Source: Fibrobacteraceae bacterium (GTDB lineage Bacteria; Fibrobacterota; Fibrobacteria; Fibrobacterales; Fibrobacteraceae). Taken from it: a stretch of DNA of 52,586 nucleotides. Below are positions 1 to 52,586 of the stretch, piece by piece. The stretch spans positions 1 to 52,586 of the forward strand of contig JAGBSH010000006.1 of the NCBI GenBank assembly GCA_017631885.1, in the 5' to 3' direction. A program made the translations under genes and the position numbers. The notes beneath the pieces are model-generated. The model was not told the DNA's origin and did no database searches. It saw only the letters and a list, made by a program, of their open reading frames with translations. The first letter of the stretch is position 1, and the number at the start of each line of letters is the position of its first letter.

Positions 1-874
1 CGTACTAGACCCAGACAATTGTGAAAAAGTTTCTTCTAGTTCTGTAATAGTTGTTTCGTCATCTAGCGATAATAAACCAATTTCGTCAAGCAGCGATGTT
101 CAAGAATCTTCAAGTTCGGAGATGTCTAGCAGTAGCGTGAAAATAGATTCCTCTAGTTCTATAATTGAATCTAGTAGTAGTAATATCAGTTCATCAAGCA
201 ACACAGAATCATCATCAGGGGAAAGTAGTTCTAGTAGTTTAGTGTTCACAGGCGTTTGCAAAACGGAACTAGAAGATTATTGTACTTATGGTTCTTTATA
301 CGATGAACGAGATGGACAAACTTACAAAACCGTAAAAATTGGCGAACAATGGTGGATGGCTGAGAATTTAAAGTTTAAAGATGCAGATTCAACCCGTCTA
401 AAATGCCAAAACGATAATAATGAAAATTGTGAGATGTATGGATATTTATATACCCGAGAAGCAGCTTTGCAAGATTGCCCTCTGGGATGGAGACTACCAA
501 TGGAAGATGACTTGATGCAGCTTAGAAAATTTGTATCAAATAATAAAGATAAAGGTAAAACAATCGGTCAATCTCTTCGTTCGCAAAATGGAGGTTGGAA
601 CAATACTGCTATAGGCGCTGGAGTAGATGCGTTTGGTTTGAATATTTTGTCGGGTGGAGGTTATGATAGAATATATGGATTCTATGATATTTCAAAATAT
701 GCCGTGTTTTGGCAAGGCGATTCTGTAACATCTTCCGGTTGCACTTATTTTACGATAGTCTATTACGACTATGGTGCTGATGGAACAGACTTTGTTGTTG
801 GTCGTCTGGCAGGGAGCCGTAGATACAATTGTGGCTCTGGAGGTAACTTTTATGTTCGCTGTATAAAGGATTAA
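1..874 (+). CDS. FISUMP-domain surface/secreted protein, 5' end outside window
   Basis: The frame is open from base 2 to the stop at 872-874 with no in-frame stop, so the gene starts left of the window and the ATG at 122 is only an internal methionine. Visible residues begin with a low-complexity stretch of about 80 residues made largely of serine runs broken by short acidic or polar segments, a typical Fibrobacter inter-domain linker. A cysteine-containing FISUMP domain (TIGR02145 type) follows, recognised by DGQTYKTVKIGEQWWMAENL, then CPLGWRLP and the closing YVRCIKD. The family is abundant in Fibrobacter and thought to act in extracellular or surface carbohydrate interaction; its biochemical role is not settled. 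Family call is firm, function is not. Confidence 0.85.
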   Translation, partial: VLDPDNCEKVSSSSVIVVSSSSDNKPISSSSDVQESSSSEMSSSSVKIDSSSSIIESSSSNISSSSNTESSSGESSSSSLVFTGVCKTELEDYCTYGSLYDERDGQTYKTVKIGEQWWMAENLKFKDADSTRLKCQNDNNENCEMYGYLYTREAALQDCPLGWRLPMEDDLMQLRKFVSNNKDKGKTIGQSLRSQNGGWNNTAIGAGVDAFGLNILSGGGYDRIYGFYDISKYAVFWQGDSVTSSGCTYFTIVYYDYGADGTDFVVGRLAGSRRYNCGSGGNFYVRCIKD

Positions 875-889
875 GAAAGGAGAATTTTT

Positions 890-1330
890 ATGCCCAAAAA
901 CATTCTTTTCTGGCCTGATGTTTACAAAGAACAGGGACACTGGCTACCCACGTTGAAATGGGCCGAAGATTTATCCAAGCTTGGCCATACCATAAAATAT
1001 ATGGGCATTCTTGACTGTCAAGGGGTTGTTAGCGCGTATCGTGACGAAAGTGCTACTACGGGAAAATTTCAGTTCGAACCGATTTTTCAAAACACCTACC
1101 CTGTAGGTTATACAACAGAAAGTCATACGAGTCCAAATGAACGTTAGCGTCCCGACTATATCTGGGCTATCGCATAAACTAATTTTCGTAACAGCTGGTT
1201 CACAGGTTTTGGATTATGAGGGCAAGGCTCGTCACTTGTTCCATTGCATGTGCGAAGCGATGCGCTCGGCAGAATTGAGTAGCTATCACCTAGTTCTGGG
1301 TGTCGGTTCAAAATTGATAAAGGGTTGTCT
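890..1330 (+). pseudogene. Remnant of a UGT/MGT-like glycosyltransferase
   Basis: A good ribosome site (AAAGGAG at 876-882) precedes ATG 890, and the first 70 or so residues (PKNILFWPDVYKEQGHW, then LGHTIKYMG) look like the N-terminus of a GT-B glycosyltransferase of the UDP-glucuronosyl/macrolide-transferase type. The frame stops at 1145-1147. A second, overlapping frame from about 1137 encodes HKLIFVTAGSQVLDYEGKAR and SSYHLVLGVGSKL, resembling the C-terminal half of the same family, and then runs out. Roughly the middle third and the end of a normal 400-residue protein are missing. This suggests an internal deletion with frame change plus a 3' truncation. I infer a dead gene; the short ORFs are unlikely to be functional. 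Confidence 0.7.
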
Positions 1331-1343
1331 TAAAACAAACAAA

Positions 1344-1374
1344 AAACCTCGGATATTTAATCCGAGGTTTTCTG
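1344..1374. terminator. Bidirectional intrinsic terminator
   Basis: An 11-bp perfect stem (arms 1344-1354 and 1360-1370, core CCTCGGAT) closes a 5-base loop. A-rich sequence lies on the left and a short T-rich run on the right. It sits between the decayed glycosyltransferase on the plus strand and the convergent GH5 gene on the minus strand, so it can serve both. Confidence 0.8.
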
Positions 1375-1385
1375 CAAAATAAGAA

Positions 1386-2684
1386 TTATTGCAAATTGAT
1401 TTTATAAGATTTAGAACTGTTTTTACTTTGGAGTTTTACAAGATAGATTCCTTTTGGCAGACCTTGTAAAGAAACAGAAGTGTTGGCATTTAAATTTTTA
1501 TACGATTTTACCACCTCGCCAGAAATGGCAATCAAATCCATATTTGCTGACTCATTTAAATTTAAAAGAAGTTCTGTTCCTTGCAAAAGTAATGAAGAAG
1601 AGCTTTTTTGCTTTGATGAAATTGCGGAACCTCCGCCGGAAACTGCACTCCATTCTGGGTTGAGCGTTCTTAATTTGTTGCGTAACCATGTGCCAGATTC
1701 GCGAAGATCGCTTTCTGCCCAGTTTCCATTTGGGCTTGCACTTGTTTGTAAAGAAGCAGAACTTTCATTCTTGTTGCAAATGCTCCAGGCTGCCCAACTT
1801 AAATTCTTTTCTTCCATCCAGTTAAAGAAAACATCTAACCAAGAATAATTGATGGTTCCGTTTCCGCTGGCAGGAGAAAGCCCCCATTCAGAAACAAAGA
1901 GTGGAATTTTTTGCATTGCCGTATTGGCGAAGCCCATGTAATTATTATAATGCCATTCTTCGGAAGCATAAAAATGGAAAACATAAGCGACGTTAAATGC
2001 GTTGTCGCCAGTTAATGGGTTATTGGCTGCAATCTGAACTTGTGAAGAATAAGATGGAGTCCCTACAAGAATTAAGTTGTCTGGGTCAACAGCACGAATA
2101 GCAGGAATTACTTTTTCTGCATAGGATTTGATTTTATTCCAGCAATCGTCGTCGGCACCACAACCCGGTTCGTTGTAGATTTCATAAATCACGTTAGGGT
2201 ATTGGCCGTATTTTGTAGCCATGTTTGTGAAAAATTCAACGGCTTTTGCTTGCCGTTCTGGTTTAGAAGGGTCATCAGTCCAGTGGCTATGCCAATCGAT
2301 AATTACGTAAATGCCTTTTGCAATAGCTGCATCTACTATGGTTTCTACCATGGCTTGGTTCCAGGCGGCATCAAATTCATAGCCTTTATAGCCTTCGCTA
2401 GTTAAATTAGGGTCTGAACCCCAGTTGTCTTCTACTCCCATGGCGGCACGCACAAGGTTTGCATGCCAATCTTCTGCAAGCCAATTCACAACATTGGCAT
2501 TCCAATAGGGGCCGGCTTCTTGAGCTATATTCCAGAACATGCTCATGCCGCGGAGTTTTGCAGGTTGCCCATTAGCTCCGACAACTTGAGTTCCTGAAAC
2601 AGAAAGTGCGCCAATATCATCGATTGGAGCAGCGAATAAACTTCCAAATAGAACTGAAAGTAAAAGAATAGATTTTTTGAACAT
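1386..2684 (-). CDS. Secreted GH5 endoglucanase with T9SS-like C-terminal tail
   Basis: Predicted beta-1,4-endoglucanase (cellulase). The start at 2684 is preferred over an upstream one because GAGG lies 6 bases before it and it opens directly into a signal peptide (MFKKSILLLSVLFGSLFAA); the product is 432 residues. The GH5 barrel spans about 25-340. The acid/base glutamate is in IYEIYNEPGCG (E172) and the nucleophile in PLFVSEWGLS (E266); other family signatures are WHSHW and FHFYA. A serine-rich linker (about 350-365) leads to a C-terminal domain ending KGIYLVKLQSKNSSKSYKIN, the pattern of type IX secretion sorting domains. It is a lone gene, convergent with the glycosyltransferase remnant and downstream of speA on the same strand. 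Fold and activity class are well supported; fine substrate specificity is not. Confidence 0.93.
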   Translation of the reverse strand: MFKKSILLLSVLFGSLFAAPIDDIGALSVSGTQVVGANGQPAKLRGMSMFWNIAQEAGPYWNANVVNWLAEDWHANLVRAAMGVEDNWGSDPNLTSEGYKGYEFDAAWNQAMVETIVDAAIAKGIYVIIDWHSHWTDDPSKPERQAKAVEFFTNMATKYGQYPNVIYEIYNEPGCGADDDCWNKIKSYAEKVIPAIRAVDPDNLILVGTPSYSSQVQIAANNPLTGDNAFNVAYVFHFYASEEWHYNNYMGFANTAMQKIPLFVSEWGLSPASGNGTINYSWLDVFFNWMEEKNLSWAAWSICNKNESSASLQTSASPNGNWAESDLRESGTWLRNKLRTLNPEWSAVSGGGSAISSKQKSSSSLLLQGTELLLNLNESANMDLIAISGEVVKSYKNLNANTSVSLQGLPKGIYLVKLQSKNSSKSYKINLQ

Positions 2685-2779
2685 CCAAAACCTCATCCAA
2701 ATGATTTTATCCAAACACAAACACCCTTCTTATTCCAATTCTGGAAAAGAAGAAAAGTGTTTACAGTGTATACAGAAAT

Positions 2780-4678
2780 CTACTCTAAATAAGTGTAACC
2801 GTAAAGGCCAGAACGATAAATATTTAAAAATTCCTTGCCTTCTTGCAATGAAATTTTCCCTTCTTTCACTGAACGGGTTACCCAGTTTTCCATAGTACGG
2901 ACAAGGGCTTTATCGCTGAAGTTTACATAATCAAGCACGTCTTCTACAGATTCGCCGTCGATTATTTTTTCAATTTTATAGCCTTTATCACCATCACAAA
3001 CAATGTGAACGGCGTTTGTGTCACCAAAGAGATTGTGCAAGTCACCAAGAATTTCTTGGTATGCGCCTACAAGGTAAACAGCAATGTAATAAGGTTCTGT
3101 TGCTTGTATCGGGTGTAATGGGAGAGTTCTGCTAACTTCGCCGTTGCGGACGAACATGTCAATTTTTCCGTCGGAATCGCATGTAATGTCTTGAAGAGTG
3201 GCTTCAACTGTTGGCCGTTCGTTTAAACGCTGGATAGGCATAATGGGGAATATTTGGTCAATAGCCCAGCTATCAGGTAAACTTTGGAAAAGTGAAAAAT
3301 TGCAGAAATATTTTTCGGCAAGTAAACGAGGTAAAGAACTCAATTCATACGGAGGGTGGCGTAAATCTTCAGCTAAATGATTGACTTGTCGTGCAATGCT
3401 CCAGAATAAACGTTCTGCCATAGCGCGGGTTTTTAAATCAATAATGCCTGTTTTAAAACCCGAGAGAGAGTCGTCATTTAGTTGCTGAGCGTCGTGCCAA
3501 CTTTCTAAAAGATTTTTGGGAGAGAGTCCTTTATAAATTCCATAAAGGTCTTTTAAGATTTCTGGCGCGTCTTCTGGAAGTTCGTGTATTTCTTCATCAA
3601 AGAAACCAGGGCCAGCCGTTTCAAGAACGTTAAAGACTAAAATGGAATGGTGAGCGGTTAAAGCGCGGCCAGTTTCTGCAATCACATTTGGGTGAGGTAA
3701 ACCACTTTTTTCGCAAGATTCAAACATTGTATAAATAACATCGTTTGCGTATTCTTGAACAGAGTAGTTTACAGAACTAGCGCAAGTGCTTCTTGAACCA
3801 TCGTAATCAACGCCAAGTCCACCGCCAATATCTACAAATTCAACATTCATACCTTCTTTTCTAAGTTGTACATAGAATTGAGCAACTTCACGAAGGCCTG
3901 CTTTGATTTTACGGATGTTTGTTATTTGACTCCCTAAATGGAAGTGGATTAATTTAAAGCAATCGCAGAGGTTTTCTTTTTGAATGAAATCTAAAGCTTC
4001 TAACAATTCAGAACTATTAAGCCCAAACTTGCTACGATAACCGCCGGATTCTTCCCATTTTCCGCTACCAGAACTAGCGAGTTTAATGCGAATACCAATG
4101 TTTGGACGAATGCCGATTCTTTCAGCTACTTCTGCAATTAAATGCAACTCGTTCATTTTTTCTACGACTAAGAAAATCTTTTTACCCATTTTTTGAGCAA
4201 GGAGAGCAAGCTCAATAAAATCTTCGTCTTTGTAGCCGTTGCAAATAATTAAAGCTTCTGGGTTATCCATGTTGGCAAGAACAGCATGGAGTTCTGGTTT
4301 TGAACCTGCTTCAAGGCCAATGTTGAATTTTTTCCCATGGCGCACGACTTCTTCAAGAACGGCGCGTTGTTGGTTTACTTTAATAGGGAAAACGTTGTAA
4401 TATTTGCTGTTAAAACCGTATTCCTGAATAGCCTTAGAAAAACAATCATTGATTTTTTCAATACGATTGTCCAAAATATCTGGAAAACGTAAAAGCAAAG
4501 GCGTGGAAACATCGCGAAGTGAAAGTTCCTGGACTAATTCATACAAATCAATGCCTAGACCATCTTGCTTGGTAGGGTGAACTGTTGCATGTCCTTTTTC
4601 GTTAATGTCGAAATAGTTGATGCCCCAACCTCTGATATTGTAGAGGTCTCTTGAATCATCAATACGCCAATTCGTCAT
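2780..4678 (-). CDS. speA: Biosynthetic arginine decarboxylase
   Basis: Decarboxylates arginine to agmatine, the first step of a polyamine route; PLP-dependent, cytoplasmic, fold-III decarboxylase. The 632-residue product has the usual SpeA length. The PLP lysine lies in YNVFPIKVNQQR, and other marks are GLEAGSKPEL, ICNGYKD, FHLGSQ, VDIGGGLGVDYDG and AETGRA. AAAGG sits six bases before the ATG. The nearest downstream gene, GH5, is functionally unrelated. A candidate promoter lies between this gene and the divergent glnS. No oddities seen. Confidence 0.96.
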   Translation of the reverse strand: MTNWRIDDSRDLYNIRGWGINYFDINEKGHATVHPTKQDGLGIDLYELVQELSLRDVSTPLLLRFPDILDNRIEKINDCFSKAIQEYGFNSKYYNVFPIKVNQQRAVLEEVVRHGKKFNIGLEAGSKPELHAVLANMDNPEALIICNGYKDEDFIELALLAQKMGKKIFLVVEKMNELHLIAEVAERIGIRPNIGIRIKLASSGSGKWEESGGYRSKFGLNSSELLEALDFIQKENLCDCFKLIHFHLGSQITNIRKIKAGLREVAQFYVQLRKEGMNVEFVDIGGGLGVDYDGSRSTCASSVNYSVQEYANDVIYTMFESCEKSGLPHPNVIAETGRALTAHHSILVFNVLETAGPGFFDEEIHELPEDAPEILKDLYGIYKGLSPKNLLESWHDAQQLNDDSLSGFKTGIIDLKTRAMAERLFWSIARQVNHLAEDLRHPPYELSSLPRLLAEKYFCNFSLFQSLPDSWAIDQIFPIMPIQRLNERPTVEATLQDITCDSDGKIDMFVRNGEVSRTLPLHPIQATEPYYIAVYLVGAYQEILGDLHNLFGDTNAVHIVCDGDKGYKIEKIIDGESVEDVLDYVNFSDKALVRTMENWVTRSVKEGKISLQEGKEFLNIYRSGLYGYTYLE

Positions 4679-4710
4679 AACCAGCCTTTGCTAAAGTGAA
4701 AAGTTTTTCA

Positions 4711-4739
4711 ATGATAGAAAATTCAAAGAAAAAATTGAA
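4711..4739 (-). promoter_or_regulatory. Candidate sigma-70-type promoter of speA
   Basis: Reading the minus strand, TTCAAT (4739-4734) is separated by exactly 17 bases from TATCAT (4716-4711), about 32 bases upstream of the speA ATG. The -10 box matches the consensus in five of six positions and is preceded by C, like other candidate -10 boxes in this window. The -35 match is weak. Assigned from sequence only. Confidence 0.4.
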
Positions 4740-4803
4740 GTTTTGGTATAGAAAATCGTGATTTTAACTAAATTTTCTGCGATTAAAATCTCGGAGAAAA
4801 ATT

Positions 4804-6471
4804 ATGGAAATCCCTGAAGCTACAAATTTTATTCAGGAAATTATTGTTGATGATTTAAAAACGGGTAAACGAGATAAAGTTCATACTCGTTTTCCGCCAG
4901 AACCTAATGGCTATTTGCATATTGGCCATGCACAAAGTATTTGCTTGAATTTTGGAACCGCTCAGAAATTCCAAGGCAAAACAAATATTCGCTTTGATGA
5001 CACGAACCCAACTAAAGAAGATGTAGAATACGTAGATTCTATTCGCGAAGATGTTCGTTGGCTTGGCTTTGATTGGGAAGATAGAGAATATTTTGCAAGC
5101 GATTATTACGATAAAATTTATGAATTTGCAGAACGCCTTATTGAATTAGGTAAAGCTTATGTTTGCGAACTGAAAGGTGAAGAAGTAAGTGAATACCGTG
5201 GCACTTTAACAACACCTGGTAAAGATAGCCCTTGGCGTAATCGTAGCGTAGAAGAAAACTTGACACTTTTCCGCCGTATGAAAGCTGGTGAGTTTGAAGA
5301 AGGTGAATGTTTCTTGCGTGCAAAAATTGATATGGCACACCCAAATATGAATATGCGTGACCCAGCGATTTATCGCATTAAAAAAGCAACGCATCATAGA
5401 ACAGGTGACAAGTGGTGCATTTACCCGATGTACGATTTTGCACACCCACTTTCAGACTGGATGGAAGGAATTACACATTCTATTTGTACGCTAGAATTTG
5501 AAGCTCACCGTCCGTTGTATGATTGGTTCTTAGAAGCTCTTGGGCTTGAAAATCGCCCGCAGCAAATTGAATTTGCTCGTTTGAATTTGACATACACTAT
5601 GATGAGCAAACGTCGCTTGCTTGAACTTGTCGAATCTAAGACGGTTATGGGTTGGGATGACCCTCGAATGCCTACAGTTTCTGGCCTTCGTCGTCGCGGT
5701 TATTCTCCTTCAAGTATCCGTGAATTCTGCGAACGCATTGGTATTTCAAAAGCAGATTCTATGGTAGATATCAATTTGCTGTATTTCTGCATTCGCGAAG
5801 AACTAAATGCTTCTGCTCAACGCGTGATGGCCGTGCTTGACCCGATTAAACTTGTGATTGATAACTGGGAAGAAGGCCGTTTCGAAGAAATTGAAGTGGA
5901 AAATAACCCGGAAAATCCAGAACAAGGAACGCGCAAAATTCTTTTCGGCAAGGAACTTTTCATTGAACGTGAAGATTTCATGGAAGAACCGCCTAAAAAG
6001 TATTTCCGTTTAAAACCAGGCGGAGAAGTGCGTTTGAAAAGTGCTTATTACGTGACTTGCGTTGGTTGTGAAAAAGATGAAAATGGTAATATCACTGTTG
6101 TTCATTGCACTTATGACCCAGAAAGTCGTGGGGGTGAAACTCCTGATGGTCGTAAAGTGAAAGGCACTATTCAGTGGGTTAGTGCCGTTCATGGAGTCGA
6201 TGTTGAAGTTCGTTTGTTTGAAAATTTATTTACGGTAGAAAATCCTGCTCAAGTTCCGGAAGGACAAGTTTGGCAAGATTTATTGAACCCAGAATCAATG
6301 ATTGTAAAGCAAGCTAAAATTGAACCAATGGTGGCCAATGCAACTGCTGCAGACAGGTACCAGTTTATGAGACTTGGTTATTTCTGCTTAGATAAAGATT
6401 CTACCGCAGAAAAATTGGTCTTTAACCGCACGGTTGGCTTAAAAGATTCTTGGGTAAAGCAGCAAAAATAA
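4804..6471 (+). CDS. glnS: Glutaminyl-tRNA synthetase
   Basis: Class I synthetase charging tRNA-Gln directly. The product is 555 residues, as in E. coli. The HIGH signature appears in [15 protein letters not shown] and the KMSKS-equivalent in [10 protein letters not shown], with the GlnRS-type RFDDTNP and [18 protein letters not shown] motifs in between. The C-terminal anticodon-binding beta-barrels cover about 340-550. GGAG seven bases ahead of the ATG fixes the start. Its presence implies that Gln-tRNA is made directly rather than only via the Glu-tRNA amidotransferase. Followed by a strong terminator. Confidence 0.97.
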
Positions 6472-6497
6472 TGCTTTTAAATTATTTAAGCGAATAG

Positions 6498-6534
6498 AAA
6501 ATTCACAAGCGAAACCGCTTGTGAATTTTGTTTT
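6498..6534 (+). terminator. Intrinsic terminator of glnS
   Basis: A 14-bp perfect stem (6498-6511 with 6516-6529, core TTCACAAGCG) with a four-base AAAC loop, followed by a T-rich stretch. A-rich sequence on the other side means it could also stop the convergent GH43 transcript. Confidence 0.88.
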
Positions 6535-6553
6535 TGTTTGGATGAGAGAAACT

Positions 6554-8632
6554 TTATTTTACTTGAACGCGTTCTGCTTTAGTATGCCCAATTCCGCGAA
6601 TAATATACATGCCACTTGCAAAGCCAGCTTGTTTTAAGGTTTGAGAAATGTTTTGACTGCGAGGCTTTACATTGCCTAGGAATTTCCCCATAGAATCAAA
6701 GACATTATAAGTCAGATTTGTTTTTGGGTGTAATGTTAATTTGGAAACGCCGATTGCATTATTTGGGTCACTAAATTGAATCCAGTCAATATTTAAGTAA
6801 GCGCCTTTAATCAGCACTTTTAAAACGTGTTCGCCTTTAGAGATAGTTGCTTCTCCTATTTTAATTTCTTTATAAACATCCCAAGTAGAATCCACTTGTT
6901 CAACAGTAATAGATTCTGTAATAGGTTGGTCATCTATAAAAAGTTGTAAAGCAGATGTCGCAAAAGCAGTTGCAATATTAGCCGTTATATCGTATTTAGC
7001 ATGTGCCAAAACATTTATGGAGTATTCAAGCCATTCGTCTTCTTGTGTGTAGCCAATAGCATAACCATTGCAAGGTTTTGTACCGCAGATTGCGTCATCA
7101 ATAGCAACAATGTCCACTTCATCTTCGCGGTAAGCATTGCCCTGATTTTCCAAATCGTTATCAAAGAACGCTTTATTGTGCCCGCCTTCGTCATAGTTTT
7201 CGGCTTCAATTACACCAGGGAGTGTTGCTATTTCTCCTTTGTAGGGCGCTTGTGGAATGGCCGCTTTATCGCTTTCCATATACCAATAATCAAAATCAAA
7301 ACCACTTTGCTTAACCACAAAGAATAAATCGGCAATGCCTGCTGCATTTGTTAAATCATAAGAGGTTTCTGTCCATTTAGAACTCGTAGGAATGTTAAGA
7401 GTTGCAAGTAATGGCCCAGTTTCTGATTCAGAATGTAGTTCTATTTTTCCACCATTACCTCTTGTAGAAATGATAATGCGATCGGCGCCATCTCCCATAT
7501 CGACAGAGCGGACTTTAGTATAAAAATTGCTATTCATATTAGTCAGGTAAACATTACCAGATTCTGTAGCAACGTGGCGAATAATTGTGTAACCATCTGT
7601 TTTGTCCACTGTAATGCCACCGACCCAAGATTTAGTTTCTGCTTCTACGCGTTTAAATGGGTCTAGATAATGAATGGGTTTTATAACGCCATTATCTGTG
7701 GATTTAATGAAAGGAATAGAACCATCAGCATTCCATGTAAATTCTTCAACAGCAGTAGAACGGCTATAGCCACCACCATTTACGTTTTTTTGGTTATGAT
7801 AGAAAAGGAAACTCCGGCCTTTAAATTCAATAAGTCCAGGATGGTTTGTAAAAGCAGTCCCGTTCCCTTGGTCCATAATAATGCCACCCCAAGTCCATGG
7901 ACCTGTAGGAGAATCACTTACAGAATAGGAAAGCTTTTCTGGAACGCCATGAGATGCATAAAGCATATAATATTTGTTGTTCCGTTTGTGAATCCAAGGG
8001 CCTTCTGTATATTTTGATTCTTCTCCACTTGGTGCAAAACCACGGCTCATATCAGTGACTTGAATATTGCCTTTAAGAGAAATCATATCATCGTTAAGTT
8101 TTGCATAGTAAAGTTTTGGGTTCCCCCAATATATGTATGCTTGTCCGTCATCATCAACCCATACAGTTGGGTCAATATAATCCCAGTTTGGACCAGCAAG
8201 ATGCTTGCCATTTAACGCATCTTTAAAAGGACCTTCTGGTTTGTCGGCAACAGCAACGTTGACAGCTCTGCCACCATAACTAGATTCAACAGTTACATAG
8301 TAATAGTATTTACCATTTCTTCGCACAACTTGAGCAGCCCAGTCCCCATTTGGTTTAGCGTTGCCATTAAAATCTTGGTGCGAAAGAATGAGTTCGCCGC
8401 GGTCAGTCCAGTTTACCATATCGGTAGAACAAGAAACACGCCACCCATGCATAGTAAAAAAAGAACCGCCTTCATCGTTTCCGGTATAAACACAGACAGT
8501 ATCGCCAAATACAACAGGAGCAGGGTCAGGCGAATAATAAGTTTGAAAAATTGGATTTTCTGCTAAAGCTGTGGTAGAAAGAGTAAAGCCGATAAGTATA
8601 GGCAATGTTATAAATGCTTTAGAAACTACCAT
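6554..8632 (-). CDS. Secreted GH43 with two CBM6-like modules and a sorting tail
   Basis: Probable arabinofuranosidase/xylosidase acting on xylan side chains. Signal peptide MVVSKAFITLPILIGFTLST ends near residue 24. The five-bladed GH43 propeller covers about 28-325, with the three carboxylates visible as D36 (YYSPDPAPV), D154 (WDYIDPTVWVDDDG) and E210 (YTEGPWIHK). One CBM6-like module follows (about 330-460, starting RVEAETKSW) and then a clear CBM6 (about 470-620, LPGVIEAENYD to LNIDWIQF). The last ~70 residues resemble a type IX sorting domain (GMYIIRG). It is the last gene of the hemicellulase cluster; the 138-base gap to GH27 allows either read-through or its own promoter. The GH43 plus CBM6 layout is typical of arabinoxylan arabinofuranohydrolases, but the subfamily is inferred. 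Confidence 0.9.
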   Translation of the reverse strand: MVVSKAFITLPILIGFTLSTTALAENPIFQTYYSPDPAPVVFGDTVCVYTGNDEGGSFFTMHGWRVSCSTDMVNWTDRGELILSHQDFNGNAKPNGDWAAQVVRRNGKYYYYVTVESSYGGRAVNVAVADKPEGPFKDALNGKHLAGPNWDYIDPTVWVDDDGQAYIYWGNPKLYYAKLNDDMISLKGNIQVTDMSRGFAPSGEESKYTEGPWIHKRNNKYYMLYASHGVPEKLSYSVSDSPTGPWTWGGIIMDQGNGTAFTNHPGLIEFKGRSFLFYHNQKNVNGGGYSRSTAVEEFTWNADGSIPFIKSTDNGVIKPIHYLDPFKRVEAETKSWVGGITVDKTDGYTIIRHVATESGNVYLTNMNSNFYTKVRSVDMGDGADRIIISTRGNGGKIELHSESETGPLLATLNIPTSSKWTETSYDLTNAAGIADLFFVVKQSGFDFDYWYMESDKAAIPQAPYKGEIATLPGVIEAENYDEGGHNKAFFDNDLENQGNAYREDEVDIVAIDDAICGTKPCNGYAIGYTQEDEWLEYSINVLAHAKYDITANIATAFATSALQLFIDDQPITESITVEQVDSTWDVYKEIKIGEATISKGEHVLKVLIKGAYLNIDWIQFSDPNNAIGVSKLTLHPKTNLTYNVFDSMGKFLGNVKPRSQNISQTLKQAGFASGMYIIRGIGHTKAERVQVK

Positions 8633-8770
8633 ACAAAAACCTTTTCCTTTTGAAACAAAAATATTTCATTGCTAGTTGAATTTGGAGATTTAAAGGGAAA
8701 TGATATGGATAAGTTGTCCACACTTGTTCTGAATGCTGTGAACTCAAGAGCAAATGTGGAAAAACGAATC

Positions 8771-10603
8771 TTAATATTTATGTATTCTGTGTCCTAACAA
8801 ATTAAAGCGTTTGCCATTTTTTTCAATAAATGTTTTATTGTTTTTTACGCGGAGGTGAGTCCCTGTTAAATGGTTATGTATAACGCGAGATTGGTGAAGA
8901 GAAGTTATGTCTTCACAATTTTCTGTAGAACAAAATTTAATCCAGTCAATGTTAGCATAGCTTCCTGTGATTTGAACCTTTAGCATGTGTTCGCCTAGAG
9001 AAAGTTCTGTAGTTTCACCATGAATTTCACTATAAGTATTCCAATCAGTTCCTTGTGGAATAACCAAAGTATCAGAAATTGCTTTATCGTCTAAAAAGAG
9101 ACGAAAGCCAGAATTTTCAAGACCACTTGCTACATTAGCAAAAACGAAATATTTTCCAGCTTTTTTAATGTTTACAGTGTAATTCATCCATTCGCCAGCA
9201 CTTGTATAGCCAATAGCATAACCTTTGGATTCATCTGTTGAATCAAGAGTTACTATATCTACACCAGATTCACGATAAGCCTTTCCTTCGTTTTCTGAAC
9301 TATTGTCACTATAAGCAAGTCCAGCACTTCCTTTATCAAAATTTTCAGTTTCAATTTTACCAGGTAGAGAAATTGCTGTACCTGTGAATGGTTCAGCTGG
9401 GTCTAGTTTTGCTGTAATAATAAGGAATGTCACATGGTGTGGTGCTACAATAGAAGAAAGCCCATTTGAAATCATTCCTAAATCTTTTTTTTGCCACACA
9501 TCACGAACCATAACTTCGCCCGAAACGCCAACATCTTCAAAATAGAGGTCTATCGTTTGTTCATAATCGGCAGAATTGTAGAGAACAACAGCAAGTTTTC
9601 CGCTACCTTCGCCGCCGAGAGGGCGCATCCAAATTTGTTTGCCGTTATCATTTTTAATACGATGCCCCGCTATGCCTGCAGAATCCTGGTTCACGGCAAT
9701 CATATCAGCATTCATGTAAATGTCTTTTGTAGTTGCTGACATATTGCGGATATCATTACCAGTTAAAAGCGGAGCGGCCATTATGGACCACATGGTCATT
9801 TGGCTTCTAGCTTCATTGTCAGTTAATTTCCCGTTTCCTACTTGTAACATATCCGGATCATTCCATTGGCCAGGTCCTGCGTGAACATAGAGGTGTTCTT
9901 GTTCTTCGATAATGTCAGCTACACCGCGGAACCAATCACCAGGAGCGTTTTTCCAGGCATTTCCGATATCGCCCGTTGTTCTCCACAAGTTTCCGGTTTT
10001 TGGCATCCAAGATTGAAAACCCCAAGCACAAATACTAAAAACAATGTCGCGGCCAGATTTTTTTAAAGCATCACGCATGCGTTCATAATCTTGTTGTTGG
10101 TTAGAACCTGGTGCGGGTTCACAGTTATCGTATTTCAAATAGTCAACACCCCAACTTGCAAAAGTCTTGGCGTCTTGTTCTTCTCTCATATAAGAGCCAC
10201 TTTCAGAACCAGGAAATTGATTTGAATTGTTATAATGGTGGCAAGTGCGTAAACCGCGGTCGCCATAAATACCGAATTTTAAACCTTTGCTATGAATGTA
10301 ATCACCAAGGGCTTTCATGCCACTAGGAAAACGGTCTGGGTCATGAGTTAAATTGCCATTAGCATCGCGTTTTTTTGCCATCCAGTTATCATCAAGATTT
10401 AAATAAATGTAGCCAGCATCTCGCATGCCAGAACTCACCATAATATCAGCAATTTCTTTGATTTGCTTTTCGTTGATATTTTCGTGAAATACATTCCAAC
10501 TGTTCCAACCCATTGGAGGTGTTTTAACAAGGTTGTTAATAGGTTGCGCTAAGGTAAAAGTTGAAAAAGTAAATAGCAAAGAAAGGAAAGAAATTTGTTT
10601 CAT
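8771..10603 (-). CDS. Secreted GH27 alpha-galactosidase with CBM6
   Basis: Removes alpha-1,6-galactose from galactomannan or related polymers. Signal peptide at 1-19 (MKQISFLSLLFTFSTFTLAQ). The GH27 barrel begins at KTPPMGWNSWN; the nucleophile is D159 in YLKYDNC and the likely acid/base is D249 in GQWNDPDML. The C-terminal beta domain of the catalytic unit runs to about residue 400, followed by a CBM6 (about 410-560, LPGKIETENFD to ANIDWIKF). The final ~40 residues are basic (RVKNNKTFIEKNGKRFNLLG) and unlike the sorting tails of its neighbours, so the export or attachment mode may differ. GGAG lies six bases before the ATG. It starts 19 bases after the esterase stop, indicating co-transcription. 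Confidence 0.94.
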   Translation of the reverse strand: MKQISFLSLLFTFSTFTLAQPINNLVKTPPMGWNSWNVFHENINEKQIKEIADIMVSSGMRDAGYIYLNLDDNWMAKKRDANGNLTHDPDRFPSGMKALGDYIHSKGLKFGIYGDRGLRTCHHYNNSNQFPGSESGSYMREEQDAKTFASWGVDYLKYDNCEPAPGSNQQQDYERMRDALKKSGRDIVFSICAWGFQSWMPKTGNLWRTTGDIGNAWKNAPGDWFRGVADIIEEQEHLYVHAGPGQWNDPDMLQVGNGKLTDNEARSQMTMWSIMAAPLLTGNDIRNMSATTKDIYMNADMIAVNQDSAGIAGHRIKNDNGKQIWMRPLGGEGSGKLAVVLYNSADYEQTIDLYFEDVGVSGEVMVRDVWQKKDLGMISNGLSSIVAPHHVTFLIITAKLDPAEPFTGTAISLPGKIETENFDKGSAGLAYSDNSSENEGKAYRESGVDIVTLDSTDESKGYAIGYTSAGEWMNYTVNIKKAGKYFVFANVASGLENSGFRLFLDDKAISDTLVIPQGTDWNTYSEIHGETTELSLGEHMLKVQITGSYANIDWIKFCSTENCEDITSLHQSRVIHNHLTGTHLRVKNNKTFIEKNGKRFNLLGHRIHKY

Positions 10604-10622
10604 ATAAACTCCGAATAAGGGA

Positions 10623-12125
10623 TTATTTCACATTTAGTTTAAAGATTTTATTTGTTTTAGATTTCAGTAAATAAGTTCCAGAAGTCTTTACAGAATTTTT
10701 TATAGCATTAGGCATATCATATTGATTGGTTGAAATGGTGCCTAAAAAATTTCCATTCAGATTGAATACATGAAAAGTTTCTTTATGAGCCTGGTTTAAA
10801 GAAATTTTGTTTTTAATAGGAGACAATTCTTCTTTTGAAATTTCAGAGTTACTAAGTTCTCTGATTTTTATATTGTCTAAAAAAAGAGTTCCTGTAGCCG
10901 CGCCTGCATTAAAACTTAAACGAGAATTGGTATCAGTAGGTACTTTCATTTGAAATTTAAACGAAAAATTTTGAGTTGTTGAATTGAGTTCAAAAAATTG
11001 AAGTTCACTAAGATAACTATCCCATGGGTCGTTATGTTGTTCAACATTGACTTCAAGTGAACGAGAACTACTTGCACTAGCATCAAAGCTAACTTCGTAC
11101 CATTTATCTTTTTCAAGATGAATGTCATGTTGGATTAATTGTACTTGATAATTTTCTGTTCCAATGGCAGAAATATCTAGCACATATTTTCCATCTTTTA
11201 CAGAACCATTTGCTTTTGCGTCTCCATGTAGTTGTAAATCCCAACCAACAGCAGTTGAATCAAAATTTCCATTAAAAATGGTGTCGCGATTGGTTGGAAC
11301 CTGAATTGGTGGCGAAATGCTTGAACCATCTAAAGAGAAATTTTTCACAAAGTTCCAAATTTCATCACTTGTATTTACGCTTGCTAAATCCATTGAATAC
11401 CAATGTCCCTTTCCTGCAATACTTAAAAGACGCACTTCTATATTTTCAGAACAATTACTCCATGTTTCAAGAGAGGCTGCAGAACCTGAACGATTAGCTG
11501 GGTAAGGTTTTATTAACTGAGAATTTTCGGAACATTTATTGAAAGAGACCCAACGTTTTAGGTAATTTGCGCCACTTTCATAATTTACAACATCATCGGT
11601 CGTTCCATGAGTATGAATAATAGGCATCGGGCGAATGCTTGCAGGAGCTGGGTTTCCGATAGGGTAACCAGAAACAGGAGCGATAGCTGCAATCATATCT
11701 CCCATTTTATTAGCTGCATGATAACTCATCATACCGCCCATAGAAAATCCAGAAACATAAACGCGTTTTGTATCAATGCCATATTTATCAGACATCTCGT
11801 TGATAATGGCTTTTAAAAAATTCACATCTTTATCGCCGGAAATATCCCAGGCTTTATTTTCGCCATTTGGAAATACAACAACAAAACGAGCAGTGTCTGC
11901 AATTTCTTCCCACTTAGCGGCATTTTGTTGGTAAGGGGCGTCTTGATTCATTCCATGCATTTGAATAATCAAGGGCCTGTTTTTTTCAATGCCAGAAGGA
12001 GCATACACAATCATATTCCGTGTGACTCCATTTACAGTAATGTTATCAGCGAAAGCATTGTTTGTTAGCGCTACAAAACTAACACATGCCAAAACGGCTT
12101 TTATCATTGATTTTAAAAAGTCCAT
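10623..12125 (-). CDS. Secreted CE1-type esterase with carbohydrate-binding module and sorting tail
   Basis: Predicted acetyl-xylan or feruloyl esterase. A TTG seven codons upstream is also in frame, but the ATG at 12125 has AGGA seven bases ahead and leads straight into a signal peptide ending near NNAFA, giving 500 residues. The alpha/beta-hydrolase domain (about 28-265) shows an oxyanion region PLIIQMHGMNQ, nucleophile S128 in VSGFSMGGM, acid D177/D178 in HTHGTTDD and H241 in GKGHWYS. A CBM4/9-like beta-sandwich (about 285-430, starting FNGNFDSTAVGWDL) and a type IX-like tail (FHVFNLNGNFLG) follow. Spacing of 22 and 19 bases to its neighbours places it inside the operon. The acyl group removed cannot be told from sequence. 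Confidence 0.88.
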   Translation of the reverse strand: MDFLKSMIKAVLACVSFVALTNNAFADNITVNGVTRNMIVYAPSGIEKNRPLIIQMHGMNQDAPYQQNAAKWEEIADTARFVVVFPNGENKAWDISGDKDVNFLKAIINEMSDKYGIDTKRVYVSGFSMGGMMSYHAANKMGDMIAAIAPVSGYPIGNPAPASIRPMPIIHTHGTTDDVVNYESGANYLKRWVSFNKCSENSQLIKPYPANRSGSAASLETWSNCSENIEVRLLSIAGKGHWYSMDLASVNTSDEIWNFVKNFSLDGSSISPPIQVPTNRDTIFNGNFDSTAVGWDLQLHGDAKANGSVKDGKYVLDISAIGTENYQVQLIQHDIHLEKDKWYEVSFDASASSSRSLEVNVEQHNDPWDSYLSELQFFELNSTTQNFSFKFQMKVPTDTNSRLSFNAGAATGTLFLDNIKIRELSNSEISKEELSPIKNKISLNQAHKETFHVFNLNGNFLGTISTNQYDMPNAIKNSVKTSGTYLLKSKTNKIFKLNVK

Positions 12126-12147
12126 AATGTTTCCTAGAAAATTCAAG

Positions 12148-14424
12148 TTACTTGGTTATCATAAAACGATGCGAAAAACCGTTTGTAGATTTTATTAGGT
12201 AAACGCCTTTTTCAGAAATAAGCGATTGGACTTTTGCATGAGCATCGCGAACTGAAGACGCTTTGATTTTTCCGATAAATGAACCATTCAATGAGTAAAT
12301 GCTAAAATTTTGTAAGCCAAGATTATCAAGAGTGAGTTTTTTGATAAAGAGAGGGTTTTCTGAACAAGATTCTTTGCAGAATTCTATCCAATCGACGTTT
12401 ACGTAATTGCCAACAATTTCAATTTTGAGGGCGTGTTCTCCGGCTGAAATTTCTGAAGTTTTTGCTGAAATAGCAGAGTAATTACTCCAGTCTTCACCTT
12501 GGGCTGCAATAATATTTTCAGAAATAGCTTTGCCGTCAATGTATAATTTTACACCAGCATTTTCAGAAGCTGTAGCCATATTCACCCGAACTTCATAAAC
12601 GCCACTTTCACTTACGTTTATTGTATAGCGCATCCATTCGCCTTCTTCGGTATACCCGATAGCAAAACCTTTGGATTTATCAAGAGAATCTAATTGAACA
12701 ATGTCAACGCCATCTTCTCTATACGCATTTCCTTGGTTGTCAGAATCTTTATCATAATAAGCGCGATTAGGTTTTCCTACATCGTAATTTTCAGCTTCAA
12801 TTCTTCCAGGGATTTTTACAGCAATGTCGTTGTAAGGTGTTGGTGGAGTTGTGTCTTGAATATTGTCTAAATAAATTTCATCTTTATAGTCTGTTCCGAT
12901 TTTAAACCAGTCAAAATCAACATAACCGCCAGCCGTTTTTGTGGCATAATTAAATAATCCGAAGCGATAACCTACAAACATCCCAAGAGAATAATCCAAA
13001 GCGAGATCAGAGCCGATTTTTGTCCAGTCAGAACCGTTTGTGCTATAATAGAAAGAAGCGGTTCCTCGATCGAGTGGTAAATCAAAATCTATGCGCAAGA
13101 AAATTTTTGAACTAGAGAAAGATTCGCTTGCTTTCAAAGATTCTCCATCTTTTGAGCCAGTGTACATAACCACTTTATAATTGCCATTTTCTTTTGTAAT
13201 ACCGACAAAACCTTTCGTATCTTGTAATGCAACAAGGCCTGCAATATCGCCATCTTTCATACCAGATGCATCAAGAGAAATTCTGCCAGAACATTTTGGT
13301 CCAAAAGTGCGTTGTGTAAGAGTGTTTTTAGCATTTATAATTCGAGAATCTGTTCGGCTTGTGGTAATGCGTAAGTTCCCTGGATTAGCCGTTAGAGACC
13401 AGTTTTTATTATCAGGGTTGTGATTCCATTGCCATTCAAGCGGAAGAATTTCAGAATCAAAATCATCGCTAGTAACCATACCGTATCCAGGCAATGCATT
13501 TGCAGGCAGTTCAAGAGTTGAAGGCGCTTTAGAGCCATCAGCAACAGGCCAACCATCTTGCCAAGAAGTCGGGACTAAATAAGGAATGCGCCCAACAGGT
13601 CCGGAATCTCTGAATAAAAGAGCGTACCACTTGCCTTCAGGTGTGTCAAAAATTCCTCCTTGAGCGACACCATTATTTTGCAAGAAAATTTTTCCGGAGT
13701 AGCCAGAAAGTAAACTTTTAGAACGATAAACTATAGCGCTTCTGCAATTACCTGCAGGCCAAGAAATAGTGAACAAATAATACTCACCATTTACTTTTTC
13801 CATGTGAGCGCCTTCTTGTTGAACGTAGTAATTAGTTGTACCTGTCACTTGATTGACGCTTACTCCACCGAGTTTTCCACTACGGCCGCCACTTTTAACG
13901 GCTGAAGCATCTCCGTTGAGTTCTACATAACTTATTTGGTCGCCACTACCATAAAAGACCCAAACGGAACCATCATCATCAAAGAACAGAGAAGGGTCAT
14001 GATAAAAAGGCAAAGTGACTTCTGTCCAAGGGCCGTTTTCAATATCAGCAGTTTTATACAAGTGAGTTCTGTTTGTTGTATAAGAAGGCGTAAGCACATA
14101 AAAGAACCCTTTGTGATAGCGAATACTTGACGCCCAAGAACCTTTACCATACGCATTTTGGCCAGCATTTAAGTTCATATTATCGTTATTAGTGAGCGTT
14201 TGGTAAGCATAGCCGACAGTGCGCCATTGAGCCAAATCCTTAGAAGCCATAATTGGGTCACCAGGCGCAAAATGCATTGTGGTTGTTACCATGTAATAGG
14301 TGTCATCAACGCGAACAATTGAAGGGTCGGGGTTATCAACCCAAGTAATTGGGTTTGAAACTGTTGCTGCATAAATAGAGCTACAACAGAGCCATAATAA
14401 GCTCCATTTTTTGAACCAATCCAT
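12148..14424 (-). CDS. Secreted GH43 beta-xylosidase-like enzyme with CBM6 and sorting tail
   Basis: First gene of the hemicellulase operon. An in-frame GTG lies three codons upstream, but the ATG at 14424 has AAAGGAG eight bases ahead and starts the signal peptide (MDWFKKWSLLWLCCSSIYAA); the product is 758 residues. The GH43 propeller has D33 (DNPDPSIV), D143 (YHDPSLFFDDDGS) and E204 (QQEGAHMEK). A C-terminal beta-sandwich of the kind found in GH43 xylosidases follows (about 310-515, starting DDFDSEILPLEWQWNHNP), then a CBM6 (about 535-680, IPGRIEAENYD to VNVDWIEF) and a type IX-like tail (FSIYSLNGSFIGKI, GVYLIKS). Likely removes xylosyl or arabinosyl units. Confidence 0.91.
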   Translation of the reverse strand: MDWFKKWSLLWLCCSSIYAATVSNPITWVDNPDPSIVRVDDTYYMVTTTMHFAPGDPIMASKDLAQWRTVGYAYQTLTNNDNMNLNAGQNAYGKGSWASSIRYHKGFFYVLTPSYTTNRTHLYKTADIENGPWTEVTLPFYHDPSLFFDDDGSVWVFYGSGDQISYVELNGDASAVKSGGRSGKLGGVSVNQVTGTTNYYVQQEGAHMEKVNGEYYLFTISWPAGNCRSAIVYRSKSLLSGYSGKIFLQNNGVAQGGIFDTPEGKWYALLFRDSGPVGRIPYLVPTSWQDGWPVADGSKAPSTLELPANALPGYGMVTSDDFDSEILPLEWQWNHNPDNKNWSLTANPGNLRITTSRTDSRIINAKNTLTQRTFGPKCSGRISLDASGMKDGDIAGLVALQDTKGFVGITKENGNYKVVMYTGSKDGESLKASESFSSSKIFLRIDFDLPLDRGTASFYYSTNGSDWTKIGSDLALDYSLGMFVGYRFGLFNYATKTAGGYVDFDWFKIGTDYKDEIYLDNIQDTTPPTPYNDIAVKIPGRIEAENYDVGKPNRAYYDKDSDNQGNAYREDGVDIVQLDSLDKSKGFAIGYTEEGEWMRYTINVSESGVYEVRVNMATASENAGVKLYIDGKAISENIIAAQGEDWSNYSAISAKTSEISAGEHALKIEIVGNYVNVDWIEFCKESCSENPLFIKKLTLDNLGLQNFSIYSLNGSFIGKIKASSVRDAHAKVQSLISEKGVYLIKSTNGFSHRFMITK

Positions 14425-14723
14425 AACAAACACTCCTTTGCTGATAAAAGCAGAGAATTTTTATGCGGAAAAAAATATCCATGATTGTGTGCTGTTATGT
14501 GGAAAAACAAGAAAATTCCATTGACAATTTATCAAAGGGACTGTTTTAAAGCTTTAAAAAGGGTAAAATTCTTGTTTACAAATAAATATGGAAGAACATA
14601 AAATGATGAAGGAGAAAATAGAGAGATTTAACCAAGTATACCAGTTTCGGTAATCTTTTAAAAAATTATCTTTGCAGAGAAATAGTGTAGAATTTTGAGT
14701 TTATATGTAAGGGGAATAAAGCT
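14425..14723. promoter_or_regulatory. Divergent intergenic region, hemicellulase operon / dnaE
   Basis: This 299-base gap must carry the promoter of the minus-strand GH43 operon and that of dnaE. A perfect TTGACA at 14521-14526 (plus strand) is followed 17 bases later by TTTTAA, a weak -10. Nearer dnaE, TAGAAT at about 14689 has TTATCT 16 bases before it. ATGTGGAAAAAC at 14497-14508 recurs upstream of the other GH43 gene at 8754-8765. A 21-codon ATG frame at 14588 has no ribosome site and was not called. Confidence 0.35.
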
Positions 14724-17700
14724 ATGGCTTTTGTTCATTTACAAACACATTCTGAATATTCGATTTTAAGAGCCTCTTGCCGTGCCAAAGCTTTACTCAA
14801 TAAAGCTATTGAAATGGGACAGTCTGCGGTAGCGCTTACAGACCATGGTAACATGTTTGGCATGCTTGAATTTTATATGGAAGCCAAAAGCCTTAATAAG
14901 TCTCGTAAAGCAGAAGGTTTAGAACCAATAAATCCGATTATAGGTTGCCATATTTTTGTAGATCACCCAGCGGCAGATAGAAAAGAAGAAATAACTTACC
15001 AGCGTTTAACTCTTTTAGCAGAAACGGATAAAGGTTATAGTAATTTATTGCGTATAGTTAGTCATTGCTATATTGATGAAATTAATTGGAAAGAAATTCC
15101 TGGTGTCCCTTTAGAAATATTAGCATCACATTCAGAAGGTTTGATTGCTCTTGCTGGAGATTTCTTTAGTCGATTCGGCTCAGATGTCGTTTCTGGAAAA
15201 GAAAAATTGGCTAAAGAGTATTTAGATTCCTTGAGAAAAATTTTTGATAGTGAACATTTGTTTTTAACCCTTTCAAACCAAGGTGTTCCTGAACAACGTT
15301 TACTTAATGTCTTTTTAGCAGATTATGCTAAAGAATTTGGGCTTTCTTTAGTGGCTACCAATAATGTGCATTATTTAAATGCAGAAGATCATAAAGCCCA
15401 CAAAGTTTTACGCTGTATCGGGCTTGCCAAAAAATTAAATGAATTTGAAGATAAAATGTACCCGGGTAATCAGTTCTATTTCCGTTCAGAACAAGAAATG
15501 CGGGAACTTTTTGCGCAATACCCAGAAGCTATTGACAATACAGAAAAAATAGCCAAACGCTGTCATGTAACGATTCGAACAAATTGTGGTGATGAATTTT
15601 GGCCGAAATTTCAGATTACAGAAGAATTCAAAAATTCTGAAGAATACGCAAAAATAAAACAAGACATGCAAAGCGAATATGAAAAGGAACTCGCTTCTAT
15701 ACTTGCTAAAGAAACAGAAAAGTATTGCGAAGAAAAAAGTCTTTCTCAAGAAACGCTTTCTGAATCAGATAAACAAGAAATTGAAAAAAGCGCAAAAGGG
15801 AAATGTTGTGCAGGAACAGATTCTGATATTTATTTGATTTCTCTTTGTAATAATCGTTTAAAATCACGTTACCCAGAAGAAAACTGTTGTTTTCCTGTGG
15901 GCGATTCTGATGTGGCTAGTCGCTTGCGAACAGAATTAAACTGTATCCGCAATATGAAAGTGGCGGGCTATTTGCTTATTGTTTGGGATTTTATCAACTG
16001 GTCTAGAGAAAATGGAATTCCAGTTGGGCCGGGGCGCGGTTCTGCAGCTGGTTCAATTGTGACTTATATCATTGGGATTACAGACATTGACCCCCTTCGA
16101 TTTGGTTTACTTTTTGAACGCTTTCTAAATCCAGAACGCGTGAGTATGCCTGATATTGATACAGATATTTCAGATAGGGACAGAGGACGCGTTATTCAGT
16201 ATGTGACAGAGCATTATGGCGCGCAGTGTGTAAGCCAAATTGTAACCTATGGCTCATTAAAAATGCGACAGGTTATAAATGATGTTGGTCGCGTTTTAAA
16301 TATTCCTTTAAGTGATGTTCGTTCTATAATAGACCTTTTACCTAAAGATAATGGTGCTACATTAAGTGATGCCAAAACAGGGTTAAAAAAAGGCCAGCCT
16401 TTGCCAGATTATTCTCCAGATACTTTGAATGAAAAAATCCAATCAAGAGAAATTTATAAAGACCTTTGGGAGTATTCTGAAAAGCTTGAAAATTTAGCAC
16501 GTCAGACAGGAGTTCATGCGGCAGCGGTTGTAATTGCTCCTGTTGAAATGTATAAATTGGCGCCTGTTTATCGAGCCGTTCCTTCGGATACGCCGGTTGT
16601 AATGTATGACAAGCATTACGCAGAAGATATTGGCCTTTTAAAAATGGATTTCTTGGGCTTGATTACCTTATCTATGATTCAAGATACTTTAGCATTGATT
16701 AAAAAGAATCATGGATTTGATTTAGATATAGGGCATATTCCATTAGACGATAAAAAAACTTATGAATTGTTTAGTAAAGGTTTGACGGTTGGGGTGTTCC
16801 AATTTGAATCAGCAGGTATGCAAAAATATTTGCGGGAATTAAACCCAACCTGTATTGAAGACTTGATAGCGATGAATGCGCTTTATCGCCCAGGTCCTTT
16901 AGAACAGGTGCCTCGATTTATCCGTTGTAAAAATGGGGTCGAAGAAATCAACTGTTATCATCCTGATTTAGAGCCTATTCTGAAAGAGACTTATGGTGTA
17001 ATTGTTTACCAAGAACAAGTAATGCGCTTAGCTCAGATTCTTGGTGGCTATACACTTGGTGGCGCTGATATTATCCGCCGTATTATGGCAAAAAAGAAAC
17101 CAGCTGAAATGGAAAAACTCCAGCCAGAATTTTTTGAAAAATGTATTTCGCGCGGTTATGACCCAAAAATGATTGAAGAAATCTGGGCGGTTCTTTTGCC
17201 ATTCTGCGGTTACGCCTTTAACAAAAGTCATGCGGCAGCTTATAGTTATGTTGCTTACCAAACGGCTTATTTGAAAACGCATTATGGCGCAGAATACATG
17301 GCTGCAACTATGTCTGCTGAAATTTCAAAAGTAGAACGTATTGTGGTGATGCTTAAAGAATGCGATAAACTTGGAATTAAATATTTACCGCCTTGTGTCA
17401 ACCGTTCAGAAGCAAGATTTTCTGTAGACAAAAATTCAAATATCCTTTATGGTTTAGCTGGCATAAAAAATGTCGGATTTGAAGTAGTTGAAGACCTTGT
17501 TGCAGAACGAGAAAAGAATGGCCCTTATACAAGCATTTTTGATTTGTGCAAACGTGTTTTAGATTATCAGGCTTCTTGTCCGACAAAACGCCCACCATTG
17601 AATAAGAGAATTTTAGAAAGTCTTGTTCTTGCGGGTGCATTAGATAACTTGCATAATTCTCAGCGAGAAAGAATTTTTGCAAGTATCGATAAAGCATTGA

Positions 17701-18491
17701 ATCTGGCAACAACTTACCAGAATGACAAAGAAAAAGGGCAAATTTCGCTTTTTGATTCTTTAGAAGACGATAATTTTTCTAAAGAAAGTGAAACATTAGA
17801 GCAAGCCACTCTTTGGCCATTTATGGAAAAACTCAATAAAGAAAAAGGAATTGTTGGGTGTTTTCTTTCAAGCCATCCATTAGAAGAATTCAGGCCAGAA
17901 TTAATAGGTTTTGCTTCTTGCACTTTGGCTCAAGATGAATTAAGACGCCATGACGGAGATTCTAATTGTATTGTTGGCGGTATCGTTATTTCTTCACGTT
18001 CAGTAGACATTCAAAAAGGAAGAAATGTTGGTAAAACAATAGGATTCCTTGAAATCCAGGATTTCCATGGAACGTTATCTTTATCATTTGGTCCAGAAAA
18101 ATGGGAAAAATACAGAAGTTCTTTTGGAGTTAATGACAGAGTTCTTGCCTGGGGATCGTTAAAATACATTGAAGAAAAACAAGAAATGAGATTCTCGGTG
18201 GATTCTATAGAATCGCTTGAAAATATCCAGCACCGGGTAAAAGAAATCCATATTGAATGCATGTCTTCTTCATTAAAAGAAGAAAATTTAGACAAATTAA
18301 AAGCCAAAATGGAAGCGCTAGAAGCGTTTCCTGGAGAACCAGGAGCTCGTCTAATTTTCCATGTAGAAACATTGAATTCTAAGCACACTTTACTCCTTAG
18401 TGAAAAAGAAATACTTTATTCTTCTGATTTCTTATATTGGTTGAAAAAAGAATTTATGGCTTCTAATGTGTGGGTTTCAGGAAAAAAATAA
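14724..18491 (+). CDS. dnaE: DNA polymerase III alpha subunit
   Basis: Replicative polymerase catalytic subunit, 1255 residues. The N-terminal PHP domain starts HLQTHSEYS and contains TDHGNMFG. The palm carries the catalytic aspartates in MPDIDTDISDRDRGR (about D479 and D481) and KMDFLGL (D642). The finger region includes GVFQFES, ALYRPGP and YQEQVM, and the C-terminus has the tandem HhH, OB (NCIVGGIVISSR) and tail regions. It is the DnaE1 type (no proofreading exonuclease insertion, no PolC features). An AAGGGG site lies 10 bases before the ATG. lpxB follows after one base. Confidence 0.97.
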   Translation: MAFVHLQTHSEYSILRASCRAKALLNKAIEMGQSAVALTDHGNMFGMLEFYMEAKSLNKSRKAEGLEPINPIIGCHIFVDHPAADRKEEITYQRLTLLAETDKGYSNLLRIVSHCYIDEINWKEIPGVPLEILASHSEGLIALAGDFFSRFGSDVVSGKEKLAKEYLDSLRKIFDSEHLFLTLSNQGVPEQRLLNVFLADYAKEFGLSLVATNNVHYLNAEDHKAHKVLRCIGLAKKLNEFEDKMYPGNQFYFRSEQEMRELFAQYPEAIDNTEKIAKRCHVTIRTNCGDEFWPKFQITEEFKNSEEYAKIKQDMQSEYEKELASILAKETEKYCEEKSLSQETLSESDKQEIEKSAKGKCCAGTDSDIYLISLCNNRLKSRYPEENCCFPVGDSDVASRLRTELNCIRNMKVAGYLLIVWDFINWSRENGIPVGPGRGSAAGSIVTYIIGITDIDPLRFGLLFERFLNPERVSMPDIDTDISDRDRGRVIQYVTEHYGAQCVSQIVTYGSLKMRQVINDVGRVLNIPLSDVRSIIDLLPKDNGATLSDAKTGLKKGQPLPDYSPDTLNEKIQSREIYKDLWEYSEKLENLARQTGVHAAAVVIAPVEMYKLAPVYRAVPSDTPVVMYDKHYAEDIGLLKMDFLGLITLSMIQDTLALIKKNHGFDLDIGHIPLDDKKTYELFSKGLTVGVFQFESAGMQKYLRELNPTCIEDLIAMNALYRPGPLEQVPRFIRCKNGVEEINCYHPDLEPILKETYGVIVYQEQVMRLAQILGGYTLGGADIIRRIMAKKKPAEMEKLQPEFFEKCISRGYDPKMIEEIWAVLLPFCGYAFNKSHAAAYSYVAYQTAYLKTHYGAEYMAATMSAEISKVERIVVMLKECDKLGIKYLPPCVNRSEARFSVDKNSNILYGLAGIKNVGFEVVEDLVAEREKNGPYTSIFDLCKRVLDYQASCPTKRPPLNKRILESLVLAGALDNLHNSQRERIFASIDKALNLATTYQNDKEKGQISLFDSLEDDNFSKESETLEQATLWPFMEKLNKEKGIVGCFLSSHPLEEFRPELIGFASCTLAQDELRRHDGDSNCIVGGIVISSRSVDIQKGRNVGKTIGFLEIQDFHGTLSLSFGPEKWEKYRSSFGVNDRVLAWGSLKYIEEKQEMRFSVDSIESLENIQHRVKEIHIECMSSSLKEENLDKLKAKMEALEAFPGEPGARLIFHVETLNSKHTLLLSEKEILYSSDFLYWLKKEFMASNVWVSGKK

Positions 18492-18492
18492 A

Positions 18493-19602
18493 ATGTCTCC
18501 TTATGTGGTTCTTTTTGCAGGAGAAGATTCTGGAGATATTTTAGGAGAAAATGTCGTTTCTGCAATTTGTTCGTTAGGGCTAAAGTCTCGCGGCATTGGC
18601 GGAAAACGAATGAGCGAGGCTGGCTTAGAAAGCATAGAAGATTTTGAAAAATTTCCTGTTTCAGGATTTTTTGATGTCTTGCCGAGATTATTTTTTTTCA
18701 AAAAAATATTGCGGTTAATGAAACGAGAAATTTCAAATCCTTTGTGTAAAGCTTTTATTGCAATAGATTATCCAGGATTAAATTTAAAATTAGTGGATTT
18801 TGCAAAAAAATGTGGAAAGCCTGTTCTTTATTTATCTCCGCCACAAATTTTTGCATGGAAAAAGAAACGAGCGAATGTTTTACAAGGAACAAAAACATTA
18901 GTCTTTTTCCCTATGGAAAAAGAAAGTTATGAAAAAGAAAGCATTAGCGCAGAAAAAATTAAACACCCGTTTGTAGAAGCCATTGAAAATACTGAAATAT
19001 CAGAGAAAGAAAATAAAATTTATCTCTTTCCAGGTAGCCGTTGTAAAGTCCTCAGAAGGAATTTTGAGTTGTATGCAGAAATGGCAACAAAAGTCTCTGC
19101 AATAGGCCAGCCCATTTTTGTCGCATCACGAATGAGTTTAAAAAAAGAATTAGAAAAGACTTTACCTCGAAATATAAAAGTTGAATTGAGTCCAGTAAAC
19201 GCAAAAGATAGAATAGCTTTTTTATCAAAAGCAAAATTTGTTATTGGAAACCCTGGGACTGCGTTATTAGAATCTGCATTGTGCGCAACCCCTTATGCCG
19301 TTTTTGTAAAACCAGATTTTTTGACTTATTTTATGGGAAAACTCTTTCTCAAAATAAAATCTTTATCATTGCCTAATTTATTGCTGAAAGAATCTTATTT
19401 TCCTGAAATAATCATAGCGCCATTTACCAATAAAAAGAAAAAAATGGACGATTTATACCAAATGATTGAAAAATTAATTTGTCAAAAAGAAGAAATTTGC
19501 TTTAAAAGAGAAAAATTGCTTGAAATTTTAAAAGAAGGAAATTCTGTTCAAAAATCAGTTACGGAATTTCTTTTGCAATTCGTCTGCAGTAAGTCGCATT
19601 AA
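18493..19602 (+). CDS. lpxB: Lipid-A-disaccharide synthase
   Basis: GT19 enzyme joining UDP-2,3-diacylglucosamine to lipid X in lipid A synthesis, a peripheral inner-membrane step. The ATG at 18493 begins one base after the dnaE stop, so coupling is likely; a start 27 bases upstream inside dnaE is less plausible. Residues: FAGEDSGDILGENV at the N-terminus (the family's AGExSGD), GIGGKRM, IDYPGLNLKL, YLSPPQIFAWKKKR, LFPGSRCKVLRRN and GNPGTALLESAL. 369 residues is normal length. Its 3' end overlaps the convergent mutL by 48 bases. It implies a lipid-A-containing outer membrane. Confidence 0.94.
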   Translation: MSPYVVLFAGEDSGDILGENVVSAICSLGLKSRGIGGKRMSEAGLESIEDFEKFPVSGFFDVLPRLFFFKKILRLMKREISNPLCKAFIAIDYPGLNLKLVDFAKKCGKPVLYLSPPQIFAWKKKRANVLQGTKTLVFFPMEKESYEKESISAEKIKHPFVEAIENTEISEKENKIYLFPGSRCKVLRRNFELYAEMATKVSAIGQPIFVASRMSLKKELEKTLPRNIKVELSPVNAKDRIAFLSKAKFVIGNPGTALLESALCATPYAVFVKPDFLTYFMGKLFLKIKSLSLPNLLLKESYFPEIIIAPFTNKKKKMDDLYQMIEKLICQKEEICFKREKLLEILKEGNSVQKSVTEFLLQFVCSKSH

Positions 19603-21387
19603 TGTGGGCTTACCGAATGGCGAAACCATAGGTTCATTTGTCTGTAAAAGCAAAGTCATGAGTTGAGCCATTTCTTCTTGTTTTAAAAAATCGCCTGCTT
19701 TGATGGCATTGGCTTTAGCCCAGGCTTTAGCGATAGAATCAGCAATAGGGTTATTGCCTTGAATGGTTGCTGAAAGCATTTCTAGAAGTTCTCGAATAGC
19801 AGGGATAGCTTTTCCAAAAGAAAGACTGGCAGGTATGGCTCGCATTTGGTAGGCATCGCCACCAAAAGGTTCTAAATCAAAACCAAGCAGATTGAGTTCT
19901 CGTTCGGCTTTTTCAAGTATAGAAGATTCAAGTTTTGAAAATTCTATAACTTCAGGAAACAAAAGTTCCTGAGAATCAATGTGACCTTGAGATTCAAGGA
20001 CTCGCAAGGCTTGTTCGTAAAGGATTCTTGTGTGGGCTGCATGTTGATTAATCAATAACAAGCCATTCAAATCTTCGCAAGCGATATAAGTATTTGCAAT
20101 TTGTATAAATGGCGGGGGAGTCGGGATTACTTCTTGCTCAGGAATAGGTTCTTCTTTTTTAAAAGGTATGATATCTTCTTCTTGATGAAAAAGGTCTCCT
20201 GGAATGGAATATACAGGAGCTTTGTTCTTTTCAGAAATTTCATTTTGGGAAATCGTTTGTTCAGAACAGGAAAAAGCAGGAGAGTTCCAAATAGAATTAA
20301 AAGAAGATTTTTCTGTAACAGATTCCTCATTAGAACTAGAATCAAGAAGCTGGAGAATAGGTCTTTCGGTGCTAGTTTGCTCTTCTTGTCGAAGGGCGGT
20401 TTTGATAGCATGTCGAACGGCCAAAAAAACTTTGTTTTCATCGGCAAATCGGACTTCTCTTTTTGCCGGGTGGACATTGACATCGAAATCTTCATCAGGT
20501 AGTTCTAAAAATAAAACACAAGTAGGGCAACCTTTAGCATAAGGGTCGTAAGCTTGAATGGCTGCCTTATGAATCATCACATTCCAGATAGGTCTTTTCT
20601 GTAAGTAAAAATATTGTTGGTTGCGTTTTTTTATGGATTCATCTGGCGGAGAAATAAAACCACTTACTTGTATGTTGTTTTCTGTATAATCGACAGGAAT
20701 CATTTTCCTTGCAATTCCAGCACCGATAGTCTCTGCTAATCTGCCACGTAAATCTTTTGCAGACCCAAGAAAAACATCTTTTTCTCCGACCCGGTATTCA
20801 AAACGGATTTCTGGGTGAGCTATTGCTAAACGTATAACTGTATCTAAAATCTTTGTACTTTCGTAAGAAGTACTTTTTAAAAAATGCCTACGGACTGGCG
20901 TGTTGAAAAATAAATCTTCGACTACAAATGTGGTGCCAACAGGGGCGCTTGTTGTTTGCACTTCTTTTGGAGTTCCACCTTCTATTTTTATTTCAAAAGC
21001 TTCAGAATTATTTTGAGTTCTTGTAGTAATAGTCATTTTAGAAATGGCTGCAATCGAGGCAATAGCTTCACCTCTAAAACCATTTGTTTTTAAACGAAAC
21101 AAGTCACTTGCAGTGTGGAGCTTTGATGTGGTGTGGCGCAAATAACACAAAGAAAGGTCTTCTTTTGACATGCCTTCGCCATCATCTGTTATTCGAATTA
21201 ATTCTTTGCCACCATCAGCAATTTGAATGCGTATTTTTTGGGCTTTTGCATCAATGGCATTTTCTATCATTTCTTTTACTGCAGAAGCTGGATTCTCAAT
21301 AACCTCGCCAGCAGCGATTTTATTGATAATTTCATCGGATAATTCCCTGATTTTTGATTGAAATGTCGTTTTTTCTAGCTTCTCCAT
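19555..21387 (-). CDS. mutL: DNA mismatch repair protein MutL with degenerate endonuclease motifs
   Basis: Couples MutS recognition to strand incision and excision. An open frame extends 37 codons upstream, but the ATG at 21387 precedes the conserved start (IRELSDEIINKIAAGEVIENP), giving 610 residues. The GHKL ATPase motifs are intact: EMIENAIDAKA, DDGEGM, RHTTSKL and TNGFRGEAIASI. A low-conservation linker (about 340-420) leads to the dimerisation domain. There the endonuclease motif reads NQHAAHTRILYE (near residue 447) where active proteins have DQHA-x2-E-x4-E. The later cysteine motifs are also changed, to AKANAIKAGD and VSPFGKP. Predicted to be an ATPase-only MutL like that of E. coli. 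The 3' end overlaps lpxB. Confidence 0.95.
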   Translation of the reverse strand: MEKLEKTTFQSKIRELSDEIINKIAAGEVIENPASAVKEMIENAIDAKAQKIRIQIADGGKELIRITDDGEGMSKEDLSLCYLRHTTSKLHTASDLFRLKTNGFRGEAIASIAAISKMTITTRTQNNSEAFEIKIEGGTPKEVQTTSAPVGTTFVVEDLFFNTPVRRHFLKSTSYESTKILDTVIRLAIAHPEIRFEYRVGEKDVFLGSAKDLRGRLAETIGAGIARKMIPVDYTENNIQVSGFISPPDESIKKRNQQYFYLQKRPIWNVMIHKAAIQAYDPYAKGCPTCVLFLELPDEDFDVNVHPAKREVRFADENKVFLAVRHAIKTALRQEEQTSTERPILQLLDSSSNEESVTEKSSFNSIWNSPAFSCSEQTISQNEISEKNKAPVYSIPGDLFHQEEDIIPFKKEEPIPEQEVIPTPPPFIQIANTYIACEDLNGLLLINQHAAHTRILYEQALRVLESQGHIDSQELLFPEVIEFSKLESSILEKAERELNLLGFDLEPFGGDAYQMRAIPASLSFGKAIPAIRELLEMLSATIQGNNPIADSIAKAWAKANAIKAGDFLKQEEMAQLMTLLLQTNEPMVSPFGKPTLMRLTADELQKKFRN

Positions 21388-21405
21388 AATCAAAATATAG
21401 CCAAA

Positions 21406-21434
21406 TTGTTTACAAAAAAGAATTTTGCTATATT
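21406..21434 (+). promoter_or_regulatory. Candidate promoter of the 21464 gene
   Basis: TTGTTT (21406-21411), a 17-base spacer and TATATT (21429-21434) lie about 30 bases before the ATG at 21464. The -10 context GCTATATTTT recurs before several other genes in this window. Confidence 0.5.
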
Positions 21435-21463
21435 TTATCCTGTTTTTGGGATACAAGGGTAAT

Positions 21464-22732
21464 ATGGTTACAAATCTTTTACTTAGAATGGTGCACATAG
21501 AAATGCTTTCTGTCTTCCAGACGAAAGATGTGCTTGAATTTATTCGTTCTTACAATAAATTTGAATTTTCAGACTTAGATCATCTTTGGTACGAAGAAGG
21601 GGTAGTGCCTTTCTTTTTACATCGTTCTTGGATAGATGCTCTAGTCCAATGGCTCTACTCTCGTGGTATTGCTCCGGAAAAATTTTTAAATGATATGATG
21701 GCTCATGTTGAAGAATCTGAAATTATTCCATCTAGGCCATTGTTGCGTACTTATTTGCCGTTTGTTCCACAGTTTTATGCGGCTAAAGATATGAGAGCTT
21801 TTGCTCTTGAATGTTTACCTAAAAGACAATCTTTTTTGAATGCAGCTCAATTGATTTATGGGCAAGAAACTAAGTCAGAAAGAACGGATTTTGTAGTGTT
21901 GTCATGTAAAGATGAAGAATGCTTGGCAACAAATTACATGCCATGGATAAATATGGTAATCCGTTATTCGCCTATTTTCTTGAATATGCCTGCTTATGAA
22001 AAGGTGATTCTTTGTGCTTCTCAGAATTCAGTGACAATGTCTTTAGACAGTCGAGCTGTTGCTGACATAGATGACAATAAGAACATCTTGGTTAATGGCG
22101 AGGTTGTAGGTAAGGTTGTTACTTTTGATAAATGCCTTGCTCTTTATGGGATTAATTGGGAAAACGATTACGAAAAGCATTTAGAATGTGTGCACATTGA
22201 AAAAGATGTTTTAGACACTAAAACTGGCGCTCTCTTGTTGCATAAAGATTGTTTTTATGGGGCTCCTGTAAATATCACAGGTGTTACTTACAAGAAAAAT
22301 GTAAATGTCAAAGATCCATTTGCAAGACTTATGAGTTCAGTTGTGCGTCAAGAATTTGATGTTTGGAAACCATTACAGACAGCTCATGAAAATTTGCTTG
22401 GCGCTTTGAATGATTCTGTTACTGTTGTTTATTACAATAGTGATGATTCTATTGCGGTCAATAGTAAGCATTTAATGCGTAATGTTCCTGCTCGGATTTT
22501 GCGGAATATTTTACGAGAATATATGCTGACAGGTCGTGAAGAATATGAAAACCGTGAATTTAAAAGAGATGCCGATATTTGTATGGATCCGCTCCGTCCA
22601 AATTTTGAAAGTCGTTTAAATCGCGTTGTTACTCATTTAGAAAAGGTTTCTAATTTCTTTGAAATTGATAGGCATCGTAGGGGTGGGTTCCGATTCGTTC
22701 CTAAGTGTCGTATTGAATTCAGAGAAGAATAA
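21464..22732 (+). CDS. Conserved-looking cytoplasmic protein of unknown function
   Basis: Not recognised. The start at 21464 has AAGGG eight bases upstream and a candidate promoter at suitable distance; an earlier in-frame ATG (21425) would fall inside the promoter. About 422 residues, soluble, with no signal peptide or membrane helix. Cysteines are scattered (SCKDEECLATNYMPW, VHIEKDVL). The C-terminal ~110 residues (RILRNILREYMLTGREEYE, then FESRLNRVVTHLEKVSN and HRRGGFRFVPKCRIEF) are rich in basic residues and have a helix-helix-strand pattern that could be a winged-helix-like DNA-binding unit; this is a guess from pattern only. Normal coding character and its own promoter argue it is real. 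Confidence 0.75.
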   Translation: MVTNLLLRMVHIEMLSVFQTKDVLEFIRSYNKFEFSDLDHLWYEEGVVPFFLHRSWIDALVQWLYSRGIAPEKFLNDMMAHVEESEIIPSRPLLRTYLPFVPQFYAAKDMRAFALECLPKRQSFLNAAQLIYGQETKSERTDFVVLSCKDEECLATNYMPWINMVIRYSPIFLNMPAYEKVILCASQNSVTMSLDSRAVADIDDNKNILVNGEVVGKVVTFDKCLALYGINWENDYEKHLECVHIEKDVLDTKTGALLLHKDCFYGAPVNITGVTYKKNVNVKDPFARLMSSVVRQEFDVWKPLQTAHENLLGALNDSVTVVYYNSDDSIAVNSKHLMRNVPARILRNILREYMLTGREEYENREFKRDADICMDPLRPNFESRLNRVVTHLEKVSNFFEIDRHRRGGFRFVPKCRIEFREE

Positions 22733-22751
22733 GAAATATCATTATAATATC

Positions 22752-22780
22752 TTGTTTTTTCTAAAAAACAATTCTATTTT
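22752..22780 (+). promoter_or_regulatory. Promoter of the small RNA at 22788
   Basis: TTGTTT (22752-22757), an exact 17-base spacer and TATTTT (22775-22780), then seven bases to a GGG that would be the first transcribed bases. Same boxes and spacing as the candidate promoter at 21406. No open reading frame follows before a terminator. Confidence 0.5.
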
Positions 22781-22787
22781 GAAAAAA

Positions 22788-22892
22788 GGGCGAAAGGTAA
22801 ATCCTGTAACAACTCTATCATTGCTCCCCTCCTGGTAAGTTCTAGGTTCTGTAGCCCTACTTTTTTACTCCACTTAGTGGAGTATTTTTTTT
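22788..22892 (+). ncRNA. Candidate structured small RNA or leader RNA
   Basis: About 105 bases bounded by a promoter and a strong terminator, with no coding frame. The first and last parts of the body pair (AGGGC at 22787-22791 with GCCCT at 22854-22858), enclosing about 60 bases of irregular hairpin. The reverse complement of the centre carries CCAGG and AGCAA flanked by short complementary arms, the arrangement seen around the apex of bacterial SRP RNA. The SRP tetraloop stem is missing, however, and no promoter was found for that strand. I therefore call an unidentified plus-strand RNA. It could also be an attenuated leader for the hydrolase at 23012, whose ATG lies 119 bases past the terminator. 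Confidence 0.45.
22867..22892 (+). terminator. Intrinsic terminator
   Basis: Perfect 7-bp stem ACTCCAC/GTGGAGT with loop TTA, followed by A and eight T. Only the plus strand gains a T-tract; on the minus strand the hairpin is followed by A. It ends the small RNA and would also stop transcripts from the gene at 21464. Confidence 0.88.
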
Positions 22893-23011
22893 ATGGAATG
22901 AATAGTGGCGATTTTTATAAAGATTCTTTTGAAATACGAAATATTGGTAGAAATCTAGGTGGATTTTATATAAATTAATGTTGTGTAAATCTTCATTTAA
23001 GAGAGGACTCT

Positions 23012-25969
23012 ATGAAAAAAGCCCCTTCTTTTTTCGGAAAAATTTTCTTTTTATTTGCTGCAGTATTTTCAATAGCATCACCTGGAATTGTTTCAGTTAG
23101 CGATTTACAGCCAGGTATTGAAATAAAAAAAGATAATATGTTGGGGGCTGTTTTAGCAATATGGAATCCTCCAACACGTTTTTATGATATGAAACAAGCG
23201 CTTGTTGATGGAGGGTATAAATTTTTTAGATTCCCGAACGGAAGCCTTTCTAATGAATACCACTGGAATGGAAACGGCTATTATGATAGCACAGGCGTTT
23301 ATCATGTAAAAGACACAACTTATGCTCCTGGCTTTATTAGCGAAACGCTTTATCGCGGAACAAATAAAGACAATTATGGCTTTGTACGAAAAAGTCATAT
23401 GACAGATGATAATTTAGAAACGATGTGGTGGGGTGAAATTATCGACCCCTTAGATCCGCCTTGGGCTGTAATTGAGTTTCAAGAAAAAGTTGTTTTAGAT
23501 TCTTTAGAAATAGCATGGGGAAATTTAAAACCTAAAGCATTTGATTTGAATTATTGGGTAGAAGATTATATTGAATACCCTGGAGTACATCAGAATTTTA
23601 CAGATACCAAAAAGAAGTTTGCAACGGTTAAAGTAAAATCCACTACGACAAAATTAGGACTTAAAAAATTAGAATCGCGTTATATCGCTATTCGTTTTAA
23701 AACAAAAGATTTGCCAAAAGAAGGTGTGCAAATCCGTGAATTAAAGTTGTTTAGTGGTGGAAGAAATTTATTAGATGGCAATAATTTTAAAGCATTTGGC
23801 CTTTCGACGAGGCTTGGTGATAAGGAAAGAAGTGATTGGACCGGAATCAAATGGCATTTTGAAGAGTATATGACTTATATAAAACAAATGCCAGATGCTA
23901 AAGCGTTAATTTGTGTGAATGCCGGCACAGGAAATGCAAAAGAAGCGGCGGATTGGGTTTATTATGCAAATAAGGTGAAAGGTTACAATATTAAAAATTG
24001 GCAAATTGGAAATGAACTTGATGGCGAATGGGAAGAAGCCGGACCTTTATCTGCAAGGCAGTATGTTGTTCGGTATTTAGAACGTGCAAAAACAATGAAA
24101 GCCGTAGATTCTACAATTGTTCTGCATGGCCCAGTATTCAGTTCTTATAATGTATTGCAAAGAGGAGCAGGTCTTTCTGATGGGAAATACTGGCTAGAAG
24201 AAGCTTTGCGCCTTATCGGAGAAGCTGAGAAAAAAGATGGGAAACGTTACCTTGATGTTGTTGATTTTCATATGTACCCATACTGGGCTGAGAATAATTT
24301 AAACTCTAGCGATATGCTTAAAGCTATGCTTGCAGTTAAACAAAATATAGACTCAATTGATATCTGGATGAAACGTCATTTAGAAGGCGAACGGAAAATT
24401 TTACTTTCTGAATTTAGCTCTTGTGTGCAAGGTCATCATATCCTTATGGATTATTCTCAAGCTGCCGCTGTAGCGATGGTTTTTGCAGAAAACGCAATGA
24501 AATTTGGAAATCGTTTACAAGTTCTTCCATGGGATTCTTTTTCAAATTTATTTATTGGTCCAGATAGTACTTATGGCACAATTAGTTTAACGGCATTATC
24601 GAAAGAAGGTTCCTGGAACTATTGGAAATCTTTAGAACCAACAGCAATGTATTATGGCGTTTATATGACTTATAAAGATTTTTTAGAAAATGGGTATTTT
24701 GTTTTACCTGTTCAAAGTGATTCTCCAGAAATTGTTGCTTATGCTATTGGAAAAGGCGATTCTATCAGAGTCTTGTTAGTGAATTTATCGGATAAAGATA
24801 AAGGTGTTTTAATTGAAAGAGAATCTCTTCAATCTGATTCAACAATAAAAAATGATTCTTTGTCGAAAAAATTTGAACCAGGAAAAGGTGATTTAGTTCG
24901 CACGCAAGTAGAAATTTTTGGAGCCTCTCAATTTAAATGGATAGGAACATCTCAAAATGCTTATGCTTACCCTAAAATGGGACCTTCAGGAAGGCGGATT
25001 AACCCTAGTAAAAACAAGGAAATAAAAGTTCCTGCTTATGGAATGGCTGTTGTACAAATTAATCCAAAAGTTTTAAAAGGAGAAAGTGCCAATATGCCAA
25101 AAATTCTTTCGGCGTCTCTTGAAAAGAGAACGGTTTTAGCCGGAGATACATTAGACCTTTTTGTGACGGCATTGCAAGAAAATGGTCAATTGGTACAAGG
25201 TTTGTTAAAGATTCCAGAACTTGGAATTGTAAAGAATATAAAGCCTGATGATTCTTTATGGAACGCATCAATAGAAAGTTTTCATGTAAAAATTCCTCTT
25301 TCTGAAAATGCATCATTGGGAAACATGAAAATTCTCCTTACTTTTGAAGGTCTTGGGCAAAAAAAGTTGAACTTTGAAATACCTTTTAGAATTCGCGGTT
25401 CTTACAGAACGACAAGTGTGATGGAAGATTTTGAAAATGGATTTGAAAATGTGAAATGGTTTGCAGTTGCTAATGGCGATAATGCAACAAATATCGGAGC
25501 AAAAATTTTCTCCGGTTCTAAACCCCACGGGAGTTTTATGCGCCATGACTTTTTTGTTGAACAACCACCACAATTAGGATGGCCGAATTTTGTAGGTGCC
25601 TATTATGAAATGCCTCCTGAAGTGAGTGAATCTGTTGGAATAGTTTTTGATTATGCAACAACTCATAGCAACTCAGATGGGTATTTTGAATTACAAATTC
25701 CAAGTAACCAAGTCAAGGATTACGATGAATTTATGGTTAAACTAAAAAATACGAAAGGTGTTTGGAAACGCGATACTTTGATTTGGGAAAATATGAAACA
25801 AGAAGGTTGGGGAAACACTATTGAAAAATTAGACCCTAAACAAATCAAATATTTCGCTTTTAGAGCAAGGCATGCGGGAAAAGGCTATATTAGCTTGGAT
25901 AATCTCTATCTCTTAAAAGAAGATGGCTCAGAAATTCCAATGCCTAAAGGATTGCGTCAATTGCGTTAA
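23012..25969 (+). CDS. Large secreted clan GH-A glycoside hydrolase with inserted F5/8C-like domain
   Basis: A 985-residue exported enzyme; signal peptide at 1-24, AGAGGA seven bases before the ATG. The barrel starts with KFFRFPNGSLSNEYHWNG, like GH51/GH44-type arabinofuranosidases and endoglucanases. At about 100-255 it is interrupted by a discoidin (F5/8 type C)-like segment (TDDNLETMWWGE, PPWAVIEFQEKVVLDSLEIAW, IRELKLFSGG). The barrel then resumes with ICVNAGTGNAKEAADWVYY. The likely acid/base is E335 in NWQIGNELDGEW and the nucleophile E467 in ILLSEFSS; DFHMYPYW lies between. The C-terminal beta domains include a CBM11-like sandwich (about 805-975). It ends IPMPKGLRQLR, without a recognisable sorting tail. 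Clan is well supported; family (GH51-like or other) and substrate are not. Confidence 0.78.
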   Translation: MKKAPSFFGKIFFLFAAVFSIASPGIVSVSDLQPGIEIKKDNMLGAVLAIWNPPTRFYDMKQALVDGGYKFFRFPNGSLSNEYHWNGNGYYDSTGVYHVKDTTYAPGFISETLYRGTNKDNYGFVRKSHMTDDNLETMWWGEIIDPLDPPWAVIEFQEKVVLDSLEIAWGNLKPKAFDLNYWVEDYIEYPGVHQNFTDTKKKFATVKVKSTTTKLGLKKLESRYIAIRFKTKDLPKEGVQIRELKLFSGGRNLLDGNNFKAFGLSTRLGDKERSDWTGIKWHFEEYMTYIKQMPDAKALICVNAGTGNAKEAADWVYYANKVKGYNIKNWQIGNELDGEWEEAGPLSARQYVVRYLERAKTMKAVDSTIVLHGPVFSSYNVLQRGAGLSDGKYWLEEALRLIGEAEKKDGKRYLDVVDFHMYPYWAENNLNSSDMLKAMLAVKQNIDSIDIWMKRHLEGERKILLSEFSSCVQGHHILMDYSQAAAVAMVFAENAMKFGNRLQVLPWDSFSNLFIGPDSTYGTISLTALSKEGSWNYWKSLEPTAMYYGVYMTYKDFLENGYFVLPVQSDSPEIVAYAIGKGDSIRVLLVNLSDKDKGVLIERESLQSDSTIKNDSLSKKFEPGKGDLVRTQVEIFGASQFKWIGTSQNAYAYPKMGPSGRRINPSKNKEIKVPAYGMAVVQINPKVLKGESANMPKILSASLEKRTVLAGDTLDLFVTALQENGQLVQGLLKIPELGIVKNIKPDDSLWNASIESFHVKIPLSENASLGNMKILLTFEGLGQKKLNFEIPFRIRGSYRTTSVMEDFENGFENVKWFAVANGDNATNIGAKIFSGSKPHGSFMRHDFFVEQPPQLGWPNFVGAYYEMPPEVSESVGIVFDYATTHSNSDGYFELQIPSNQVKDYDEFMVKLKNTKGVWKRDTLIWENMKQEGWGNTIEKLDPKQIKYFAFRARHAGKGYISLDNLYLLKEDGSEIPMPKGLRQLR

Positions 25970-26063
25970 TTCTTTATTTACTTCCTTGTATCTTTTATTC
26001 AAGTAGAAGATTGTCATTTGTTTTACTATCTTTACCCCCGTTAATTTTCAACGGAGGCTTAAA

Positions 26064-27473
26064 GTGGCACTTCAGTTTTACAATACAGCAACGCGAAAAA
26101 AAGAACTGTTTACACTCCCGGAAGGTGTTCCTGCCGTACGCATGTATTGTTGTGGCCCGACTGTGTATCATTTTGCTCATATCGGAAACCTCCGCACTTA
26201 TATTTTTGAAGATTTTTTAGTGCGCACTCTGAAGTATTATGATTTTAAAGTAAATCATATTGTAAATATTACCGATGTAGGGCATTTGACTTCTGATGCT
26301 GATGATGGCGACGATAAAATGGAAAAGGGTGCTGCTCGCGAAGGTAAATCTGTCTGGGATATCGCTAAGTTTTATACCGATGCTTTTATGGCAGATTGTA
26401 AGCGTTTGAATATTCAAGAGCCAACTCGTTGGACTCGTGCCACTGAACATATTCAAGAACAAATTGAATTGGTAAAAACTTTAGAAGAAAAAGGGTATAC
26501 TTACCGCACTTCTGATGGTATTTATTTTGATAGTCTGAAGTTCCCTCGTTATGCTGATTTTGCAAGATTAGATGTGGAAAATTTGCGTAAAGGCAGCCGC
26601 ATTGATATGGGCGAAAAAAAGAATGCAACTGATTTTGCTCTTTGGAAATTTAGCCCGACAGATAAAAAGCGTGCGATGGAATGGGATAGCCCCTGGGGGA
26701 TTGGGTTCCCTGGTTGGCATATTGAATGTTCTGCTATGGCAATGAAATATAATGGTCCAACGCTTGATATTCATTGTGGTGGGACAGATCATATTCGAGT
26801 GCATCATACAAATGAAATTGCTCAAAGTGAATGTGCAAATGGCGTTCCTTTTGCAAGGTTCTGGATGCATGGCGAATTTTTGCGTTTAGATGGTTCGAAA
26901 ATGAGTAAATCAAGTGGCGAATTTTTAACAGTTTCTCTTTTGATGGAAAAGGGATTTAATCCGCTTGATTATCGTTATTTTGCGCTTGGTAGCCATTACC
27001 GCAACTATTTGAATTTTAGTTATGAATCGTTGGAAAGTGCACGTGAAGCTTTGAAAAGTTTGCACAAAAAGACTGACCCGTTAATTGGCAAAGCAACATG
27101 TATTGAAACTGAAAAGGCAAAGGCTATTCAGAAGGAATTCCGTGATGCAATTGGTGATGATTTAAATATGCCTCGTGCGCTTGGAATTCTAAACACCATG
27201 TTGAAAAGCGATTTAGACGATGGCGAAAAAGCAGCTCTTGTGCTTGATATGGATAAAATTTTTGGTTTAAAACTTGATGAACCAAGAGAAGAATTTGAAA
27301 AGAAAGCAGATGCTTCTGTTGATGTAGCAAAAATTGAAAGTTTGATTGCTCTTCGTAAAGCCGCTCGCGAAAATAAAGATTGGGCTGAAAGTGATCGCAT
27401 TCGTGATGAATTAGCTAGCATGAATGTTGTGATTAAAGATTCCAAAGAAGGAACGACTTGGGAAATAAAATGA
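26064..27473 (+). CDS. cysS: Cysteinyl-tRNA synthetase
   Basis: Class I synthetase charging tRNA-Cys; 469 residues. The start codon is GTG at 26064, chosen because GGAGG lies seven bases ahead and the conserved N-terminus (LQFYNTATRKKELF) begins there. The zinc and HIGH region reads MYCCGPTVYHFAHIGNLRT, with further zinc ligands in GWHIECSAM and HCGGTDHIRVHHTNE. The KMSKS loop is GSKMSKSSGEF. The C-terminal helical domain is complete. A TATCTT -10-like box lies at 26027-26032. The stop overlaps the rdgB start by four bases. Confidence 0.97.
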   Translation: MALQFYNTATRKKELFTLPEGVPAVRMYCCGPTVYHFAHIGNLRTYIFEDFLVRTLKYYDFKVNHIVNITDVGHLTSDADDGDDKMEKGAAREGKSVWDIAKFYTDAFMADCKRLNIQEPTRWTRATEHIQEQIELVKTLEEKGYTYRTSDGIYFDSLKFPRYADFARLDVENLRKGSRIDMGEKKNATDFALWKFSPTDKKRAMEWDSPWGIGFPGWHIECSAMAMKYNGPTLDIHCGGTDHIRVHHTNEIAQSECANGVPFARFWMHGEFLRLDGSKMSKSSGEFLTVSLLMEKGFNPLDYRYFALGSHYRNYLNFSYESLESAREALKSLHKKTDPLIGKATCIETEKAKAIQKEFRDAIGDDLNMPRALGILNTMLKSDLDDGEKAALVLDMDKIFGLKLDEPREEFEKKADASVDVAKIESLIALRKAARENKDWAESDRIRDELASMNVVIKDSKEGTTWEIK

Positions 27474-28072
27474 CCTCTAAAACGCTTTTGGTAATTGCTA
27501 CTGGAAATGCTGGAAAAATCCGGGATTTTGCTGGAATTCTTGGAACAGAACGTTTTGAATACAAGACGCTCAAAGATATTGGTTTTGATTCTGATATTGA
27601 AGAAAATGCCGAAACATTTGCAGGGAATGCTAAAATTAAAGCGAAGGTTGTGGCTGAATTTTTACATAAGAAAAATGTAGAAGCTTGGGTTTTAGCTGAT
27701 GATTCAGGTTTAGAAGTTTTTGCTTTAAATGGAGCCCCTGGTGTTTATTCTGCTCGTTATTCCGGAGAACACGGAAACGATGAGTCGAATAATGAATTGC
27801 TCTTGAAAAATTTAGAAGGAATAGAAGACCGTTCGGCAAGGTATTATTGTGCTTTGGCTTTACTTCATTCTTCTACACCAAATAATGAACCCGAAATTTT
27901 TGAAGGCGAATGCAGAGGAAATATTGGTAGAGAACCTGTTGGAAATCTTGGTTTTGGCTATGACCCTCTTTTTATTCCGAATGGTTTTTCTACAACATTT
28001 GCCCAAATGGAAATTTCTGAAAAGAAAAATTTGAGTCATCGTGGTTCAGCGATTCGTAAGCTCCCATTTTAG
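27470..28072 (+). CDS. rdgB: XTP/dITP pyrophosphatase (HAM1/RdgB family)
   Basis: Hydrolyses non-canonical purine triphosphates such as dITP and XTP, keeping them out of DNA. The ATG overlaps the cysS stop as ATGA, so translation is probably coupled; an upstream in-frame start is less likely. 200 residues. Family motifs: VIATGNAGKIRDF, WVLADDSGLEVFALNGAPG, ARYSGEHGND, GFGYDPLFIP and LSHRGSAIRKL. Followed by an intrinsic terminator. Confidence 0.95.
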   Translation: MTSKTLLVIATGNAGKIRDFAGILGTERFEYKTLKDIGFDSDIEENAETFAGNAKIKAKVVAEFLHKKNVEAWVLADDSGLEVFALNGAPGVYSARYSGEHGNDESNNELLLKNLEGIEDRSARYYCALALLHSSTPNNEPEIFEGECRGNIGREPVGNLGFGYDPLFIPNGFSTTFAQMEISEKKNLSHRGSAIRKLPF

Positions 28073-28089
28073 TTTATTTTAAATGGATT

Positions 28090-28111
28090 GGCTTGAATTT
28101 CAGCCTTTTTT
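28090..28111 (+). terminator. Terminator after cysS-rdgB
   Basis: GGCT and GAA pair with TTC and AGCC around a one-base bulge, followed by six T (28106-28111). It lies 18 bases past the rdgB stop. Confidence 0.65.
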
Positions 28112-28176
28112 GAAGGGGCGTTCAGTAATTATGGCAAAGTAAAAGAAGTCACTTTTTGCTTTTTATAAAAGAAGTA

Positions 28177-28204
28177 TTGGAAGTGTCTGCAAATTTGCTA
28201 TCTT
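28177..28204 (+). promoter_or_regulatory. Candidate promoter of malic enzyme gene
   Basis: TTGGAA (28177-28182), 16-base spacer, TATCTT (28199-28204), giving a leader of about 45 bases. The same TTGGAA-N16-TAT pattern is found at 34085-34112. Confidence 0.5.
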
Positions 28205-28255
28205 TGGGCGTGAAAAATACGTGTTTTAAACGCTTTTTTCCTAAAGGACGAAGAA

Positions 28256-29530
28256 ATGAGTAAATTGAAAGAAGAAGCTTTAGCTTATCATGCGGCTGGA
28301 ACTCCAGGCAAAATAGCTGTTGTTCCAACGAAACCTCATACAACACAAAAAGATTTAGGTCTAGCATATACTCCAGGTGTTGCAGAACCTTGTTTAGAAA
28401 TTGAAAAAAATCCAGAACTTGCCTACGAATATACAACTAAAGGTAATTTGGTCGCAGTTATTTCTAACGGAACTGCTGTCTTAGGTTTAGGTAATATTGG
28501 TGCTTTGGCTGGAAAACCAGTTATGGAAGGCAAGGGACTTTTGTTTAAAGTCTATGCAGGCGTTGATGTTTTTGATATTGAAATCAATGAAACCGATCCA
28601 AAGAAATTTGTTGAAGTAGTGAAAGCGATTGCTCCGACTTTTGGCGGCATTAATTTAGAAGATATTAAAGCTCCAGAATGTTTTGAAATTGAAGATCGTT
28701 TAAAAGCAGAATTAGATATTCCTGTAATGCACGATGACCAACATGGAACGGCTATTATTTCTGCTGCCGGTATTTTGAATGCGTTAGAAGTTGTTGGTAA
28801 AAAATTAGAAGATGTTAAAATGGTTGTAAGTGGTGCAGGGGCAGCAGCTTCTGCTTGCACAAAACTTTATCTTTCTCTTGGTCTAAAGAAAGAAAATCTT
28901 TTAATGCTTGATAGTCAAGGTGTTATCCGTAAAGACAGAGAAAAATTGAGTGAACCAAAGAAAATTTTTGCAACGGATCGCACAGATGCTTATACATTAG
29001 CAGATGCTTTAAAAGGCGCAGATGTTTTCCTCGGTGTTTCTAAAGCAAATGTTTTAACTCGTGAAATGATTCGTTCTATGGCAGACAAGCCAATTGTTTT
29101 TGCTTGTGCAAACCCTAATCCAGAAATTACTTACGAAGAAGCAAAAGCTTCTCGTGATGATTTGATTTTAGGAACGGGTCGTTCTGATTACCCAAACCAA
29201 GTGAATAACGTTCTTGCGTTCCCATATATTTTCCGTGGTGCATTAGATGTTCGTGCTACAACTATTAACGAAGAAATGAAACACGCTGCTGTTTATGCTA
29301 TTGCACGAGTCGCTCGCGAAGAAATCCCGGCAGAAATTCAAAAGCAACACAATTTAGAAGGTTTGACTTTTGGCCCAGAATACTTGATCCCAAAACCTTG
29401 GGACCCAAGATTGCTTCCTGAAGTCGCATTAGCGGTAGCGAAAGCTGCTGTTGATAGTGGTGTTGCTCGTAAACCAATCACTGATTGGGACGCTTACAGA
29501 GAAAAATTAATTTCTATGAAACGCGTTTAA
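28256..29530 (+). CDS. Malic enzyme (short bacterial type)
   Basis: Oxidative decarboxylation of malate to pyruvate with reduction of NAD(P). The 424 residues lack the phosphotransacetylase-like extension of long MaeB proteins. Motifs: [62 protein letters not shown] (metal and substrate residues), the Rossmann segment [14 protein letters not shown], and [21 protein letters not shown] precedes the ATG by eight bases. In a succinate-producing fermenter it would link the malate pool to pyruvate. Cofactor preference is not readable with certainty. Confidence 0.93.
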
Positions 29531-29550
29531 ATCTATTTCTTTTTTCTTTA

Positions 29551-29591
29551 AAATCCCCGTAAACCTTAATGTGTTTGCTGGGATTTTTTTT
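29551..29591 (+). terminator. Terminator of the malic enzyme gene
   Basis: AAATCCC and GTAAAC on the left pair with GTTTGC and GGGATTT on the right across an internal mismatch, with a short loop, followed by eight T in total. Confidence 0.8.
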
Positions 29592-29626
29592 GTAAATTTC
29601 TTGGTGTTATTTTAAATGGAGTTTTT

Positions 29627-30565
29627 ATGCGTTGTCTTGTAACGGGTGGTGCTGGTTTTTTAGGAAGTCATCTTTGTGAACGGTTGTTAAATGATGGTCA
29701 TGAAGTGATTTGTTTAGATAACTATTTTACAGGCAGACTTGCAAATATTGCTCATTTACGAGATAATAAAAATTTTGAAGTAATCCGCCACGATGTTACA
29801 GAACCAATTCTTTTAGAAGTTGATAGAATTTTTAATTTAGCTTGCCCTGCAAGCCCGGTACATTATCAACACAACCCGGTAAAAACGATTAAAACAAGTG
29901 TTATGGGTGCAATAAATATGCTTGGTATGGCTAAGCGAGTTCATGCAAGAATTTTGCAAGCTAGCACAAGTGAAATTTATGGAGATCCAGTTGTTCACCC
30001 GCAAAAAGAAGATTATTGGGGAAACGTTAATCCTATTGGAATTCGCAGTTGTTATGACGAAGGAAAACGAGTCGCTGAAACGCTTTTTATGGATTACCAC
30101 AGGCAAAATAAGGTAGATATTCGTATTGTCCGTATTTTTAATACTTATGGTCCAAGAATGCTCCCTAATGATGGACGCGTTGTCAGTAATTTCATTGTGC
30201 AAGCCTTAAAAGGAGAACCTATTACGATTTATGGCGATGGCACGCAAACGCGCAGTTTTTGCTATGTAGATGATTTAATTGAAGCGTTTGTAAAAATGAT
30301 GGAGCAAGAAAATATTATCGGGCCAGTGAATGTCGGAAATCCTGGCGAATTTACTATGCTTGATTTAGCAAATGAAGTTCTTGCTTTAACGGGCTCTAAA
30401 AGCAAGATTGTTTATAAAGAATTGCCTGGCGATGACCCGAAAATGCGTAAGCCAGATATTAGTCTTGCTAAATCTCAATTAAATTGGGAACCTAAAATAC
30501 CTTTGCAAGAAGGCCTTAAGAAAACAATTACTTACTTTGAAAATCTTTTAAGTGTGTCAAAGTAA
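29627..30565 (+). CDS. UDP-glucuronate decarboxylase (UDP-xylose synthase)
   Basis: Extended short-chain dehydrogenase converting UDP-glucuronate to UDP-xylose with bound NAD. Nucleotide-binding glycines in [12 protein letters not shown], then [24 protein letters not shown] is the UXS signature. The catalytic Ser/Tyr/Lys are in [10 protein letters not shown] and [19 protein letters not shown] and [15 protein letters not shown] follow. 312 residues matches soluble bacterial UXS. GGAG lies six bases before the ATG. UDP-xylose would feed glycan synthesis; no glycan cluster surrounds it here. Its 3' end overlaps convergent nth by nine bases. Confidence 0.93.
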
Positions 30566-31171
30566 ACTGCAAATAGGGCAGAGTTCGGGTTTATGCCCAC
30601 GAGCTTTGCAATACGTGCGGCCAAAGTAAATAATTTGCAAATGCAATTTTTCCCAATTTTCTTTAGGAAAAATTTTTTTGAGGTCGCTTTCTGTTTTTTC
30701 AACAGATTCACCATTACTTAAGCCCCAACGCTTTGCAAGGCGATGAATATGAGTGTCTACTGGGAACGCAGGGATTTTAAAAATATGACTCATAACAACA
30801 CTTGCTGTTTTGTGGCCCACGCCTGGCAGTTGCTCTAATTCATCAAAAGTTTGCGGTACTTTGCCGTTATGTTTTTCTAAAAGGATTTTTGAAAGCGTAA
30901 AAATGTTGTGGCTTTTTGTATTAAAAAAGCCACAAGGCTTTATTATTTCTGCAATTTCTGATTCTCCAAGTTGCAACATTTTTTGTGGAGAATTTGCTTT
31001 TTTAAAAAGGACTTGAGTGACTTGATTGACTCTTGCATCTGTACATTGTGCACTCAATAAAACGGCAATTAAAAATGTGTAAGCATTAGTGTGATTTAAA
31101 GGAATAGGTGGACAAGGAAACAAATGGTCTAATGTTTCTGTTATAAAAGCAATGCGTTCTTTTTTGTTCAT
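30557..31171 (-). CDS. nth: Endonuclease III-like DNA glycosylase, incomplete Fe-S motif
   Basis: Base-excision glycosylase/AP lyase for oxidised pyrimidines, 204 residues. The HhH-GPD core is complete: [15 protein letters not shown], the hairpin [13 protein letters not shown] with the catalytic Lys, and [15 protein letters not shown] with the catalytic Asp. The C-terminus reads [18 protein letters not shown] and stops. Classical Nth has C-x6-C-x2-C-x5-C, whereas here only three cysteines are present (spacing 9 and 2) and the fourth is absent. The start overlaps the cysE stop (ATGA). Family is certain; cluster status is doubtful. Confidence 0.93.
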
Positions 31172-31956
31172 TTAGCGTCTTGCGTAAAATCTTGTTGCAT
31201 GTTAAAACTAGGCATTTCATCTTTTGGGTGTCCTACTTCAACAGCCGGGACTCCAGCAAAAGTAGTATGCGAAGGAACATCGCCTAAAACCACGGCGCCC
31301 GCTCCAATTTTCGCGCCATCACCAATATGGATATTGCCTAAGAGTTGGGCGTGCGCACCAAGCATCACACCATCTCCGACTTTTGGGTGACGATCACCGC
31401 ATTCATTACCTGTTCCGCCAAGAGTAACACCGTGTAATATAGAAACGTTGTTTCCAATAACAGCTGTTTCCCCAATCACAATATTTGTTGCGTGGTCAAT
31501 TAAAAGCCCATGGCCAATCTGAGCGGCTGGATGAATGTCCATTCCAAATTTTCTGCTGATAATACTTTGGAACATTTTTGCTGTAAAACGTTCGTTATTT
31601 TCCCACAAGGCATGAGCGATTCGGTATGCTTGCAAACCTTGAAAGCCTTTGAAAAATAGCAATGGCTCTAAATAACCTAGGCAAGCTGGGTCACGTAAAA
31701 CGGTAGCCACTAAATCTTTTTTTGCGCATTCTAAAATTTCAGGAAATTTTTCAAAGCAGGAATTGATAAGTGTTTCTAGTTTTTCCCTGTTAATGATTTC
31801 GCCAGCAAGCCCGCAAGCAAGAGTAACAGTAAGCATTTCTTTGAAAGAATCTTTCAATAAAATTTGTTCTTGAAGCATAGGCGATGCGAAAGGTTCATTT
31901 TGATTGAAACTTTCTGCTTCTTGCTTTAAACGTATTGTCAGTTCTTCAATAGTCAC
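31168..31956 (-). CDS. cysE: Serine O-acetyltransferase
   Basis: Acetylates serine with acetyl-CoA, the first step of cysteine synthesis. The start is GTG at 31956 with AGAGG seven bases ahead; 262 residues. An N-terminal helical domain (about 1-140, with RDPACLGYLEPLLFFKGFQ) precedes a left-handed beta-helix of hexapeptide repeats: DIHPAAQIGHGLLIDHATN, IGETAVIGNNVSILHGVTLG, and so on. Active-site His residues are in HPAAQIGHG and IDHATN. Third gene of a four-gene minus-strand run, overlapping nth. Confidence 0.94.
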   Translation of the reverse strand: MTIEELTIRLKQEAESFNQNEPFASPMLQEQILLKDSFKEMLTVTLACGLAGEIINREKLETLINSCFEKFPEILECAKKDLVATVLRDPACLGYLEPLLFFKGFQGLQAYRIAHALWENNERFTAKMFQSIISRKFGMDIHPAAQIGHGLLIDHATNIVIGETAVIGNNVSILHGVTLGGTGNECGDRHPKVGDGVMLGAHAQLLGNIHIGDGAKIGAGAVVLGDVPSHTTFAGVPAVEVGHPKDEMPSFNMQQDFTQDAK

Positions 31957-32008
31957 AATAAACCTCTTTCTTCACCAACAGAAATATAAAATATTGAACT
32001 TTTACTTT

Positions 32009-32374
32009 TTACAATTTAACTCGATTTGGGAGCGGTTTGAAATACCCATTTTTTCGTAATTGGGCAAAAACTTTAGGTAAATCATTTTCATCTATTTTTT
32101 CCATATCTTTTAATATGTCATCAGAAATTCTTTTTTGTAATTGGAAAGCAAATGGAATATCATTTTTTTGCGAGCGGAACCAAGCCACTTTTAATTTTTC
32201 AAAGAAACTTTTCCATGGAAACAAATCTTCTATAGAAAGGAAAAAAACGCGAGGGAGCAAACTGTCTGTTGCCTCTAATTTTATGTCGCCATTTTTGGCA
32301 CAATCAACTAAAAATGCAATACGAGTTTTGTTATCAGTAGCTTTTTGTGCAGGGATTTCTAATAAAATAGGCAT
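32009..32374 (-). CDS. Small protein of unknown function
   Basis: Not recognised. 121 residues, mixed charge, no signal peptide or membrane helix. It begins MPILLEIPAQKATDNKTRIAF and has a positively charged C-terminal half ending PLPNRVKL. No strong ribosome site is visible, but it starts 13 bases after the stop of the upstream gene and ends 52 bases before cysE, so it probably sits in that operon. Coding character is ordinary; function unknown. Confidence 0.65.
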   Translation of the reverse strand: MPILLEIPAQKATDNKTRIAFLVDCAKNGDIKLEATDSLLPRVFFLSIEDLFPWKSFFEKLKVAWFRSQKNDIPFAFQLQKRISDDILKDMEKIDENDLPKVFAQLRKNGYFKPLPNRVKL

Positions 32375-32387
32375 AACAATAATCTAA

Positions 32388-32879
32388 TTAAAGTTCTACA
32401 ATGTAAGCAATGTTCCAAAGCAAATTAGTAGAGGAAGAATTGATAGGTTTAAAAACAGGGTATAGTGTTGTTAGTTTAAAGCCAAATAAATTAGCCGAAA
32501 GAGCTAAAGAAATGTCTATGTATTCTTTGTGGTTGAAATTCCATAAAGAATGGGTGTTGTTGGCTTGATTGAAAGCTTGGTTCCTTTTGTTTGGTGCTTT
32601 TGCATAAAGGTGCCCGCAAGAAACGCCGGCATCAAGAGAAAAGGGAAGTTCATCGAAAAAGCGATAAGCAATAGTCCCGCGATAAGTCATCCAAAAATCA
32701 TTTGTTTCTTGTTTTATACCCATTCCTTCTAGTTGAAAAACAAATGCGTCTAATCGGAATGCTCCGACTAGAGCTACAGGAACATGCCTACCAGTAGAAA
32801 GTCCAACTTCAAAAATTGGAGCGGCATTTATTGCTGAAACAGCCAGTACAAAAAAGAAAATGTGGAAAATATTTTTCAC
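32388..32879 (-). CDS. Exported, probable outer-membrane barrel-type protein
   Basis: 163 residues with a clear signal peptide (MKNIFHIFFFVLAVSAINAA). The remainder has alternating aromatic and hydrophobic residues and short turns (IAYRFFDELPFSLDAGVSCG, YIDISLALSANLFGFKLTT) and ends near an aliphatic strand (NLLWNIAYIVEL). This fits a small porin-like or outer-membrane beta-barrel, but no named family is recognised. First gene of the operon running to nth; divergent from pdxB with only 31 bases between. Confidence 0.7.
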   Translation of the reverse strand: MKNIFHIFFFVLAVSAINAAPIFEVGLSTGRHVPVALVGAFRLDAFVFQLEGMGIKQETNDFWMTYRGTIAYRFFDELPFSLDAGVSCGHLYAKAPNKRNQAFNQANNTHSLWNFNHKEYIDISLALSANLFGFKLTTLYPVFKPINSSSTNLLWNIAYIVEL

Positions 32880-32910
32880 GCCTTAAAAATAGAAAGCTAG
32901 ATTGTAAGAC

Positions 32911-34050
32911 ATGAAACAAAAGTTGCGAATTGTAGCCGATGAAGCGATTCCTTTCTTAAAAGGAGTGTTAGAACCTTTTGCAGAAATGCTTTATTTGCCA
33001 GGAAACGCAATTTCAAAAAAAAATGTAGAAAATGCAGACGCTTTATTAGTTCGGACAAGAACTAGTTGTAATGCAGAACTTTTAGAAAATTCTTCTGTAA
33101 AAATGATTGCTACAGCAACCATTGGAATGGATCATTTAGACAAATCTTTTTTAGAAAGGCAAGGAATTTTTTACACGAATGCTCCTGCTTGTAATGCAGA
33201 CAGTGTAGTTCAATATTTTACAGCTGCGTTATTAGAAATGTGTGAAAGACAAAAAAAAGATTTTCGAGATATGACTTTAGGAATTGTTGGCGTTGGAAAT
33301 ATTGGAAGTAGAATTTTTCAAATTGGAAAAATTCTTGGCATGCGCGTTTTGTGTTGTGATTTGCCAAAGCAAGAACAAGGAAATTTTGAGATAGGGGTTT
33401 CTTTTAAAACGATTTGTGAAGAATCAGATGTTATAACATTTCACACGCCATTAACAAGAACCGGACTTTTTCCAACATATCACATGTTTAATGAAAATGC
33501 TTTGTCTTGGGTAAAGAAACCTTTTTGGTTGTTTAATGCTTCAAGAGGAGAAGTTGTTTCTGAAAAGGCTTTAAAATGGGCAATAGAAACAGGAACTTGC
33601 TCAGTGGCTGTGATAGATGTTTTTGAAAATGAACCTACTATTCATAAAAGTTTTTTAGAAAAAGTTTCTATAGCAACACCTCATATTGCTGGCTATAGTT
33701 TAGATGGTAAAGCGAATGCAACATCCCAGATTGTGCAGCAGGTGGCTTCATTTTTTGATATACCTGAATTAAAAACATTTAATGTTGAACTTCAAGATAC
33801 TGACAAAAAATGGGTTATTGATTTTAAAGAGATAAATACACTTGTTGGGCAAATACAAAAAGTTTATCGATTAAGTTATGATATTAATCAAGATGATTTT
33901 TTATTGAGAAAAAATCCAGAACAATTTGAATGGTTTAGAAAAAATTATCCGAAACGCCGAGAACCCAAAGCCTATAAGATTTTAATTCAGAACTTTTTAC
34001 CAGAAACAAAAGAGATTTTAGAAAAATTAGGTTTTGTTATTGAAAATTAA
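32911..34050 (+). CDS. pdxB: Erythronate-4-phosphate dehydrogenase
   Basis: Second step of the DXP-independent pyridoxal phosphate pathway, oxidising 4-phosphoerythronate. Two-domain D-2-hydroxyacid dehydrogenase, 379 residues. N-terminal LRIVADEAIPFLKGVL and LLVRTRTSCN; catalytic region ATATIGMDHLD; Rossmann motif LGIVGVGNIGSRI; NASRGEVV with the Arg; AVIDVFENEP with the Glu; ATPHIAGYSLDGKANAT with the His. The C-terminal extension (about 290-379) matches the PdxB dimerisation domain and separates it from SerA. Ribosome site weak; a TAGATT -10-like box at 32898 would give a very short leader. Confidence 0.92.
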   Translation: MKQKLRIVADEAIPFLKGVLEPFAEMLYLPGNAISKKNVENADALLVRTRTSCNAELLENSSVKMIATATIGMDHLDKSFLERQGIFYTNAPACNADSVVQYFTAALLEMCERQKKDFRDMTLGIVGVGNIGSRIFQIGKILGMRVLCCDLPKQEQGNFEIGVSFKTICEESDVITFHTPLTRTGLFPTYHMFNENALSWVKKPFWLFNASRGEVVSEKALKWAIETGTCSVAVIDVFENEPTIHKSFLEKVSIATPHIAGYSLDGKANATSQIVQQVASFFDIPELKTFNVELQDTDKKWVIDFKEINTLVGQIQKVYRLSYDINQDDFLLRKNPEQFEWFRKNYPKRREPKAYKILIQNFLPETKEILEKLGFVIEN

Positions 34051-34084
34051 AGAATGATTTTTAAGTGGTTTTAAAATTCTGCAA

Positions 34085-34112
34085 TTGGAAAATTTTAGGA
34101 AAGTGCTATTTT
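34085..34112 (+). promoter_or_regulatory. Candidate promoter of the DUF3078 gene
   Basis: TTGGAA (34085-34090), 16-base spacer, TATTTT (34107-34112) in the context GTGCTATTTTTT. Same boxes and spacing as before the malic enzyme gene. Confidence 0.5.
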
Positions 34113-34140
34113 TTAATAAATATTTTTTACGAGGTGTAAA

Positions 34141-34998
34141 ATGAAAAAGAAATTTTTGGCCTTGGCAGCTATTTTAGTTGCAGGTGTTACTTCTCTCCAT
34201 GCAGAAAATGGAATGTTCTCTGGATTTCTTCCAGAAAATTGGACGGCCGATGTAGTTGCTTCTATGAAGTATACTCGTCATTATTACAATAACTGGAGTG
34301 AAGATGGAACAAATACATCTGTTTGGCTTTTCCGCTATGATGCAGACGTTCAAGGAAATTGGAAATATGCAAATTGGCGTAACCTTATCAATTTAGCTTG
34401 GGGCCAAAATTACACAAAAGGGAACGGTACTCGCAAATCAGAAGACAAAATTTTCTGGGAAAGTACTGTAGATTTTAATTTGTTCAAATATGTTAAGCCT
34501 TATCTTGGCGGCCGTTTTGAATCCCAATTCATGAAAGGTTATACTTACGATGATGAAGGGAACAGAACACCAATATCTTCATTTATGGACCCAGCTTATG
34601 TCACACAATTTGCTGGTCTTGCTTATGTGCCAAACGATATGTTCTCACAACGTCTTGCTTTTGCTAATCGTATGACTATTTCTGATTGGTATGGTTTTGC
34701 TGATGACCCAGACACAAAGAAACGTGAAGGTTTCCGCGATGAACCAGGTCTTGAAAGTATTACTGAATTTAAATACGGCTTTATGGACATTGCTTCATTT
34801 AAGAGCCGTTTGTGGGCTTTCGTGAACTTTGAAGGCGTTGAAGAAATTGATGGCCGTTGGGAAAATACTCTTGCTGTAATGTTGACACCATTTATTGAAA
34901 TTTCAATTGGTGTTGAACTCTTCTATGACAAAGATTTAGACGAAGATATGCAATACAAAGATTCAATGTTGTTTGGCTTGACCTGGCGTTGGTTCTAA
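34141..34998 (+). CDS. DUF3078-family exported protein
   Basis: 285 residues with signal peptide MKKKFLALAAILVAGVTSLHA. The mature part starts with an aromatic-rich segment (YTRHYYNNWSEDGTN, WRNLINLAWGQNYTKGNG, KSEDKIFWESTVDF) and ends LFGLTWRWF, with a terminal Phe, as in outer-membrane barrels. It resembles DUF3078 proteins of Bacteroidota and Fibrobacterota, whose role is not established. GAGG six bases before the ATG and the codon choice suggest good expression. Its terminator lies inside the convergent gene, whose 3' end overlaps it by 36 bases. Confidence 0.82.
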   Translation: MKKKFLALAAILVAGVTSLHAENGMFSGFLPENWTADVVASMKYTRHYYNNWSEDGTNTSVWLFRYDADVQGNWKYANWRNLINLAWGQNYTKGNGTRKSEDKIFWESTVDFNLFKYVKPYLGGRFESQFMKGYTYDDEGNRTPISSFMDPAYVTQFAGLAYVPNDMFSQRLAFANRMTISDWYGFADDPDTKKREGFRDEPGLESITEFKYGFMDIASFKSRLWAFVNFEGVEEIDGRWENTLAVMLTPFIEISIGVELFYDKDLDEDMQYKDSMLFGLTWRWF

Positions 34999-35625
34999 TT
35001 GAGTTAAATACTGGATTGAATCTTCTACACTCCGTTCCCAAGCGTTTCGTTTGGAACGGAGTTTTTTTAATGACTCTTCATCACTCAGACTTTCTTCTCG
35101 ATATTGTTTTAATTCTTGATAGCCTTTTAAAAAATCTTGTGCTTTTTGAAAATCAGGAATGAGAGCTTGGAGTGAATTTTCAATTTTTTCATCTGAATAA
35201 AAGCGAAGAATGCCTGTAAGAGTTTTTGCAATAAATTCATTTTTATTTTCAGATAAAAATTCTTTTGCTTCTTCAAATTCAATAGGCGTTATAGAATCTA
35301 ACCAGGAGGCTTCTTTTTCAAATAAAGCATTGTCTAAAGCAAGAGCATCGGGAGTACGAGAAATACGAACTTGTTCTTCTATAAAAGGGCTGTAATCTTC
35401 TTTTGGCAAAGTTAAATTTTCGAGTCGGCAAAATTCAGTCAGTTTAATCAAGTTTCCTTTAGTAGGCTCGTTAAGCAAAGACTCTTTTAAAATGGCAAGT
35501 TTTACTGCTTTGGGCAAATTTTTGAAAGCAGGGTCTTTGTCGCTATTTAGCCGTAAATGGAGTTTGAAAATTCGGAAAATTAACAAAAGAATTAAGACTG
35601 AAAAAATAACAGTAAAAAGAGACAT
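34963..35625 (-). CDS. Membrane-anchored protein of unknown function
   Basis: 220 residues; GGAG five bases before the ATG. An N-terminal membrane helix (about 4-22, LFTVIFSVLILLLIFRIF) is followed by a charged, helix-rich cytoplasmic or periplasmic part (NKNEFIAKTLTGILRFYSDE, KKLRSKRNAWERSVED), possibly helical repeats. No family recognised. The last 12 codons overlap the DUF3078 coding region on the other strand, and codons for about 187-199 form the stem of that gene's terminator. It stands alone on the minus strand. Confidence 0.7.
   Translation of the reverse strand: MSLFTVIFSVLILLLIFRIFKLHLRLNSDKDPAFKNLPKAVKLAILKESLLNEPTKGNLIKLTEFCRLENLTLPKEDYSPFIEEQVRISRTPDALALDNALFEKEASWLDSITPIEFEEAKEFLSENKNEFIAKTLTGILRFYSDEKIENSLQALIPDFQKAQDFLKGYQELKQYREESLSDEESLKKLRSKRNAWERSVEDSIQYLTQLEPTPGQAKQH
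35029..35068 (+). terminator. Terminator of DUF3078 gene, embedded in opposing coding sequence
   Basis: 10-bp perfect stem ACTCCGTTCC / GGAACGGAGT (35029-35038 with 35053-35062) with a 14-base loop, followed by a T-tract at 35063-35068. It lies 31 bases past the DUF3078 stop, yet inside the reading frame of the minus-strand gene. Confidence 0.8.
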
Positions 35626-35817
35626 AAAAACTCCAAAAGAAAACTTAAAAGAATATAGTAATGTATTGATTGAAGTTTTTTCTGAATAAATTAAAAGAGA
35701 AAATTAAATTTGTTTTTTTGAAATCTTTTTTGTAAGTTCTTGTGTAATATTTTTGGCTATATCCCGGGCAGGGGCTGTTTTTAAACAGGCATGCGAATTT
35801 TTAACCGGGTGGCCAGA

Positions 35818-37572
35818 ATGTTTTTTGAAAAATATTCTTTTAAAGTTTTATTATTTGTTTTTGTTTTAGAAATGGTGTTCCCTGTTTTTGTTAATGGAAC
35901 TCCTTTAAAACAGGAATTTTCATCTAAAGTTTCGTTGGACTTTTCAGAAGCAGATATTAGAGATGTGGTGCGAGCTGTTTCGAGTGCTTACCATATTCCA
36001 ATAATTGTGGATCAAATCGTAAATGCTAAAGTAACAGTTCATTTAGAAAATGTTGAAGTGTGGGACGCATTACATGCAATATGTGGGGCCAATGGGCTTT
36101 CATTTAGGCGGGAGAATGGCGTTTTTAGAATTCAAAAAGAAACTACAGGGAATAAAGATTTTTTTGCTTTACGCAATGGTAAAATAGATTTAAATGTGAA
36201 TGGAAAAGAGTTAAAAGATTTTCTTCAAGAATTTTCCAAAAATACCGGGCTAAGTGTTGTTTTTCCGGCAGAAATAAAAGGGAATGTCTACGCAAACATA
36301 CAAGGCGTTTCTCCTAAAGCGGCATTGAGCACAATTCTTTCTGCCAATAAATATTCTCTTTTGGAAAGAGATTCTCTTTTTTTTGTTTCTCAAGGAACTA
36401 TAATTTCTAAAGAAAATGAATTAGAAATTCTTAGAACAGGAAATAGGTTTTGCCTAAAAGCAGATGGTGTTTCTATTGGAACAATTGTTCGAGAATTAGC
36501 GAAAAAGGCTTCAAAAAATATTGTACTTTATGCTGAAGCCGAAGAGAATATTACGTTATCACTTGATAGTGTTACATTAAATACAGCATTAGAAACCATT
36601 TTTAACGGAAGCCGTTATACTTATATTCTAAGTGAAAAAGGTGAAATTTTTGTAGGCGAAAAAGAGAAACAAGCGAATTTTCGAAAGACAAAATTATTCC
36701 CTTTAAGATATTTGCCAGCACTTAAAGCAGTAGAACTTTTAGAAAAAAGTTTTGGCGATAAAGGTGGAAAATATTTTGAAATAAAAGAACAAAATGCCGT
36801 TTTACTTATTGGGAACGAAAGCGATATTACATTACAAGAAAATTTTCTAACGACACTTGATTTGCCTATTCCGCAAATTTTATTGGAATGTTTAATTGTT
36901 GAATTTAAAAAAGGAAATGCTTTTGAAATAGGGTTTCATAGTGGAAATTCTCGAAAAACAGGTGAAGCTGATTTAGGGTTCCGGGGTTATTTTTCCTTCC
37001 CTGGCAAAGACATGCGTTTATTTGATGGGTATGGAAAGATAGGAGTGCTATCTGATCAATTTATTTTAGAATTAGCTTCATTAGAAGAAAAAAATTTAGC
37101 TGAAGTTTTGGCTCGCCCGAGTATCAGTACAATGAATGGGACAAAAGCTGGAATTTTTGTAACGAACACAAGTTATTATCAAGTCAACCAAGTTTCCCCA
37201 GATGGTTATCCGATAGTTGATTATCGTTCTTTTAATGATGGAATTAGTTTAGAAATAACACCAACCGTTACACAAACAGGAGAAATTACCATAAATGTTT
37301 TGCCAGAAATAAAAACTTCTTCAAGAAGTTCTGGCGATGGCCCAAGAGACATAAGTACAAGAAATTTACAGACAACTATTTCTTTAAAAGATGGAGAAAC
37401 TTTGTGTTTAGGAGGACTTTTACGAAAAACAACTTCGGAAGTGTCTTCGTCAGTTCCTTTTGTGGGGAGCATTCCTTTGATTGGGAAATTCTTTAGTTAC
37501 GTATCCAAAGAAGAAGAAACGTCGGAATTAGTGGTTTTTATAACGCCCAAAGTGTTGAAAAAGGAGCCGTAA
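35818..37572 (+). CDS. Secretin (PilQ/GspD-like outer-membrane channel)
   Basis: Forms the outer-membrane gate of a type IV pilus or type II secretion machine. Start chosen at 35818 (GGGTGG eight bases upstream, then a signal sequence ending near PVFVNG); an ATG 27 bases earlier also fits. At least two STN/N0-like domains are visible (VSLDFSEADIRDVVRAVSSA; DLNVNGKELKDFLQEFSKNTG), then a secretin N-domain (FPLRYLPALKAVELLEKSFG) and the C-terminal barrel with LEITPTVTQTGEITINV, TTISLKDGETLCLGGLLR and VPFVGSIPLIGKFF. 585 residues, compact for the family. First gene of a six-gene run with overlaps. No pilotin or assembly ATPase is adjacent. Confidence 0.92.
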   Translation: MFFEKYSFKVLLFVFVLEMVFPVFVNGTPLKQEFSSKVSLDFSEADIRDVVRAVSSAYHIPIIVDQIVNAKVTVHLENVEVWDALHAICGANGLSFRRENGVFRIQKETTGNKDFFALRNGKIDLNVNGKELKDFLQEFSKNTGLSVVFPAEIKGNVYANIQGVSPKAALSTILSANKYSLLERDSLFFVSQGTIISKENELEILRTGNRFCLKADGVSIGTIVRELAKKASKNIVLYAEAEENITLSLDSVTLNTALETIFNGSRYTYILSEKGEIFVGEKEKQANFRKTKLFPLRYLPALKAVELLEKSFGDKGGKYFEIKEQNAVLLIGNESDITLQENFLTTLDLPIPQILLECLIVEFKKGNAFEIGFHSGNSRKTGEADLGFRGYFSFPGKDMRLFDGYGKIGVLSDQFILELASLEEKNLAEVLARPSISTMNGTKAGIFVTNTSYYQVNQVSPDGYPIVDYRSFNDGISLEITPTVTQTGEITINVLPEIKTSSRSSGDGPRDISTRNLQTTISLKDGETLCLGGLLRKTTSEVSSSVPFVGSIPLIGKFFSYVSKEEETSELVVFITPKVLKKEP

Positions 37573-37573
37573 A

Positions 37574-38647
37574 ATGAGAATAGAAAAATGCGGCTTTGAA
37601 AAAGTGGCTTTTGTAGATGTAGAATTGGCAATGATAGAAATTTGCTTGCCTTTTGATAAAATTCTTTCTTATCAAGAGATGAAAATTGAATTGCAAAATA
37701 ATTTTCCAACAAGAATTCTTGGAAAAGATAAATTAGTGCCAATACCTTTATTTTCTTTTAATACTGCCGAAGGCCGTGTCCACCGCATAGTTGTATTTTT
37801 TATTTCAAAAGAAAATTCTTTAGAAAAGAAAGTCGATAGAGTTTTGCCATTAATAGCGGCATTAACAAAAACTGCAGAAAATGTAATGCAAAAAAAAGAC
37901 GGTGGCGAAAATCTTTTGTTTTGGAAGTTTCATAAAGGAGTTTTTTTCGCCTTGCTTTTTTGGGAAGGTCGTTTAGTTTATTTGTGGCGAGAATATTGTG
38001 AAAACTTGAAAGTAGCGTCAGCTCGGGTTGAAAAAATCCAATTTTTTTTAAAAGACAAATCGGTTCTTTTTAAAGGTGTTCCTTTTGTTGTTTTTGAAGC
38101 TAATCAAAAGGAAAAAACTTTTTTATTTAAAGAATCTGCAAAAGATTTTTTTTGGAGAAATGTTGATTTAGAAAGTTCAAAATTTTGGAAACCACTTTTT
38201 AAAGCAAGAATGATAAAAATAGTTTCTTTATTGTTTTTTTTAGGGACTTTGTTTTTTGCTCTTGGTTTTTTAAAGCAAGCAAAAGAAAAAACTTTTTTAA
38301 GTATAAAAGAAAATTTGGCTAAAGAATTAGAAATTAAACAGAATGCTTTTCAAAACGAATTTCAGCAATGGAAAGAAATCCCTTGGGTAAAAGATTTTCC
38401 ATTTTTCCCGCAAGAGCTTTTTTCATTAGTGGGTTTTAAAGGTGAAAACTTTCAACGATTTCGGGGAGAACGCTTACAAGGGAAATGGAAACTTTTGTTA
38501 GAATACTCTTCAGAAAATTCTTTTTCGGAAAAATTTCTAAAAAGCACTTTAGAACAAGCTCATTTAAAAAAATTTCGTATCCAAGAGAGGAAATGGAAAG
38601 GGGAGAACTTTGAAACAGGAATTCTAGAAGGTTTTTATGTCCCATAA
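37574..38647 (+). CDS. GspL/PilM-PilN-like inner-membrane assembly protein
   Basis: 357 residues starting one base after the secretin stop, with AAGGAG eight bases before the ATG. About 210 N-terminal residues are soluble; a membrane helix follows (about 217-236, IVSLLFFLGTLFFALGFL), then about 120 periplasmic residues with a coiled segment (KENLAKELEIKQNAFQNEF). This architecture (cytoplasmic domain, one helix, small periplasmic domain) and the position after a secretin match GspL or a PilM-PilN fusion. Sequence conservation is too low to see actin-fold motifs, so the assignment rests on topology and neighbours. Very lysine- and phenylalanine-rich. Confidence 0.6.
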   Translation: MRIEKCGFEKVAFVDVELAMIEICLPFDKILSYQEMKIELQNNFPTRILGKDKLVPIPLFSFNTAEGRVHRIVVFFISKENSLEKKVDRVLPLIAALTKTAENVMQKKDGGENLLFWKFHKGVFFALLFWEGRLVYLWREYCENLKVASARVEKIQFFLKDKSVLFKGVPFVVFEANQKEKTFLFKESAKDFFWRNVDLESSKFWKPLFKARMIKIVSLLFFLGTLFFALGFLKQAKEKTFLSIKENLAKELEIKQNAFQNEFQQWKEIPWVKDFPFFPQELFSLVGFKGENFQRFRGERLQGKWKLLLEYSSENSFSEKFLKSTLEQAHLKKFRIQERKWKGENFETGILEGFYVP

Positions 38648-39407
38648 AAGAATTAAAATTATAATATGGCTTTTCTTTCCAACCATTATCTTTCTTGCGG
38701 GTTTTAGTTTTTGGCTTTATACTTGTGTAAAAGAAAATGCTAACAGAGATCTAAGTATTTATAAAAAAGAAATTTGGAAAATTGAAAAACAAATAGATTC
38801 GTTGCAAAATTTGCGTTTGAATTTACCGATATTTTCTATTGTAGATTTTGAGCCAGAAACGGTTAGGAAATCTCTTTTAAAACATTCAAAAGAAATTTTA
38901 TTTTTTCAAATGGATTCCGTTTCTTTGAATGGGCGCATTCAAGGTGAGTTTAACGAGTTAATTTTTTTACTTAGCGAATTATCAAATTTTGCACCTCAGA
39001 TTATTTTGTATTCATTTCAAATGCAGAAATTAAGTAGCATTTGGCAATTGGATTTTTCTTTAGGCCCTCTTTTAGCCAAAATGGAAATCACTCAGGCCAG
39101 TTTAATTTCTCTTGATTCTTTAGAAAAACGATGGCAAATTCCAAAAGTTCAAAAATTTATTCTAAACAGAGAAAGGCAAAAAGAAAAGGTTTTGCATACA
39201 AATAAACTCCAAGAAAAATGTCTGAAACAAAGTTTTAAAATTCTTGGAGTAGTGGCTGGTTATTCTTGTTTAATAGAAACACCTACCGGAAAAGAAATGA
39301 TTTTACAAGGAGAGTCTTTGAATGGGTATAGGGTAGATTCTGTTTTTAATCATTCTGTACTTTTTCGTTGTGGAAATGAAACATGGTTAAAGGAAGTTGG
39401 GAAATGA
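38637..39407 (+). CDS. GspM/PilO-like protein with GspC/PilP-like C-terminus
   Basis: 256 residues, overlapping the previous gene by 11 bases; AAGG five bases before the ATG. A single membrane helix (about 8-28, IIWLFFPTIIFLAGFSFWLY) is followed by a short coiled coil (KKEIWKIEKQIDSLQNL) and a small domain, as in PilO/GspM. The last ~55 residues (FKILGVVAGYSCLIETPTGK, NGYRVDSVFNHSVLF) repeat the pattern of the PilP/GspC homology region that docks on the secretin. If right, two alignment-complex subunits are fused. Inference from topology and context. Confidence 0.58.
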   Translation: MSHKRIKIIIWLFFPTIIFLAGFSFWLYTCVKENANRDLSIYKKEIWKIEKQIDSLQNLRLNLPIFSIVDFEPETVRKSLLKHSKEILFFQMDSVSLNGRIQGEFNELIFLLSELSNFAPQIILYSFQMQKLSSIWQLDFSLGPLLAKMEITQASLISLDSLEKRWQIPKVQKFILNRERQKEKVLHTNKLQEKCLKQSFKILGVVAGYSCLIETPTGKEMILQGESLNGYRVDSVFNHSVLFRCGNETWLKEVGK

Positions 39408-40348
39408 ATCGTGGAGCTTCTTTACCAATAGTTTTAGCGATTCTTTTTTCTTTACTCCCATTGAGTATGGTTTTGATTTCTTTGTCGGATAATGGAATGC
39501 AAGGGGTTCTTGTAGAATATAAACGATTTCAAGAATTGTATAAAGCCGAAGCGTCAATTTATGCAAAATTATATGCTTTGCCAATAAAAAATTTATTTAA
39601 TGTTCGTATTGAAGAAAATGGTTTTTGGGATAAAGCGTGTGTTAATCTTTTTCAAGGAGAATTATGCGCGGTTTATGGTTATGGATTTGAAAATTATCAT
39701 TTTTTTAAGAATAATTTAGAACTGCAAGAGGTTTTTAAATCCAGACTTTTATCGTTAAAAAATGCTTTATATATACAAGATACATTGTATGGGAATCGTT
39801 ATTTTGAAAGATTGCCTTCGGAATGTTTTGCAGTAGAAAATGGAGATGTTCGTGTTCAGTTAGATTCTTCGTTAAATAAAGCTTGTATTTTTTGTTCTGG
39901 TGATATTTTATTTCGAGGAAGAGGAAGTGTTGACACTCTTATGCTTTTTGGAGGTGGTGCCATTCGCCTAGAAGGCGAATGGCGTGTGCGCCATTTAGAA
40001 GCGCACACGAGTGAAAAAATTTCACTCACCACCATAAAATTTCAAGGAGTCGTAAGCGCAAGAGAAGTAGCGCTTGAAAACAGAACTATTGGCGAGTATC
40101 CCTCTGTTATAGCTTTAATGCCTGCAAGTTGGAATGGAAAAACTTCGCTTGAATTTCAATACGGTTCACATTTCATAGGCACATTATGGAATGCAGAAAT
40201 CAATTCAGAAATGGATATTTTGCCAGATAAAAATATCAAAGCAAATCTTTTAGGATTTTCAAAAGATTGGGAGTTGAAAAAAGATATTCCTATGCCGGCA
40301 TTTTTTGGAGTGCATTCCGGTACACCAATTATATTGGAGTGGCTATGA
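39404..40348 (+). CDS. PilX/GspK-like minor pilin-type protein
   Basis: Starts at ATG 39404, overlapping the upstream stop (ATGA), with an AAGGAAG/GGGAA stretch just ahead. 314 residues. The N-terminus NRGASLPIVLAILFSLLPLS is a short basic lead plus hydrophobic helix, as in PilX/GspK-type proteins, but the canonical Phe and Glu5 after the Gly are not conserved. KRFQELYKAEA follows, matching the export helix of that group. The C-terminal part (IFCSGDILFRGRGSVDTLM, FQGVVSAREVALENR) looks like short beta-strands of a solenoid. Codons for about 184-210 contain a perfect four-helix DNA/RNA junction (separate entry). Function inferred from cluster. Confidence 0.6.
   Translation: MNRGASLPIVLAILFSLLPLSMVLISLSDNGMQGVLVEYKRFQELYKAEASIYAKLYALPIKNLFNVRIEENGFWDKACVNLFQGELCAVYGYGFENYHFFKNNLELQEVFKSRLLSLKNALYIQDTLYGNRYFERLPSECFAVENGDVRVQLDSSLNKACIFCSGDILFRGRGSVDTLMLFGGGAIRLEGEWRVRHLEAHTSEKISLTTIKFQGVVSAREVALENRTIGEYPSVIALMPASWNGKTSLEFQYGSHFIGTLWNAEINSEMDILPDKNIKANLLGFSKDWELKKDIPMPAFFGVHSGTPIILEWL
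39953..40033. repeat. Perfect four-way-junction (cruciform/cloverleaf) sequence inside a gene
   Basis: Four Watson-Crick helices abut with no unpaired base between them. The closing stem is 39953-39958 with 40028-40033 (GGTGGT/ACCACC, 6 bp). Hairpin 1 is 39959-39968 with 39974-39983 (10 bp, core CCATTCGCC). Hairpin 2 is 39984-39991 with 40001-40008 (GTGTGCGC, 8 bp). Hairpin 3 is 40009-40016 with 40020-40027 (GAGTGAAA, 8 bp). In all, 64 of 81 bases pair, with no mismatch or G-T pair. All of it is in-frame coding sequence of the pilin-type gene (GGGAIRLEGEW, then RVRHLEAHTSEK). A further 6-bp hairpin (AAGCGC/GCGCTT, 40054-40075) follows. Confidence 0.9.
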
Positions 40349-40656
40349 AAAAGGGGTTTTCTTTATTAGAAATTCTTGTGTCAGCATTACTTTTAAACTT
40401 AGGGATTTATTTGTCTATGCAAGTGCATCAACATTTCTTGCTAATTGAAAAACGGAATAAGCAAGCAAAAGAAAAGTTCCTTTTGCAAATAGCAACATTA
40501 GACTCTCTTGTAAAAGTTCAACCATTGTGTAAGTCAGAAACAATAGAAAAGGACTCTATTGACTTTCATATAGAACCTGTATCTATAAATCCACCTTTCG
40601 TTCGAGTTGAAGTCAAAGGAAAAAATCTGTGGAGAATTATCCCGTGCAAAATTTAA
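40345..40656 (+). CDS. Type IV pilin-like prepilin (minor pseudopilin)
   Basis: 103 residues. Start at ATG 40345 overlapping the previous stop (ATGA) with GGAG six bases before; an upstream in-frame start would add an implausible leader. The prepilin peptidase signature is MKKG followed by FSLLEILVSALLLNLGIYLS: a basic lead, cleavage after Gly, Phe +1, Glu +5 and a hydrophobic helix. The small C-terminal domain contains one cysteine pair candidate (PLCKSE, IIPCKI). Likely a GspI/PilV-type minor subunit. Confidence 0.8.
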   Translation: MKKGFSLLEILVSALLLNLGIYLSMQVHQHFLLIEKRNKQAKEKFLLQIATLDSLVKVQPLCKSETIEKDSIDFHIEPVSINPPFVRVEVKGKNLWRIIPCKI

Positions 40657-40871
40657 AAAGCGGTTTTACACTAATTGAAATAGCAAGTGCTGCTTTAGCG
40701 TCTGCCATTTTAATCTTTTCGGCATTATATTTTTTTACAAGTGAACTCTATGTTATCAATCAAAAGCATAAAGCACGGGAAACTTCTCTTGAACAAAGTT
40801 TAGATTCATTAAGGCTTTTACGAAAATCAACAATCCGTAAAAAGATTGTCCCCAAAAAATTTCAGCAATAA
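40644..40871 (+). CDS. Type IV pilin-like prepilin, very short
   Basis: GTG start at 40644 is preferred: GGAG lies nine bases ahead and it gives a normal short lead, QNLKSG, before FTLIEIASAALASAILIF (Gly cleavage, Phe +1, Glu +5). The product is only about 75 residues, with a helical basic C-terminus (LRLLRKSTIRKKIVPKKF), so there is little globular head. Overlaps the previous gene by 13 bases. May be a minor subunit or a truncated one. Ends directly at a terminator. Confidence 0.72.
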   Translation: MQNLKSGFTLIEIASAALASAILIFSALYFFTSELYVINQKHKARETSLEQSLDSLRLLRKSTIRKKIVPKKFQQ

Positions 40872-40895
40872 AAAAGCGCCTTAAAAGGCGCTTTT
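40872..40895. terminator. Bidirectional terminator, pilus cluster / GT2
   Basis: AAAAGCGCCTT pairs with AAGGCGCTTTT, giving a GC core with A and T flanks on both strands. It lies between the last pilin gene (plus) and the GT2 gene (minus), four bases from the stop of the latter. Confidence 0.85.
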
Positions 40896-40899
40896 GAAA

Positions 40900-42432
40900 T
40901 TAAGCTTGTTGAGTTTTTAATTGCTGTTTTATGCGGTGCATTTCAATCAAGTTAGATATGTAATGCATAAAGCTCAACACGCCAACCATCAAGAAACCAA
41001 TAGCATACAAACCAATAAATGGTCCGATAATAAACTTTTGGGCGCCAATATATTCAAGAAGCCCAAAGATACAATAAACACCAATTAAAATTTCAATGAG
41101 AGCTAGCAATGGGAACTTCTGCGCATAATGGCTAAGAGATTTAGCACCCTTCTTAGGAGTTCTAACAAAAGCACCTTTAAAGCCAAGAACTGCAGAAAGT
41201 ACGGCACGTGTATTACTTACAGCGATACCAACACCAAGAGCCATAAGAATTGGGAAAGAAAGAATTCTCATTTTCCAACCGACATAGCCAGAGCAACGTT
41301 GAGCAACAAGGTAAAGAACAGAAGGAGCAATAGCAGCAAGAAGAATAAATGAGAAACCAACTAAATACATCCAATCTGGTAAACCTTTAATAGGTTCATA
41401 CCAAGCAAGTAGTGGTAAAGAGAAAAGAGCGGTAAACAACATGCAAGGGTGGATAGAGTAGTGTGTGGTGTGCATAATAGCGCCAAGTTTAATTTTAAAT
41501 GGAACCTTTGCACGCAAAACTTTTGGAAGAATTTTCTTAGCAGTCTGGATAGAACCTTTTGCCCAGCGGAATTGTTGGGCTTTAAATGCGTTGATGTCGT
41601 TTGGAAGTTCTGCAGGAACAATCACATCAAATACGAACTTCATTTTCCAACCAGCCAACTGACTTCTGTAAGACAAATCCATATCTTCAGTCAAAGTATC
41701 GCCTTCCCAACCACCGGCATCATCAATAGCTTGTCTACGCCAAACACCAGCAGTTCCATTGAAGTTCATAAAGAGGTTACCCCAGCTGCGAGCAGACTGT
41801 TCGACAACAAAGTGACCATCAATACCAATTGATTGAGCAAGTGTTAAACCGGATTCCATGCGGTTCAAGTGTCCCCAACGACCTTGAACTAGCCCTACTT
41901 GTTCGTCCATAACCATATAAGGAATAGTTTTTAACAAGAAGTCTTTTTCAGGAACAAAATCAGCATCAAATATGGCCAAGAAATTACCACGAGCAACGAC
42001 CATACCTTCTTTCAATGCACCGGCTTTATAATCTTTACGGATAGTTCTGTGAATGAGTTTAATATCATAACCGCGGGCTTGCATTTCTGCAACTTTGCGT
42101 TTGGTAACTTCGTAACATTCGTCAGTGGAATCATCAAGGACTTGGATTTCGTGTTTGTCTTTTGGATAATCCATAGCACAAACAGCTTCAATTAAACGTT
42201 CTACGCAATTAGCTTCATTGAAAACTGGGAGTTGGGTTGTAACAACAGGAAGTTCATCTAAAGAATGTTCTCTGTAAAATTTGAGAATATTTTTTCTGTC
42301 GGTAAGGCGAACACGACGACTGTTTTTTAAGAAAAGGTAAATGCTTGCGTAACAATTGAAACCGTAAGCGACAAGGCCAACACCGGCTATCACATAAATA
42401 ACAAAAATTACATTTAGTAGAAACTGACTCAT
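40900..42432 (-). CDS. Cellulose-synthase/CslA-like family 2 glycosyltransferase
   Basis: Processive-type beta-glycosyltransferase, 510 residues. The N-terminal membrane helix (about 5-35) precedes the catalytic domain with LPVFNEANCVERLIEAV, VLDDSTDE (first Asp), DADFVPEKD (DxD), LTEDMDLSYR (TED) and QQFRWAKGS (Q-x-x-RW). At least four C-terminal membrane helices form the channel. This is the organisation of plant CslA-like and bacterial CesA-like enzymes. No BcsB, BcsC or PilZ partner is nearby, and the polymer (glucan, mannan or other) cannot be read. Start codon has no clear ribosome site. Confidence 0.9.
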   Translation of the reverse strand: MSQFLLNVIFVIYVIAGVGLVAYGFNCYASIYLFLKNSRRVRLTDRKNILKFYREHSLDELPVVTTQLPVFNEANCVERLIEAVCAMDYPKDKHEIQVLDDSTDECYEVTKRKVAEMQARGYDIKLIHRTIRKDYKAGALKEGMVVARGNFLAIFDADFVPEKDFLLKTIPYMVMDEQVGLVQGRWGHLNRMESGLTLAQSIGIDGHFVVEQSARSWGNLFMNFNGTAGVWRRQAIDDAGGWEGDTLTEDMDLSYRSQLAGWKMKFVFDVIVPAELPNDINAFKAQQFRWAKGSIQTAKKILPKVLRAKVPFKIKLGAIMHTTHYSIHPCMLFTALFSLPLLAWYEPIKGLPDWMYLVGFSFILLAAIAPSVLYLVAQRCSGYVGWKMRILSFPILMALGVGIAVSNTRAVLSAVLGFKGAFVRTPKKGAKSLSHYAQKFPLLALIEILIGVYCIFGLLEYIGAQKFIIGPFIGLYAIGFLMVGVLSFMHYISNLIEMHRIKQQLKTQQA

Positions 42433-42548
42433 TTGTTATGTCTACCTTGTTGTAAAACTTAAGCGCAAATATAGAAAGGATTCTCTGACTTTTCTACATT
42501 TTTCCTAAAAAGAGATAGCTTTTTAAATTATTTGTTGGTGATAAAAGG

Positions 42549-43064
42549 TTGAAAAAGCGAGAAATATTGCAAAAATGGGCGAAAAATGGTAAAAATCGCG
42601 AAGGATTCTCGGAAAGTCTTCGCTCGTTACTTTTTTTTGCTGTAAAAGAGGCTTTAAAAGGGAAATTCCCCGAAAAAACGCTAATTTCGCCAGAAAAAGC
42701 TTTTTCTGAAGTTTTACCTGAAAATCCGCACTTAGTGAGTTGGTTTTCTTTTCCAGAACGTTATGAATCAGAAATTCTTGATTTTGCCGTAGAACCTCAT
42801 TTAGAATTTTTAGCGAAAAACGATAAAAAAGTGATTTTTGAAGAAGATTTGAGGAGTTTTTCTTGCCCAGAAGCTTCTATTCGGGCTCGTATTTTACTTT
42901 CTGCATTGCCAGCTAATTCAAAAGTTTGTTTATTGGTTTCTTCTGGGAATCCTATAGAAAATGTTCCTAGTGCATTAATTGCTGATGGCCATTTGATTCT
43001 AGAAAGAGAAAAAAAAGGCGATTTTTGGAAGATTTTTATACTTAAACAGAATGAAGTTAAGTAG
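42549..43064 (+). CDS. Protein of unknown function, first of a small trio
   Basis: 171 residues if the TTG at 42549 is the start; it has AAAAGG directly before it, which is too close, so the true start may be a few codons downstream. No ATG is in frame near the 5' end. Basic N-terminus, then a domain with DFAVEPHLEFLAKND, CPEASIRARILLSALPANSK and CLLVSSGNPIENVPSALIAD, suggesting an alpha/beta fold. No family recognised. Eleven bases separate it from the next gene. Confidence 0.6.
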   Translation: MKKREILQKWAKNGKNREGFSESLRSLLFFAVKEALKGKFPEKTLISPEKAFSEVLPENPHLVSWFSFPERYESEILDFAVEPHLEFLAKNDKKVIFEEDLRSFSCPEASIRARILLSALPANSKVCLLVSSGNPIENVPSALIADGHLILEREKKGDFWKIFILKQNEVK

Positions 43065-43075
43065 ATTCCATAAGA

Positions 43076-43654
43076 ATGGAAAACAGAACTTTAGTTATTG
43101 CCGATGAAATGTTCGGGCCCCGCGGCGAAGCCGCGGAGCTCTTTTCGCAATTGCTTTTATGCCTTGAACCAGAGCGCCCTAGGCAATTTGTTTTTAACAC
43201 TCCATTATATGGTTCTATAGAAAGTCTGTATTCTAAACAAGAGTTAGATATTATTGGTAAACAAGCAGGGCGAATTATTTTTGGTGTAGGCTTAAGAGAA
43301 TTACGTCGGGGAGTACCTCCTGAAGAATTGTTTAATCTATTTAGAAAACTTATTTTAGATGTGTCCGTAAGGACAACTGGTGAAATTTATTTAGTGACTA
43401 TCCCAGAAGCAGCGTCACCAAACATGCCTTCCTCTATCAACCATTGGAATGATTTAATCGGAACGCTTCAGTCTTCAAATATTATTTTGCTTGATTTTGC
43501 AAAAGAAGAAACTTTATTTCAACAGCGTCAATTAGCACGAGGTAAATTTGTTCGTAACCTCTGGAATGAAGAGGGTGAACCGACACCTATGTGTTTGACT
43601 TTGTTAGCATTGTTTCTTCAAAAGTCTTTCATGAAAAACACATACCTGAAATAG
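43076..43654 (+). CDS. Protein of unknown function, alpha/beta fold
   Basis: 192 residues. N-terminal RTLVIADEMFGPRGEAAELF, central KQAGRIIFGVGLRELRRGVPP, then ILDVSVRTTGEIYLVTIPEA and SINHWNDLIGTLQSSNIILLD. The order of strands with small residues after them is reminiscent of SGNH-type hydrolases, but no catalytic Ser block is convincing, so I do not assign one. A GC-rich hairpin lies in codons 14-22. Middle gene of a three-gene run. Confidence 0.65.
   Translation: MENRTLVIADEMFGPRGEAAELFSQLLLCLEPERPRQFVFNTPLYGSIESLYSKQELDIIGKQAGRIIFGVGLRELRRGVPPEELFNLFRKLILDVSVRTTGEIYLVTIPEAASPNMPSSINHWNDLIGTLQSSNIILLDFAKEETLFQQRQLARGKFVRNLWNEEGEPTPMCLTLLALFLQKSFMKNTYLK
43115..43141. repeat. GC-rich hairpin within coding sequence
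   Basis: CCGCGGC (43120-43126) and GCCGCGG (43130-43136) pair perfectly around GAA. After one mismatch, four more pairs follow (one G-T). It lies 40 bases into the gene at 43076, encodes GPRGEAAEL, and stands out in an AT-rich surrounding. Confidence 0.75.
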
Positions 43655-43673
43655 GTACATCCAAGGAGGCATA

Positions 43674-43931
43674 ATGGCTACTTTTGATAATATCGCTCAG
43701 GAAAAAAGCAAAGTAAAAGTCTGTGATCGCTGCCATCAGGAAGCGCCTTTAAAGACTATTCGAGTGAGGCGAATTGAACGAACTGATGGAGCTGCTTCTT
43801 GTGGTATGGTAACACTTCATTATTGCGAAGCATGCCTTTTAAAAAACAAGCAAAATGATAAAACAGCGGTTTTACCTTCGAGTAAACAACTCAAAAATAT
43901 GCTCCGTAGCGCCAAAAAAGGGCTTTTGTAA
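43674..43931 (+). CDS. Small zinc-ribbon-like protein
   Basis: 85 residues with an excellent AAGGAGG site five bases before the ATG. Two CxxC pairs, VCDRCHQE (about 17-20) and YCEACLLKN (about 51-54), suggest one structural zinc site. The C-terminus is basic (KQLKNMLRSAKKGLL). Such proteins often act as small nucleic-acid or protein-binding regulators, but no named family is recognised. Last gene of the trio. Confidence 0.75.
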   Translation: MATFDNIAQEKSKVKVCDRCHQEAPLKTIRVRRIERTDGAASCGMVTLHYCEACLLKNKQNDKTAVLPSSKQLKNMLRSAKKGLL

Positions 43932-44035
43932 TTTTTTTTTAAATAAAAATCATTTTACTCCCTTTTCGTTAGAAACGATTCATACTAAATTTGGGCGGTC
44001 TTTGTAGACCGCATTTTCTAAAGAAAAGGAATATT

Positions 44036-45952
44036 ATGTCAGAAAATAGTTTTCTTCATTCTTTCAAGAATTGGATGAAGGATGTTTCCACTCAATGCAC
44101 GCCAGAATCATTTCGTTGCCTTAAAAAAGGCTATTCGAAAGAAAATTTTATAAATGACTTAATGTCAGGGTTGATTGTTGGTATTTTGGCGTTGCCTTTA
44201 GCGATTGCGTTTGCTATAGCGTCAGGTGTTGGGCCAGAAAAGGGGCTTTATACAGCTATTGTCGCTGGTTTTTTGATTGCCGTTTTTGGTGGTTCTAGGT
44301 TCCAGATAGGCGGACCTACAGGTGCGTTTATTGTTATTGTATATGGCATAGTAGCAGAATATGGTTATGATGGTTTAGCGACAGCCACGCTTATGGCTGG
44401 CATTATGCTCATTATTTTTGGCTTAGCTAAATTCGGTGCAATTATTAAGTTTATCCCATTCCCGGTTACAGTTGGTTTTACTGCAGGTATCGCTATTATT
44501 ATCGCATTAGGGCAAGTCCCGAATTTTTTTGGATTCACTTTTCCTGATGGCATTAAAGAACCTGCTGATGCAATAGGAAAAATCAAACTTTATTTCCAAT
44601 CATTTGATACCATAAATTTTTACTCTGTTTTGATTGGTATTTTAGCTTTGGTAATTTGCATATTCTGGCCTAAAATAACAAGTAAAGTTCCTGGTTCTTT
44701 GGTGGCGATTATTGTTTCAACTATTCTTGTTAAAGTTTTAGGCTGGGATGAATTGCATGGTGTAATGACCATTGGTTCAAAAAACGAAATTCCAACGGGT
44801 ATTCCTATGCCGGCATTACCTAATATCAGTATTGATATGATGCAAAAGGTGTTCCAGCCAGCATTAACCATAGCCATTCTTGGTGCTATTGAATCTTTAC
44901 TTTCTGCAGTTGTTGCCGATGGTATGACTGGTACCAAACACCGTTCTAATACAGAATTAATTGGACAAGGTATTGCAAACGTATTCTCGCCAATTTTTGG
45001 TGGTATTCCAGCAACAGGAGCTATTGCACGTACTGCAACAAACATTCGTAATGGTGCTTTTAGTCCGGTTTCTGGCGTTGTACATGCGGTAATTCTCCTT
45101 TTGATTATGCTTATTTTTGGAAAATATGCAGAAATGATACCAATGGCTGCTTTGGCTGCAGTTCTTTTCCAAGTAGCTTTTAATATGTGTGGTTACAGAA
45201 ATTTCATCAAGCTATTTAAATCGCCTAAAAGTGATGTTGCTGTTTTACTTGTGACCTTTATTTTAACAGTTGTTATTGATTTGACAGTTGCTATTGAAGT
45301 TGGCGTTTTATTAGCAGCAATTTTATTTATCCGTCGTATGGCAGAAGTCGCTGAAGTAGACCAAATTTCTGCTGAATTGCGTGAAGGCGACGAAGAAGTT
45401 TCTGACCCGAATAATATCGGAGCCCGCCAGGTTCCAGAAGGCGTTTTGGTTTATGAAATTGTGGGTTCTATGTTCTTTGGCGCAATAGAAAAGTTTAAAA
45501 CCGCTTTAGATATGATGAACAGTCACCCTAAAATTCTGATTCTTAGAATGCGACAGGTCCCTTCTATTGATGCCGCTGGAATCCAGATGATAGAAAACCT
45601 TTTATCTCGTTGTAGAGCACAGAATACACAACTCTTGCTTTCGGGTGTACACGCTCAACCGATTGTAGCCCTTACTCGAGCTGGCGTTTTAAAAGATTTA
45701 GGTGAAGAAAACGCACTTGCAGGAATTGATGCTGCTTTGAACAGAGCACGTGAATTGCTTGGCTTGCCTATTGTAGAAAGTGTGCGTGAAACGGTGCCAA
45801 GCGTTTCTTGGGAAAAGAATTTGCAACGCCCATGGTTACCGCAAAATGCAAATGTGAATGTTGCTGAAGAAACGCCAGAAGTTATTGTTGAAAAAATTTC
45901 TGATCCTGAATTTGTGAAAGAATTTGAAGCTTCTCGACAGAAAGAATCTTAA
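44036..45952 (+). CDS. SulP-family anion transporter with STAS domain
   Basis: Inner-membrane anion (sulfate, bicarbonate or similar) transporter, 638 residues. The start at 44036 has AAAAGG six bases ahead; an upstream TTG frame is rejected. The membrane domain (about 40-440) carries LMSGLIVGILALPLAIAFAI and IGGPTGAFIVIVYGIVAEYG (SulP signature region), GFTAGIAIIIALGQ and the late GGIPATGAIARTATNIRNGA. A cytoplasmic STAS domain (about 470-590) contains LILRMRQVPSIDAAGIQMIE. A hairpin (GCGGTC/GACCGC, 43994-44010) lies in the leader. Substrate is not determinable here. Confidence 0.93.
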   Translation: MSENSFLHSFKNWMKDVSTQCTPESFRCLKKGYSKENFINDLMSGLIVGILALPLAIAFAIASGVGPEKGLYTAIVAGFLIAVFGGSRFQIGGPTGAFIVIVYGIVAEYGYDGLATATLMAGIMLIIFGLAKFGAIIKFIPFPVTVGFTAGIAIIIALGQVPNFFGFTFPDGIKEPADAIGKIKLYFQSFDTINFYSVLIGILALVICIFWPKITSKVPGSLVAIIVSTILVKVLGWDELHGVMTIGSKNEIPTGIPMPALPNISIDMMQKVFQPALTIAILGAIESLLSAVVADGMTGTKHRSNTELIGQGIANVFSPIFGGIPATGAIARTATNIRNGAFSPVSGVVHAVILLLIMLIFGKYAEMIPMAALAAVLFQVAFNMCGYRNFIKLFKSPKSDVAVLLVTFILTVVIDLTVAIEVGVLLAAILFIRRMAEVAEVDQISAELREGDEEVSDPNNIGARQVPEGVLVYEIVGSMFFGAIEKFKTALDMMNSHPKILILRMRQVPSIDAAGIQMIENLLSRCRAQNTQLLLSGVHAQPIVALTRAGVLKDLGEENALAGIDAALNRARELLGLPIVESVRETVPSVSWEKNLQRPWLPQNANVNVAEETPEVIVEKISDPEFVKEFEASRQKES

Positions 45953-45970
45953 ACGATTTCTGTATTAATG

Positions 45971-45996
45971 AAAAGTCCGCCTTCGGCGGACTTTTC
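45971..45996 (+). terminator. Terminator of the SulP gene
   Basis: GTCCGCC / GGCGGAC with loop TTC, extended by A-T pairs and ending in TTTTCTT, 18 bases past the stop. Confidence 0.88.
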
Positions 45997-46011
45997 TTGT
46001 AGAAATAGCTT

Positions 46012-46290
46012 TTGTCGTTTCACTCCAACGCAAGTGACAAGAATTGTGAACAAGAACCATTCGCAACAAGAATTGCTGGGCAAGTGCAAAAAAAAGATTG
46101 TTATCGCGAACATAGTGCGGCTTGTCATGGCGAGAGACTTTTAAGACGATGTGGCCATCTTGGTTTTTGTCATTACGAGCGTAGCGAAGTAATCAAAAAT
46201 AAGTGTTGCTTGCAAAGAGATTGCCACGCCGTGCTTTCTGCACGGCTCGCAATGACAAGAAGTGCAGGCAAGTTCTTTTGCGAGTGATAA
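46012..46290. repeat. Dispersed repeat, copy A
   Basis: Non-coding 397-base gap between the SulP terminator and the GT4 stop. It holds palindromic units of the GTCATTACGAGCGTAGCGAAG / GCAATGACAAG kind. About 105 bases (46124-46228) match 52271-52378 in inverted orientation at roughly 90 percent by eye. A hairpin GCCGTGC/GCACGGC occurs near 46230-46247. A 91-codon frame across it is a translation of the repeat and not a gene. Confidence 0.8.
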
Positions 46291-46349
46291 TGCAAAATAA
46301 TATTTTCAAAAATTAAAGTACACTTAAAATTAAGTTGCAATAGCAAACA

Positions 46350-47795
46350 TTACTTTTTCAGGTAAGCCTCTTTTTTCAATTTGCGGAAATATTCAAATTG
46401 AGCTTTGGTTGAACTTTCCATTGTGTACTTTAAACTGCGCTCGTGCGCTGTTTTGCGCATATTCTCATAAGCATAAGAATCTTCTAAAAAGAGAGTTCTG
46501 CATTTTTCAAGAGCGTTTAACCAAGCTGTTTCATCAATAGGCAAAATAAAACCAGCTTGTTCATCCATCACAATATCATGTGGGCCACCATAGTCACTAA
46601 CAATAGCTGGAGTCCCAGTAGACATAGCTTCAACTACAACATTTCCAAATGTATCTGTCGTACTTGGGAAAAGGAAAAAATCAGAATCGGCATAAAGCCC
46701 AGCCAGAGTTTCGCCACCTTGTTCGCCAGCAAAATGGACACTAGGGTTTTCTTTGTGAAATTTTTGAATTTCTTCAAGATACCAGCCAAAACCGACATAC
46801 ATAAGTTCTACATCATCATATTTTTCAGAGAATTTTTTCCAGACACGGTTTAAAAATTCCAAGTTTTTTTCTTTAGAAATGCGGCCAATAAAAGAAAAGC
46901 GGACTTTGCGATTATTTTGCTCTACATTTTTTGAACCATTGAATTTTTCCCATGTTCCTTTGCCGCGGAGTTCTGGAGAAAATTTTTCAAGTGGCAAACC
47001 ACGAGGTAAAATTTGTACTTGATTTTCAGGAACTTTTAATTGTGAAGTCAATATTTTGGCATAGTCATTACAAGGGCTAATTACTGGGCGCGCCATTCTA
47101 TAAAAAACTTGCATAAGCCAAAGAACATAGCGATGCATCCATTTTGCTTTAACGAGTGTTTGCGTGTATGTTGGGACATCTGTTCTGTAATGGCTGAAAA
47201 CTTTTATGCCTGCCACTTTTGCACAAAGGCAAACAAGCCATGCACCAGGGCTAGGGGTTTCAAATTCAATCAAATCAACCGGGTAGCGCCTAAGTAATCT
47301 TAAAACAGGTCCAATGCGAGGAATCGCAAGTTCACTATTGGCATACCCAAGTTGTTCCATGCTAAACATACGAGGTAGCAGTAAACAATAACCATTTTCA
47401 ACTACACCGCAAGGGCGTGTATTAAAAGCATTCCCAGCAAGAAAGGCTTTCATACCATGAGCTCGCATATAAGGAATAACATTTCTTAGGTTATTTGCAA
47501 TGCCATTGGTTTCATCAAGATTATCAGAATAAAATAAAATGCGAACATCATCAATAGGGTGTTTTTTCCGTTCTTTTTTTAAGAAAAAGCGCAATTTTAA
47601 AAGTCTTGGCAAATTAAATAAAAGAGAACCAAAAACAACAGGTGGAATCATGCAAGTTCGCATATTACCAGGTGGCTGGTGTTTAAAACTTGGCATTTGT
47701 TTAAAAGTACTAGTCACTTCACGACCAAAGATTTCTGGTCGTGTGTCTAATGCGTCGCTTGGTTTAAGCTTTGTTGAATTTGACGCAATCGGCAT
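46350..47795 (-). CDS. Family 4 glycosyltransferase (GT-B)
   Basis: 481 residues. AAGGAG eight bases before the ATG fixes the start inside the upstream hisA (32-base overlap). The N-terminal ~70 residues are basic and non-conserved (PSFKHQPPGNMRTC). Then the GT4 domains: ILFYSDNLDETNGIANNLRN, VDLIEFETPSPGAWLVCLCA, FSHYRTDVPTYTQ, VQILPRGLPLEKFSP, FSFIGRISKEKNLEFL and PSTTDTFGNVVVEAMSTG, containing the E-x7-E type donor site. Closest in pattern to mannosyl/glucosyl transferases acting on lipids. Last gene of a five-gene operon. Confidence 0.9.
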   Translation of the reverse strand: MPIASNSTKLKPSDALDTRPEIFGREVTSTFKQMPSFKHQPPGNMRTCMIPPVVFGSLLFNLPRLLKLRFFLKKERKKHPIDDVRILFYSDNLDETNGIANNLRNVIPYMRAHGMKAFLAGNAFNTRPCGVVENGYCLLLPRMFSMEQLGYANSELAIPRIGPVLRLLRRYPVDLIEFETPSPGAWLVCLCAKVAGIKVFSHYRTDVPTYTQTLVKAKWMHRYVLWLMQVFYRMARPVISPCNDYAKILTSQLKVPENQVQILPRGLPLEKFSPELRGKGTWEKFNGSKNVEQNNRKVRFSFIGRISKEKNLEFLNRVWKKFSEKYDDVELMYVGFGWYLEEIQKFHKENPSVHFAGEQGGETLAGLYADSDFFLFPSTTDTFGNVVVEAMSTGTPAIVSDYGGPHDIVMDEQAGFILPIDETAWLNALEKCRTLFLEDSYAYENMRKTAHERSLKYTMESSTKAQFEYFRKLKKEAYLKK

Positions 47796-48552
47796 ATTTC
47801 ACTCCTTTTCCACCGAATAAATCTAAAGCAGATCCGATGGTGAGGTCGATAGTTCCGTTAGAAATTTTTTTGCAATGTTCTAAATCTGCAAGAGAAGAAG
47901 CGCCGCCTGCATAAGTGCAAGGGATCTTTGAATGAGCAGCAAGGAACATAATAAGTTCGTCATCCATGCCTTGTTGTTTGCCTTCGACATCAGCAGCATG
48001 AATTAAAAACTCATCGCAATATTCTGAAAGGTTGTTAAGCGTTTCTTTTGAAATTTCAATATCAATAAGAGTTTGCCAACGATTGGTTGCTATTTTCCAA
48101 CGAGGTGTTGTATTTAAAGACAAATCCGAAGGCATAAAGCGTTTACAACTTAAATCTAAAACTAAATGTTCTTTACCAACAGTCTTTGCTAAAAGTTCTA
48201 AACGATTAAAGTCGAGGTTCCCATCAGGAAAAATCCAACTTGTGACAATGACATGAGAAGCGCCTGCTTCTAAATACTCTAAAGCATTATAGGCAGTAAT
48301 GCCACCGCCAATTTGAAGCCCATTAGGGTATGCCAAAAGAGCTTCTTTAGCAGCCTTTTCGTTCCCTTTCCCAAGCATAATCACATGGCCACCACGCAAG
48401 CCATCTTTTTTATACAACTCTGCAAACCAAGCCGGCGAGCGATCGGTTTCAAAATTGGTTTTAAGCCCTTCACCATTATCAGAAAGAGAACTACCGACAA
48501 TTTGTTTCACACGGCCATCATGTAAATCAATGCAAGGTCTAAATAAAGTCAT
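47764..48552 (-). CDS. hisA: HisA of the eukaryotic (HIS6) type
   Basis: Isomerises ProFAR to PRFAR in histidine synthesis. 262 residues from the ATG that overlaps the upstream stop (ATGA). The N-terminus LFRPCIDLHDGRVKQIVG resembles fungal and plant HIS6 rather than the common bacterial form, as do GLRGGHVIMLGKGN, LQIGGGITAYNALEYLEAGA and YAGGASSLADLEHCKK. Catalytic Asp candidates are in CIDLHDG and LIHAADVEG. The beta-alpha barrel appears complete. No other his gene is near. The downstream GT4 start lies within its last codons. Confidence 0.88.
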   Translation of the reverse strand: MTLFRPCIDLHDGRVKQIVGSSLSDNGEGLKTNFETDRSPAWFAELYKKDGLRGGHVIMLGKGNEKAAKEALLAYPNGLQIGGGITAYNALEYLEAGASHVIVTSWIFPDGNLDFNRLELLAKTVGKEHLVLDLSCKRFMPSDLSLNTTPRWKIATNRWQTLIDIEISKETLNNLSEYCDEFLIHAADVEGKQQGMDDELIMFLAAHSKIPCTYAGGASSLADLEHCKKISNGTIDLTIGSALDLFGGKGVKYADCVKFNKA

Positions 48553-49574
48553 AATCCAGAAACACTCCAATCAATGATTTTATTTTCGGCATTTTTATTT
48601 TGACCGCGATAGAAAAAAGGTTCGCCACCCATTAAAACCTTAACCGCTTTTTTAGCAAGCCAACCATCAAAATTATTCAATAGCGAAAATTTCTGTTGAG
48701 GTTTATTAGCATTAATAGTAGTAACAGAAGAATCACTCCATAAAATGTCTAAAGCATTTTTAGGAAATTTTTCTCCATCATAATCTTTTTTATCGACAGA
48801 AATTTTTAATGGCTTTAAAATTTCAACATTGTCATTTTTATAAGAAACAGCATAACCAAACAATTTTCCATTTTCAGCAATGCCAATTTTTCCACTAAAT
48901 GGTTTAGACGAATTGCGCGTAGCAAAAGAAATCACTCTTTTAGCGATATCAGTTGCTTGAGCCGTTTGGAAAGAATGCTCCATCATTGCATAACCTTTAA
49001 CTTCTAAAGTATCAGAATTATAGGCGATTTTTCCAGAAACTCTTCCATAAGGAATGTGAATAAATTGGGTAAATTTATCATTTCCTAAAGATTCAGAATT
49101 ATTAGCTGGCACAAACCCTTTTTTAGCCGATTCAAAAGTTAAATCTAACAAGAAATCACCATTTTTAGAAGTAGAAAAGAAAACTCTATGGCCTTTGCCA
49201 GGCAAGTTCTCTAAAATGTATTCTTCTTTAATTGTAATGCGGTCTTTTTCTTTTTGGGCAATAAGGCGTTCTTTTGGGTATTGTCTCCCGACAGAATACG
49301 ATTTCCCGTTAAAATTCCAGAATGCAAGATCGCAGCCAATTTTTCTGCCAGAAGCCGGAATATGCAAAGAAGCAATATTCATAAAAGCTTTAGTACCGTT
49401 GTCAAAAACAAATTGATAAGACCAAGTTTCATTAAACTTTTCGGTAGTTGGATTATGAGGGAAAAAATCTGTTTTTGCAATGCTTTTTCCAGATTCGGCA
49501 AAAACTTGCGCTGCACTAAACATTAGCATGACAAGCGTTAGCAAAATTTTTGTTTGGAAAAAGATTTTATTCAT
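48549..49574 (-). CDS. Exported AttH/CrtC/Svf1-like lipocalin-fold protein
   Basis: 341 residues from ATG 49574, which begins a signal peptide (MNKIFFQTKILLTLVMLMFSAAQVFA); an earlier start would add ten odd residues. The mature protein is beta-rich, with FNETWSYQFVFDNGTKAFM in the first half and RVSGKIAYNSDTLEVKG, GYAMMEHSFQT in the second. This is the signature arrangement of tandem lipocalin-like proteins (AttH, CrtC hydratase, yeast Svf1), which bind or modify hydrophobic ligands. Ligand unknown. ATGA overlap with hisA; 40 bases from arsC. Confidence 0.62.
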   Translation of the reverse strand: MNKIFFQTKILLTLVMLMFSAAQVFAESGKSIAKTDFFPHNPTTEKFNETWSYQFVFDNGTKAFMNIASLHIPASGRKIGCDLAFWNFNGKSYSVGRQYPKERLIAQKEKDRITIKEEYILENLPGKGHRVFFSTSKNGDFLLDLTFESAKKGFVPANNSESLGNDKFTQFIHIPYGRVSGKIAYNSDTLEVKGYAMMEHSFQTAQATDIAKRVISFATRNSSKPFSGKIGIAENGKLFGYAVSYKNDNVEILKPLKISVDKKDYDGEKFPKNALDILWSDSSVTTINANKPQQKFSLLNNFDGWLAKKAVKVLMGGEPFFYRGQNKNAENKIIDWSVSGL

Positions 49575-49614
49575 ACAAAAAAAATAGAAAAAATCATTTT
49601 CCAAAAAATAGAAA

Positions 49615-49995
49615 TCACATTAGAAGTTTGATTTTTTGTTCTATTTCTTGAATGATTTCACAAAAGAATTTATCTGATTTTCCAGTAGGGTCTTCTAGGC
49701 CCCAATTTTCATCAAATTCTTTCCCTACATAAGGACATTGGACTTCACACCCCATAGAAATAATAATATCGGGTTCAGGAATTTTATCCATAGTCTTACT
49801 ATACTGAGACTCTTCCATATCTATGCCATAGATAGCTTTTACAAGTCTTACAGCATCTTGGTTTATTTTCTCTTTAGTCTCTGAACCCGCCGAATAAACA
49901 TCAAATTTGTCTTTTAAGAAAAGCTTCCCAAGAGCTTCAGCAATCTGGCTCCGGCAAGAATTATGGACACAAACAAAAGCAATTTTTTTCTTCAT
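49615..49995 (-). CDS. arsC: Arsenate reductase, low-molecular-weight phosphatase-like
   Basis: 126 residues. The P-loop VCVHNSCRSQ holds C9 and R15 (C-x5-R). A redox cysteine pair sits in MGCEVQCPYV (C83, C87), and the general acid Asp is in LEDPTGKSD (about D102). The cysteine pair favours a thioredoxin-type arsenate reductase over a protein tyrosine phosphatase. No arsR, arsB or acr3 neighbours; it starts two bases after the GH44 stop. A role in arsenic detoxification or in phosphatase signalling is open. Confidence 0.86.
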   Translation of the reverse strand: MKKKIAFVCVHNSCRSQIAEALGKLFLKDKFDVYSAGSETKEKINQDAVRLVKAIYGIDMEESQYSKTMDKIPEPDIIISMGCEVQCPYVGKEFDENWGLEDPTGKSDKFFCEIIQEIEQKIKLLM

Positions 49996-49997
49996 AT

Positions 49998-51938
49998 TTA
50001 TTTAATAAAAACCTTGTGAAAGTCTAAAGAATTTTTTGTTTTAAAACGAATGATATAATAGCTTTTTTCTAAATCCTTAATGTTTATAATTTCTGTTTTA
50101 TTTAAAGAATTTATTTTACTATAAAGTTCTTGTCCTAAACAATTAAAAATTTCAAAACTTAAAGATTCTTGAGTTGGATTTTGAATCACCAAATTTCCAT
50201 TTTCAATAGAAACAAGTGGGCGATTTTGTTTCATTTCATTTATTTTGGTGCTATTTTTTTGCGAAAGAAGAATCGCAGTAATTGATTTTGCAGGAAGTTC
50301 TAAACTCAACTTATTATCAGTTAAAGTCGCGCTCCCTTTTTTCAGAGCATTATCTGCTTTAGAAACAAAAGTCTCTTTAGTAAGGCCTGAAAGTAAAAGA
50401 GTGGGGTAATCTTGCGAGGTAAAATCAACATTATCAAAATTCAAATTCACTTTTTGCGCATCATTTTCAGAACGATTCACCAAAATAACAGTTAAAGAAT
50501 CAGAATTCTTGTTAATAGTAGTATAAGCAGAAACCAAAGAATCATTAGAAGAAACATCATTAACGCTGAATTCTTTAGAATAATTACTAAACAAATGAAT
50601 CACTTCGTACATTCCTTCTCTCCACGTCCAAGGCGTAAAAATTTCAACCTCATTTTCCATAAACGTTCCCATATAAGAAGCATAAACAATAGCACGAGTC
50701 ATCACATCCATTTTTTCAATAAAATCAGTTTCAGTAAACGCTAAAGTAACTCCATGGTCTTTCCCAAAATATTTTTCAAGCCAGTCATTAATACGTTTAA
50801 AAATGTATTCTTTTGTAATAGAATTATCCCATTTTGCATTTTCGTTAGCTCTTTTAATACCATTAGCCCCAGGATAATTGTAAGTCGTATCAAAGAAAAC
50901 TCTATGCCAGTTAATCCAATGTTCATAAGTTGTTTCTGTCGGATACCAATGAATATCCAAAACATCAAGAAGTTTCATGCCGGCTTTTTTTTCTTCTTCA
51001 GCCATACGTTTAATAAAATATTCAAGCCAACAATAACGAATCGTTCCATCTGTAGCCACATCTTCTTTTAGTTCGCCTGCGTCATTATAATAACGCAAAT
51101 TACACCATTGCCATTCATTTGCTGCCACTGGCCCAGTAAGTTTAATATCAGGGAAAATCGCTTTTGCTTTTTTGGCGACAGCCACATAGTTTTGGATAAT
51201 TCGTTCAGGCGTTTCTAAAGACCCATAAGTATAACTCAAAGGTAAATCACTATGTGTCGTAGGCCAAATTTCAGGTTCATTATCCATGCTCCAATATTGC
51301 AAACGACTCATATCGTATTTCAGATTACTCTTCCAATGTTCCACAATCCCCACAGTAGAATCAGCTGGCCATTCTTCTAAATAAAGTCTATAATCTCCCT
51401 CCTTAATCAAGTTCCCGCTACCATCAACTTCGCCACCGCCAGCCAAATCCAGATTCTGCGGAGCATTTTGTCCGTATTGTTGCTTATAATCCCAATCTGC
51501 AAAATTATAATCCAAAGATTTCGCCACAAACCCAGTCAATTGAAACCCATACATAGCGCTAGTATTAGGCATATAATCAAGAATCTTTTTTGCAGACAAA
51601 TCCCAATTATGATAATAAACGTTATTATAATAATCCGGGTGACTTGACATATTCTTTCGCCAATTATGTTTAGTCGAATTATTCCCTTGATTCATGCGCA
51701 AAAACCGAATCCCGGCCTCGCGATAACGTTCCATATTCACAAGTTCTTCAGCAGAAACAGAATCATTATTATCCAAAAGTTCGCCACCATAGCCCGCGTA
51801 CACATTCCTACCATAAATAAAAGGCGAAACCGGTTTACGCAAAGAATTAGCATCTATAGAAATATCAACATCTGCAAATGACAAACCAAAACCAGCCAAA
51901 AGCAAAATTGCAGAAAGCGAAAAATCAAACGATTTCAT
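49998..51938 (-). CDS. Secreted GH44 endoglucanase/xyloglucanase with sorting tail
   Basis: 646 residues. Signal peptide at 1-22 (LSAILLLAGFGLSFA). The GH44 barrel has the family acid/base block YWSMDNEPEIWPTTHSD (E221), the strand DVLDIHWYPT and a probable nucleophile E403 in LAFTETDF. A beta-sandwich (about 470-555, LTVILVNRSENDAQKVNL) completes the catalytic unit. The last ~75 residues (LSFEIFNCLGQELY, YYIIRFKTKN) are a type IX-like sorting domain. AGGG nine bases before the ATG. First gene of the operon reading towards GT4. Acts on beta-1,4-glucan or xyloglucan by family precedent. Confidence 0.92.
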   Translation of the reverse strand: MKSFDFSLSAILLLAGFGLSFADVDISIDANSLRKPVSPFIYGRNVYAGYGGELLDNNDSVSAEELVNMERYREAGIRFLRMNQGNNSTKHNWRKNMSSHPDYYNNVYYHNWDLSAKKILDYMPNTSAMYGFQLTGFVAKSLDYNFADWDYKQQYGQNAPQNLDLAGGGEVDGSGNLIKEGDYRLYLEEWPADSTVGIVEHWKSNLKYDMSRLQYWSMDNEPEIWPTTHSDLPLSYTYGSLETPERIIQNYVAVAKKAKAIFPDIKLTGPVAANEWQWCNLRYYNDAGELKEDVATDGTIRYCWLEYFIKRMAEEEKKAGMKLLDVLDIHWYPTETTYEHWINWHRVFFDTTYNYPGANGIKRANENAKWDNSITKEYIFKRINDWLEKYFGKDHGVTLAFTETDFIEKMDVMTRAIVYASYMGTFMENEVEIFTPWTWREGMYEVIHLFSNYSKEFSVNDVSSNDSLVSAYTTINKNSDSLTVILVNRSENDAQKVNLNFDNVDFTSQDYPTLLLSGLTKETFVSKADNALKKGSATLTDNKLSLELPAKSITAILLSQKNSTKINEMKQNRPLVSIENGNLVIQNPTQESLSFEIFNCLGQELYSKINSLNKTEIINIKDLEKSYYIIRFKTKNSLDFHKVFIK

Positions 51939-52586
51939 AAAACACCCTATTTTAAAACCCTACAAACACAAAATATACACTAAAAAAAATGCAAAAAAAC
52001 TTACAAAAAGATGTCTCATAAGGAAAGGTGATTTTTGCGTTGCAAAAATCGTCGACAAACCTTTTTATTACAAACAAATACTTGCCCACGAATCTTGCTC
52101 ATAGCTTCTTGCGAATGGTTCTTGCTCGCGGCTTCTTGCCACTTGCACACAAGTTGTCATTGCGCGCCGTGTAGAATACACGGCGCGGCAATCTCCTTAC
52201 CAGTAGATCGCCACACTGCGTTCGCGATGAGAATCCTTAACTTGTCACTCGCGATGGAACGTAGTGACAGAAGCAATCTCATTGCAAGCAACACTTGTTT
52301 TTGGATTACTTCGCTACGCTCGTAATGACAAAAAAAACAAGATGGCCGCGTCGTCTTAAAAGACTCCTCGCCATGACAACCCTACACTTGCCACAAGCTT
52401 CTTGTCATTGCGATGGAACGTAGTGACAGAAGCAATCTCATCGCAATTTCCGGCACAAGTTCTGTAAACATTCTTTTGCAAAATTTTATGATCATAATTC
52501 CTTTGCTTAAGCGTTTATACAAATAGAAACCTTGCTTTGTCTTTAAAGCAAAGTTCCGCCTTTTTTTATATGAAACTTTAACCTTA
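51939..52586. repeat. Non-coding region with dispersed repeat, copy B
   Basis: A 648-base stretch without a credible gene. 51939-52020 is the AT-rich leader and promoter area of GH44; no confident boxes. 52080-52470 is made of repeat units. A 32-base direct repeat (starting GCGATGGAACGTAGTGACAG) occurs at 52251-52282 and 52410-52441. A hairpin CGCCGTGTA/TACACGGCG lies at 52165-52185. The inverted match to copy A is at 52271-52378. Frames across it translate the repeat. The final 100 bases are AT-rich with a T-run at 52561-52567, of unknown role. Confidence 0.75.

Follow-up and report, generated by a model that had tools for sequence, protein, structure and literature searches.

Introduction

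Template switching is an established origin of hairpins (PMC8794818, PMC7202029, PMC8604942). In E. coli lacZ quasipalindrome reporters, short inverted repeats with local spacers are perfected by fold-back copying (PMC7202029). Monttinen and Loytynoja (2022; PMC8794818) described perfect stems that came from one switch event, an RNA-like structure of DNA-level origin. In yeast, template-switch multinucleotide mutations in proteins homogenise the arms and alter several neighbouring amino acids (PMC8604942). The mitochondria of Nematomorpha carry lineage-specific perfect inverted repeats in protein genes, where both arms code for conserved protein and imperfect repeats are not in excess (PMC6649704). 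Close inverted repeats are in excess in prokaryote coding DNA, to a degree that varies among genera (survey PMC4060949), and Ladoukakis and Eyre-Walker (2008), as far as that survey describes their work, found a codon-aware and genus-dependent excess of small or close inverted repeats.

Here, we describe an 81-base coding stretch that forms a perfect four-way junction. It lies in a 52,586-nucleotide stretch of Fibrobacteraceae DNA (contig JAGBSH010000006.1), which we refer to as the window and whose positions are used throughout. The locus is like the systems above in the respects just named and differs from them in others. The E. coli cases are single hairpins, whereas here a fourth stem encloses three abutting hairpins, all within conserved coding sequence. 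The switch events of Monttinen and Loytynoja were in RNA genes with reconstructed ancestors, and the yeast cases had reconstructed parental nodes. In contrast, this is a protein-coding gene of a bacterium with the ancestor absent; its best homologues have 24 to 36% identity, which puts an ancestral imperfect palindrome or a single switch event at the junction site beyond reconstruction. The Nematomorpha palindromes are single, mitochondrial, and up to 284 bp long, whereas here short arms form a multi-way junction in a bacterium. Compared with the repeats of Ladoukakis and Eyre-Walker, again as the survey presents them, the excess found here peaks with long perfect arms and was present in one genus and absent from two others sampled in the family. 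In the open-access literature we came across no bacterial gene reported to hold a perfect multi-way junction.

We conclude, at a probability of about 0.7, that the junction is a mutational product, written by recurrent quasipalindrome (template-switch) mutation in a lineage with a propensity for it, and neither an inserted element nor primarily a selected RNA.

Results

The host gene lies in a secretin-pilin gene run

A secretin gene precedes the host gene and small pilin-like genes follow it, as listed below.

35791-37572, + strand: secretin gene, first in the operon-like run (Pfam Secretin, 7e-40)
39404-40348, + strand: host gene, with a pilin-like N-terminal helix (residues 6 to 56) and a beta-rich domain (ORF, family profile, AlphaFold model)
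40345-40656, + strand: next gene, prepilin-like, overlapping the end of the host gene (Pfam N_methyl, E 0.0043, below its cut-off)
40872-40895, + strand: 10-bp terminator-like hairpin closing the gene run, after the last small pilin-like ORF

The host protein itself has no Pfam match, and a PDB structure search with it gave nothing significant. A weak PilX_N match (E 0.27) was seen in 1 of 19 members of its family. The label of pilin-type gene in the initial annotation appears approximately right, given the long N-terminal helix, the beta-rich domain, and the secretin-pseudopilin gene run; the product may be a minor pilin of the PilX/GspK kind. The junction encodes residues 184 to 210, a conserved beta region that is the best predicted of the protein (pLDDT about 93 at its strands in the AlphaFold model).

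Eighty-one coding bases form a perfect four-way junction

The junction occupies positions 39953 to 40033, and the reading frame is open across all of it. Its parts and the other hairpins of the host gene are listed below.

39953-39958, + strand: closing stem, 5' arm GGTGGT, pairing with 40028-40033 (6 of 6 pairs Watson-Crick)
39959-39983, + strand: hairpin 1, 11 bp, loop AGA (GCCATTCGCCT-AGA-AGGCGAATGGC; folding and pair count)
39984-40008, + strand: hairpin 2, 8 bp, loop of 9 (GTGTGCGC-CATTTAGAA-GCGCACAC; folding and pair count)
40009-40027, + strand: hairpin 3, 8 bp, loop AAA (GAGTGAAA-AAA-TTTCACTC; folding and pair count)
40028-40033, + strand: closing stem, 3' arm ACCACC, adjoining a one-codon deletion relative to the family profile
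40054-40075, + strand: flanking hairpin, 6 bp, loop of 10, ordinary alone (read from the sequence; a one-codon deletion falls here in the profile alignment)
40214-40237, + strand: 8-bp hairpin in the same host gene (hairpin listing)
40244-40268, + strand: 8-bp hairpin in the same host gene (hairpin listing)

All 33 pairs of the junction are Watson-Crick, with no G-U pair. The three hairpins, of 11, 8, and 8 bp with loops of 3, 9, and 3 nt, are short-spacer perfect inverted repeats of the kind produced by quasipalindrome mutation; the 6-bp closing stem instead spans 69 nt. We found that the RNA folds into the four-way junction at -50.2 kcal/mol (z -11.1), a stability reached by none of 200 dinucleotide shuffles, and that the DNA folds into the same junction at -33 kcal/mol (z -10.9). 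Both folds leave no base unpaired between the helices. The four helices differ in codon-position pairing, and the G+C of the stretch is higher than that of the host gene. The initial annotation had the four-way geometry, the all-Watson-Crick pairing, the absence of unpaired junction bases, the open frame, and the further hairpin at 40054 to 40075 right; it gave hairpin 1 as 10 bp and the total as 32 pairs, which we correct to 11 and 33.

The stretch is identical in a second assembly contig, JAGCIZ010000255.1 (yak rectum), which matches the window at 99.98% identity over 10.9 kb. This argues against an assembly error, though the two assemblies may share one sample. The second contig (L019) is deposited in a Paludibacteraceae MAG, which is probably contaminated by a binning error.

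Chance formation, called very unlikely in the initial annotation along with a proposal for codon-preserving controls and a genome search, was assessed in both ways. None of 20,000 synonymous versions reached the folding energy of the junction (mean -15.3, SD 3.9). For this protein and the codon usage around it, the exact probability of 33 Watson-Crick pairs is 7.6e-13, a value that applies to a geometry picked after the fact. Because of this, we searched about 1.9 Mb for any junction of abutting perfect helices. Apart from the 33-pair site described here, the largest junction had 19 pairs across 782 kb of this genome and 23 across 1.1 Mb of relatives.

The genus has a general excess of long perfect coding hairpins

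We counted perfect stems with loops of up to 12 nt in coding sequences and compared them with codon-shuffled controls. About one third of this genome (G000) was sampled as stretches, giving 681 kb of coding sequence. In it we found 36 hairpins of at least 10 bp against 14.2 in the shuffles, 21 of at least 11 bp against 4.9, and 9 of at least 12 bp against 1.4, an enrichment of long perfect short-loop coding hairpins of 2.5- to 6-fold over the controls. The nearest relative, of the same genus (G001), also has an excess (5 against 0.9 at 11 bp or longer), and another member of the genus (G002) has a weaker one (14 against 6.5 at 9 bp or longer). No excess was found in two other genera of the family (G003 and G004) or in E. 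coli. Long perfect hairpins with short loops are thus generally overrepresented within the genes of this genus. The count includes a few hairpins that belong to insertion-sequence or ORF6N/RhuM-like genes or may be terminators at ORF ends, but control genomes handled identically showed no excess.

The excess is about threefold at spacers of up to 12 nt and 1.1- to 1.3-fold beyond, as expected under local fold-back. The hairpins occur in all codon phases. They also cluster, with 11 pairs within 30 nt of each other against 2.7 expected, 3 of these in the host gene. Stems with a single G-U numbered 10 against 8.5 expected in this genome, and stems with a single A-C numbered 19 against 7.6. This excess of A-C stems and not of G-U stems argues that there is no RNA-side preference in this genome. 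In the smaller samples from G001 and G002 the G-U class stood above the A-C class, and summed over the three genus members the classes are alike. A general excess of perfect short-spacer hairpins without a G-U preference is what a quasipalindrome origin requires.

Two causes of the excess were tried and rejected. A composition artefact of AT-rich genes is contradicted by G004, which has equal G+C (0.376) and no excess. Loss of the hairpin-suppressing nucleases SbcD and XseA is contradicted by their homologues in G000 and G002; in G001, which is 71% complete, XseA is present and SbcD had no match.

Comparisons of individual sites point in more than one direction. The hairpin at L052:4641 of this genome is perfect, and the related gene in G005 has one mismatch, which is in line with template switching. 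A 12-bp coding hairpin at L054:15367-15394 of this genome lies near a gene's 3' end; at the same codon position, a member of another genus (G021, L135) has a different perfect 8-bp hairpin, and G001 and G002 have none. Selection at some sites, or a hotspot, could account for this pair. An identical 11-bp coding hairpin is found at L053:1902-1929 in this genome and in L146 of G001, in unusually conserved DNA of genes whose proteins are 62% identical overall.

Several other palindromes were observed. A gene at L185:16748-17515 (- strand), which we take to be ORF6N-like, has two perfect hairpins of 12 to 13 bp about 30 nt apart, which encode LRCKNCTSS and LRSKIWTSS, and a degenerate third. The adjoining gene at L185:17522-18640 (- strand), presumably RhuM-like, has one 11-bp hairpin, and palindromes look systematic in this gene family. 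A conserved internal hairpin in a transposase-like gene (L052:9976-10003) shows a paired C-G to T-A change among relatives. An intergenic repeat family, at 52163-52187 of the window and L049:9051-9075, has the form TCATTGCG...GCAATCTC with an 11-bp CGCGCCGTG hairpin.

The pairing points to DNA rather than RNA

About 498,000 synonymous encodings of the stretch pair fully when G-U is allowed, and 128 of these contain no G-U. The codon-weighted mean among fully pairing encodings is 7.1 G-U pairs, and we observed none. G-U pairs would be tolerated if RNA pairing were selected, so their absence points to an origin at the DNA level, although very strong selection on stability might equally favour Watson-Crick over G-U pairs.

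The best-surviving alternative is a selected mRNA four-way junction that, placed between the genes on the secretin side and the pilin genes after them, would tune translation, pausing of ribosomes, or processing by RNases. Consistently with this, the fold is very stable, rare codons (CTA, CTC, ACC, and CGC) sit where pairing demands them, and two pilin-like genes lie downstream of the junction in its multi-gene run. However, it sits in mid-gene, not at a gene start or boundary, and both the missing G-U pairs and the lack of a G-U over A-C preference in the genome's coding hairpins speak against it. When we folded the DNA of 13 homologous stretches, all distant, we found comparable hairpins in none, and the fold was neither conserved nor covarying among them. 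An Rfam search of the window gave no match, and we rejected a known RNA family on this ground. We regard selection on the mRNA as unlikely.

Still less likely is a functional DNA site, in which a cruciform or four-way junction would be bound by a protein such as a recombinase, junction resolvase, or nucleoid protein. Watson-Crick perfection suits DNA, abutting arms are ideal cruciform geometry, and the site is single copy. Against this, conserved protein-coding sequence surrounds it on both sides, homologous loci have no junction, we recognised no adjoining mobile or recombination gene, and the genome-wide hairpin excess requires no binding protein.

The junction formed in place

A profile of about 38 distant homologues aligns across the junction with no insertion and one codon missing. 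These homologues are from other genera, and none is above 36% identity. The junction stretch fits the family profile at 0.90 bits per residue, against 0.80 in the rest of the protein, and retains the conserved positions G185, I187, L189, G191, V195, L198, and E199. The insertion-free alignment and the 13 homologues without hairpins argue that the junction formed in place. As read from these alignments, it is homologous protein-coding DNA turned perfectly self-complementary where it stood.

An inserted palindromic element (Rickettsia palindromic elements, REP/MITE) that happened to preserve the frame is a very improbable source, even though the stretch is palindromic, in frame, and higher in G+C than its host gene. 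The profile spans it with a codon lost and none added, and its residues match the family as well as the rest do; this alignment contradicts an inserted element. We found no second copy in its own genome and no match in viral contigs, on which ground a repeated element was likewise rejected. Neither the extra residues nor the multiple related copies of an RPE-like in-frame mobile element are present. Chance or an assembly artefact is equally improbable, since the pattern, although picked post hoc by a reader out of 52 kb, far exceeds the synonymous controls and the next best site and recurs in the second assembly, which is possibly not independent of the first.

A proposed origin by repeated template switching

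The initial annotation had offered three explanations. Template switching is now the best supported, by the all-Watson-Crick pairs, the genome-wide hairpin excess of the genus without an overall G-U preference, and the lack of an insertion. The mRNA structure it also proposed is disfavoured by 0 G-U pairs against about 7 expected and by the hairpin-free homologues, and its protein-bound cruciform gained no positive support.

Under repeated template switching, the nascent strand would fold back at short imperfect inverted repeats during replication and copy itself, so that each 3' arm would come to complement its 5' arm exactly. An existing hairpin may then stall the polymerase at its base, where further switches would begin and end. 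Such stalling and switching could leave abutting hairpins without a spare base and finally the closing stem. It counts against this account that three abutting hairpins and a closing stem need several events or a putative stall-and-switch chain. The one-codon deletion beside the closing stem counts for template switching. The 3' arms of all three hairpins match the family profile more poorly than the 5' arms and hold the most deviant residues (W193, H201, and S207-L208, among 17 residues only). This is suggestive only, and would fit copying of 3' arms from 5' arms during nascent-strand synthesis in the coding direction. The beta-rich domain probably tolerated substitutions where residues vary and at third codon positions, and with the conserved Gly, Leu, Val, and Glu kept, the gene would have stayed open. 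Cruciform extrusion of the product is conceivable, and strong folding is expected in the mRNA; such effects are probably by-products. A bolder view, which we consider doubtful, is that hairpin writing is unusually active in this genus and proceeds in chains, with each hairpin seeding the next at its base and perfect multi-way junctions building up within genes, or that such DNA junctions are kept for cellular recognition.

Discussion

When coding DNA contains a perfect fold of several helices, the usual reading is that of a selected RNA structure. The genome-wide pattern, the absence of G-U pairs, and the homologues without the fold suggest that mutation alone could write a four-way junction while leaving the frame and the conserved residues intact. 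The genus, together with its excess-free relatives, would offer a natural system for the control of template-switch mutation in bacteria and for the one-step appearance of stems.
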